A DNA stretch of 64,000 bases from NCBI GenBank assembly GCA_030141605.1, contig JAQGDQ010000042.1, positions 62,001 to 126,000 on the forward strand, in the 5' to 3' direction. The translations under genes and the position numbers were made by a program. Source of the DNA: Tubiluchus corallicola (lineage: Eukaryota; Priapulida; Priapulimorpha; Priapulimorphida; Tubiluchidae). Below the pieces are notes generated by a model that was given only the letters and a program-made list of their open reading frames with translations, searched no databases and had not been told where the DNA came from. This document shows positions 1 through 64,000 of this stretch, in pieces. Position 1 is the first letter of the stretch. Each line of letters starts with the position of its first letter.

Positions 1-1137
1 AAATTACGTACAATTTGTCAATGTTAACAGTACACGTGAACACTAGTAAAACAGCCTGGTATAATAACACAAAGGTCATAAAGCTGTTTGAAAGGCTGAA
101 TGAGTAAAGCAATACACTGGAACTACTACATAACCCACTCACAAGAATGTCTTCACAAACATCAATATTTAAACATAACAAAATATCACCAGAGCCAGAT
201 TACGACCTTTTGTTGCCCTAGGCTAATGAAATTATTAGGCCCTTCTCAGACAGAGTCACGCCCGAACTCGTTCGCACCCATCTTGCATATTTTTTGCTAT
301 ATTTTATAGCGATTTGATATTCTTTAGTGACATATACATAAGTTGAAGTGAACTTATTGCAAATTCTTTAAATAAACTAGAATAGCTCTCTTCTGTTTGT
401 CAATAAAAATATTCTTAAGAAATACCAGTAATTTACTATTCATTGCAAACCAAATTAGCACATGCTGCAACACAACCACTGTGAAAAAACAGATTTTTTA
501 ACCAAATGTATATTTTTTAACCAGCCTATACTAGCCTGTAGGATAATCTAGCCCTGCATGTCATTAAGCTAGAACTAATCAACACAACAACATTCTTTTA
601 AAATGATAAACATGAACATTTCAAGATACAGATGACAATTAATTAGTCTAGGCATGTCCTTAGAATTGTGAGACCCTAGACAACTGCCCAGTTTGTCCAT
701 GCCTCAAGACAATGTTGACTCTGACTTTATCTGATCTTCTTCTTCTATTGATGGTGACAAGTTAATTTATTTTAAAACATTTCGCTGCAAAATAGTTGGA
801 TTTGTTTTGATTTTAAGTCACTGATGACACTAATCAGAACTAATTTTCCTGCAATTAAAAATGAATGTTGCTGCAGCAATTAACTCTTTTGCTTTCTATT
901 TCAATGACAGATTTGTTTTCCTGAATTCTCCAAGATACAGACTATGATGCCACCTTCAAAATTATGTTTCATAATTTGAAGAAGAAATGCTAAAGATGTT
1001 GATAATAGCCCCCTTGCAACCTCTTTGATAAACTATTTTCTCTTGCACAAGAAACGAAAAATTTTTTTTAATGACAGTTCACAATGAATTTGTATTTGTA
1101 AAATTGTTCCTCAGTTTCAAACTAGTTCCTCAATTAC
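1..1137. other. Non-coding stretch, 3' side of the TBC1D2-like gene
   Basis: Apart from the repeat at 190-538 I see no supported exon here. The gene on the minus strand still lacks the last part of its TBC domain, so this should be intron, with the final exons beyond the left edge. No minus-strand reading frame here resembles the missing C-terminal TBC sequence. Confidence 0.5.
190..538. mobile_element. Decayed hAT-like MITE (copy of the element at 34559-34831)
   Basis: Bases 190-243 match 34559-34615 closely: CAGAGCCAGATTACGACC against CAGGGCCGGATTATAACC, then a shared run around CTAGGCTAATGAAATTAT. The right ends also match, CCAGCCTATACTAGCCTG here and CCAGCCTATACGGCCCTG there. I see no target-site duplication in this copy, so it is old. 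No coding capacity is visible. Confidence 0.5.
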
Positions 1138-4100
1138 CTGATCCACTTGAGCTGCAATGAGAGCTGAGCTATAGTACATTGAAGGCATAATGTGCTCTAC
1201 AATTGCTACTAAACACCAGAATGATTCCTCTTCATTGAGAAACAGCAATGCAATAGCAGCTAGTCGATTCAAACCCTGTAAAGTAATGGACAATAAAAAA
1301 CAAGACAATAAGGAGATGAAATTAACTGTTTAAAAAATGGAGTTTTGATGACCTACTGGTCGCGTTGCATAAAAACATAGTCGTAGTTCTTGGTGCACAC
1401 AGTTGGAAAATTTCTTGCCCACTCTTAAACAAAGTAATGCAAATAATACAAATTTTTGCCTATTATGGCTAGCTATATATCTTAACGCACCAAAAGACCT
1501 TCGAAGAAAAGAGAAGGCAGGGACGACGTCAATTCAGATCCTAAAAGATTGCAATAAGCTTAGCAACAGGCTGAAGCACCAGATCGGATGGCTGCCATAT
1601 GTGGTTCAAAAATTGGACAATTAATTTGTAAAGACACTACAGTATAAGGACCACAGATGTAAGTGTCTGAGAAAAATTGCTAGATTCAGTCAAGTGACGC
1701 AAATGATGTGCGCCTGTTGAAATGCAAATTCTGTAGATTGCTGTATGGTAAACAATGGATGCCCTATGGTACAGTACAAAAACCGTATAGTTAAACAGCC
1801 CTTGAGCAACAAATATTTGAAGCATTGTTCGATATGTAGGCCAGCAATCTCTCTATACATGTGTGGCATTTAACTCTACTCTGAGGATTTATATGTATTA
1901 TATATTTTGGAAAAAGACACAGGCATCCCACTTTTTGACATGTTCCTAGCTACTACTTCCTAAGATCAGAATACAAGTAATGACCAAGACATCGTCTCAA
2001 TTTCCTCAAACATTTGACATAGAATGAAAAAATGAGGAAGTCAACAAACATTTTATGTTTATTTATTAGCAAGTTTCTAAATTTTCTGTTATTGTTAAAC
2101 AATACTAAGTTACTAGAGTCTACTTGTACTTACATTATTATAACTACAAAAAATGATACAGCAGTAATTAGACAAGCTAAAGCAGAGTAGCAACCTTGGC
2201 CTAATGCTGCATTAACGTGTGCAAGAAACCGTGTCGGTAAGTGAAGAGTAACAGTGTTGCTTGTTTTTAAAAGAAACAATATAATTTTCTTTTTACATAG
2301 CAAAATTCTTGCTACAAGACAAAATTAATCATCAATTTATTCTTACCTGACAATACCCGATAATAGGATTGTGCAGGCTGAACACCTGTAACACACGTCT
2401 GAGTTTGGGAATACCTGCTGAAGATACCATCTCATAATGTTTATTTGCAGGTAAAGTCCGCAATAAATCCATTTCTATCTGTAAGGACAAACAGAATGTA
2501 ATATTATCTGATACTAACAGCCTCTAGAACTCAAATGAGAACTTATTGTTCTGACAAACTGTACCTGTTTAACAGCTGGATTCAGTTTACTACAGCAGTT
2601 TTTAGCTGCTAGCAATTTGCTATAGTATTCATTCCCCAAGCCTCTCTTCTTGGTACCCACCACAGAATCTATGCACCTGAAAATAAAGAAATAAACAGTT
2701 TAACATGAAAAGCAACAGATTTTACAAAAATACACATTTGAGGTTATTGAAATTAATTATGTTGATACACTGAACATTAAAAGTAGAGAAAAAAGTGGCT
2801 CGTTCTACGTACGTAGATATCCATGATGATCTCACAGATACAAATGACTATTTTTGAGTTTCAAACAAAAAATAAAAACAAATCACTTGAAAAAAGAAAC
2901 CTATAACTATTAAAAGCTTTAAAAACACAAACCTATAAAAACATTCAGAGAAGTTTGGACTATATTATAGCAGACATCTTTAGCATCAGAGTGATTTAAA
3001 TATCAACCAGTCTGTATAAGTACAGCTTGTAGGCTCTGCATTTGTCTGTAGCTCTGTGCATGCAGACACTTTGAAGATGACTTCTATAATGCAGTTAAAG
3101 TTCTGCACTATTTTTCACAGTTACATGTTTTTAGAACTTTTAACAATAATGTTGTCTTGTAAACACAATTACTTTCCAGCATAAATTGGCTTACCAAGAC
3201 CAAATGTGTTTCCTGTAGCTATGTGGAACTCCCATCCTGATTAAAGATTTGAGTTTTTCACTGCGACCTACAGGCTGACGGTTCACCAAACCAACCATGT
3301 AATTCTCCCACTTAACCTGAACTGTAATCTTCTCTCGGTCCTAAATTATTTGAAAAGATGCTATTTAAACAGAATACCGTAATGGTTTAGGGACACCAAA
3401 GCTTACAAAATATGAGAGTCAAGAAGCTCAAGCTATAAAGTAATAAATGGGCAAAATAACTAATCTTCGAGCTAAAAAGCAATGAATGGGGAAAAATAAT
3501 CAAAATAGCCCATCTTTCACATTTCTAATACAACAAATGCTGTGTGAGGTCTAATGTAATGGTCACAGTGGCAGGCGTGCATGACTTTCATTGTTCATAA
3601 CAACGATGATAATTTTGGTTGCTAGGCAGCGTGTTGTAATGAACACGTGCACAGAAGCTGTAAGGGATTTAGTAGTTTGGTGTGCATAAATGCAATACAG
3701 AAACTAGGCAGAAAAAGACCAAGCTTTTACATACGGTTCTCTTGAGTGGTTGAAGAATGTTATAACGTAGTTTTAAGTTTGTGTAGCCTTTCTATTTAAT
3801 CATTTGAAATCAGTTCAAATCTATTTAATTTTGATGTGACAATCAACAAACTAACACTTGTGTTTATGTTATTCTGCATATTCTAGTGATTTTTATGATG
3901 AGTTAATCTAGTGCACAGTTAATGTAATTAAAACATCTGTTGTATGCAATCTACGACTCATTCTAAGCTTCTGTGTTGCTGCTCAGTGATTGTGTTCCCA
4001 GATGGTAATGTTGACATCTAACCTGCATCAACGGCTCCATGTCAGTTATCATGAGAGCTGTGTGCATTTCTGGAAAGGGCTTGGGCCCCTTTTATGATGA

Positions 4101-5795
4101 ATAAAACTTACTTTTTACATACGGTTTCCATCATACATGTTGACATCAAATACTCAAACAATTGGAGTGCATAATAACATACAAGTGTCGTCTGTCATTG
4201 AACTAAATTTTGGAACTAGTGCCCTACCCTAAATGAGATATTACCCACATATTGTACCGTACCCCCTTGCTGCACATGTTACACAAGTTTATAGGAAAAA
4301 GCTGATTACCTTCAGTCCAGAAAGGAGTTCATTGTGTTTGCGCATTGCTGTTTCAGCTCTGCTTTTCATGTCAGCAAATTCATCTTTATCAGCAACAGGG
4401 TTAGGATTGTGAGCAAAGCCATATTCATCATATTTTTCTTTAGGAACACTTTGTATAGAAATTAAACAAATTAATTCACTAAAGTAATACACTCACATTA
4501 GTTGCATGATGCTTTGTGGTGTATTTTCAAGAAACCTCATTAGTGAATTCTTAATCATTGCATTAATACTAATCCATCGCAGATAAGATAAATTACTAAC
4601 TAGCAAATGCCAAAATTGCTGCCTGGAGTAATTATAATCATTAAATGGTACAGTAGCTATAGGTGGCACAATAACGTAATACTTAACATGCATCATCAAC
4701 AATCAGAAGGTTGTGAGTTCAAAACACGGTAACTTTCTCTTCATCAGTTAAACAAAAAACCAATAGTTAATTGCCAACTTTTTATTCAATCTTTTAACTC
4801 AATAAATTATAATTAAGTTGTACAAAACACATTTCCCAACAGTCGCAGTTGGTTAGTCAGTCAGTAAAGAGCCATAGAAAAAAATCATTAGATTCGAATG
4901 ATTGCAAAAGACTTGACATGAAAAATTTCTTTTAAAGATTACAAAAACCTGACAAGAAACCTCTGACATATGAATACCATGACAAAAGACGTTAGCAAAA
5001 TTACATTAAATGTGAGAGACACGTCTTCAGACTCTGGATTGAAATCTAGAATCCGGTTTGTTTCTCTAAATTAAGTATACATTTAATGATGCTCTCATTG
5101 GTTGGCCAGTCAGTCCATAAGGCATCAGGCAAGCAGCCAATGATGTAGGTTTACAAGCAAAGTACTTTGTGAAGGAATACCTGGTCAAGTCCAGATGTCC
5201 GGGATGTTCTCCTAAATTATCAGCACATTCAATGGCATCCTTTAATAATCTGGTAACAAGTTCTTGGCTTTTTTCCTGTTCAGTTCCTAAAATAAACATT
5301 CATTACTGAGATTGCTTAACAATAAAAAATGAACAATACAAAACCCACCAAGGATTTAAAAACTGTTAATCTAAACATTTGAAGTAATTATTTCTGCTAC
5401 AAAGTGCTACTATGTTATATTGAGAAAATGCATTGAATGAAGTTTGTTTAAACGCATACCAAGTATAAGTTACAAAAATAACCCAAAATATAATGCTATA
5501 TTATGGTTATGTTATAACTATGTTACAATTACGTTAAGTTATGTCATGTTATGTTATGTTATGTTATGCTATAGCTATGTTATAATGCTATTTATGGTAC
5601 TTTAAAATATAACCACTATGTATGTTAAATTTTACTCTATTTAAAAAATTTTAATGAATAATTGCCACCTGTAATTATTAACAGTTTTTACTGTTATTGT
5701 AACTGTATGTAACTAAAACTATATTTTATTAAACCCATTTTAATGTTGTTTTTCCTGTACAGAGAAGCCTCGCATAAATTGCGATATTTTTATTT

Positions 5796-5843
<48 letters not shown>

Positions 5844-8800
5844 ATGCCCATTACGTTTACTGTAGACATTGGGCAGGCAGAACTCTAAAGTAAAAGAAAT
5901 CTGCCCTCAAAACATGCAAACACATAAGTAATCCAGCAAAAAACTAGACACTGCTACGCCAGTGGCTTGTCAGCACCACTTCCGACCATTTAATACTATG
6001 TACATAAATAATAATGGAAAGGTTTTTAAACTGTCTGCAAAACACAATTAAACTCTTCCAAGTCATTGAAACACGATGTATTTAAATTAATTAATAAATA
6101 AAGTAATTCAACACTACAAACACTGTAAAAAATACCTATTTACCAAAAGTTGGAATGTGCATTTCATTCATTAGAATCAAGTATTTACTGAGAATCTGAA
6201 AGTACTTTGCTTCCCATTCACTGGCATTTCTGTTAAAAATAAAAAGTTGTTAAGAAACATTGCAAGTCAAAATGATTCTCTGTTCGAAATTTTTTGTCAA
6301 GCACGAAGCATTAGTACTAGGTACCTACAAACTTTGCTTTTATGTCAGTAAGTAAGTCAATCAGTCAGTCAGTAAGTAAGTAAGTAAGTAATACTTACTG
6401 TTTATTTTTTTTATTTTTTAAATAACTATTTTCATGAACTTTTTGATACTAATACTGGAAGAGAAACGACCAAGCTGTGAAATTATTGACTTCATAATTT
6501 AGACATATACAGTGAAGGATACATATTCACTACAAGGACAAAACAGCTTTATATATTTACTGACATATATTACGCAAATGTAAACACAATTATGTGAATT
6601 TAAAAATACTTTACATGAGCCAACAAACACTGAAAGACCTAACTTGGAACAATTGATTTATGACAATACGTTAAAAGCAAATTATAAAAAAAACGAGTTA
6701 AAAAATAAGTAAATTTTTTTATACGCAATAAGATGTTGTTCTCTGGAACTATCATCATCCCGTAGCTGAATTAATTCTAAAACTTCCTTATTGAGAAATT
6801 GGTTCTGATTCTCATATGCAGAGAGAGTGAACTGAAAATAAAAATAGCAAAATTTAGAAATTAATAGTATAATAAAAAATGCATAGCTTCCTAATAAACT
6901 AGACAGATTAGATTAGGTTAGGTTAAATTAGGTTAGATTAGACTAGGCTGGGCTAGGTAAGGTTAGGCTAGATTAGACAAGATTAGATTAGATTAGACTA
7001 ACTAGAATAGATTAATATTTACTGATCCCAGACGAAATTATATTTGGCCTTTTCCCAAATGCCGACAGTTTACTCAGAGTATCCGCTGTGTTGCTGTTTG
7101 TCATATTTTTACCCTGAACATCCACAAATGCACAACGGCCATTCTTAAAGCCTTTTCCCTTGGCTCTTATCTATGGAATTCTTTATCAGCAAGTTGTTTT
7201 CCTCTAAACTTCAAGCTTGGATGCTTATATAAGAACAATAACAAATACCTGCTGTCACAAGTATATTAGTTATCAAGAACTCTACTTTAAAACCAGTATT
7301 CAAATTTTAACTTTGTTGCTTTATACTAAGTGGCCACTAGCCTTACTTTTGTTGCAACTTACATAAGAAATATGACCAATGAAGAAAGCAATCTGATCAA
7401 ACTGTTGAGATGTCTTTACCGAATTGTGTATAATTTTGCAAACAAGTGTTTACAGCCACTTCCAACAATGTACTTATCCAGAAATACAGGCCTATTATTT
7501 CTGAAGGACTGCTCAGTTTTCTTTACACAGCATGCATATTGTCCAAATGAAACACAAGACACATTGCAGTTTTGTTAAACAGCAAGAACTATAAACGTAT
7601 TTTGGGGCCAAATTTATTAACACAATATTTTTTTGCATTATGCACCACAAACCTTCAGTCTCTCCATTTCCTCTTCAAGAATTGGATTTCCTGCTCCACC
7701 AAATACTTCTGGCTGCTCCACGGGATAGAACTGACTCTTTCCTTCTATCTTCCACTTTTGTGAATTTTGAGCTTCCAGCTCTTCACTTAGCTCAATTAAC
7801 CGATTACTCAGCTCGATAACAACCTATAATAAAGAACAAAGAATTAAATGAGGCTTATGAAAGTGCACATAAGCGATTTTTTCATATATATGCACTTTTT
7901 GGTGTATTACCATCAGAATCGTTAGAAGGGAGAATTAGTGTAGGCTTACAGTACAAATCATTTTCCATGTAACTCTAGCAAGGGCTGACAATAAAAATAT
8001 TTCTGTTTCCATCTGGTAATATTTTTTTATCTTATCGTCCAGGAATTTTATATTTTTTTTACATACACATACTTACCTGCCACAATTATACAAAAGCATA
8101 TTTTTTTATTTAAAATGTAAAATGCAATAACTATTAAGACATCATTCTTTCAGTGAGGATGTAGCCATGTTTTTCTACCACTAACTCTCAGCTGGGGTTC
8201 CCGTTTTATATGATGCTGGTTATCGAATTGGAGGCTAAAAAGTATCCACTTTGCCAAATCCGTGTATTAGGAGCACTGTAGCTTATACCATAATTATCAG
8301 ACCATACATTCATAAGGTACAAAAAAGAGACTATACAATAATTGATAATTATACAATAATTTAGTATATCAAAACAAATAATTAAAAAACAAAGCTTGAA
8401 AAAAGTGCACTGAAAAAATTTAAAAAATTATTGCTAACCAGTGGGAAGTAAACTTTGATTCCGACCGCTTTTAAATATTAGGTTTAAACATTCACAACGC
8501 TTTAAAAAAAATTGTTTTGGAAAAAAATTTCCACGATTACGTTTTAAAGTTTAAAAAAAATGTTTTCAAAAAAATTCTTCCCTCCCTCCCTACTGACATC
8601 TTTTGAGCTCAAGAGGTAAGAGAGAAACATTTTTTGTGGCCAGCCTGGTGAAGTCACTAAACTTAACAAGTGATGACTTAAACCTGATATTCTCTCTCTA
8701 TAGAGCTTAAATACCATTTTAACAAAAACTAAACACGAGTACTCATTTTAAGAAAAACAGTTCCAAAGAAACAAGCTAGTCAGTCTGAAAAGCTGAGGGT

Positions 8801-11800
8801 GCTGCTAATACATGTGCTGAATGATTAGCCACAAATAAACTGGAAAATTATTGCACTACTTGTGAGTAGTAATATAAGAAAGTTTAAATTAAATTTAATA
8901 TAGCTCTTAAATTTAAATTTTATCAATTTAATATTTTTGAAGAGTGATCAAGAAGTGAAACGATATACTAAAACCATGTCAGAACATGTAAACTAGTATC
9001 TTAAATACAGTAGTTACACTCAGTCAACTAATAATTGCAGCACCTTTCAAATTATAGTTTACACAAGTTTTGCAAATACGATTTATTGTAAAAAAGATTC
9101 GGATATTTTACCTTATCCTTTGCATCTTTGTATTCTTGAAAAACAGACAGATCATCTTGCAGTGAAGTTACTTCATTTTCTAAATCACTGTAATAAAATA
9201 GATGGTTACAAATAGATATTACACACTAGTAGCTAAGGAACAATTCAAAAGAAAAAATCTGGATATATATATTCTATAAATGATAGTCTGTGACATCTTC
9301 ATCGTATTTCTTGTCTAACTGTTAAAATTATAACATCTAGTACACTATGTCAAATTCTAATGTAGGGATGTTAATAATAATGATACTTATCAATAATTTA
9401 TCACGTCGATAATTATCGATTATCATATCGATGAGAAGAACTTGTTTTTATCATTATTGTATCGAAATTATTCTAGGAATATCATTATCGTATCAAATTT
9501 GGTGCTTATTGCTGCTTATCGCTCACTTTTATAAAACCATTTTTAAACTTATTTTTTCATTTATTTATTTGAATTACTCAAAAATTTAAATAAAGAGTTA
9601 TTTTTAAGATGGTTTGGATGATCTTCTTGTACTTTCTTTCTGCAAAAGCAGTTATCTTCAGTCGGTTTAGTATAAAATAGTTATCAGTCGTAGTTCACGT
9701 ATTAATATTGTTTTATGACTAAACAAAAAAGAGGACTTTGCCATACATTACATGTATCTATACCATTAATTAGGAAACAGCCTGTAAGTATATGTTGTAA
9801 GCTGTTTCAATGCACTGAGACCCCCTGCACAATAACTAACTACATGTTCAGTATCATTTTTAGCTTTCCAAATAATTTATGATATCGTATTGTGTCGTCT
9901 GAAAGACAGATTGTTGATATTGTATCGTTCGAAAAAAGTATCACATCGTATCGCATCGTTATCGTTTCGCCAAACTTGTATTAATTAACATCATAAATAG
10001 GATGGGTTATGACAAATTCCAAATTAAGACTTCAACACATTATTAAAAAAAGTAAGAAGCTTTTGTTAAATCATTGGAGTAATGCAAAATGGTCAGAGGG
10101 TAAAAGAATAACCAGTATTCAAGTATTATTTAGTACTAACAAGAAACAGAACTAGTGCCTTTATACCTTTTAAGCCATCTTACACATTAAATGTGGGGAA
10201 ATGGCTGTAATTCACAGTATGGAAATGAATGCAATTATTATGAAACAACAGAAGAAGATGAGATATTTTGATAGATGTTTTTTATTGCATAACGATCAAC
10301 ATCCTTGAATTTTATCATATAGTTTTACAGCGACTAACAAGATTAAATCCAGACACACTTTTTTCAAAAATGAAGTCATGAGTCATTCATCTCAAAATTA
10401 AGATAATTAATAATTACTTCCATTACCATTACAAAAACAAATTACTTCAAAATAAAGTACAAATTTCCATGCTTAGTTTCACGTACCTGATTTTAGAATG
10501 TAAAGCTGTGATTTCTAGATTTCGTTCTTGTAGTAAATGTTCGCGTTCTGTAAGAGACTGATCTTTATTACGTAACAGCTCCAACCTCTCGTCCTCAGTA
10601 ATGCAGCCAGACCATATCTCACTACACAAAAAGGTTCAGCAAGAAACTTAAATTTATGAAGTATTGCTTCAGAAATTATTATATTACCTAGATTATAAAA
10701 CTAATTCTGCAGCTTTATAGGACGGCTTTTCTCAGACTGCTGGCTTACATGCGACATAAAAGTTAAACGAAAAAATCAAATGCCATGGGTAAATATTCTT
10801 CTTACACTTTGTATAAAATACAGGCTTTATTTAAGTCAGTGATTATTCTGTTTTGGAGAAAATAATGGAATGTTAGAATGTGAACTACCCCAAAGGATTT
10901 TGGCACAAGCAGTTTGATAGCATCCAGTTAAAGGAGTAAATGACAGGCATTGTTTTCGTTAAGACAATCAAGCAATGAACATTAATCAGTAACAAATGAT
11001 CCATAATTAAGCAGGAACCAATGCCCAATCGGTTTTTATATCTCAGTGACAAAAACATAGTTAGACAGGACAACCACCATTCAATGTCTGTGATTTAAAC
11101 CATGAGCGAAGATACCCGAGAAATTGCTAAGGAAGGATCAAAATAAAAAAACGTTTGATTTGCAGCTCTGAAACGATTTGTAGCCCGGTGGGCTTGTACT
11201 TTTTTTAAATAAACATATTTGAAATAATTGCAAATAAATGCTATTCATGTTGCCTTAGACTGCAAAATTTACAGGTGAACAACAGCAGGAAAAAACAAAT
11301 CTATTGCAAAATATAAATAACTACTCTAAGTGTTAATTAAAATGAAAATTCATCTTCATTTTTAGATGAACCAATATATTGTTGAACCAGTCCAAATATG
11401 ATGATAGGTTTATAACCTAGTAATGAATCAGAAAGAATAACTGAAATTTTTAATTGTGAGTTAAAGTCGTTTATATAAAAAGGTAATGTGTTTGTTTGGT
11501 AGAGGTTTGTTAGTCATTCTCCAAGTTCTTCTCTACAAACAACACGGAAAGGGCAATCGAGCAAAATTTTTTAACATTTTCAATTTGAAAACCACAGATA
11601 CAATTTTTAAGAACAATAATACCCACCTAGGGTAAGTACTTTTTCAGAAAATGAAAAGACGATATTGTTCTATTACCTTTTAATATCAAGAAATAGTGAA
11701 CTATTATTGAAAGTAATACGAGTGGTGCTACATAACTGGAAACTACCATAATTTCTGGCATAAAGTTTCATCACTTAAAAATCGGAAAACAGTAAACAAA

Positions 11801-14800
11801 TTTGAAATTTAGATCTATATCAATGTGTAAAGCATGTGACATGAGAATAAATGTGACTGATGCTAAAACAAGAATTATTGGAATTTGATACCTTGATCTC
11901 TTTGATGCTGCAAATGTGTCCAGTTTTCTCTGCAAGACTTTGTTGGCTTTCTTACATGAGTCCAGCTCACGTTCCAGTACCTCCAACTCCTCTTGCTGCG
12001 ACTTGACAAAAACTGATAACTATCAAATATAATTACATGTTAGATGTATTAAAGTGTATATATGTCGCAAAGTTAATAAATAAATCATAGTCACAATGTA
12101 TTCAAATTCTATAACTTTACTACAAGTGGTCGAATAAGGTGAGTACTAAAGTGTAATAGTAAAACAGATTTTTCTCTGCTACTTCTTAAATATAAAATGC
12201 AATACAGCACGCATAGATATAGAAAAACTGGTTATACTTTGATTCTGTTTTTCTCTTGGACTTCTTATCTTTGGAATTCATTACCACAAGATTGTTTACC
12301 TATAAACTACAGCCTCACTTGATTTAAGAATAACAACAGATATCTTCTATCAACATAAAATTAGATATATAACTTCTATCCCCTGAAAATATTTGTATCT
12401 TAACCTGCTTTGTTTGAGGCAGTTTGTATAAAAAAACACAAAATTAGGACAAATTATTTAATTTTCTGTTGAAACAGAAATTCATTTATATTTGAACTCT
12501 TTACATTCTATCATAATTGAAACAGAAAGCGCAGAAGATTTAGAAATGTTGTGTCGTTATTTTTTATACAAAAACTCCATGTACATCAACTGTACATTTC
12601 ATAACTATGAATAATTACAACTGCAATATTTATAAAATAAACAGAAATTATTAATTTTATCATTTTAACTCTCCACATGTCAATTTTTTGTGGCAAAGCT
12701 GACATTATTATCTCTTAAGAGAAAAGTAGCAAAAATATGACGACAATTATTAGTGACAGCACACTCATTTTCACACTCACATTAACAAAGAATGTCACAT
12801 ATTCATACCTGATTACAATTTGGACAAGCGTTTTTGGGAGCCAGTATAGGTGATGAAATCTCTACTTCACCCGCACTGATATTTCGTTTGAAAAAAACAC
12901 GAAAAGCATTAGACTTGTCTTTAGAAGAAGGCGTAGTAAGCGTTTTTGGCTGGATTACTTCCTCGTCAAATTGAATGAGTGGAGATTCGGCTGCATCATC
13001 TGCTATTTCATCTTCCAAAAAAAGTAAAATGACAAAATTTTAAAAATTTAACGTAATATCATGAAAGTATGACATTGACTATTACAGTCAAAACACTTCT
13101 CACATGACTGCTTGCAAACACAATCACTTACTGTGATCAAAGGGAAGAGTTCAGTAATACAATATTCTAGCTTGCATTTAGTCCAAAACAAGAGTAAGGT
13201 GTGGTACATAACCTTTGCTAATGAGGCACAAAAACTTTGAGTGACAGTACAGAACTATCTATTATATCAAAATATTGCTTAAGCAATATAGAATCTATTA
13301 TATGTTATACCCTCAGTAATTAGTTTGGAAACTGCACGTGACTTGCACAGTCTGCAATCTTGATTGCAGCAGCAACTCAAAGAACTAAGGATCTCCCAAA
13401 CATACCATGTAAATGTTTCACAAGACTGTCTGTTGAATACCTATTAATGGCATGTTTTTGAAACACTTTTGTATCCCCTCTGTTTTGCTGGATAACTCTA
13501 ATGTGTTTGGCAAGTAGAAGTGCAGTGATTTTCAAAGAATTCCATTAAATCGAAAAAAATCATTCCCAGAGTTTTTAGGTCACTGCCCCCCAATCATAAC
13601 CTCAAGACCACAGGCTGTATGAGATGCACAAGGCATGAGGTTTCTCCATTAATTTTGAGAGAATCATAAATTCTCTCACATTTCAGCATTAGTTCTGTGC
13701 TGTTTCCATACCTCCCTAGCAAAAGGTCGTATAAACTATCTTGTATAAATTGAGAATTTTTCCATGTTTTTAAGAGACATCAGTGTATTACTAATAAGGT
13801 GGAAAAATAACAAAATCAACCATCTTATCAGCAAACGAAGTTTCACAATTCAAACCGATCTTTTGCACATACACTCTCCTGAAGACAAATGACTCCTAAG
13901 TTTCTTCTTGATATTCAAAGTTTCTCTAAGCTGATTAGCGATTGTTTTTCCCAGAGACGGGACCCTCGTATGCCGACATTGGTCGGCAGCTTCTTTACCA
14001 ACTTGACCAGCGGGCGGTATCACGGGAAAATTTAAACCCTGAAACTGGTCAGAGAGTTCAAGCGTGACATCTTCTTCAGATTCTGCTAGTCCTCCAGTGT
14101 GCTGAAAGAAAAATTTAAAGCTATAAAATTTAGCACTTGAAACGTAAGTGAGCAAAAAATGTATATTTTACTAGAAAGAAAAAGTAGAGCTTTTAAGACT
14201 TACTGGTGCATCTTCGCGGGAACGAGGAGCACGAAAAGAATTGGATGTGGCTGACGAAGTTTTACGGAAACTGAAAGCCCGTCGTCGCCTCTGCAGTTCT
14301 TGCAGCCAGTACATGCGGCCATTCTCATCGGGTGCCTGAAATTGCCACAGTTCTCCTTTTGCCCTACAACGTAACGTAATGCTCAGCTGTACAGAAAGTT
14401 GGAAAGCATTGGTAAAATAACCTTAAAAACAGGTTGAATGGAGACATATGTGCAGTGAAGTTATGATACTGCAGGATGAACACCTCATTGTAAAAAACAC
14501 ATACGGTAGCTAGTTTTCGTGCAAAGTACACTTTTGCAAAAAAACATGAAGAATTTTGATTACAAAAAACATGTACAAAAAAGGCAAAATAACAGGAACA
14601 AGTTCGTAATTAAAAATACTATGCATAGCTGGCCACTAGGTAACAAAAAAGCATACATTACAGTAACTGCCTGCAAAGAAGAAAAATGTCTGCAGACTGG
14701 CAAAGGAACACATGCAGTAGCAAATTACGAAACACCATGCTTACTATTCATTTATGAAGGCGACCACACAACAGTTATCTAGTTATGAGTAGCATACTCA

Positions 14801-15432
14801 CCATCTGGTTATGAAACTGTACATACCATTGCACAGTATCTGGTTACGAAAGTGCTTTCACAATACCTGTATTTATATCAGTCACACTGATGTTACAGGT
14901 CATAATGTGAGCAAAACCACCGTAAAGTATTAAATAATATACCTTTGAAGATATTAATAATTACTTATGAAAACACTTAAAATGAGGAAAAACACTGAAG
15001 ATGTTTTTTGATATAATACGAAAGTCAGATCTTTTAAAGAAAAATAACCTTTCTAGCTCTATATTTTATTTGAGTGATTTCCTAAAAATTTAATGGTTGC
15101 TGTACAGTGGTGGCAAATTTATATAGAATGTGTGACATTCATGCTGCTAAATATTAAACTAACTTTATCTCAAAAAGACCACAGTGCACAGTGGGATCGA
15201 TCTTATAGTTGAAGCATGCATTGCTGATATCAACGTCTCCCAAAGACTGTCGATCATTTGGGTTGCGATAAATGAACAGCTTGCATCTAGCATCATCAAA
15301 TATCAACCAGCGCTTCTTGAAAATTGTTACTAATCCAACTTTAGCAGCGACTTTTAGCCATCCACAGAGTTGTGAGTCTTTTGGAGATTTGGCACCTAGT
15401 GGCTCTGGTGACTGAACATCAGTCTCTTCCAT
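1138..15432 (-). CDS. TBC1D2: TBC1D2 (Armus)-like Rab GTPase-activating protein, 16 exons, C-terminus off window
   Basis: Coding exons in transcript order: 15432-15164, 14363-14204, 14101-13873, 13011-12809, 12001-11892, 10621-10487, 9187-9112, 7823-7653, 6831-6725, 6229-6144, 5286-5181, 4448-4310, 3340-3195, 2676-2565, 2478-2347, 1275-1138. They join in frame for 773 codons with GT-AG introns. Exons 1-2 encode a PH domain (LCGWLK, KKRWLIFDD, MYWLQELQ). The middle is charged and coiled-coil-like, including AYENQNQFLNKE, typical of TBC1D2/TBC1D2B. Exon 12 has KYDEYGF. From exon 13 comes the TBC domain: KWENYMVG, IRMGVPHSYR, the arginine-finger motif IEMDLLR (exon 15) and glutamine-finger motif YCQGL (exons 15/16), so both catalytic fingers are present. 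The start is the first ATG after an in-frame stop. Family members are GAPs for Rab7-type GTPases on endosomes and lysosomes. Roughly 130 C-terminal residues should lie left of base 1138. TBC1D2 versus TBC1D2B is not resolved. Confidence 0.93.
5500..5590. repeat. Degenerate TTATG pentamer repeat
   Basis: A run of imperfect GTTATG/GCTATG pentamer-like units in intron 10 of the TBC1D2-like gene, cleanest near 5540-5570. Simple-sequence expansion. Confidence 0.7.
5795..5960 (-). repeat. (ATC)n microsatellite, possibly the 3' tail of a minus-strand retroposon
   Basis: About 44 bases of ATC repeats (5799-5842, one interruption) end abruptly at a unique segment containing TGCCCATTACG and CATTGGGCAGG. 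Read on the minus strand this gives unique sequence followed by (ATG)n, the usual layout of SINE or LINE copies with a short tandem 3' tail. The retroposon reading is inference. Confidence 0.5.
6345..6396. repeat. AGTA/AGTC tetranucleotide microsatellite
   Basis: Tandem GTCA and GTAA tetramers in intron 9 of the TBC1D2-like gene, ending in a pure AGTA run. Confidence 0.8.
6901..7012. repeat. Degenerate GATTA/TTAGG pentamer array
   Basis: About 110 bp of imperfect pentamers alternating GATTA, GGTTA and GACTA, in intron 8 of the TBC1D2-like gene. A few units read TTAGG, but most carry A or C substitutions, so this is an ordinary minisatellite and not telomeric DNA. Confidence 0.7.
7140..7265 (+). 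mobile_element. CR1/jockey-type LINE 3' end of ORF2 (fragment)
   Basis: The plus strand reads FSLGSYLWNSLSASCF then NFKLGCLYKN. This resembles the LWNSLP...FK...L ending seen at the C-terminus of many LINE reverse transcriptases. A related copy lies at 12238-12350. Only the tail is visible. It sits antisense in intron 8 of the TBC1D2-like gene. Confidence 0.55.
9365..9995. mobile_element. Possible MITE with short terminal inverted repeats
   Basis: Starts with GGATGTTAATAATAATGATA and ends with ATTAATTAACATC, giving a roughly 10-bp inverted terminal match (GATGTTAAT). Both ends carry ATCGATA/TATCGT-rich subterminal sequence (9400-9500 and 9885-9975). No clear target duplication. It occupies intron 6 of the TBC1D2-like gene. 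Confidence 0.4.
12238..12350 (+). mobile_element. CR1/jockey-type LINE 3' end of ORF2 (second fragment)
   Basis: Reads SYLWNSLPQDCLPIN on the plus strand. Its DNA aligns with 7150-7260, sharing TTATCTNTGGAATTC and AAGAACAATAACA-like runs. One frame is broken by TGA. It sits in intron 4 of the TBC1D2-like gene. Confidence 0.5.
13199..13460. repeat. Dispersed repeat, copy A (partner at 47269-47480)
   Basis: GTGGTACATAACC followed by TTTGCTAA, and further on GCAGCAACT, AACTCAAAGA/AGAACTCAAG and CACAAG blocks, recur in the same order near 47269-47480. The two copies lie in introns of different genes. No terminal repeats or coding were recognised. Confidence 0.6.
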
Positions 15433-15466
15433 TAGAATATTGTTGCTGTTCAACTAAATAAATACT

Positions 15467-15712
15467 TTACAGCTTACAGCTCTCCACATAAGCCAATAAA
15501 CTGGCACATCTTCTTTTCACCAAACACATAACTTCTGTATTTTTCCCTATTGAAAAAAATGACACATCGTTTAACCATTCATTAAACAGTAAGGTGCAGG
15601 CAGATATACAATGCAGAATATCATCTGCCTTATATTGAAAAATATCTATTTCCATTTGTTCACTTAGAGCTCCCCATTCTATGTCGACTAAGTTGTCACA
15701 AGTGTTGCACAA
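15467..15712 (-). other. Unassigned minus-strand reading frame, possibly a LINE tail
   Basis: An open frame of about 80 codons upstream of the TBC1D2-like start and not continuous with it (stop at its end). It contains CNTCDNLVDIEWGALSEQME and, later, NEWLNDVSFF and EVMCLVKR. The CxxC and the position next to a plus-strand LINE tail suggest the C-terminal end of another retrotransposon ORF, but I cannot place it in a family. It could be chance. Confidence 0.3.
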
Positions 15713-15737
15713 ATAGACAAAGTTGCTGCTGAAATAG

Positions 15738-16186
15738 GACTAAAAATGTGGTTTGAAAAGTTATTAACTACTCCATGGTTAAAAGGTACAGGGATTGCAA
15801 AAACAATATAGCATTTGATATAATTTGGATGAACGACACATGGGGAGCTGAACTGCTTGTCAAAGCCAGGGTTAGTGCATTTGGAGGTGGAAAAACATCA
15901 AGCAGTTACTTTAGTAAGAGACATAATGGTAAAAAGGAGTATCATAAAGTTTTAACTAAAACATAAAATATGCAGTAAGGCAATAAAAGGATAACATAAC
16001 GTTAAACATTGTGTAATGACTAAAGCATTTTTATTAGTACAAAGCGCCTGCACCTTATAAATTGGATATATGTTTGTGTAAAAATATGTTTTTATATTAG
16101 CAAGTTCAAACTAGCAGCCCAGCAATTCGTTGTCACTCGCCCTGATATAAAACTTAAAAGGGATTTAGGCACCGGATGATTGGATG
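15738..16186 (+). mobile_element. 5'-truncated LINE, copy 1 (C-terminus plus 3' UTR)
   Basis: Starts at GGACTAAAAATGTGG, homologous to 22967. It encodes MNDTWGAELLVKARV, nearly identical to the second copy, then RHNGKKEYH (RHNGQKKKH in frame in copy 2). It ends with CTCGCCCTGATATAAAA and GGGATTTAGGCACCGGA, shared with copy 2. The zinc-knuckle segment present in copy 2 is deleted here. Non-functional. Confidence 0.75.
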
Positions 16187-17961
16187 TTGCATTACCCAAA
16201 GAAATGCTGTATTTTTTATCTCCCTTGCAGCATTACGATAGCTGTAAACCTAACATGTCTGAAAACATAAATTGGTAAGTTTTATGAGATAATTCCTGAC
16301 TAGGACAATCAAACGGTATGACGGCGACGGTATGTTTTAGGTAAGTATATAAATTTTAGGTAAGTACGGGAAATCTTTCTAATTATCTCGTTCCCGGTGG
16401 CAGGGGTGCCTTAATGTGATATTCCTCATTGCCGCAGCATTCCTGGCAACAAACTGTTACAAACAATCAAAGTCTATCTGAAAGAGTTTATTATAGAATT
16501 TATAGTAAATATTGTATTTTGTAGTCGGTCACCCATTTTAATCTTTTTACAGCACTTCACTATTTATTGTACCATAATTGCTAAAGAACAAAATAAATAA
16601 ACTCTACTTAAACTTGTGTGATTTCACTGATTTATAGTACTAGTAGTACTGAGTATAATCTATTGAAATTCATATTTTCGCATAGACCGCCAGTTACGGA
16701 ACCCCCGGTTGGATGATAAAATCCTCGTCCTGTTATACTGCTGTATAGTCATTATATCTTGGCAAGTGACTATGGCAAAAGGCTTCTGGGTGTTCCTGTA
16801 AGAACTATGTTTTGCGTTGTGCGAAATCATTTTAATAATAAATTATTAGTAGTTTTGTAAACTGTAATTTTAAACGGCCTTGTAGAACCCAAGGACGTTT
16901 TTAATGTCGATGCAGATGGTACATTGCACCATTGGCCCTTTAAAATGAAGTCAGTAGTGCTATACCATAGGCAAATTACAGAATCAATTGTTTTAGGCCT
17001 ATATAATAATACATAAGTTTTATAACACAGAATTTATAAGTCACTCGGCAATATGGCAAAATTTATGCACGTGAAAGAAAATCCTAGACGTTTGGACATT
17101 TTACTAATAATGAACATTTTGCGTCATAACTTAGGTGAGATTTGTTTTTGACGACATATAGTAAGACCTCGCTTAACGATGCTAGTGCGTTCTAGCAAAA
17201 TGCGACATTAAGCAAAGCATTGTTAAAAAATGCTAAGCAAGTAACGTAAAAGCACTGAGACACGTTCCATAGGCAAGAAATCAATGCTACTTAATTAGTC
17301 TAGATACTGGTTGTTATCTATAGCAACAGGTTGCAGGCAAAATTCCTGGAGGCATTTAAATCTCAAATACATCTCACTTTATTCAACTTACTAGCATTTA
17401 GCAGTCAGTCAGAAGGCAAAATCTTAAATCATAATTGCACTGTTTTATATTATTATTGCATTTTTAGAACAGAAAAACACAATATGTATTTTGTTAGTGC
17501 TTCAAATTAGGTAAAAATGTTGTTGATAAAATAGAAAATGGCTTTGAACAAAAGAAAACAATGGTCATTAAAATGAAACATGCGTTGTTAATTGAGAAAA
17601 AGTTGCCAAATGTTTAGCATCGTTAAAACAAAATGTTGCTAAACGAGGAGTTGTTTAAAAGCGAGGATGCACAGCATTTATTTCTTGCACAACATTAAAC
17701 ACTGTGATTAATATTGAGACTAAAGCAATGAATGTGAGTTATGTTTGAGACTAGCTAATTAGCCTCTGTGCTTACCAAGGCATTGAAGTTAAGCAACGTT
17801 TAGCCTAATTAATAAATGGATGGATGATTGTCATAGGAGGTGGGCATCTAACATTAACTGCAGCAATTGTTAACAATGATGCTTTTCTCTTTTTTTTCAG
17901 GTTGAGGACACACTGCTTTGTTTAGTGATGGTAACAAGGAATAGGTAAAAAATCTGCTCAG
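16187..17961 (+). promoter_or_regulatory. Intergenic region between divergent TBC1D2-like and BBS9 genes
   Basis: Holds the MITE at 17160-17669 and otherwise no coding signal. A pyrimidine tract and CAG at about 17888-17900 look like a 3' splice site, so BBS9 may have a spliced non-coding 5' exon upstream. The promoter cannot be located. Confidence 0.35.
17160..17669. mobile_element. Pogo/Tigger-like MITE
   Basis: The left end reads AGTAAGACCTCGCTTAACG and the right end reads GCTAAACGAGGAG...AAAGCGAGGA, an inverted arrangement of CCTCGCTTAACGATGCT. The 11-bp TTAACGATGCT at 17173 has its exact reverse complement at 17616. Ends of this kind are typical of pogo/Tigger-type non-autonomous elements flanked by TA. 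No transposase is visible. Confidence 0.55.
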
Positions 17962-20706
17962 ATGTCACTATTTAAAGCAAGAGATTGGTGGTCAACTACA
18001 GCTGGCATTAATGAAGAATATGATGCAGGGTGTCTGTGTCTTGGAAATATTGATAATGGCCGTGACTTTCAAGATAAGATCACAGTTGGAAGCTTTTCCG
18101 GAATTTTGCGCATATATTCGCCTATGCCGGAGAAATCAGAGTCAGGACTATCGGCTGGTTTTAAACCGGAAGATTTGTTGATTGAACATCAATTAAATAA
18201 TCCTATCTTACAACTGGCTGCTGGAAGATTTGTAAGTGCAAATGATTACATTCATTTAGCTGTCTTACATCCACGAAAGGTTTCAGTTTATGCAGTTTTG
18301 CTAACTGAGGGCTTAGTAGGTCATGGACATCAGCATCAGATCAAACTCGTGTACGAGCATACTTTGCAACGTACAGCATTTTGCATGGAGAAAGGTCCAT
18401 TTGGAGGTGTTGCTGGTCGTGACTTCATTTGTTTGCAGTCCATGGATGGAGTTTTGTCTATATTTGAACAAGAAACATTTGCATTCAGTCGCTTTTTACC
18501 TGGATTTTTGATGGCTGGTGTAGTAAAATATGTACAAAGAACAGATTCATTCGTGACTGTCTCATCAAGTTGGCAAGTTGAATCGTACAGGTATCAAGCT
18601 TTGGCTGTTGCTAGTGATGGATCTCAAGAAGAGTCTCAAAAGATCTCAAGTGGAAAACGCCTAACTGCTGATTGGTCTTTCAACATTGGAGAAGCAGCTA
18701 TGGACATTGCAGTTGTAACAAATCCACCTTCAATTCTCATACTTGGAGAAAGGAACATACATTGTGTAACTGATACTGGAAAACTAAAGTTTATGTACAA
18801 ATTAGATTACAATCCTAGCTGCATTTATCCATATTCTTCATCATCGGATGGCAAGATTAGTTACTTGATTGGCACACATTCCAAAACTTTGATGGTGTAT
18901 GAAGATATTAGGTTGAAATGGACTTCACAGTTACCTCATGCACCTGTTGCAGTAAGAACAGCACACTTCCAAAACTTACAAGGACTTATAGTTAGTCTGG
19001 ATGATTCCGGTAGTTTGCAGTGCAGCTATCTTGGAACAGATCCATCTGTATTTGTTGCGCCAGCAGTAGAGTCTCGTGATATTGACTACAACCAGCAAGA
19101 CTCTGAAATGAAAGAATTAAGCAAGATCATCCGTTCATCAATGAAAGGTAAAGAGTTCTTGTCAACAGCTGCTGATGATAAGGGGCTAGAGATACTTGTT
19201 GATGTACCTAACGAGTTAGATGAATATTCTGTTGCTCAGGAAACTGAAATTGAAGTTCAGGACGACGAATTCATTCCGTCCATTTCTGTGAGAATTTGTC
19301 TCCGCTGCCACATCCCAGTGAAAAATGTTTTACTAAGTATTAAAGCCCCGCCACCTATTGTGGCCAGTAAGACTATTTTTAAATTTGACTCAGTTGATAA
19401 CATGAATACAATAGTAGGATTCTACCTTTATTATACAACTATACCTTACTCCCTTACAGCTTCTGCAGTTGTAAATTACACATTACCAAGTCTAGCACCA
19501 CGGGTAACAGTGAAAGAAATTGATTTACCTTTGAGTTTAGTGATGAAACCTGTGACCCCTATTAAAAACAATTTATTGAAAGTGACACTTGATACAAACA
19601 AATCTGTTGCCAATTTAAATGATGTATTTCCCGAGTTACTGGGACCAAATGCTGAAGGTGCAGGTCAAGCTCTTGGATTCCAGTTTTATGGTGTGAACCC
19701 TGAAAAAGCACCTGTAACATTACTGGCTTCAAAGCAGTCCCAAAAATACAGAGTGCAATCAGATACTTTGGAATGCTTGTGGCTTCCCATGAAAGAATTG
19801 ATGGACCGGCTTTCGCATAGATTTATTCGTGGATCTGGCAAATCGGACTTTAAGGCTAGTTATTCTGGAGGACCTCCACTAACAGAGTACTTCAAATTGA
19901 CTAAACAACATTTCCAGTATCGCCTTTTGTTGGAGAGACACAAAGTAGTACTCACACAAATGGCTTCGCAGTTTCGAGCAATACAGCGCCGTTTGTTAAC
20001 AAGGTTCAAAGACAAAACTCCATCACCGCTTCATAATCTAGATACATTATTAGAAGGAACCTATCACCAAATGGTAGCTTTGTCAGAGGTATACGAAAAA
20101 ACGGAATCAGAGATGAAACATTCTGCATCCAGCTTGAGCAGCGCAACCAACTTGTTGTGCTTCTTGTTTCAGCTGTCGCACAATTTATCACAAGACGAAG
20201 CAGAGATCTTGGAAGCTTGTTTCTCTCCAGAGATTCACTTTTCAGATACCCAGGGTTGGGAGGAGATGGTTGATGCTTCTCTAACGCACTTACTGCGCAC
20301 TTGTTTGTCAAAATCTGTTAAAGATGCTAGTCTAGGTGGTCTTAGTGAGCTTTCTCCAATGACAGATTTGTCGAAACTCCATAAACACATTGCATTACTA
20401 AGTGACCGCCTAAGTAAAGATGGCCACCTCAGTTTAGCTTCTAAAACAGCTCATGAATCCATGGATGATGATGATGAAAATTTGGAAATTGGATCTGGTG
20501 AAAAAGTGCTTGAAGATCTTAATGACACTGTCCCCCCAGGGAGCAAAATTGGTGAAAACAATTTGAAATTATTCAAGAAAGAAAGATCACCAAACCAATA
20601 TGATGACTTTGGAAGTTCAGCACTGAACTCATCATCTGAATTATATCGTCAGAGCAGCACCAGTCATGTAAATGAGAGTGACATACTAAACCTCCCTGAA
20701 TTCTAA
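17962..20706 (+). CDS. BBS9: BBS9 / PTHB1, BBSome subunit, single exon
   Basis: A 914-codon open frame, close to the size of other animal PTHB1 proteins (about 890). The N-terminus MSLFKARDWWST is the family signature, and long blocks match the family: ICLQSMDGVL, FEQETFAFSRFLPGFL, DSFVTVSS, ILGERNIHC. Inferred architecture: N-terminal beta-propeller (about residues 1-400), a gamma-adaptin-ear-like domain (about 430-560), then an alpha/beta platform and helical region, with an acidic, Ser-rich tail after about residue 830. BBS9 is a scaffold subunit of the BBSome, which carries membrane proteins in and out of cilia. The gene has no introns in its coding region, unlike most neighbours, yet shows no stop or frameshift. 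The ATG follows an in-frame upstream region without a better start. Confidence 0.97.
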   Translation: MSLFKARDWWSTTAGINEEYDAGCLCLGNIDNGRDFQDKITVGSFSGILRIYSPMPEKSESGLSAGFKPEDLLIEHQLNNPILQLAAGRFVSANDYIHLAVLHPRKVSVYAVLLTEGLVGHGHQHQIKLVYEHTLQRTAFCMEKGPFGGVAGRDFICLQSMDGVLSIFEQETFAFSRFLPGFLMAGVVKYVQRTDSFVTVSSSWQVESYRYQALAVASDGSQEESQKISSGKRLTADWSFNIGEAAMDIAVVTNPPSILILGERNIHCVTDTGKLKFMYKLDYNPSCIYPYSSSSDGKISYLIGTHSKTLMVYEDIRLKWTSQLPHAPVAVRTAHFQNLQGLIVSLDDSGSLQCSYLGTDPSVFVAPAVESRDIDYNQQDSEMKELSKIIRSSMKGKEFLSTAADDKGLEILVDVPNELDEYSVAQETEIEVQDDEFIPSISVRICLRCHIPVKNVLLSIKAPPPIVASKTIFKFDSVDNMNTIVGFYLYYTTIPYSLTASAVVNYTLPSLAPRVTVKEIDLPLSLVMKPVTPIKNNLLKVTLDTNKSVANLNDVFPELLGPNAEGAGQALGFQFYGVNPEKAPVTLLASKQSQKYRVQSDTLECLWLPMKELMDRLSHRFIRGSGKSDFKASYSGGPPLTEYFKLTKQHFQYRLLLERHKVVLTQMASQFRAIQRRLLTRFKDKTPSPLHNLDTLLEGTYHQMVALSEVYEKTESEMKHSASSLSSATNLLCFLFQLSHNLSQDEAEILEACFSPEIHFSDTQGWEEMVDASLTHLLRTCLSKSVKDASLGGLSELSPMTDLSKLHKHIALLSDRLSKDGHLSLASKTAHESMDDDDENLEIGSGEKVLEDLNDTVPPGSKIGENNLKLFKKERSPNQYDDFGSSALNSSSELYRQSSTSHVNESDILNLPEF

Positions 20707-21404
20707 GTTTGCATATTTCAGTATAGTTTCAATTTCAATTAATGCTACTTATAACTTATCAATGTTACTGGAGCTGTCCCTTACTTAATCGGTACCGTGT
20801 AGCAGTTATCATGCGCTACTATTCGCTGCATGTCTGCCATTTTAAAGGCATTGTTTGTTTATGTTTGTGGTCTCATAGTTGTTGCCGGCCAGTAATAATC
20901 TGTTTTGCAATGCAAACATGCTTTTACAAGTGTTTACCTGAGTAATGATACATTTTGTCTTGGGTACATTTAGTTTGCGCCATTACTTGCATAAATGCCA
21001 GAAATAATGATGCTTGTAATTGCTGCCAGATACTATTGAAGTAAAATAATGATCGTTAGCATTTTCATGATTTTAAATTGTGCTATTGTTTGGGCAATGA
21101 GAAACAAAAGCACACTACTAGAAGAATTTTTGCTTGTCTTAGGGTGTTATAGTAGTTCCTTTAGTACATTAGTTCTTTTGCAGACAACAATTTTCATGTG
21201 CCCACATTTTTAGTGCAGTTTATTGGAACCACTGAATATTACCTTTTGTAGATTTTGTTTACCATGATTATTTATAAATATAAATTATGATTATTAATTT
21301 ATAATAGGGAACTGCAAATCTGATATGATTGTTTTTAACGTTTAATGTGTGTGTCTTCATTTTCTAGTTATTCTGCTAGACTGCTACCACTTCTGTACTT
21401 TGTG

Positions 21405-21412
21405 AAATAAAT
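21405..21412 (+). terminator. Candidate BBS9 polyadenylation signal
   Basis: An AATAAA lies about 700 bp after the BBS9 stop in AT-rich sequence followed by TG-rich sequence. It is a reasonable but unproven 3' end. Confidence 0.4.
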
Positions 21413-22360
21413 TGGCTGTATAAAAAGTATTTATGCTATTTGCTGAGTTCTTTTAGTGCAATATTTACGTTTGATACTAATATTAAGTCATATCATTGCT
21501 AAAAGGATTAGTTTTAGATGCTGAGGAAATTGCTTTCATCCTCCTTTTCATTTGGTTCTTTATTTCGATTCTCAAGAAGTGATTTTATAATCATGTTTCA
21601 GTATTTCTTATGATTGATGGAAATCAATTATGGAAAAATGATATCTCTATGTGTTGCCAGTGTTTGATTGTAAGAGTTGCATCAAATATTGCTGCAAGGC
21701 AGTTTTGGAATTTATTTTTTTAACAGTGAGATCATTTGGTCATTAACAAACTTTTTTACCAAACAATTGCTAATTACTCACTTGATTTTAATTTATATTA
21801 CAATATTTGATCTGTATTAAGTGCAATATTAGTTTTTAGTACCAATAACAAGATCTCTATTTGCATCAACAGTAATGCCATTTTCATCATTCTGTTATTG
21901 ATTTCACCTGTCGCAGATGACCCGCTGACACTTTTGTAATTTGGCTTTACTAGAAATAAGGTCATGAATTTGCTTGCTACTTAACTTAATTGAAATAACT
22001 GTTTTAGTATTTTTGTCTTGTTTGAATTTAATAGTTGCTTATTTTTATTTATCGTGCTGTAAGATCGTGTCCTTGTTTTTTTATTACGAATATACAGCAT
22101 GAATGACTATTTCTGTCTTGTGTTAGCATCAACACTATATGTTTTTGTTGTAAAAATAAGGTTTTCTAAATTCGATCTGACAGCTTCGTTATACAACCTT
22201 GACTATAGTACATAGACACGCAGAACCAATCGTTCAGTTGTTTGACTTGGCTAAGCACCGGAATTAAAAAAGCTGTACGAAAATTGCGAAGATTTCTTTT
22301 ATTGGGGTTTGTCTACCGCCTGGATTCCGCCAAAGTTCAATTTGTAACTTTCTCCTCAAA
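21413..22360 (+). other. Intergenic DNA before PIGB
   Basis: AT-rich with no supported exon. A frame at 22209-22306 lacks an ATG and is out of phase with the PIGB exon that follows. Confidence 0.4.
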
Positions 22361-25300
22361 ATGTTTTTTTATGGAAAACTTAATTTGTTTTTTGCACTTC
22401 TTGCTTTTAGAGGGCTTTCAGCCTTTTTCGTTTCCACTTTCTATGTGGCAGATGAATTTTGGCAATGTGGAGAAGTGGCACATGTCATGGCTTTTGGGTA
22501 TCCTTCTAATCTATCTCATCCTCATATCTGAAATATTAAAAAAAGAGCTCAACTCTGTCATTTTGACAAAAAGTATACCAGTATCATGGAAAACAGGAAC
22601 AATTTCTCTCATTCATAAAAGGAAGAAAAAGAAAAGATTGAAAATTATAGGCCTATAGCTATTAGAGGTAAAGCGGGGTTTTTCATCCTTTGAAGGACGG
22701 GAAGCAAAGGCACGACTAAAATTTTTTAAAAGAATTATATTTATGAGTGATAATCGGTTATTGAAAAAAGTGGTAATATGGGTAGTGACACACAGAATTC
22801 GATCAAAATAGCTGCAAAGAATCAGAAATTTGGGCTTCCGGTATTTGGCAATATTATTGCATTAGGGGAATTAAATGAGGTAGGTCTGAATAAAATTTAT
22901 GATAAACATTTGGGTGAAAAAGCATGGGATGTGCATATAGAGAAAACTATAGCTGAAACAAAATAGGATTAAAAATGTGGAATGAAAAATTCAGTAAATG
23001 TTTGACAGTAGAAAGACATAGAGATTACAAAAGTTGTATATCATTTGAACCCTCGATGAACGATACATGGGGTGCAGAATTGCTTGTCAAAGCTAGGGTT
23101 GGTGCATTAGAAGTATTGGGAAATCCCTTGTATGCTTGGAAAGTAGGTTACTTTGTAAATGTAGTAAAGATATTGAAACTGCAGATCACGTAATATTAAG
23201 TTGTGAATTTTACACACAGATGAGAAACAAGGTCCCTTGGCAAGGAGTAACTGATGAAGAATGCTCGAGATGGCTGTTATTTGGAGAGGGAAAATTTATG
23301 CAGTCTGCCTACTGAAGGACATAATGGTCAAAAGAAGAAGCATAGTGAATGTATAACTTTACAGCTGAAAAGATAAAGAGTAATATATATTTAGCTGTGC
23401 GTAACGGTGGTATAACATTTGTAAACCCAAGTTTGTTTTGTGTTGTTGTAGCATTAGAGCAAGCATATGTGTGCGCCTTAGCGTTTTTGAGTAGAAATCA
23501 GCCTAGTAGTACAATATACATTGCTACTCGCCCTGATATAAAAGGGATTTAGGCACCGGACGGATTGATGGATTGTTGTAGGCAAAACTTATACCTCTTA
23601 TTTCTGGAGAACGGGAACGGGCTGTGGGTGATGCTGGCTGTGGTTAAATAGTCCGTTCAACGGTGGGTGTAGTAGGCATACTTAGAATTCGCGAGAGGGT
23701 CACGGCGTCCCGTGACGGGCGTTTTCTCGGACCCAACTCTCGATTTTTTCGAAATTTTGGTCAAACAACCTGTAGAAAAACCGTTCTAGCGGCGCCTGGT
23801 AGGACTCTTGAAAGGAGATATATAGCTCTCTAGAAAGAGGAAGAACAGGGCTACACGATGATGTGGGCTATATTTTAGTACACGTCCACCAAGAGGAGTG
23901 CTGACGTGTTAATTAAATGTTCTATTTTGGGGAATTTTCGCTTGGAAAACTGCTGACGCAAAGCCATTGTTCTGACGTCATCCATTATACTCTGTTACCT
24001 TATAACTTTACAGTCGTGGCCAAAAGTTTAAGCCCACCTGTGATTACGACGTGAATTTTGAGCTTTTTTGGTATTCAATACCATATATTTTCCCTCATGG
24101 TGGACCGATTCGTACACGCGATGGCTCATTAGGAAGGTAATCGAAAATTGCAAATAAATGTTTGTGTTGCGCATGCACAGGACTTACGAGATGATGACAT
24201 CATCGCATTGGTGACGTCATCGGTATGGTTGCACGAATTGTCTTAGACACGCTCTCGGCAGTAGCTACCTCCCCAGTCGTCTGATTATGCTGGATGGTAA
24301 TTCTAATGATGAGGATGAGTGATCAACTGCGCATGCGCATTTGTCTCCGACTTGATGATGTCATCCTCGCTGTGACATCATCAATGCTTGTTATCCCGTC
24401 GAAACGGTGATTTCATAATTAACTTTGATTCAGAACAGAATTACAGAGATAATGGAATATTTTTATCATCAAACAAGGAACTCATTCGTGGAATCACCAT
24501 GAACATTGCCTTTAAAAAATTCTGCAGCTTCCTTTTCTAGAATGACTTGAAATGTCCTTTTACTGTGTATTAATCACTTCTAAATGCCCAGTTTCAGTAT
24601 TTCGTATGACCTCCACGCGCGTTAATCACAGTGGCTATCCGACTTGGCATGCTGTTAACTAGACTTGTGCAGTATTCTTTGGATAATTGCTGAGTCCAAA
24701 CGAGTTTTATTGCTTTTTCCAGTTCATTTGCACTACTTGGTTGTACGTCTGCCACCTTGTCTATTAAAGCTGTCCATAAATTTTCAATAGGATTCAGGTC
24801 CGGGCTGTTTCCTGGCCACTCTAACGTGCGTACACCCTTCCTCCGTAGGAAATCTGATACGATCCGTGACCGGTGACAGGGTGCACCATCCTGCATAAAG
24901 ATGGAACACTCATGAACCTCCATATGCAGTTGTAGCATATGACGTGGAGGTCATACGAAATACTGAAACCGGGCATTTAGAAGTGATTAATACACAGTAA
25001 TACACAAGCTCAAATTGGGATAATGAGATTGAAACTGAGGAATGAAAATGACTTGAGATATATATGTGTTCGCTATGCATATGTACTATTATGTCAGCAA
25101 AGCAAGAATGCAACAGCTTATATTGGATAAGAACCTTGGACAAGATCTACTTCATTTTTTCTTAATTTTCGATAAACAAAACTTCAAAATTTTTGATATT
25201 ACACTTAGTAAATAAAAGCTCTAAATGCTGCCAACAATGCACAGTGAAAACCACTGGCGAAAAAAGATTTTTTGCTCTAATATTTTGCTTAACTAGTTAA

Positions 25301-28300
25301 AGATATGGTTACTTGACGTGGGAGTGGAAACATGGATTACGCAGCTGTTTGTATCCCGGATGTTTTGCTGCTATATTTAAATTGATGAATGTCTTCGGTT
25401 TGGATACTAGAAATGCACTGGTATGTAGCCATTGAATTGTAAAAACTGTTATTTGTAGTACGTGCCATATTGTTAAATAGGTACTGTTCATTACATGCAG
25501 TCCACATAATCATTAAAGATGCAGTGAAAACTGCTGGCGACAATGCACATGCACAGTGAAAACTGCTGACGACAATGCACATGCACAATGAAAACTACTG
25601 GCAACAATGCACATGCACAGTGAAAACTACTGGTGACAATGCATATGTGCAGTGAAAACTGCTGGCGACAATGCACATGCTCAGTGAAAAGTACTGGCGA
25701 CGATGCACTTGTGCAGTGAAAACTGCTGGCAACAATGCGCATGCACAGTGAAAACTACTAGCGACAATGCACATGTGTAGTAAAAACTGCTGGTGTCAAT
25801 GCACGTGCCCAGTGAAAACTGCTGGTGACAGTGCACGTGCCCAGTGAAAACTACTGGCGACTGTTCATTACATGCAGAGCCACAAAATCATTAAAATGCT
25901 GATTGATGTCAGAATAATGATCAGTCAAAACCCTGACGTTGAAGACACTGACTTTTAAAATCCTGCCATTCTAAACACTGAACTCTGTTTATGTAGCAAG
26001 ATCTCTGACTATGGACACTTACTTTGTTAGATACTTTATAGGGGTGTTTTTATTTCTGCAAGGATGTTGAACAAATTGTGCAGAAAGCGAGCGTTTCGAC
26101 ATTTTTAATAATGGCAATTTATGCGTAATATTGAGATTTTTGTACTAGAAAAATTAGCAGTCAAGGACTTGAAATGAGCTTAACTATAATCTGTTTTAGG
26201 ATTTGTCTCTGAAAAGGAAAAAGCAATTAAAGGAAAAAAAGAACTTTTGGACAAAAAATGGTTGCAAAGCAGAAATTAAAAAAGCTAGCATCTCGTATTT
26301 CATGTATTATAAGCTGTAGGTTCGAATAACATTTTATATTCATGTCATAACTTATTATGACACCTTTTATTTCTGATTTTTTATTACACTGGTCATCCTT
26401 AAAGTTGTGGCACTTGCATGATAAGTGTATTTGCGTACTGCAATGCATTTTGAAATTTCATATTTTGATAGGCGTTTGTACACATACTGTACAGTGATTT
26501 TGTATTCATTTCAGTCTTATCTGTCACTTAAATATTAAATTTTAATTTTAGATCATTGTGCCTAAGCTTATACATGCCTTTGCTGGATCCACGTGTGATT
26601 ACTACTTATATTGCCTTGTTCATCAACTGTTTGGTAACGATACAGCAAAATGGGCACTTGCTGCTCAGCTGTCTTCATGGTATTTTAAACACTTTAAATT
26701 ACACCTGTGGCTGCAGGTTTCACTGATTTAAAAAAATTATGTACACTAAATGCTTGAGAGATCTAAAGTGCTTTTTAAAAATATTCCAAAAGAAAGATAT
26801 ATTCCAAAACTTTTTAAAAATATTCATAGACGTGTGTAGCTAGTGAAATAGAAGAATGTTTTGTGTTTTCTCTTATTAGTTATTCTCTCTCTTATTCTCT
26901 TAAATATTGTAATGCATTTTTGCTAGTATACGTATAGTAAATTCTGAAATGAGTTTTAAATGTGTACTAGTAACTGAGTTATAAGAGTAAACGTGGTACG
27001 TGTAGTTTTATTAGTTCAACGTTAACCAGTTTTAGTAGATAAGACTATTCTGCTGTTACAGTTTTAACATGATATATTGCATTTGATAAGAAATATTGTA
27101 AGCTGCTGCTTTTCTATTTTTATGACTACTCATTGGCTAGTGAAATTTCGCATTGAATTTACTGTAGAATTTAGAGCTTCATGCACGTTTTAATATGTGA
27201 CCTTTGGTATTAATAGGGTCATGTTCTATAGTATTCCTCGACCATTGTCTAATACTGCTGAGACCGTTTTAATAGCTGCGGCTTTGTACTATTTTCCTTG
27301 GCCAAGGGACATGCATTATTTTTCAGCAAAGGAAACAGGTCCAGGGTAAGTTTCACTAATTTATATTCTCTCATCTAACATTAGCAGCACTGATGATTGT
27401 CCATTGAATAAGCTCTGTTATCAAAATAAGTATACTGTCAAACGATTGAACTGCAAATAAGCTAAGTATAATTATTACTTATGCATTTTTACAGTGGTAA
27501 CATTGTGAAGTATTTAATACTAGCAGCAGTGTCATGCATAGTGAGACCAACGGCTGCTATAACATTTGTACCTCTCTGTCTTTGGCATTTGTACTTTGCA
27601 CCAAACAAAGTGGAAACAGTTGTGAAGCATTATTTACCAGTAATGTAAGTATAAAAATAATTTTGAAAAAACATATTGAATAGTATCTTGTTGTTTGTGT
27701 CACTTTGTCGAACACCAATAGTGAGCTCTTTTTATGCATTTTGGTTAAGTTATTTGTTTTGTTATGTATATGTATAAAAATGTAATATGGAGGAGTTATT
27801 AATTAATTAATTATGACTGTGATTGCCAGACTTTTTATAAACCAATGGGGTTTATTTTACCAATTATTACCTATTGTGGGTAATGAGTTAAAGTGTATAA
27901 TGAATTTATAGAACAATTCTGGCAATCACAGTTATAATTAATTAATGATATCATTAGTTGCCAGCTAATTTGAGAGTTAGAATTATTTTGTTTATTATTA
28001 TAGTGCTTGTAATAAAATTACTCTGTTGACGTGTTTAATGCCATAGAATCAGCAATTTACCCTTAGTAAATGAGTTCACTTTAACTTTGCACAAGTTTGG
28101 GAAGAAGTGTTACCGCAGCCTAAGTCTGTTTCACTTGGTGCTACTGTTGGAAGTAGCTGGAAAATCTCTTTGCAGACGCTGTTTGCGATGTGTGAAGTTT
28201 ACCACTTGCACTGACTGTGCCATTGCGAACAATTCGACCGTTTACATTTCATGTGTTCATTTTTTTTAGGATAGTAAGCCTTGGGATCACAATTTTTTGT

Positions 28301-31300
28301 GATTTACTATTTTATGGTCAGTGGACATTTGTTCATTATAATTTCCTAGCGTTCAATTTTCTCACAAACGACAGCGCATTCTATGGTTCACATCCGTGGC
28401 ATTGGTATATGAGTCAAGGTTTACTGATGAATGTTCCAGCCCACATTGTGCCTGCTGTTCTTGGAGTGTACAAAACGAGGACTAAGGTCTTTGCCTACAT
28501 TGTTGCTTGGAATGTGCTTCTACTCAGGTAATGATACAGGTCCTATTAAAGGTTTAAAAGTTTTTTTGTTGCAGTTTTAATTTCAACATTTGCTTTATTT
28601 GAAATCAAGCCATAATTTAATTTAATGTTATTTGTTTTGTGCAAAGAGTTTACATCACATCCTCTAATGTCATTTTCAATTTTCTTGAAACCACCTGCTC
28701 TGTGTTTGCTTCGTAGTATTTTTTCTTTTTCTATTTGTGACTGTATTCAGAAACTGTCAGGTTAATTTAAGTGTACACATCATATATGTTGAAAATACAA
28801 GAATCTTTACATGTTTTCAGTCTTAAAGATCACAAGGAAGCTAGGTTTCTACTGCCAATGGTTCCCCTGATTATGATTTATACTGGTAAGGACATCCTAG
28901 GAATCATAAAGGACGTCCAGCAATGTTAACTGTTTACAATGTTTAAAAATTTTATTAAGGTTACGTTAGTATTGGTAATTTAAGCTTCTTCTGGTTAAAA
29001 AACAGAAGTGATGACTCAGATATGTCTGGAAAGTGTGGATCTAAGGTTTATTTGGTATACCAACTGTTTATAAGTTTAAAGGTTGTGAATGAAACAATGC
29101 TTGTTGGTGCTCATAAGCTTAATGTGATGTTGTTTTTATTTCTTAGGTTGTTTTATGCAGTCTCTATGCAAACCTGCAGGCAAAGACAAGCCAAGACATT
29201 GTATGGCTGCTTTTATACTCTTGGGCTATTTAATTGTCACTAATTTACCCGTAGCTTTGTATACATCTATGGTTCATCAGCGAGGAACCATAGATGTTAT
29301 GGACTATTTATATGATGAAGCAGTGACTCATACAGAAATGCAAGTGCTGTTTTTAATGCCATGTCACTCCACGCCTTATTATAGGTATGCTGTTTTATTG
29401 TATCTCACATTTTGGGGGTTGTTTAATTTAACATTTGTATTTTATCAACAAGTTGCTAATAGTTTGTTTAGTAGTTAATTTAGAAAAATGAGTCAATCAC
29501 AGACAAAGTTTCTAATAGTCCTGTTCCTTATCTATTTTCGTTAATTTAACTTTCCAGAAATATAGAGGATATCTTATTTCCAAAAATTTTGAACGAACCT
29601 TATGACCAGTACGTTAACTATAACTATACCTTCTACACAGTTCTAGTCTATGACTTTACCATTCTAAAACATAGGCCTGTGAAGCTAATTTTCTAAACTA
29701 ACTACCAGATAAATCAATTGATTTGGACTCCACTTGTAACAATGTTGAATGAATGTGACTAAATCAATTCGAGTTGAGGAGTGCATCATTCTTCTAATGA
29801 CTCTTTTGCTTGTTATGCCAGTTATGAAATGCCAATATTTTAGATGTTCAGCACGCATGGAATAATAAAAACTAATAACAGTTAGTTCACAATGTTTGCA
29901 AACATTGAAGATCTTGCAAACATTATAGTCAATAGTTACAGAATTGGACATTGAAAAGATGCTAGCCTTTTTTTTGAAAGTTCTAACTTTGTTTTGTTGA
30001 ATTTGGTTTGCCTGAGTGCATAGGAACTGCACTTCATAATGAAATGGGAACTTGTAACATTTCAACCTGTGACCCAGGGATCAGAGGTCAACCAATCTCG
30101 GCATAACAGATACCATTCAATTGGCCTCCTTTCATTTGACATACTACAAGCTAGTTTTGGTTGACACTGGAAAGCACTTGCCTCCTCGACCCTATTTTGT
30201 CCCCTAGAGGGGTTGCAGGTTAGCCACTCAGTTATTCATTGTAACCTATGCCATATGATTCACCTCATCGAGCCTTCATTTGATATAGTACAAGGTATTA
30301 TTCCTAGACACTTTATGTATTTTTGTTTCTGACCCCCATTTTATAGTTTTTGACCCCCTGCTGGTCAATACTTGGCACAACTTACACCATTCAATTTGTC
30401 TCATTGAGACCTTTCATTTGATGTACTACAAGCAACTTTTGGTCGACCTTGGAAGGTATTTGTCTCCTCGACCCCTATTTTGTCCCTAATGGGGTCGCAA
30501 GTTAACGATTTACGTTGTAACCTATACCATTCGATTCGCCTCGTGGAGACTTTTCATTTGGGACGCTACATGGTACTATTCCTAGACAATCGATGCATTT
30601 CTGTTCCCATCCCCTATATTTAAGTTTTTGCCCTCTACTGCGGTCAGAGATTAACCAATGGCTAAGCAATTATTACCGTTCAATTTGTCTCATTGAGACC
30701 TTTGATTTTACGTAGTACAAGCTAATTCCAGTTGACAATGGAAGGCATTTGTCTCCTCGACGCCTGTTTTGCCCCCTATGGGGATCACGGGCTACCTATT
30801 CTCATTGTAACCTACACCATTCGATCCGCCTCATTGAGACCATTCATTTGACATTTTTCGGTCTTTGCCCCCTAGCGGGAAATTTTCCTACACTTGCATG
30901 CCCCATATTTTGTGATGTGCAAGGCCACGCCACCATCTAGCAACATACAAATATTTTGGCCCAGTCTCCGTCCAGAGAGTATACCCTGTGAATTTTGTGT
31001 CCCTAGCCCTCAGCATGTAAATGTCACCTATTGTGGGACCCCAAATTTTGCATTTTGGCCCCTCCGTCGGACGTTTAAAACTTGTCAGCTTTTTAAAACC
31101 CCAGGTGCACGTCTACCCCACAGTACCCAAATACTTGTGAAAAAAATTTGCAAAAAACCAAGAGCCCCAAGAGGAGATGCGACCTAAAGGAAGAACTGAC
31201 AGACGTCCACTGCCCTTCCCCTTTGACCAGTGGTCAGCGGTCAACACACTGTTGTCTGTGACCCGCCAAGGGCTACCCACCCTGTAAGTTTGTGACCCTA

Positions 31301-33503
31301 GCTTACAAGGCTTACAAGTTATTAAACGTTAGAGTGGCGGAGAATAAATAATAATAAATCATAATAACAGTATGAAAGGCATTAAGATTTTGCTATCTAC
31401 AATTTGATTCCTTGTTGTTGGTGTTGTTAGCAATGAATAATAAATGGTATATTTTATCACCAAGTTACTCTATTACTTGCTTTCTTTTAGTTATCTACAT
31501 CAAAACATCAGTATGCGATTTCTTACTTGTGAACCTAACTTATCTGGGACATCTGATTATATAGATGAAGCAGACCATTTTTATAACGATCCAGTGCGCT
31601 GGTTGCACTTGGTAGGTTTCATATTCACTTAATTTTAGCTTTTTTGTTATTATGTGTTCAAGGGCCTTCAGTCAAAGCAGTTAAGGAACAAGTTAGCTTT
31701 TAGTGCTTTTATTTTAGACATTTTTTCGATGCTGCTAAATCGCTAAACATTTTTTAGGGATTTATTGAGAAACTTATTGGGAATATTTATGTATCTCAAT
31801 ACAAAGTTACAATTAGCTTGCAAGGTGGTACAATATACTTTTTTCTGAAGATATAAATAGAGAGCTTTTGTGCATGACACACATTTGCTTGAAAATGGCT
31901 TGAAGCATCTCTAGCTGCTCTATTACAGAGTAGTGTAACATACATTGAAAGGCCACTCACAAGCAAATGTGTGCTTAGAGTGCCCTCGTGCCTTTTTGAT
32001 CCGCATTAGTGTAGTAAATTTGTGACAGAAAAGCAGGGCCTATCATGCCACAACCTATGTTTAAGATAACTTGGTTTTATACAGTGATGTTTTCGTGCAG
32101 TTTGTTGCTATAATGATTATTAACAACTAGTGGCAAGAATCATGCAGCTCTGCTAACTTGCAAATTTCCTGGGCTTGCTATCCATCCAGATGACAGTGGT
32201 TTACTTTATCCAGTGGTTTACTTTGGATTAAGCTATAGGTAGAACAATTGACTGGGAATGATACGTATGATACCTCTGAGTTAATTTTTTTATAAACGGG
32301 TTTCATTTATTATTTTTCACATATAGTGTGCCCTTTGGTCAACAGGGAAGCTGACGTAAAGACCTCATGCAAGATACAAAATAAATTTTACAAGATTCTG
32401 CTAGAAACAATGCATAATAAAATGTGACTGCATGATCAAGAAAATACAAGTCTGTTTCCTTACTTAAATCTACCAGTATTCTTGATGAATTTTTTACCAT
32501 CAGCAGATTTAAGTATTGGACGAACCATACTTTTATAAAGTTTTTCTGAAACTATTCGCATTATTAAATATGAAATTTTCTTTAGTACGTCTAAACGTTT
32601 GTGAGCATTTTCAAGTGAATGGCGGATATGGGTGGCCCATTTTAGATTTGATTGTAAGTGTAGGTTTAATGTTTATGAACAGTAACTGTTTTTAAAGCAG
32701 TGTTATTAAGATATTTTCCGCTGAAAAGAATAACTTCAGTTTTGTCGTATTTGAATGTGAATAATCGAGTAGCTTACTGATGTATTGTTGTTAGATCTGA
32801 ATTTAAGTGCATGGCACATATGGTGGGATCGTCCCTAATTTCAGTTAAAGAGTGTCTTCTACAAAAAGTCATATATCAGTACTTATGTTCGAGCCATATT
32901 AAGAGTGCCCTTTTAAAATGTAAATTAAAGTTGAATTAATTTGAGTTAAATTAGTTACTAATGAAAAAATACCTTTAAATGAGGTATTATGTCAAACAGT
33001 AATTAATTTGCATGCAATCTATAATAAGAAAAATAATATGTAAACAGAAAAAATTAACAAACGACTTGAATAAATTGATTGTGGGAATGACCTAACTGCA
33101 AATAAGGTACCTCAGAAAGTCACACTGTCGTATCAATAATTCACCAAATTAAAAAAAGCAATGACTAACGGGCACATGAACTTGATTTTTTTTAATTCCA
33201 ATGTGGATAGTTTTGCTTTTCTTGACAAATGATTGCAGTGAAGCTGGGCAAATACCTACTGCATTGCTTTCATCACAGTATAGTAGTTATATAATGTTGT
33301 TCGTCTTTTCCTGTTTTCAGAATGCAGATGCAGAGAAACAAGTACCTAGTCATGTCGTATTGTACAACGTATTACTTTCCCAGATTAGGCCATGGTTGAG
33401 CGAGCATTCCTTCAGCGAATGTGCATCATTTTTCCACACACATTTTCCACAAGGTAGAATTGGATCACACGTAATTGTGTTTTGTAACAAACATTTATTT
33501 TAA
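22361..33503 (+). CDS. PIGB: PIGB, GPI mannosyltransferase 3, ten exons
   Basis: Exons: 22361-22497, 25303-25420, 26552-26679, 27217-27345, 27495-27644, 28270-28527, 28821-28885, 29147-29384, 31491-31611, 33321-33503. They join without a frame break into 508 residues, and every intron is GT-AG. It belongs to glycosyltransferase family 22, ER multi-pass enzymes that add the third mannose to the GPI core from dolichol-P-mannose. Signatures in order: ADEFWQ in the first luminal loop, YGYLTWEW and GLRS (exon 2), NTAET (exon 4), GSHPWHWYMSQG (exon 6), the family motif HKEARF (exon 7), MVHQRGTIDVM and MPCHSTPYY (exon 8), DEADHFY (exon 9), and FFHTHFPQGRIGSH near the C-terminus. ATG 22361 is the only in-frame start after the stop at 22265. 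The first intron is filled with LINE and Tc1 debris. The stop codon overlaps an AATAAA (33502-33507), so the 3' UTR may be very short. Confidence 0.96.
22530..23578 (+). mobile_element. LINE with large internal deletion, copy 2
   Basis: The 5' part (22540-22670) encodes SIPVSWKTGTISLIHK and then, after a slip, ENYRPIAI, the start of a non-LTR reverse transcriptase domain. It then jumps to the C-terminal region with SDNRLLKKVVIW. From 22975 it follows copy 1: MNDTWGAELLVKARVGALEV, then a CxC...H...C zinc-knuckle-like segment (FCKCSKDIETADHVILSCE) in a shifted frame. The 3' end GATATAAAAGGGATTTAGGCACCGGA is shared with copy 1 and is followed by GATT/GATG tail units. Several frameshifts; dead. 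It lies in PIGB intron 1, just 3' of exon 1. Confidence 0.8.
23580..24008. other. GC-richer unexplained segment in PIGB intron 1
   Basis: Clearly richer in G, C and CpG than its surroundings (for example GGTCACGGCGTCCCGTGACG, an imperfect palindrome). It lies between the LINE tail and the Tc1 end. No coding was recognised; probably part of another repeat. Confidence 0.4.
24009..25000 (-). mobile_element. Tc1-like DNA transposon remnant with transposase C-terminus
   Basis: The left end begins TA then CAGTCGTGGCCAAAAGTTT, a Tc1-type terminal repeat. On the minus strand 24594-24938 encodes the last ~110 residues of a Tc1 transposase: FMQDGAPCH with the second catalytic Asp, GNSPDLNPIENLW with the catalytic Glu exactly 34 residues later (DD34E), ending with AVINARGG-like residues (TVINARGGHTKY). 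The N-terminal half, including the first Asp, is missing. Instead, 24943-25000 is an inverted copy of 24560-24616. The opposite terminal repeat is not seen. Non-autonomous. Confidence 0.85.
25521..25862. repeat. 32-bp minisatellite, about 10.5 copies
   Basis: Unit close to CAGTGAAAACTGCTGGCGAC plus AATGCACATGCA, period 32 bp (unit starts 25523, 25555, 25587 and so on). The array is bracketed by near-identical flanks (TGTTCATTACATGCAG...CATTAAA at about 25485 and 25862). A single related unit sits at 25230-25256, on the other side of PIGB exon 2. The long minus-strand frames through the array are an artefact of the period. Confidence 0.9.
27800..27948. mobile_element. Short MITE with about 28-bp terminal inverted repeats
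   Basis: The left arm ATTAATTATGACTGTGATTG plus CCAGA (27804-27830) is the reverse complement, with one mismatch, of TCTGGCAATCACAGTTATAATTAATTAA (27918-27945). About 150 bp in total, no coding. Lies in PIGB intron 5. Confidence 0.75.
30095..30860. repeat. Dimeric satellite, ~285-bp unit of two diverged ~140-bp halves, about 2.7 copies
   Basis: CTCCTCGAC recurs at 30182, 30464 and 30753 (spacing 282 and 289). Each unit carries two related blocks of the form CCATTCAATTTGTCTCATTG and TTCATTTGANNTANTACAAG, about 137-145 bp apart, so the unit is itself a diverged dimer. GC content is higher than the neighbourhood. Lies in PIGB intron 8. Confidence 0.75.
30861..31335. other. GC-richer unexplained segment following the satellite
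   Basis: Continues the C-rich character (GCCCCCTAGCGGG, GGCCCCTCCGTCGGACG) but loses the period. Plus-strand frames through it show no recognisable protein. Likely the rest of the same inserted element. Confidence 0.35.
32470..32880 (-). mobile_element. CR1/jockey-type LINE reverse transcriptase fragment, minus strand
   Basis: Minus-strand translation with frame breaks gives FKYDKTEVILFSGK, then KWATHIRHSLENAHKRLDVL, then SEKLYKSMVRPILKSA. This order (KT..ILFS, W..HI......A..RL, LY.S.VRP.L) is the thumb region of CR1/jockey-like LINE reverse transcriptases. Internal stops show it is dead. Lies antisense in PIGB intron 9. Confidence 0.75.
32946..33256. repeat. Duplicated segment, copy A (partner 33741-34090)
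   Basis: Shares in order TAAATTAGTTA, TATTATGTCAAACAGT, AATTTGCATGCAATCTATAA, GGTACCTCAGAAAGT, AAAAAGCAATGACTAAC and TTTAATTCCAA.GTGGAT with the copy beyond the PIGB stop. It ends about 65 bp before the last PIGB exon. Confidence 0.85.
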
Positions 33504-33740
33504 TAAATTTATAATTTTGTTGTTTACTTATTTGTTGTTATTGTGTTGTTTTTGTACTAACATACATGACTTAAGCTGTTTCCCACATTAATAATAATAC
33601 ATTCGTTACTGAGTTATTAAGGCTGACTTGAAAATGTCTGTATTGGGATGTCTGTAATTTATTGCAGAAAGGAAATGGAAAAACGAAAGAAGATTTGCAA
33701 CCAACTATAGACACATGAATATAAAATAATACCTGAGATT

Positions 33741-34090
33741 TAAATTAGTTAGTAATGAAGTAATGTAATGATTAAATGAAGTATTATGTCAAACAGTGTT
33801 CAATTTGCATGCAATCTATAATAACAAAAAATGCATAGACAGAAAAATGAATTAATGAATTGAATAAACTGATTGCAGAACGACCACACCACAAATGAGG
33901 TACCTCAGAAAGTGACACTTTCGTAATAATAATGATTCATTGAATTAGAAAAAGCAATGACTAACTTGTACCTTGTACAAGGGAATTGTATTTTGATTTT
34001 TTAATTCCAACGTGGATGGCCCATATATTGAATTTTTGTTTTTCTTGTCTAATGATTGCGGTGAAGCTGATCAAATGTCAACAAATACCG
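33741..34090. repeat. Duplicated segment, copy B (partner 32946-33256)
   Basis: Same block order as copy A with small insertions. It lies 240 bp downstream of the PIGB stop in direct orientation, so the two copies bracket the last PIGB exon. Confidence 0.85.
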
Positions 34091-34095
34091 TTATT

Positions 34096-35150
34096 CTACA
34101 ATCTTACTAATGAAACTTTTCCTACTAATAACAAGCTCATGTTTTTCAAGGGCTTCATAACATGCTGATCTTCAGTGGCTTCCTGGCAACCTGAACAACT
34201 AAATTGTATCATGTTTTGCCACTCTGTATGCATGTGAAGACTAAAGCGAATGCATGTATTGTAAGCTACAATTTCAAACTTGTTTAAATTATGATCAGTC
34301 AGAATTGCTGCCTTCATGCTCTCCATCACCTTTGTGTGATGCTGATCAATTTTTAGGAACTCTGACAGCATGTGCAGACCATAGAACAGTTTGACTTGGT
34401 ACACAATGAATTAGCTTTTCTCCATGAAGTTTTTAAAAGTCTAGGTCGATTGTCCATACCGTAAATATTGTCAATATTTTGTCAGTATTTCAAGATAGCA
34501 ATAAACCCCTCCGTGAGCCTCAACAACCTGACAAGTTATAGAGCATTTCACTTGTGACCAGGGCCGGATTATAACCTTTTGGGGCCTCTAGGCTAATGAA
34601 ATTATGGGCCCCTCGGGTGGATCCACCCTCTAATTCGTCCACAAGATGATAAACAAACATGGGCCACTTTTTTAAAATTGGATTTTCAGACTTCCAGACC
34701 TTTTTTAAAGTGGAAATTTTATTTTCAATTAAATGAGTTATTCAGCGATGCAAAATATTAAAATATTGTATTCATTTTTCAAAAAAAAGTATTTGAAATT
34801 CTTTTAGCAGGGCCCAGCCTATACGGCCCTGGTTGTGACCCCGATTCTAGAAGCAGCAGGACAGCTTACTTATCCACACTGTCAATCTTGTCACATATGA
34901 CAAACTTAAATTCATCCAGGAGCATGACATTCTGTACGAGTTATCCAGTAACTGTTTGTGTCGCTCGTCCTCATTTCTTGTGTGAGAATATTCAATGACT
35001 GTTTGTCTAGAATATCAGTCATTCCTTGCAACTATAATCAATAGGAACATTGGCCGTCTACAACTTGTCCATATTGACAGTCTCATTCATAGTTTTTCTT
35101 GATAGGAATAAACCTATTGGAGATCGTGACAGTCTCTGCAAATACAGACC
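34096..35150 (-). pseudogene. Degraded coding remnant of unknown origin, split by a MITE
   Basis: Minus-strand 34096-34404 is an open frame of about 100 codons (contains KLFYGLHMLSEFLKIDQHH and MHTEWQNMIQFSCSGCQE). More protein-like pieces, with stops, appear on the same strand at about 34840-35100 (LDEFKFVICDKIDSVDK). The hAT-like MITE at 34559-34831 sits between them. I do not recognise the protein; a decayed transposase or retrocopy is possible, and chance is not excluded. Confidence 0.3.
34559..34831. mobile_element. hAT-like MITE with 8-bp target duplication
   Basis: Ends are CAGGGCCGG and its inverted match CGGCCCTG, 273 bp apart. The flanks CTTGTGAC (34551-34558) and GTTGTGAC (34832-34839) agree at 7 of 8 positions, the duplication length expected of hAT elements. 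No coding. A diverged relative lies at 190-538. Confidence 0.8.
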
Positions 35151-35617
35151 ACAGTTAGTTTGTTTGTCATTTTTAATGTTCTACTATTAAGAATCACAAG
35201 CTGTACCGCATCAGCAAAATTTACTTAACAAATTTAAAATACAATATTTTTCTACATGTAATGTTTAGTGAGGTACATTTTTGCAACATACTGAAAAATA
35301 TATGAATACACTGTAAAGCTAACTCATTATTATGCATTTGGTTACTTACGTCAATATGCATCACTAAGTGTAATGAAACAGTTTTCTTTACTTATGCCTG
35401 ACTTGCTCTGCTTTTACTAGCTTTTAGCAGTCATTGTATAGAATTCCCCATGTGGCAATGAACCAAAGAAAGGGTGTAGGTCAAATTCGTTTATTTTTCG
35501 TTTCAAATCGTAAAATTACAATTTAATTTAGTTAGCACAATCATTATATCGTTAGTACATCGCTTTGTATAATTCCAACTGACTATAGTATTTGTGTGTT
35601 CATTGTTATGAGTGAGG

Positions 35618-35954
35618 CTACTGAGACAAATGAAACGTCTTAAAATGGTAAAAAGCAAGCCGTTCATTACTTCTTTGTTTTCTGGAGGCGGTGCTTTGTG
35701 AGGAAATTAATAGCCTTATAAGGATTGCTTGTTTCCAGGCAACGGATGTAGAAAAGCAAAGAAGCCTTTTGCTCTCCTTGCGATGGCATGCGTCACTTTG
35801 CGCTTGGGAAGTAGCGCAGGTCGTTGATTGTGAATCGAACAATACAGTTTCCACGGTAGCTGCTGTACCGTTTGCACTCCGCGATTGTGAGGAATTTATC
35901 TCAAGTTGTTTTTGTTGTTTGTCCCCATCATTGGCTGTAAATTTATTGCACAGG
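35618..35954 (+). promoter_or_regulatory. Candidate promoter / 5' non-coding exon of GGCX
   Basis: Higher GC and CpG than the surroundings. A plus-strand segment ends at CACAG followed by GTAACT, a good donor. A good acceptor (TTCTTCAG) lies at 36846-36853, just 5' of the GGCX ATG. Splicing them would place a short leader before the ATG; the open frame in the first piece would hit TGA straight after the junction, so it would be untranslated or a uORF. The upstream limit is unknown. Confidence 0.35.
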
Positions 35955-36866
35955 TAACTGTTATTTGTGAGATATTATTTTTTCGTAATAGCAGCGTTAC
36001 TTCGGCACACTGATTACGTTATTAATATTTGTTTGACATTTAGTAGAATGCTACAATTATTAACTGAAGAGCAAGACTAGAATCAGTGAATTGTCACTTT
36101 TTGTATAATCTACAGTTACTTTTTACGCTACCAAATCTACATGATTTGAAAAGCTTCCGGAGTTATTTTACAAAGTATAACACCAAAATTTCGTCATGTA
36201 CAACAATTTTTCAACAGCGATCTGTTATTCGAACGTAATTCTGGGTTTTCAGTGACTTGCAGCTTATTTTGTTTAAAACCAGACTAGTAGTTGCTTATTG
36301 ATAGACTAGTATGACACAAAAAGATTTCACTCTGAAGAGATGTAGTAAGCCTACCAAAAAGAAATATGCTAATAAGAATGCAAATCAATGTTTGCCCACA
36401 TTAATGTATTTTAAGTTTAAGTTTATTACACACCAAATAGAAAGTAGACAATATACATTAAAATACGCTTAAAAAGTAACACGTCTTGTATATATATTAT
36501 CACTCATTCAATTCCAGCAGTGTGTAATTAATATAACTCTTCGTTGCTCTGATGTATTTGTTACACAGATTTGCTTAAATAAGACATCCTACCTGGCAAG
36601 ATTATTCTCATAATGGGCATTATGTTTACTTTCCAAGTTTTTTGTACTTTTAGAACAATTAGCAATACTTGAATTTTCTCTTAACAATTTGCAGGACACA
36701 TATATAAAGACATGTTTTGAACGCAATAATTTTGTTAATACATTTTGCTCATGCTTACCTGGTTGGACCGCATGTACCTATGTGTTACACACTGTGTACT
36801 GTGCTTACTTAAAACCACTTAACTTTCTTCATACTATATAATTACTTCTTCAGGTGAAGTCCATTC

Positions 36867-39800
36867 ATGGTTCATTCTACACGAAAACATCACTCTTCTA
36901 GCCAGGAGCAATCATACTGGACAAAATCGTTAATTGGATTTGATTGGCCGGACGTATCATCATGGCTTGCATTTGTGAAAATGATGAATCGCCCTATGGA
37001 CCCGGCGAGTTTGGGACTTATGAGAATTTTTTATGGTATGTGGTGTTTTTTTTTTAAAAATTTGCATAGTTAAGTAAAATGACAATATGTACATGACAGC
37101 AACTCGCGTGCCATACAAATTAATCTCAGCATTAGACTTTACCTTTTCAGGTCGTTTAGAGAAATAATGTATCGGTCTAGTTCTCACAACAATAGTAGTC
37201 ATGCAGAAAAGCATGATCTTAGCATCAGACATGTTTTAAGCTTTCTGAGTAACAAGACTGGCAACGTTTACATTGATATTAATGCTTATTCTTCATTATT
37301 TATTGTATTAGTAAATCACTGACACTCATTTAACTGTGTCTTGGTACTTTGTGAATGTCACTGTTAAATGTGATTTGTAGGTTTACTGATATTTAATTTT
37401 GTTGCTCTTCTTTGTAAATTGTCTCAAAGCTATTGTCAAATTCCACTTATTTTGAAAATGAATGTACAAACAGAAAGAAGAAGAAAATCAAGTGCTGCTG
37501 TACTTAAATTTTAGAAGAAAATAAGAAAACACTGCTTGCAGGTGGCTTGATGTTTCTTGACATCATCCAGGAACGTGGATTATTTAACGCGGAAGTCCGC
37601 TGGGGCGATCCTGATGAGTGTCGATTTCCTCTCTTTTCTTTTTTGGAACCACTTTCATTGGAGAGGATGTACATGATTTATCTTACTCTGTGGTTTTGTA
37701 AGTGTGTCATAAAAAAAACGAATAGTTGTTTGTGCTTTTCTACAAAAATGCATTCCATCTGAGCACAATTATGCACAATTAATTTACATTGAGTAATGGT
37801 TAACATGTAAGAATTACTCATTATTCTAATAGCTTTGTTTTTATTATAATTCTGGCATATTTTAATCTTTTTATTAAATTAATCTGTTAATACTATTTCA
37901 ATGAATCTGTCACTTGTATTTACGTGACATACTTTTGAGTGCCTCTACAGGAATTATTGCAATAAATGACTTTAGTTAAAAACTGCAGGTCTAAATATTT
38001 TCTAGTTCCTCTCTTTTGAATGTGCCAACACAGTTTTCAAAAGATAAGATAAATCTTGCTCAGTGATAACAAATTCAAATAATTTTAAATCTGTTTTAGC
38101 ATCTCTACTTATCATGATTGGACTGTGGTACCGAATAGCATGCTCTGCTTATTGTATATGCTACTGGTACCTGTTTCTGCTGGACAAGACAACTTGGAAT
38201 AATCATTCATACCTATATGGTCTTCTAGCCCTGCAACTTTTATTTACCGATGGCAATAGATATTGGTAAGTAAACATAAATACCTCAAGTGAGGTACAGT
38301 AGATATAAAATATATGGTTTAAATCGGAAAAATGCCCCTGGTTCGAAAAGCGCAATTATCGTTGGCGCAGTTAGTTTGATTAGTTGCAGTTTAGTGGTTC
38401 ACGACTCAGTGAATAAGTGATAGACTTTCTGTGTCAAACACAGCCCTAAATAATAATAATAGGTTACTCATTATCTTTCTTTTGTGGCTTTTTCCAAGTA
38501 TCTGCATGGTCACAGAAAGATCCAGTGATTCCTTCACTCACTCTGTCCATCATGTTTCTCAGTTCCAAAAGTAGTTATCCAATTGAGTTGAAATGTGGTA
38601 GGATAATCAGTTAAGGTGTTTTTGGTTCCATTCAAAAAATTTGTAATAATCTCTTTGTTAATCAATTAATTAGAGCTGTTTAATTTATTAATTTTAAATT
38701 GATTAAATGAAAATTCATGAAGAGCAGAAGTGTAGCACTTAGTTCTCTCTGTGCCAGGATGTGCTTATGGCTGCAGCTTCTCTAAACTCTCCTGTCTTTG
38801 ACCTCTCTCCAGCTCCTCCATCCTGACCTCCTCCAACTCCTCTTGCTCTTCTTCCTGTTGATGTCCACTCTATTGCCATCAAACCATCATTCTGCCACTC
38901 TCTCCACCTCTGGGTTTGAATCCCACTCTAATGACTCGTGTTTTTTCAAGTCAAGTCAAACCATCATCCTGCCACTCTCTCCACCTCTGGGTTTGAATCC
39001 CACTCTAGTGACTCGTGTTTTTTCAAGTCATGCTCCGCTTGAAGGGGACTCTCTGGACACCTTCCTAGGCCTTCTCGTTTTTAACCGTGTACATGATCTA
39101 AAGCAGTGAGTGACGTTCTAGCCACCTGTCCTTGGGTGTTGAGGCTTGTTAAATTGGTGCGATAACCATCTTACTCAATGCACTGAAGGGGTATTAGACC
39201 ATTCTTCTTCTTTTTTTCCGGAGGATTTTGTTTGCTGGCTTTTTGTAATATATTTATTCATACACAAACAGAAGAAATATTTTAATATAGATCATTTTAT
39301 TTCATCTTTTGTGTGTTCTGCAGAAATTCCTTAATATTAAATAAGATAAAGTTAGAAACATTTTAAGTAAATATTGTTCTTGAAACTGTATTTTGCAAGT
39401 ACAACTTTCTAAACTAGTTTCTTAATGTGCATAAAATTCTTTTCTGTTACATTAATTTCTCCTGGTGTTTTTTAACGATATTATAAGTGGTTAGAGGGCT
39501 GAAAATTATAATCTTGATTAGATTGCAATTGAATAGGCATCTTTACCGCTTGAATTTTAAAGGTGTTTTCTTTCTTTGAATGGCAAGGTTACTTTCCGTG
39601 TTTGTCATAGTTCATGAAGGAACAGAAGCAACCCATAAAAATATACATTCTTTTGTTTGTTTCAGGTCCATTGATGGTCTACGTTATCCATCTATACGCA
39701 ATGCTCATGTGCCTCTGTGGAACTACACTCTACTCCGTACGCAGATATTTCTAGTTTATTTCATTGCTGGCCTAAAGAAGACTGATCTAGAATGGTTGGG

Positions 39801-42800
39801 TGGTCATTCGATGGTTAGTCTCTCAGATCATTGGGTGTTCATCCCTTTTAGGTGAGATTCAAGTTACAGCTGACGCTCATGTGAGTGTTTCTTGTTTTGC
39901 TGTTGTTTGTCAGATTCATGATGTTGGTATCCTAAAGGAGGTGTTATTTTTATGTAATTATAACCCATTGAAAAATTTCAAAATAGAATTTCAATAAATT
40001 TTTCCCAAAAAACTGTGCTTGGCAGATAAGATCACAATAAAATTTTCAAACCCACAGTATTGTACAAATTACTGCCAGCATAATAGCTTTTTTGTTTTTG
40101 GCTTATTGGCTGCATCATATTTGGCAGGTCCTTTATAAGTTGTAGCGTTGTATTATATAAGAAATAATAATGATACCATAGTAACACACAGATGGCACAA
40201 AGCCATGCTTCTCTGGCAAAGCCTTGAAAACTCTTGCTGGCTTCCTTCTGCTACCGTACAGAAGAACTATTGGCACGAAAAATGAGTGGACATTTTGTAA
40301 CGATTTGTCAGTTATTCCAGAAAATGTCTTGCGGTTATACTTACCTGACTACAAGAAATAATAGTAGTTAATAACTTCTTTCATCGATATGTGCGTAATA
40401 TCAAGGTCTTACGTGAAAGCTTAAAAATTGTTACCTGACGACTAAAATGCTCTGACGACCTTCAATAAAAAAGTTTGCTGTGGCGCTGCTGCACAAACTT
40501 GTTGCAAAAGTCAAATTATAAATATTTTTACTCATATTGCAATAAAATTGTTTTCCCATTTCCCGTTTTCCCGTGGGACCAGTTTTCAAGCATATTATAT
40601 TTGGTATGAAAATTATGACTTTCTTTTGCAACCTGAACCGTTCAATAAAAATCTTGCTTCAGTTATATATATATATATATATTTATTTATAGGTACAAAA
40701 ATAGATGTGAAACGACTTATGCATTCCAATTGTTTTTGAAATTTGTCTAAATCTGCTCAATTTAAAAGACTTATGTAAGCACTAACTTTCGATTTTAAAC
40801 AATATAAGTTGCCATTCTAAAACCTTGCAAATATAACTAAAAGGGCCTACCATCTATAAACTTTAATAAATACTATTTTAGTCAGCAAAAAGTAACATTT
40901 ATCTATTCTTTATGTCTAAGTGAAAATAATCTCAACATATATACACACTTTCGCAATATATTTGGTATCGTTTAATTAAGTATGTGAGTATATTCTGCAT
41001 GAGCATTTGCTGTACTGTTTGTGAGTAAATATCTGATGCTGTAGAGCAGCTAACCAGCTAAAGTGCCTGATTATGCCCTGGTTAATTAACATTTCGCGAA
41101 TCCGTCTATTTGGTCAAGACTATTTTGTTTGCTGTCATACAGTAGTATTGTTAATATTATTGCAGAAGTGTCAGACACAACGTTCATTATTTTTTCTGCA
41201 TTTTCCTTTCTGGATTTTTTTTCTTAGTTGGTCGTTTTTTTCATAAGATATTATGATGGTAGTAATAATTTGAACTCAGGCAAGTCTATAGCTAGAAACT
41301 ATCTGATTATGTAAGCGGCTAATCGAGTTGTTCTTAACGTTTTTCCCAACAGATGGCAGCACAATAGTGTGGTTTTGCGAGATTCTGCATCCTTTGGTTG
41401 TCCGCAGCGTTAAAAATCATTTGAGAAAGAAATTTAGGATCGTTTTGATGATTTAAATTGTTTTTCAGAATGCACCTTGTTATAATTTAGTCTTTATTGG
41501 AAAATGTGCGGCGTGTAATTGACTGAAATGAAATGATATGATATCGCCGTGAATTTGTAATCTAGAGGTTCATGTTTGGACTTTGTACTTTGTCTACCCT
41601 GGCGTGATTATTGCATTTAGAGCTGTATTTGTATGTGGAATTTCAAAGGGGACTGTGCTGTTTTATAATAAACTATAAAATGGAATACTGTTATGTGCAT
41701 AATTGAGTGATTTTGTGTAAGATATATTCAATTTCAAGCGTAGTGCTTTGATGTAGACCGGTCATCTATACTGCTTTTCTGACATTTGGACGGTTCAGTA
41801 CAATGGGGGATCGCATTTTCACGAATAGGCGTGGTGAACCGTGCACGATGCGTGAAATGTTGGATGGTCTTCCTGATTGGAGCGAACGGTTTAGATGTAT
41901 GTACGAAAAGAAGTTATTGATGGATTTGACTTTTTTAGTTGGTCCAGATGAAATACAAGTGAAGGCTTGTAAGTTTATGTTAGCACATAGAAGTCGAGTG
42001 TTCCGGAACATGCTTCGCGAATATGAACCTGATGAATCTGTACGTGTATCATTGCCTGGTGAAGACCCGGAAGCGTTCCGGCGATTTATTAAATACCTCT
42101 ATCTAGATGAACTTGAGAACGCTGATGATATTGATGCTCTTATCTCATATGCGAGACTAGCTGTGAAGTATGGAATTAAAGACATGCAAGATCATTTATA
42201 CATCTTGCACATGAAGAATGTGGTTAATGAGACAAACGTTTGCTCACTGTTAGAAGCCACAAGTGGGTTTTACAGAGCTGACTGCATGGAACATTGGTTA
42301 GCATATATTGATGCACATTGCCAGGAAGTCATACATGCAGAAGGATTCTCGTCTCTTAGCTATAACAATGTTTTACAGATTGTGCAACGAGAAGCATTGT
42401 GTGTGAATGAGCTGGACTTGTTCAATGCTGTAATGTGTTGGGCGGCTGCTGAGTGCCAGCGACAAACCTTGGATTCAACCCCTGAAAATCACAGGGCAGT
42501 TCTAACTGAAATTTTATCACATATTCGTTTTCCTGTTATGGACCTACAGGAGTTCGCAAGTGGACCAGCAAGAATTGGAGTACTTACTGATGAGGAGGTG
42601 ACCAACGTTTTCATAAGTGTAAGAGCTCCAAGCAGTACTGTACCCCTATTTCCACACAGAAAAAGAGGATATTCTGATGACAGTTAGGCTTATTGAATGC
42701 AACACAGAGTTATAATGGTGACTAGGTGTAATTGCTGTATTGGTGTATTGTAATATTTACCTTCAAACAGTTTAGATGGGTTGGCACTGTGACAGCGGGT

Positions 42801-45800
42801 GTGCACATTTCAGTGCCTGATGTAAACTTGCTTACGCAATCTGAGCTTAGAACATTATCATCCAGTTTGTTCCAATCTGGAGCAATTCTATTGTAAATAC
42901 AACAAAGAGTGTGTGCTCTTGACCTCTGTGTTATCTATATGGATGATAAAAAAATAAATTTTAATCAATGCACCATCAGTCCTCATTTATTACTTTATGT
43001 ATGTTAACTAAGTCAGTTGTTGCCCTCCATTGTTCTAAAGTAGAAACACCGTCCCTGTTGAGATCCTCAGCCAACTGTAAGCACGTTTTTGAACCGCTCC
43101 AATTGTTCGATGATTGTTGAATACTAAGCAGACCAAACAGAAACAGCATTTTTACAAGATGAACCTATTGACTTATACAAGGGAATGATGAGTTAAAAAG
43201 TTAGCATCATCAAATAGTAACAAAATTTAGTAGTGACTAATGAATTACAACAAACAGGCTTACAGCAGGGAAACTTGTCTTCTCCAAAATCTTTGATTAG
43301 GTTATGTCTAGCAATTGATGAACAACTGATACTGGCACTGAAATTGACTGAATTTCTCTGCTTTATGGGCTAAATAAACTTAGTAGTGTAGATCTGTTGT
43401 ATTTGCAAGCAATGTAGCCTATTGTGAAACTAGATTTTGAACTATTCTTGTCAAAGAAAATTTTTGCTGAGATGTATTGTCAAACAGCTAAACTGCATTA
43501 ATATGTGGTAGGCCAGACATGATTTCTTTACAAATCTCTGCACTCTTTTGTCAGCTTTTAATATAAATATTTACACTCTTGCAACAAATGAACTTGTATG
43601 TCTGTTCCTACATGGGAACCATACCCTAAATAATTCTGTTAACAATCAAATTTCTGTATTAGTGCAGTCTTTTATTTCAAACACTAGGTGCTTTAGATAA
43701 TATTAACTGTGTTACTCTTGTTAATTACCAATTACCATAATTATTGCAACATTTCTTGTACAATGTCGTCACTATTGTTCTTTATCTGTCTCTAGCATTT
43801 TGCTCCCACTAGGGTAGAACATATCGTTGTACAACTGTCTGTTTCAAACTTATGTTACATCGATGTTACATCTTCAATAAAATTATGTTTAAACCTATGT
43901 GTGATACGTTACTAGGTGTTAACTGCCAAGGGCAACTAATGTTATAAATATACAATAGTAATAATGATAATGAGAGTGATATGGGTCATACGTTGTCTCT
44001 AGTTTGTAAACATGTTTGTAAAGTCTTGTCACGTAGCTTTCAGCTTATTTAATATTGAATTAATATTAATATTGAAGATTCTATAGTTTGATGATTTGAA
44101 CTTTAAATTCTATTGAAATGTCATACGATAAATATAAATATACTCAACTGAGACAACAATAAATAATTATTAAAAAATATATACCATGCTGAGTAAATTA
44201 TATTTAATGATTATATGAAATCCTGAGTAAATTTTATTTAATAATTATATGAAATCCTGAGTAAATTATATTTAATAATTGTATGAAATTGATTAACTTA
44301 TATAATTTTACTTATTCGAAATTAAGAAAAAAAATCTTACTAGTGACCTGTTAGCAAACACAGTTTTTCTTAATACGATAATTGCACTTTCTAGTTAAGG
44401 CATATAATGCTAACTTTTCAACTAACATTAACTGAATGTGTTGACTTTTTTGTAGCTTTTGGAATTTCTGTGTACAATGAGCTATGTTTAGCATAAGAGA
44501 AAGTAACGTTAATTATTTCGGGTGAAACACTTGATAATGAAGCTTTCTCAGGATTGGAAAATGTGTATACTGAATTAATTAATTACACTAGTATTGTACT
44601 TGTAATAATTATACTGCGCAGCAGTACTAATTTTATACCATTGACAATGTGTTTTATTGTTGCACTAAAATGTAAAAAAATGAATGCCTTAGGCTTGTTG
44701 TTGGTTCAGCATTTTTACAAAGTCATTACAGTGTAAATTTGCACATGTCTATAAATAAACTCTAGATTGGCTATGAACCTTGTAATAAAATAACCTACGT
44801 GCTCTAAATTTGACTTGCAGTATTGTTTTTGATAAGAAATATGAAAGAAAACCTCAAGATGCATCTTAGATATTAAACTTATTAATACAAAAAGGAGATA
44901 AAGCAGCTTCGTAATATTCTGTACATAAGAAATCTAACAGCAAGTTTTAATTAAGCAACCTTATGAAATATTTAGCACTAGGAAAGCTGCTGTAGCCGAT
45001 TTGAGGTAAATTTCACCAGTAAAATCGGTCATTTTTAAACTGGAATTATTCTGTGTTTGACAAAACAGTTGCAGCATGTAAAAAAGTTTATATGTATATT
45101 TTGAATGAAAAAAATATTGCAAAATTTTGTGATTTGTAAAGAAAGTACTAGGGAGGGCCGTGTAGTTTCAAAATGTCACTACATAATTGTGCCATATTAT
45201 TTAAGTACAGCACAGGGTGTTTGTTTTACCATGAGCATACAATGTGTTACAATGAGATTTTTCACAGAAAACAACACAATTTTTGCGAAGGCTACCTAGT
45301 ATGTCTCCAGAAAGTACCATGAAGAAAATCTTGTATTACTGCTGCCCAGATTAATTTTAGATTTGAGAAAAAAGCAATCAGGAGTGCATGAAATGATCTC
45401 TTTCAAAGATAACTATACACTTTATACATTTTTTTGAAAGATTAATAGTAGGCACATGTAAGCTAGTAAGACTATTATGAGTTCAGTAAAATTAGATAGA
45501 AATCTGAAGTGAACTATTGCACAGGTAGACTTCAACATGTGTGCCACTTTTTTCTCCTGGTGATTCAATCTTTCCAGCAGCATCATAATTTTAAGTTAAA
45601 GGTTTGCACATCCATCATACCAAGTTCACGAAAGAGTCTTGATCTAGTTCCTGAAAATTTTCTTACTGTGTAACCCCATAAAAATTGCATAATTCTGTCA
45701 AACTCCAGTGTTCCTCAATTGAGGACCTATAACCTCACTGGAGTTCTATGTGGGTTGTTTAATTACGTTTTTATGAAGAACGCTATGATTTGTTTACTTC

Positions 45801-48800
45801 TAATGCTGTAGCTGTTAATTTCAATAATCTTAATTCATAGGATAAAATATCAACTCTCCTATCTGGTAATCTGCATCTAAGACATGATGAAAATGTTCTC
45901 AGATTATGTAGTAGAAATTATCCAATATTTAGTATTTTAGCAGTCTAAATTAGTTAGAAATTAGGTATCTCACAGAGTGTAGCACATTTTCCAGCACTGA
46001 AACTCTAAACCCCTCCTCCAGATGGCGAGCTAAACAGAAGGCAGAAAGTCAACCTTTTTATACATAAACGACAAGATTTGATGATAATTACTTAAAGAAT
46101 GTAGTGTAAATTACAACAAATAATGTAGTGCAACACGATTTTGTCTTTAAGTTGTATGAAACTTTTCATTTTTCTAGAGTATAAATTGCATTTTTGAGTT
46201 AAGTGAATGTGAGTTAGGTGAATTAAATTACATGTATTTTGTTTAAATGGACCATCATTTATTATTTGAGTATAAGGAATGTTTTTTGTGAGAAAAACGA
46301 AGGATGTCAACTGTTCTGCTGAAATTCTTTGAGTTAGGCGAAAATTTGAGTTATGTGATTTTGACTTACGCGGAGTTTACTGTTATCTCCAATGCTTTAT
46401 TCTCAATTAATTATGTACATACTTCGTAATTTTCGATGTACGTACAAGCTTGTGGTAAAAATCAATTTTTTGTAGTCTGTTCACCTTAGGCTTTATAATA
46501 TAACAAATAAAAATATGTTTATAAAAAACATACAAATGTGCATGTATGAAAAACTGAACTAAAGGTTTACTTAGTTATACGTCAAAATTTAATATGACTA
46601 AGTATAAAGTTATGGTAAATGCTAAATGTGCAACAATATAGCAGCAATTTTTGAAACTTTGGACTATTTTTGTGTCTTTATTATTCCTGGGCTTTTTTAA
46701 CATATAATACTAATTTCTTTAAAATTTATTCTTTAGGATATTTTTATCGGGAGAAAATGTGGACTATTTTATTGTGCATCTTGGAGGTTTTACACTGGAT
46801 TTGACTATAGGATTCTTCCTGTTTTTCGATGCTTCTCGCCCTTTTGCATTATTTTTCTGCACCATGTTTCACCTAATGAATTCACAATTGTTTAGCATTG
46901 GTAGGTAAGACACTTTAACAATTACACTTCTTTTCACAATTTGTAGCTATAACATAGTCATAGTTGTCATAGCTGTTATGACATGTATAGGTATGGCTTT
47001 TAATAATAACATGGTAACAGTTAATTTTTTGTTTTTTGTTATTGTTTAAACACATTTTTTGATAAAAGTTATCCAAAAGGTAGAATGTTACATTGACTAA
47101 AGTTTTTTTGGATAAGAAAAATGCAGCATAATTAATAATAATGGCAGTGAGGTCGCTCAAGTTCACGGGTATCATGGAAAATATGATGTTCATAAAGTTT
47201 CGAGAAGAATTCTTGCACGTAAAACTCCTTATACTCCCAAAGTTTCAGACTATAGTATGGAATATACAGAGTGGTACATAACCCTTTGCTAAGGTGTATA
47301 GAAGCAACAGGTAATAGTACAAATACAATTTATTACATCAGTGTGGCACTGAATTGCACAATGTGAATCTATCATGCAGTATAGTGGAAGCAGCAACTTC
47401 TAGAACTCAAGATTCTCCAGCACATCTTGCAGATGTGTCACAAGCTCATCTCATGAATATTGATCAATGGTATGTTCTTGAGTTATCTAAGATTGTATTA
47501 TGAGAAGACAGCAAGAGAAACCTATGTGTTACCATTACAACACCAGGATAAAAGTAATGTAGGGTTATTGTACTATTTTCCTTGCAATGAAGCGGTTGGA
47601 AATTTTATTCGTCTGATGATCTATGTATTACCAACAAATTCGGGGCAACGTGGGACCTAACAGATGCAATTCTGTATTTATCACCTTATAAGTGATCAGA
47701 TAACAAAGAATAGCAAACAGGGTTCATTTGACAAGAGCAGCCTGCTAGAAATTGAGGACTGTTTGTGAAAAAACACACCAGTCCATAGTTCATCCATCAA
47801 AACCAATGGCAGTGATTGTTCAGCTGAACCAATGGAACTATGAGGGTAACAAAGGCCACCTTAGAAACCTAAAAATAGATTTTTCTAACTGTATGTAGGC
47901 TGATTTGTGTTGCACCCAACTTTTTTGGGACACCTACTTGTTTTGTTTTTTTCTGGTCTTGTCACTAATATATTACCCATGTACTGAGTACTTTTAAATT
48001 TTACTTTTTCAGGTATGTTTCCTTGGGTAATGATCTTTACACAGACGTTGTTTTTCCATGCTGATTGGCCGCGCCAGTTGTTTGCTCATTTACCTGATGG
48101 TTTTTTTGCTGAAGATGGAATACCTCAGCTCAGCGCGCATTGTGTGTATACTAAAGAAGAGATCAAACCAGATGAGCCAGCGGCTCCGACTAGTGTGAGA
48201 TTTTAAAAGCATTTTAATTTCAATAGTTTGGGAAGTTAAACTTTTCTTTTAATTGCATTAATTTGTAATATGCAATTTGACATGTTGCTTGACTATGTTG
48301 AAAGGGTAACCTTATTAACTGCTAATTTCAACTTCACATTTTGTTATATTTTTATTTTTCTTGTTGCAAATGTTATAAAGTTAGTGATTTTTCTTACAAT
48401 TTTGTATATCTTAGTTTTATGATTTCTCCTACAATCTTGTATATCTTAATTTTATAATCAAGTCTCATATATGTGAGCATATTTCCTTGTTCCTGTTGAA
48501 CTTGGGACAGGGCTGGTACTGAGCTACACAAGCATGACATTAACCCAGTTAATTGTTTGTTCAATCTACGACTAGAAAAAAGGGTCACCTAGCTTTTTTA
48601 TTTCCTCATTTAGTAAGGTGCAGTGGCTGTTTTATAAGAAAAGAGACTGAGGCAGAGAGCTGAACACTCACACACTCCCTCAGACTACTACTGACTCACA
48701 GTTAAAAAGGAGGCAGATCTTCAAACTGCCTCTGAGTTTGGCATATTGGTAACATAATTCATCTTTATAGCATTGAACATCTTGAACTGGAATGTCAAGT

Positions 48801-51800
48801 GTGCACTTTAACTTTATAGTAAATAAATCCTAGTGCATAAATTTGCAGTTTCAAGGTGTTTTTGTCAACTCCGTATCTGTTGCAATCAGCTGCAACACAA
48901 CACCATGATCACGAGCACAAGTTCTCATGAACACGAACTTGCAGTATAATTATGCATATCTTTTTCAGAGTGTAAAGCAGAGAAGAAAGCAGGGCAGTGT
49001 GACGTTGAGTAGTACTCACTTATCAAGCGGCATGCCTAGTCAACTTTTAGTAACTGATAAACCTAACTGTTTCCACAAGACAGCTACAGCAGTTACAGTG
49101 CTGTATTTGCTTTCTCAATGCTTTTTACCGTATTCTCACTTCCTGACAAAGGTACATATGCTACGTGTTCAGCAAGCTTAGTAGAATGCATTGCAAATTA
49201 TGACAGCTGCCTTTACATAGTTGTTCCTAAAGTTTATCTAGTTAGGAATAGTATATACTTTTCTTTTATGAGAAAAATGAGATACGAGTTTCTATTAATT
49301 ACTTTTATTATTAATTAAAGTAATTAATTACCTAAATATGTTTGATTAGGATAAGTAGCTTGCAACGTAAAAAATCATTTTCTAACTTGAGTTTGATTCA
49401 AAATTGTTGAGATGATTGTTTTTGTTAGAATGGAATTAGTTAGGCAATTTAGTAGTCCTGATAGGAGATTCTAGTTAATATACATACAACTTAATGAAAA
49501 ATCATAACAGTTATTAATTGTCACGTTGATTTGACTTTGTGGTTGTGTTAAGACATGTGCATGTTTGCATCAGGGTTATAACAACTGGACTAATGGATTG
49601 TACGGTTATTCTTGGGATATGATGGTTCATTCTTGGTCAACCCAGCATATTAAAATTACATTTGTAGACAAAGATACAGGCAAAGATGGATATTTAGATC
49701 CCGATGTGAGTACATTTAATTGATAAGTAGTCTATAATTAGTATATTTTCATCAGTCACATAAGCTCTTGCAGCTTGGAGTTATGTGCTTTTAATATCGA
49801 CACAAAATAAATGTTTATCTTGTCTTAGCCTCAAGCGTCGCTGAGAGATTTCGTGTTAGTGTTAAGTGTTTTTACATGATTTCATAGTTTGCAAGCTGGA
49901 GTTTGACACTCAAATGGAATGTGCCTACTTAATTTAGAATTACAGACAGAATCCGATCATTTTTAAAAATAATCCTATTAATCTTCTTAACCATGTTACG
50001 ATGCATATTCCTCTCTTATTAACCAAGGGAATAACTGGGACTGTATTGCAGATGAAAACACCCAAATGCAGTTTCTTTCAAGTGGTCATCCATACTTTTA
50101 CTAACCAGACTTGCTGTTGATAATGTTCTGACTCTAAGCACATGTCGGGACCACTCACTTGTTCATTTTGCATCATATAATTATTGAAAATAAATGAAAA
50201 CAGAAATTTTTCACATTCATTGAAGTAATTTTATACTTCAAGAGAAACAAATGGTATACATCAAAGGGATATTACATTGTATCCAGTCCGTAACAATTGA
50301 AATTTTGATAAATACGCCTGTTAGTCAATTGCTTTTGCTAATTTTTTTGTCGCGTCAGTTAAGGGCTGTAATAATTTTTCTCTTCATATCTGTATTCTAA
50401 CTCTGAACATTTTTAAACTCTTTACACTCTTTAAATCTGGACTAAAGATTCACGTGTTTTAATAAGCGGCCTACTTATTTCTCAAGTGATAATCGAAATT
50501 CATCCATTCACCATACTAGAATGAGAGTTGGTTTTTGTCAATTAATCATGATTGATACCTCAGAAAATGTAAAAATTACATTGGGTCGCTGGTATCACCT
50601 AGTTGTCAATGTGGTTGTACTTATTAAACAGATTGTCATTAGTTAATTAGTAATTAATAATTGAACATTTGATGGTAGTCATTGGATAACTTTTGTAGTC
50701 ATTTGTTTATTTTTCTATGCAGAAATTAAATTGTCACTACTGTTGTAGGCTTGGACGAGTAACAGCCGATGGCACTCCCGAGCAGATATGGTTAAACAAT
50801 GTGCTCATTGCATTCAAAGACGATTGAGGAAGTACAACGTCACAAACGTCAAACTGTACTTTGATGTGTGGAAATCGCTGAATGGCAGATTTCAACAGCG
50901 GTACGTATTAAGGAACCATTATGCATCCACATATAACAATGTCAAGATTACGGTAGGTAGTTGACAGGAGACATGATGATGCCATTATAACACAATGTAG
51001 GTAGGCAATTATTCACACATCTTTTGGTTGCTAATCAGTTTCCTAATGTACCATTGTTTAACAAATGAGTTTGTATAAAATCATTTTTTTGAGGTAGATT
51101 AAAATATTTCATCCATTTTGCCTATTAGGCTTCCTCTTGTGAGATAATAATTAAAAATAAGTAAATAAAAACAATTACAAATGACGTGTATAGCTTGAAA
51201 ACGTCTTCATTTCTGCAGCTTTTTCTTGTTTATTTTGTATGATGACTTGGGCATGACTGTGGTACAGATGGTACAGATGACTTTTCCTGCTATAATTATG
51301 GATTGGGCATTATAAACCAATCTTGGCTTGTTAGTTTATAAATTTTTCTTTTGGTACTGTGGCTCTGCTATGAGGTTTTGGAACTAATCCTCAGTGGCAG
51401 CTCATGTATAGGTACTGTGGTACTGCAGCACCCCCTGTTTTCACTTATTATTATCGATAATATTCAATGTAATAAGTCTTTTTTCTTACATATTGTTCTT
51501 TTTTATATTTGTGTGGAACCGGAGCTTGTGAGGAAAATACAGTTCGCTTCACAGCCCAAGCAAAGTGGTGTTTAGGGAGTTGTGTGCATACGGCCATGCT
51601 TACGTCTGACATAACATGCTGTATGCTATCGTCTGCTGCTAGGTAGAAAAGTACTGTCTCCGAACACAGTAACAGTTGCCCTGTGCTTACTGTGTACCAT
51701 CATGGATTCTTGGATGTGATAAAGTGTAAACTTCACATCTGTGCTTAAAACATAAATCATTTAATAATGGATGCCTTGCATATATCCCCAAGAAATAAGT

Positions 51801-54098
51801 TCTGTGACTGTAAGTGAACTACAACAGCTTAATTTTTCACAATTGTCTCTCCATGAGAAAGTTGCAGTTAAGAAAAGAGGCCGTTCAACACCTGATCTTC
51901 AGATATAACTACAACATTAAAATTACATATGTTTGTTACGTTTTACACAGTATTAAAACAATGACTAAAATTTTCTGAAGCAGCACCCCCTCTAATTTTG
52001 GCTAAGAGTCGCCACTGCTAATCCTGTTACATTAAATGCAAAAAGATATTTCTTTTATTAAAATAAAGCATTGGGTGACTCGAAAGAAGTGATTAAGAAA
52101 ACTATGAAAGATTTGTACTTCTGAAATTCAGGTATGTGGACCTACAAACTTGTGTAGACAGTATCCACCAATGTTTTATTTAGCCTATAGTTTACTTCAA
52201 AAGCCAGTTCAAGGTGACAATTCTTATTACCAATATACCAATGTAGTATAATACATATAATATAGAGATGATAATCTTAAATAAGATATAGCCTACCAAT
52301 TTATGATGAGCAAGACAAATGATTATCAGCTCAGACCAAAAGGTTAACTTGAAAGACCTGAGCCTAACAGGCAATTTGGAATAACATGGTGCAGGAGGTG
52401 CAACACAATGGAAGGAAAGCATGAATGTGAAGATGTGGTGAGAAAGATGATGAAATAATGGAGAATGAAAAGATGTTAGGATTAGGTTTAAAAATTTAGT
52501 AGTTAATGAGATATATTAAACTTATTAGTTATTACTGGTGGAAGTTTTAAACTTAAATAGCTGTGTTTATCTCATTAAAGCATTTTTGCTTGTACTAAAA
52601 CTGTGGATATTAGTAGAGTATACGAAAAAGAATATTTCAGATAAATTTTTACGAAGGCTATTGAGATTTTTTTTGTTAATAGTATGATTGACCCAAGGGT
52701 GGACATACTAACAGCATCATGGTCACCGTTTACTGAAGTTGACTGGGTAATGCCTTTACTGACTGAGCTGTCTGACTGGCGTGCAAAGTTAGATCAGATT
52801 GAAGCTAAACTGGCTGCCAATGCTAACGACACACATGTTGTATTCGTTGCTGATTTTCCTGGTATATTTTTATGCATATATGTTGTAGTTTACTTTCAAC
52901 ACTTTTTTGAATGTTTTGCATTAATAAAAGCAACTATCACTTTCTAATCATTTGCTGTGTATCTGGTTCATATTTATTGTTTTCTTGTGTAGCATTCTTT
53001 AATAGATGAACAAAATGTAACCATTAGTTCATTTTAGCTGTCCTGTGACCATTTATAAAGTACTATAAACATATTTTGTGTGAATTCAAATGTTTAGAGT
53101 TATTCTTGGAGAACTATATTGAAGAGGATTTGGGGAATGTTACCCTGACAGTCTTAAAAGGTGATGTTATGGTGGAGAAGACCAGACACAATGTAACATT
53201 ACACAAAGGAGACGAAATCTCGGTATGTTTGAAGATATTTAATTTTATTATTTTATCATCAAAATATTTCCTAAACAAATTAATGTTGGTATGGACCCAC
53301 ATTTAACTGCTTTTTGAAACCAAACTTTTAAAAAAGGACACGTGAAAAAGTTGGAACGCAGCCTGGATTTGAACCAAAGACCTTCTACTTACAAGGCACA
53401 TGCCATAACCACTAAGTTACTGTGTTCTACATCAATCATAATAGAGCAGTATTCATCCCTTTTAGCTGGCCAGCCATTTTCGCCAGCACTTTCAATGTTA
53501 GCGAATCTTTGCTAATAATTTTGATGTTAGGATTATGAATAACTAATTCCATGAAATAGTACTAAAAGTAAAAATGTACTAAAATGGAGTTAGTGTACTA
53601 AAATAGAGTGTTTCTTTAATTGTTCTGTTTAGATTACGTCTGGAGCATCTCACCTGGTACATACTGTATCATCATATCCATCATGCTACCTTTACACATA
53701 CGTCAACATCACAGACATTGAATTGCAGAAAAATGTTAGCATTTTTGAGGAGCAGTTAATTCTTGCAAACAGTTCTGAAGGTATTGATGTTGCAGTAACA
53801 TCAGTAATATCTCAGTAGGCAGCATGTTATTCCGTTCTTATTAAAAAAATACTGGTTTTTATTGCACTTAGTGCTTGCGTTTCTTTTGTAACTTAAGTTT
53901 AGTGCGTGCTAGGGCATCCCTGTAAGGCCAAAAGTATTAATTGTTATTGATATTGGAGATATTAAATGTTAAAGGCTTTTTGTAAATTTGAATATCTTTA
54001 TATGCAGTAATAGGTTACATAATTCAGAAGAGAAAAAGATTTTAGATCTGTATAATTTCTTGTGATTTTACTCGATTGCCTCCTTTAAGTTTATCAGC

Positions 54099-54135
<37 letters not shown>

Positions 54136-55439
54136 TTAAAACTACTAAAATCTTTTGAAAATCTTATTTAACTATCAATATTTATTATTACAGTTTGTGT
54201 CAAAAAGCACAATTTGACTTGTAGCTCAAAGTAGCTAAGAAGTCGCTAATTTATTTCTTGTAATGAATTTGTGTCAGCTACTTGGAGTTTTAACTTACAG
54301 ATTCGACAGCAAAGTTAAAGGACTTACTGAATAGCACTGTAAACGTAGATAAGTATATGCAAGTGCTAGAGCAAAGACAAAAAGAAAAGGTTAAAGAACA
54401 AATGAGTGTGCCAGCTATACTGAAGAAATTTTTGTCCCGCAAGTTAAAGATGTTCTTGGACAGGTGTGATTGTTCTCTTTTTGCTATTTTCTATAGTAAT
54501 TTTAAGAAAATTCCAGATATTTAATTATTTTTATTTAGAAATAGTTCGTGTAATAGATCTGCAGGTTATGCATGTTGTAATAGATCTGCAGGTTATGCAT
54601 CTTGTAAAATTATATTGGTGATATCTTTATCCAGTGAGGTGGTAGAAATAGCACGATTATTAAACTTTTTCATAAACTTTCTGGAGTTTTTAGGGAACGT
54701 ATCTTTAGAAGTATATATATTAATTAATAATAGTGTTTTAAAAATATGAACACTAATGATATTAAAAAACATGGTGCAGCACTTTATTTTTACGTTTCGG
54801 CTGTGCAAGCAGCCATCACTAACCCTCTGATAATTTAAGCTTACAATGAATGAATGAATTTTATTTGCATTTTTAACACAGTAATAATGCACAAATAAAT
54901 AGTAAAAAGTTAAAAGCAACTAGCGCTAGCAATGCGAGAAAAAAATCTGATGCATAAAATATCAATTACTTTCAACTTTATAACAGCGACTTAAGGAACC
55001 CCACAAATTAGTACAATAAAAGTATTGATCATTTAAAACTCTTTATAAAATTACAACTGATAAGCAAAAAAAAATTGGGTGAGAAAAAGACACAAGAACA
55101 ATTGATCTACATTAGAAAAACAAGGTGGCTAAGAAAGTTCTGATATAGATACACTCTATTTGACTGTTGTAGGTTGATGATGATGGTGGCTTCCATTTGG
55201 ACAGTCAAAACATATCAGATAATATTCTGCATCATGCTTCTTCTACATCGTTAGTACTTTTAATCAGTCTTTGTTTGTTACCTAATAATGATTTTGTTTT
55301 AAAATTTAGTTGGTACATGTTGGTTCAAGCTGTGATAAGCATCACAACTGGCGTTCCTCTGAAAGCTTTGTTAAATGCAACCAGTCACGTTTACTCTGGA
55401 AGAGAAGAGATATCAATGCCTGTGTTATCACCTTCTTGA
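36867..55439 (+). CDS. GGCX: Vitamin K-dependent gamma-glutamyl carboxylase, 14 exons
   Basis: Exons: 36867-37035, 37542-37697, 38100-38265, 39666-39851, 46737-46900, 48013-48194, 48969-49151, 49574-49705, 50749-50900, 52683-52861, 53098-53222, 53633-53780, 54301-54463, 55310-55439. They total 2235 nt, exactly 744 codons plus stop (vertebrate enzymes are about 758). The protein converts Glu to Gla in propeptide-bearing substrates using vitamin K hydroquinone, O2 and CO2, in the ER membrane. Landmarks: FDWPDVSSW and [18 protein letters not shown] (Cys of the known disulfide) and its partner AHCIQRR in exon 9; [30 protein letters not shown], holding the active-site Lys pair; [55 protein letters not shown]. 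Hydrophobic N-terminal half (membrane helices), luminal C-terminal half. Intron 4 (6.9 kb) contains a separate BTB gene. Confidence 0.97.
38881..39033. repeat. Tandem duplication, 77-bp unit, two copies
   Basis: AAACCATCATTCTGCCACTC at 38881 recurs at 38958 with few mismatches, running through CTCTGGGTTTGAATCCCACT and GACTCGTGTTTTTTCAAGTC. Lies in GGCX intron 3. Confidence 0.85.
40664..40682. repeat. (TA)n microsatellite
   Basis: Pure TA dinucleotide run in GGCX intron 4. Confidence 0.8.
41803..42687 (+). CDS. Intronless BTB-BACK protein (BTBD1/2/3/6-like, no PHR domain), nested in GGCX intron 4
   Basis: A complete 294-codon frame. BTB domain at about residues 37-140: [41 protein letters not shown] domain at about 150-265: [71 protein letters not shown]. 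The BACK signature matches BTBD1/2/3/6. Those proteins carry a C-terminal PHR domain of about 150 residues, absent here; the protein ends soon after BACK with a basic tail ([11 protein letters not shown]). Relatives act as Cullin-3 adaptors, and this one could dimerise and bind Cul3, but its substrate-binding part is not recognisable. It lies on the same strand as GGCX inside its longest intron. An AATAAA lies about 265 bp after the stop (42953). Intronlessness suggests retrocopy origin; the frame is intact. Confidence 0.93.
   Translation: MGDRIFTNRRGEPCTMREMLDGLPDWSERFRCMYEKKLLMDLTFLVGPDEIQVKACKFMLAHRSRVFRNMLREYEPDESVRVSLPGEDPEAFRRFIKYLYLDELENADDIDALISYARLAVKYGIKDMQDHLYILHMKNVVNETNVCSLLEATSGFYRADCMEHWLAYIDAHCQEVIHAEGFSSLSYNNVLQIVQREALCVNELDLFNAVMCWAAAECQRQTLDSTPENHRAVLTEILSHIRFPVMDLQEFASGPARIGVLTDEEVTNVFISVRAPSSTVPLFPHRKRGYSDDS
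44188..44290. repeat. 34-bp tandem repeat, three copies
   Basis: CTGAGTAAATTATATTTAAT starts at 44189, 44223 and 44257 with TATATGAAATC spacing. Lies in GGCX intron 4, downstream of the nested gene. Confidence 0.9.
45701..45745. repeat. Perfect-armed hairpin
   Basis: AACTCCAGTG and its exact reverse complement CACTGGAGTT enclose a second palindrome, TCCTCAATTGAGGA. It may be a small cruciform or the core of a decayed foldback element. Confidence 0.6.
46185..46382. mobile_element. Pogo-like MITE end
   Basis: Ends ...TGACTTACGCGGAGTTTACTG, i.e. CAGTAAACTCCGCGTAAGTC on the other strand, with repeated GAGTTAGGCGAA / GAGTTATGTG units upstream. This is the layout of pogo/Tigger-type ends. The opposite end is not clear. 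Confidence 0.45.
47269..47480. repeat. Dispersed repeat, copy B (partner at 13199-13460)
   Basis: Begins GTGGTACATAACCCTTTGCT and follows copy A through GAATCTATCAT, GCAGCAACTTCTAGAACTCA and GTGTCACAAG. Lies in GGCX intron 5, in the plus direction as copy A is written. Confidence 0.6.
50395..50462 (+). mobile_element. Possible LINE ORF2 C-terminal end
   Basis: Reads [14 protein letters not shown] then stop, resembling the FK..LK.HLF ending of CR1/jockey-type LINEs. A very short match in GGCX intron 8. Confidence 0.3.
51392..52017. mobile_element. hAT element with perfect 8-bp target duplication
   Basis: The left end CAGTGGCAGCTC is inverted at the right end as GAGTCGCCACTG (10 of 12). The flanks are identical: CTAATCCT at 51384-51391 and at 52018-52025. 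Subterminal GCAGCACCCCCTG and GCAGCACCCCCTCT also repeat at each end, in direct orientation. 626 bp long, with no intact transposase, so it is a deletion derivative. Lies in GGCX intron 9. Confidence 0.92.
53353..53427 (-). tRNA. tRNA-like sequence, Thr(TGT)-like, probable pseudogene or SINE head
   Basis: On the minus strand: acceptor arms GAACACA and TGCGTTC pair at 6 of 7 positions. A box A-like TTAGTGGTTATGGC follows, then an anticodon loop CTTGTAA (TGT) with a 4-of-5 stem including one wobble, a T arm TTTGG/CCAGG and box B GGTTCAAATCC. The D stem is poor and several positions are unusual. It sits antisense in GGCX intron 11. Confidence 0.45.
54102..54135. repeat. (TAA)n microsatellite
   Basis: About 11 TAA units in GGCX intron 12. 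Confidence 0.9.
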
Positions 55440-57942
55440 GTAATGATCACATTAACTTGAAAACTGTGCCCATCATGCTTAAATGTTCACATTAGATTAA
55501 GTGTTTGTACATGTAATTGATTTTCTTCACAGATAGCTTTGCCCTAATTAGAGACGGACAAATAACAAAAAAAATGTTTCAACTTATTTCTCTACGATTT
55601 TAAAACAACCCTATTACTCTGCTCTCATTTCTTGTAAATGCATTTTGAATCAGAAACGGCTTTGTTCATTTGCCAATTTGCAACTGTTTTGCAGAGCAAA
55701 CTAAAAATGAACATTTTAAGTGCAAATTTACACAGTAGCTTTTTCTCAAGTTTAGTATTACAGAACAATTGTCACATTGGATTTTAGTGTATTTTTATGT
55801 TAGTGATTATCGACTTCTCGTGCTTTCTGTCTACACTCATTAAAATTTTCATTGATTAAATGTCTTGATCTATCAAAACTTGTACTCTATAGCTTTTATT
55901 CACATTTTCCTAAAATCTTGAAACATTATAGTTAGTTAATTGACTACTTATATAGTTGTTCTTAAAATCAATTGAAAAATATGGTTAATTGATTGAATTT
56001 ATTTATGTTGTATGCAAAACCCCAAAAATTATGATTTTGTTTTCTCTATAAATTTATTTATTTATTATTCATAATTTATACCACTGATCAGTATTATATC
56101 TCATCGTTTTACCTATGAATGTGTATATTTTTTGATGAATTTAAGATATTATATACTGCTTTGTATGGTTGTGCTTCAGACTGCTTCCCATTAAACTGTT
56201 TTCTGTGCAAAGAAAAATACTTTCTTGCCTTTGAAGTGTTTAGAAACCGTGTCTTTGATATACATGCTGTTTATTTTACTGCAGTGGCTAGACTAAGCCT
56301 GTCGAAAGACAAACTAAAGAAAGTTTACAGAATTTTTTGTAACAGGAAAAAACGGTTTATCATTGGAAAGAAGGTAATAAAGTCCTTACATGTTCATAAA
56401 TTAATTGTCATGAGACATGTTCTATAATGATTATCACAAGAAATCTTAAAATGCCACATTTTTTACCCATAATAGTCTGTTTATATCACTGTATAGAATG
56501 TACATTGAAGTTTGACGAAACTTGTGCATACAGAAACTTCTTAGAGACGAACAGTCGTTAAAAATTAATTAAATCTGTTAATTCACTATTCCACGAAATG
56601 ATGAAAAACCTGAGAAATTTAAAAAATTGAAAAATTAATAATACACTTCGATCACCGCAATTTGATCTGCATTGTTGTATTAAACATAAACATTTCATAA
56701 CATCAACAATCACCGGTCACAACTAAAAGTGACAAGGTTTTACACTATTTATCGCTCTACAGTCTACCACACCCGATTTTACACACGAATCAAGCAATTA
56801 ATAATTTTGCAACCATGTCTCTTAATTTTTCCTATTTTGCTTCCCTAGTGTCAAGTATAACTAAAGTATAATAAGTGTCAAGCTACACTTGACAAAATAC
56901 CTTGGCTGTTATAATGTAATCTGTGTTCAAAGTAATTAGTTAAATACATGAAAATTAAATAAAGCCTACAGTGTACTATTTAACACACTTAAGGATGAAC
57001 CACAGTCTATCAGTAGAACTACAACATTCCACAACTGCAGTACTACAAAATTTAATGACTATGCAACCAATTTTACTAGTACACAAGATAGGGTACACAT
57101 ATAACAAACCACTATTATCTCAAATATTTTCCAATTACAATGTGTTATTCTCGTGTCTGAGCAAACTGAATATCAAACAATGAAAATTTGCAGCAGATAT
57201 TCCTAATTGCAGCAGACAAGTTTAGGTTCCTATACTAGTAGCATAAAATAGCAAAAATGTTAGCTTTATTTACAGACTATAATAAAATTGTGAACTTAAA
57301 TTAATTCAAAAGAAAAAAGCAATATAGCCGAAGTTACCCTTCAAATTAGACTGACAGTTAAGCTAAGACTACGTCACAAATGAATGATAAAACAAGATAG
57401 AATTGATTTAAATTTTTCTGCTACTCATAAACATGCTGAATAATCAGAAAGATTTTACATCCAGTAATAATTAACCAACAAATACATAATTCATCCCTGA
57501 TATATCTGTTGAAGATCGTCTACAGTGGTCCCCATAGTAGACCCTATCTGTAATATCTAAATGCAAAAGCATTTACCAAATATTTAAAACTAATTCTCAC
57601 TAATTTTGTAAAAGCAGTTAACTGCTTGGCCTTTATAGGAATTTACAGGAATGGTCAATTTATAAGCAAAGGTTAAAAAGTTATAGTCAAGAAAAATCAC
57701 TGCATTACACTGACATGGATGTGTTGCAGTCTAAAATTAGGTAGTCGTCAACATGAAGTATTTAATTTCTGTTGCCTCGTATACAGAAATATCAAAAGCT
57801 CGCCCAAGAGGGATTTTAAAATAATTTTACCTTGGACTTGGTAAGCATTACAAGCACAGTAACTGCCAGTGATGCTTATTAAACAACAGGCTGCAACTAA
57901 CAAGCAGCAATTTTATGAAGGCCCAGTTGATTCATTATCAGA
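55440..57942. other. Intergenic region between convergent GGCX and ALDH9A1
   Basis: AT-rich 3' flanks of two genes. A plus-strand frame at 56119-56427 contains FEVFRNRVFDIHAVYF and ends near a GTAATA donor, but matches nothing I recognise. Otherwise I see nothing. Confidence 0.4.
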
Positions 57943-60900
57943 TTAATCTTGGTGTGTAAAATGCCCTTCAATGGGACCCATTTCTACATAAATAGTTTTT
58001 AGCTGAGTATATTGATCAATGGCTGCGCAGCCATTTTCTCTGCCAATCCCTGACATCTTGTAACCTCCAAAGGGTACCTCTGGGGGATAGATATTGTAGT
58101 TGTTGATGCAAATGCCTCCTGCCTGTAGATGATGTGCAACTCTGTGTGCTCTCTTTATGTCTCGTGTAAACACTCCTCCTGCAAGACCGTATGGCGTAAA
58201 ATTGGCTCTAGTCAGTACCTCCTCTTCTGTGTCAAACGGAAGGATTGTCATGACAGCGCCGAAGACCTCCTTATTGACAATCTCCATATTATCCCGGCAA
58301 TTTGTTAGGATCGTTGGCTGAAAGTAGAACCCATTTTCTAAATGTGGATCGGTTGGGATGAAAGGTTTGCCACCAGTGACGCATTCAGCCCCTTCGTCTA
58401 GTGCCCTATCAACAAATCCCGTAATTTTATCAAGCTGCTTCTTACTTATTGTAGCTCCTACTTTTGTAGCTTCATCCAGCGGATCACCAATTCTCAGTCG
58501 CTCCGTCTCATCTTTTATGCGCGCCAAAAAAGAGTCCAACATTCGGCGCTGAACGTAAACTCTTGTAGCAGCAGTGCATACCTGGCCCTGAGACAAAAAG
58601 TTTGCATTCATAGTCCCAGTTATGGCTGTATCTAAATCTGTATCGTCAAAAATAATTAGAGGGGATTTTCCTCCCAATTCAAGGGTAACATTCTTTATTC
58701 CTTCGGCACAATTTTTCATCACTCGTTTACCAACTTTAACACTGCCAGTGAAAGAGACTTTTGCAACATCTGGATGTTCACACAAACGCTCGCCAGTAGG
58801 TCCTAGTCCTTGCAATATGTTAAAAACCCCTTTTGGCAATCCGGCTTCCTCAAATATTTCAGCAAGAATGATGGCCGTAAGAGGGGTTAATGGCGATGGT
58901 TTAAATATCATGGTATTGCCACAAGCAAGAGCAGGGGCAGCCTTCCAGCTAACAGTTAGAAATGGAAAATTCCAAACTCCAATTCCTACACAAACTCCTA
59001 GCGGTTCTCTCCTGACTATACCAAATGACCCATTTGGAAGGGTTACAGATTGTCCTATTTGAGCAGTTATAGCAGCATGACCTGCCATATAAGACAGGCA
59101 ATCTGCACTAGCTTGAATGTCGACCCTAGCTTCCCAAATGGGTTTACCACAATTTCGTGTTTCAATGTCAGCAATCTGTTCCACCCGCTTTCTAATAATA
59201 CTAGCTGCTTTTTGTAATACAACTCCTCTTTCAACGCCGGGTGTTTCAGACCATTGTTTGAAAGCTGTTTTTGCTGTCTGAAAATAAAACAAAATATATA
59301 GTAATACATAATTGCAAATATAATTAAGACAGCACATGTATTTAGAAAGAGACCACCTTTATCCGTATTTTTGTAATATGTAATTTTGCGGTAACGTAAA
59401 GGAAGCTCTCACTTAAAGATGCATACCATTAACTGACATTTCTTTCTACTAATCAAGCATTGCTGTTATCAATTTGTTCACTTTGTAATGAGTGTCTCAC
59501 ACTAACACCAAATTCCTTGCTTACTAAAACACTCAAACCATTTCTGTTGTGCTGACAACTTCTAAAAAATTGTTAGCAACATAAATTTGCTATTTATGAT
59601 TGGTTTAATGCTCTTCCTAGCAAGCCAGATGTTTACACATTATCTAATATGACGTGCCATACTGCTTGATACTAGTGCATGAAGATGTGCAATGAAACCA
59701 CCTGATCTGATGAAATTTCACCTACATTTTTATTACAGAAACACATTTCCAAAAAATACAAATTATATTATTTTCTAGGGAAGGCATTGCATCATTTATT
59801 AGTGCTTCCTGAAGAACCTTAACACAATCTGGACTACTAAGTGCCTCTAGTGTCCAGTACTACTCGCAATCAGGACTGTGCTAATAGCTGCTCCATTCTT
59901 TATGTAATTCACATTAAAACTGGTAGACGGACAACACAGTATAAGCATAAAGCAAGGAAAAAACTAAAATGTGGTACGAGGCAGATGGAATTTCATGTAT
60001 TAAATGAATGAAAAGCTATAAAATTACTAGTAATTTTACACGAATTATGTAGTCATGCCGTTAACATTGCAAAAAGACTCTTAAAACACGATAAATGTAA
60101 AAACTATTTTTTGCTTTCTACGAAAGTCTGCTTTAATTACAGGACAAGAAAAGGGGTACCTGAAGTAGGTTTCAGAAAAATTGCCTTAAAAAATTATACT
60201 ACTTTACAGCAATTTCATGCACATATTGTATTCGCGCTGAAAGGAATTTTCATTTTAAATCTCCTGAAATACTGTTCCGACGGCGCCATTACATAACGTC
60301 ACTATGCCATGTAAATCAGGGGAAGAAAAGGCAATTTTAAACTATGACCCAAAAAAGCTTTCTGTGCAAATCTATATTACTTAGCATTTCACTTACCTGC
60401 TGCAAAGACTTAAGTAACCAGACTAACAATTTAAAATGTTTGTGCCAATTGGTAAAATGTCGCTGACTTACCCTCCAGGGTTGCGCCACTCACTAGCCAA
60501 AAACGTATTTTCAATCTTATTGACAAGATACAGTAATTTAAAATTTTGCTGAATTAGCAACATGTATGCTAAGAATGCTCTGATTATTTTTTCAACTTTA
60601 CTTAATGTTATCAAAACTTGTTTCAAACGACCTACCATTAAAATGGCTGCGCCTAACGGTCATCGCGTGAGTGTAAATTTACACGTTTTATACAGCGTTA
60701 TGGCCGATGCAAGCCATGCATACGAAAAAGTAGTATGTAAGTGGAATAAAATTTCGAGACGAATTTTTTAAGCTTTATGTAAGTGGAGGGTTTTCTTGTG
60801 CTTTAACTATTTTTGTTGGAAAGATTGCTGTTTTTGCTTCATACCTTCCTGTAATACACAATACAAGAGCTACTTTCTGCTTACATTGTTTTTTGACTTT

Positions 60901-61886
60901 TGAGTTATTATTCAAAACTTATCTTTTGATTGAAAGGTAATGCTATTAATGCATGATTGCACTTAGCGCTATCATGATGTCTGAATATTGCTTTAGTAAG
61001 CCAAATTAATATGAAGACTGTCAGCATGACGATATTGCCGATAAGTGAAGTTATAATGTTGTGATTGACACGGTGCTCGGCCTATTGTAGCTTGTAGTAG
61101 TGGGTGTCCATGTCTGACAAGTTTTTCATTTGCATTTCTTTATGAGAACAAATGTTACAGTTTTGTCAACACTGTTAGCTCTTTTACCAATTGTTTATGT
61201 TAAGCACAAATAATGAACATACATTGGTGATAAGCCATGTATGAAGCGCATGTATGTGCTAATACACGTGTGGTGACCTTGTCATAACACTATGGCATTG
61301 TACAAATATCCGGCCTAGCAGCCGACTAGCAGTCGTTGATTACTCATCTTGCTACAAGAAGGTTCTAGGCCTTGAATTGAATGGCGAATGAAAGATAAAT
61401 GTTAACATAGCTGATAATTTACCACAATTAAAGTAATTGCAAAGATACAGTATATGCTTGATTAAGACCATGGTGCACCAATAATAAAATTTATTAGCAA
61501 TCCTGTATACTGAATTGCTATCAGCTAGGATCATTAAAGGAGAAAGACACTTAATCTTATTTATTATTATTATCATTGTATTGTTTTATCCATTATGTTG
61601 ATTGTTGTAAAATAAACGTATTCTATTCTGTTCTCTGGACTAACGAAATTACCGCAATAGCTTCATCAACGTCTGTCTTTCCAGATCCTGGGCATTCACA
61701 TATGGCGTCACCTGTAGCAGGGTCTAGTACTTGGAAATTTCCTTCAATTTCTCTAGGAGCAACTTGTCTTCCACCAACCCAGTTTAATGCTTCATTTATG
61801 ATTAGGTTGGGCCTTTTGGAATGAGTAGAATGTGTGTAGAAATGACGAACACATGCAGATACACGTTTTCCTGCTGTTCTCCACAT
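57943..61886 (-). CDS. ALDH9A1: ALDH9A1-like 4-trimethylaminobutyraldehyde dehydrogenase, two exons
   Basis: Exon 1 61886-61653 and exon 2 59277-57943 join in frame (EAIA|TAKTAF) for 522 residues; family members are about 494-518. It oxidises aldehydes such as 4-trimethylaminobutyraldehyde with NAD+, a step of carnitine synthesis. Visible sites: WNFPF (catalytic Asn, about residue 181), FKPSPLTP, FTGSV in the NAD-binding fold (about 254-258), LELGGK (catalytic Glu, about 278), GQVCTA (nucleophile Cys, about 312), KEVFGAVM, and the C-terminal PFGGYKMSGIGRENG. The end VEMGPIEG resembles the VEMGDVES of ALDH9A1, which separates it from other ALDHs. The N-terminus MWRTAGKRVSACVRHFYTHS is basic with no acidic residue, so a mitochondrial presequence is possible (inference). 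Almost the whole enzyme is in one exon. Confidence 0.95.
59278..61652. other. ALDH9A1 intron
   Basis: A single 2.4-kb GT-AG intron with no supported gene. At 60642-60666 the plus strand reads AAAATGGCTGCGCC, giving a short frame MAAPNGHR followed by a GTGAGT donor. This looks like a cryptic promoter and first exon, but no downstream partner exon was found. Confidence 0.5.
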
Positions 61887-62205
61887 TTTGCTATTGATAT
61901 TTACACCTAAATTAAAAAAATGATTCTATGAAAATTCGCACTAAATTTTTATCTAAAGAAAAACTAAGAAATTACGCCAAGAACATGACATTGTAAAAAC
62001 TTACATACAGTCATATACAAACAGGTTACTTAGCCTGGTAAACATTCATTTTCTTATGATGTCCTTTCTCGGTCGTGAAAGGAGTGTACCAATCTATACC
62101 GGCGTTGTTCTCTTGTTTTTATTTGTGGCTGGATGGCTGACAGAAAGCTGTAGTTTGCTGTACAGTACTTTCTAGCAGGCGGCTTATAACAATAATTTAT
62201 TTACT
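61887..62205. promoter_or_regulatory. Bidirectional promoter region, ALDH9A1 / METTL16
   Basis: Only about 320 bp separate the two start codons, which point away from each other, so the two genes probably share this regulatory region. Some CpG occurs near 62080-62105. No TATA box in a convincing place. Confidence 0.5.
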
Positions 62206-63106
62206 ATGAGGTTTAATGAATTTATGCATCCGCGGAATATCTATAAAGATAATCCCCCGGATTTTAAACAGCTGTCAATCCAAGATCCACAGTTTCGGCA
62301 ATTTTGTTTGTTAGACACAGCGGGAAACGTGACCATCAATTTCAAAGATCCTGAGTCACTCAAAGCATTGTCATGCACGTTGCTAAAACAAGATTTTCAA
62401 CTTGAGATTGAAATTCCAAGTGATAGGTTAATTCCAACGGTACCTGGCAGATTAAACTACATTTTATGGTTAGAGGATATATTAGAAAAAGATGTTGGGG
62501 AAAGCACAAACGGCGTCGATGTAGGTAATTGGTGTTAACACAGCACAAGCTGTTAATAAAATCGTTTGGTTAAATAGTCTAAGCGGTTATTGAAAAGTTG
62601 GCCTTAAACTAATGAGTAAGGAAAATAACGGCTTTGGCGAAATAACCAAGGCTCACAGTTAATCTGTGACAAATTTTTTTGGGGTCCAGGTTGCCCTCGG
62701 GTGACCCGCCTACTTTTGCGGGATGCCCTTGTTGTAGCGATCTGCCCTATTTTATTATCTAAAAGTATTTTGTATTGAGGTATTTGTTAAAGTATAATGC
62801 CTAAAAGAAAGTGCTGTGGAAATTTATTGTACAACAGTGACAATTCTAGTTTGCAGATTTATACTGTCACAAATGATATCAACTGGACAGAAATTTTGAA
62901 CTATCTAGTCTTAATTAGTCTCATACCACTATGAATATACTGTACATTTTTTTAAAATGTTGTAGGTTGTGGTGCATCATGTATCTACCCACTGCTGGGT
63001 GCAAAACAGAATGGCTGGCACTTCACAGCCACTGAACTGGATTCTGTTTCATATGACTGTGCTGTCAGTAATGTCACAAAGAACAAGTTAGACAATTATA
63101 TAATAG
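62206..63106 (+). CDS. METTL16: METTL16, U6 snRNA / MAT2A mRNA m6A methyltransferase, first two exons
   Basis: Exons 62206-62524 and 62966-63106, joined as VDVG|CGASCIYP; the donor after exon 2 is GTAGGT. The N-terminus MHPRNIYKDNPPDF and FKDPESLKALSCTLL, then RLIPTVPGRLNYILWLEDIL, are the METTL16 N-terminal module. VDVGCGASCIYPLLG is the SAM-binding motif I of the methyltransferase fold. The enzyme methylates U6 snRNA and hairpins in the SAM synthetase mRNA. The catalytic NPPF motif and the RNA-binding C-terminal regions lie beyond the right edge. About 153 residues are present. Confidence 0.93.
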
Positions 63107-64000
63107 GTAGGTGTTTCACTTCAACTTTAACTTTAATTTAAGGTTTGAAAAGATTTTTCAGTGGACAATTCATTTCAATTTATTGCTCAAATACATATAA
63201 CGTACATTGGCAAAATGCAATACAGTACGTACATGTCAAATAGTGCATACGTATAAAGTTAATTTATATAAGCTTTGTGCAAAAGATTATTTTCAGTGAT
63301 AGTAATAGTAGTAATTAACATTTTTGGTATAATTTGTGTTAACATGGATAAGTTAGCTAACTAATTAAAAAGCACTGATACAAAATCACAATTAAATGTT
63401 GTATTTTTCAGCAATGAAAGAAAAGGAAAAAATGATTGAATAGTATTTGTTTCAGCTATTTGAGTAAAGGTTTATAAGGAATGAATAATGAATAAGTTAT
63501 AAAAGAATTATGATCAAAGATATTATATTAGTAGGCACATAGTTAACGTGAGTAACTGTCACACAGACGTTGCATTTACATTTTGGTCAGTTCTTCAGCA
63601 ACCAAAAACTAACCAAAATACAAGCCAAATCTAGCACAGGACCTGGCATGAGTTAGACGTCTTCGCAGCAAAAATGTCAACTCGGCACTCGGAACGTCAC
63701 ATAATGCCTTGCTATGTGCTACAACTTATGTGGACATTAATGTAATTAGCACGTACATAATTAAACCAACCCAGTGAGTATTTTTTGGTTGTAGAGACAT
63801 CTGACGTCTGCCATTCGATTCTGTCGTAGGATTTTAGTTGTGTGTTAAAATTTTTACAGTGTTAAGATTCCGAAATTGTGACAACATTGAATCCTAAAGT
63901 TGGTGATAGATCTAACAGTGCGCAAAGCAGCCTAAATTGGTAATAGATTGGTGTGAAAAAATTTGTGATCTTTAACATAAAAAATGTTGAAAGCTCTATA
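63107..64000 (+). other. METTL16 intron 2, continuing off window
   Basis: I see no further METTL16 exon or other feature. Confidence 0.5.

Follow-up and report, generated by a model that had tools for sequence, protein, structure and literature searches.

A MATH-less relative of an intronless BTB-BACK-MATH family nested in an intron of GGCX in Tubiluchus corallicola

Background

The gene for vitamin K-dependent gamma-carboxylase (GGCX) in the priapulid Tubiluchus corallicola harbours, in an intron and on its own strand, a complete open reading frame for a protein with a BTB and a BACK domain. Where did this gene come from, has it been maintained, and what could its product do with no further domain attached? 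An initial annotation of the window, by which I mean the whole stretch of 64,000 nucleotides that was analysed, read it as a retroposed relative of BTBD1/2/3/6 that lacks their PHR domain and may be a trimmed Cul3 adaptor. The observation is sound, and this first interpretation is partly mistaken.

Results

The exons of GGCX splice at GT/AG into one frame, which matches the human enzyme over 263 residues (E 3.8e-96). By this spliced model the nesting in a 6.9-kb intron on the same strand is borne out, the host intron being the fourth when numbered in a model of five exons. The features of the locus are given below, with the evidence for each in brackets.

36867-37035, 37542-37697, 38100-38265 and 39666-39851, plus strand: GGCX exons 1-4 (spliced frame, human GGCX match)
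39852-46736, plus strand: GGCX intron 4, the host intron, 6,885 bp (spliced frame, human GGCX match)
about 41671-41677, plus strand: TATA-like TATAAAA 5' of the open reading frame, possibly due to chance in AT-rich DNA (read in the sequence)
41803-42687, plus strand: intact single-exon BTB-BACK open reading frame, 294 aa (translation, Pfam, AlphaFold2 pLDDT 87, Foldseek)
41902-42195, plus strand: BTB/POZ domain, aa 34-131 (PF00651, E 4.5e-13)
42268-42555, plus strand: BACK domain, aa 156-251 (PF07707, E 7.2e-12)
42637-42684, plus strand: linker common to the MATH-bearing paralogues, aa 279-294, including F283 and R288 (family alignment)
about 42749-43142, minus strand: decayed 3' fragment of a LINE (non-LTR retrotransposon), antisense, in the place of MATH (genome-wide relatives)
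about 42950-42955, plus strand: candidate AATAAA poly(A) signal within the LINE fragment (read in the sequence)
46737-46899, plus strand: GGCX exon 5, end approximate (spliced frame, human GGCX match)

The nested position of the gene is ordinary, as about 6% of the genes of Drosophila melanogaster are intronic (PMC3786989); BTB-BACK, for its part, is a listed subfamily in insects (PMC4033408). Elsewhere in the window, BBS9 (PTHB1) occupies a single intronless open frame of 923 aa (17935-20703, plus strand); since the genome gave no second match, BBS9 seems to exist here in this intronless form alone. The window also holds an aldehyde dehydrogenase (57946-59358, minus strand), a METTL16-like Methyltransf_10 match (62176-62535, plus strand), an exon of an Alg9-like mannosyltransferase (29128-29475, plus strand) and a fragment of a DDE_3 transposase (24597-24950, minus strand).

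The nested frame runs from ATG to TAG over 294 codons with no internal stop, and it is the only ATG-initiated frame of at least 120 aa between positions 30000 and 55000. When the 64-kb window was Markov-shuffled 100 times, the longest such frame averaged 118 aa and reached at most 188, which excludes a chance origin of frames of this length here. By codon position its GC content is 52/37/37%, while the intron around it has 31%. Both domains pass the Pfam cut-off, and in a Foldseek search the AlphaFold2 model of the protein matches the BTB-BACK-type folds of KBTBD2, KLHL11 and SPOP; by its two domains (BTB/POZ, then BACK) and by fold the product is a BTB-BACK protein. That the locus carries an intact, intronless BTB-BACK gene on the strand of GGCX, as first described, is thereby upheld.

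A search of the genome (343.5 Mb, 2,344 contigs) with the nested protein returned 65 matching places. At least 31 distinct ones, with five identical copies entered once, show no internal stop in an open frame of more than 400 aa, which makes this an intronless family throughout; its members (among them L002-L030, L034, L041 and L042) lie in several cases in clusters, and the nested gene is a lone, divergent copy outside these. All 29 translated full-length paralogues run beyond BACK into a domain of some 150 residues. This domain is MATH/TRAF and not PHR: a sequence profile matches it to the MATH/TRAF of USP7 (E 1.8e-7), Pfam MATH_2 recognises it in 4 of 14 paralogues, and its AlphaFold2 model (pLDDT 86) matches the MATH domains of SPOP and USP7 with a Foldseek probability of 1.00. 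The PHR model, by comparison, finds only three places in the whole genome, namely a spliced BTBD-like gene (C2286), another BTBD-like gene (C1042) and a probable MYCBP2-like gene (C266).

The initial annotation named BTBD1/2/3/6 as the closest relatives. In this genome, however, the best MATH-bearing members score 57-75 bits in BTB and 87-119 in BACK against the nested protein, whereas the BTBD-PHR proteins score 44 and 82-87, and a BTBD9-like protein 30 and 52. The nested protein is at most about 38% identical to any paralogue genome-wide, and the tree puts it, weakly supported, on a long branch (2.3 changes per column); a relationship to the wider group is therefore as much as I assert, and no exact placement. 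Its best matches across the genome are nevertheless the single-exon BTB-BACK-MATH genes.

An intronless expansion of at least 31 distinct genes in which the domain order of SPOP is reversed is arguably a better lead than the nested gene. A survey of five insects lists no BTB-BACK-MATH subfamily (PMC4033408), nor did a search of the open literature bring up any paper on 'BTB-BACK-MATH'. Three places (L017, L021 and L044) show frameshifts or early stops near the passage from linker to MATH; L017 and L044 still have MATH sequence further on. In five others (L034-L038, on contigs C1796, C2016, C2136, C2140 and C2209), a BTB-BACK-MATH gene is accompanied by a gustatory-receptor-like open reading frame, and the contigs are 100% identical across the 5.4 kb compared. 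I rejected a mobile element as the source of these copies, as the identity spans the entire 5.4 kb and each lies about 24-25 kb from a contig end; assembly duplication is the most likely cause. The gustatory-receptor-like frames beside some copies would suit an insect, and TTAGG arrays, looked for as a sign of arthropods, did match, but so did the reversed control, which makes that sign weak.

The nested frame crosses the family linker with its F283 and R288 and stops six codons past R288, just before the point at which MATH starts in the paralogues. Neither MATH nor PHR was found in any frame of the DNA downstream, nor MATH in the six frames of the window; the gene is for this reason called a MATH-less relative, and not a full BTB-BACK-MATH member. 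A search of the contig for PHR was likewise empty. The gene thus lacks PHR, as had been noted, and no PHR exon turned up downstream on the contig. What finds no support is PHR as the missing domain, since the closest kin in this genome are intronless BTB-BACK genes that end in MATH/TRAF, with lower scores for the BTBD-PHR proteins.

The LINE fragment in the place of MATH consists of part of the reverse transcriptase and the 3' end, and is one of over 100 related places genome-wide. Its 3' terminus lies at about 42752, some 65 bp beyond the stop codon of the BTB-BACK frame, and because several other copies end at the same point, this is close to the true 3' end of the element. The copy's divergence from a rough consensus is 24%, which the mixing of subfamilies makes too high, and it is 69% and 75% identical to its two longest-matching relatives; the insertion is old. 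The insertion may itself have disrupted MATH, or it came after MATH had been lost, and a later deletion between the stop codon and the LINE is also conceivable. A minus-strand frame of 62 aa (42979-43164), considered as a small secreted peptide, turned out in a genome search to be the C-terminal part of the LINE reverse transcriptase.

When compared with 12 representative paralogues of the same genome, the nested protein agrees with the consensus at 14% of the columns that vary most, and agreement climbs steadily to 91% of the invariant ones. Under neutral change, the probability that no stop arises is 0.002 at 0.2 substitutions per site, indels uncounted. Judged from this graded conservation and the improbably stop-free frame, selection would have kept the protein for most of its history, with recent relaxation possible.

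KLHL3 touches Cul3 with its phi-x-E motif (M83-S84-E85); strong binding needs this motif, and E85A abolished measurable binding (PMC3616122). The nested protein reads Y-E-P at the corresponding place (alpha3/beta4 region), and the motif glutamate is also absent from several paralogues. With the motif lost, the trimmed Cul3 adaptor that had been proposed becomes doubtful in a canonical role, even though the predicted fold resembles Cul3-bound BTB-BACK proteins. Other contacts could compensate, and any binding of Cul3 should, to judge by the residues, be weaker than in canonical adaptors.

Discussion

The reading that I prefer, with a probability of about one half, is that of a real, long-maintained gene, a MATH-less derivative of the BTB-BACK-MATH family that acts by BTB pairing. 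The gene presents itself as a divergent, single-copy member of this large intronless family, and its C-terminal MATH, the would-be binder of substrates, was presumably lost, as suggested by the family and by a frame that ends between BACK and MATH, at a point now followed by an old antisense LINE. The product is predicted to retain the BTB fold with its N-terminal helices and the BACK helices. With the BTB fold kept and no domain for substrates, pairing is the most economical function, either with itself or with MATH-bearing paralogues, which a substrate-less partner might tune or block; heterodimerisation with the paralogues is something that I infer from the family. If the gene is expressed, it would be a natural case of an adaptor family giving rise to a member that binds no substrate, at a break marked by a transposon. 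The gene seems genuine and kept, yet intronic genes and BTB-BACK proteins are both common. A more elaborate version has a LINE insertion at the BACK-MATH boundary deprive a former adaptor of its substrate domain and leave a BTB-BACK partner, which was then selected as a regulator of the family and is expressed inside GGCX, and possibly spliced to it; this chain of events strikes me as quite improbable.

Alternatively, MATH may never have been present. The gene would then belong to an old lineage of BTB-BACK-only proteins that either gave rise to the MATH-bearing family or ran parallel to it. Its deep, long branch lies outside the recent expansions, no relic of MATH was found, and BTB-BACK-only proteins are a recognised subfamily in insects (PMC4033408). 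However, MATH is present in every full-length paralogue examined, and the linker through F283 and R288 is conserved with MATH- and PHR-bearing proteins, so that I regard this origin as unlikely, if still worth some weight.

How the gene came to lie in GGCX is a separate matter. The initial annotation argued for retroposition from the lack of introns, but as the whole family is intronless, this lack is inherited and gives no evidence of retroposition into GGCX. The flanks of the gene bear neither a target-site duplication nor a poly(A) that would convincingly mark a recent retrocopy, and no match in the genome exceeds 38% identity. The gene does not, then, look like a recent retrogene, though an old event would have lost such marks; its arrival may be owed to retroposition, to DNA duplication or to transposition. 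A retrocopy of specifically a BTBD1/2/3/6-type gene, which lost PHR and became a trimmed Cul3 adaptor binding its substrates through BTB or BACK, seems rather improbable. The genome does contain BTBD-PHR genes, the product of one of them shares the FP..R linker with the nested protein, and the predicted BTB-BACK fold is near Cul3-bound structures, but the higher scores of the best BTB-BACK-MATH members, the Y-E-P where KLHL3 E85A ends measurable binding (PMC3616122), and the missing target-site duplication and poly(A) all count against such a descent.

I also give little credence to a dying or untranscribed copy that is intact by recent luck and without function. The absence of a substrate domain and the decay by frameshift of its sisters L017, L021 and L044 would suit such a fate, whereas its graded conservation would not, nor would a frame that is intact right next to a LINE fragment so decayed that about 69-75% identity remains to the two relatives matching it over the greatest length. 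Hardly credible, finally, is an alternative terminal exon of GGCX, by which GGCX and BTB-BACK would be fused into one membrane-anchored protein whose transcript stops at the poly(A) signal in the intron: an acceptor-like CTGAC...TTCAG does lie 4 nt before the ATG, exon 4 (39851) joined to 41799 is in frame, the strand is the same and AATAAA follows at about 42950, but one joining in three would be in frame by chance, the pyrimidine tract is mediocre, and family members begin at their own ATG with no conserved acceptor there. An intron in the 5' UTR of the nested gene was considered as well and found unsupported, the family showing no conserved acceptor just before the ATG.

Comparison with known systems

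The nested gene and its paralogues (for example L002, G000:C1360:58166-58975) are both single-exon BTB-BACK genes with the same linker residues, at no more than 38% identity; the paralogues have a C-terminal MATH/TRAF domain, whereas the nested gene has none and stands alone and divergent outside the clusters. With BTBD1/2/3/6 (BTB-BACK-PHR) it shares the BTB-BACK core, its protein being about 32% identical to that of the spliced BTBD-like gene C2286. However, those genes bear PHR, have multiple exons and score lower than the MATH-bearing family, and the nested gene is without PHR. BTBD17 has the architecture BTB-BACK-TRAF (Pfam PF23651), and in BTBD17 and the paralogues alike a TRAF-like C-terminal domain follows BTB-BACK; the Pfam TRAF_BTBD17 model found nothing above the cut-off in this genome.

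A BTB-BACK subfamily without a further domain has been described in insects, with the silkworm proteins BBTB1-5 of 359-669 aa (PMC4033408). Compared by domain content only, these equal the nested gene in what is reported, although the silkworm proteins are longer. In SPOP and other MATH-BTB (BATH) adaptors, MATH and BTB are joined as in the paralogues and not as in the nested gene, whose predicted fold nevertheless matches SPOP; MATH comes first in SPOP and last in the paralogues, and is absent from the nested gene.
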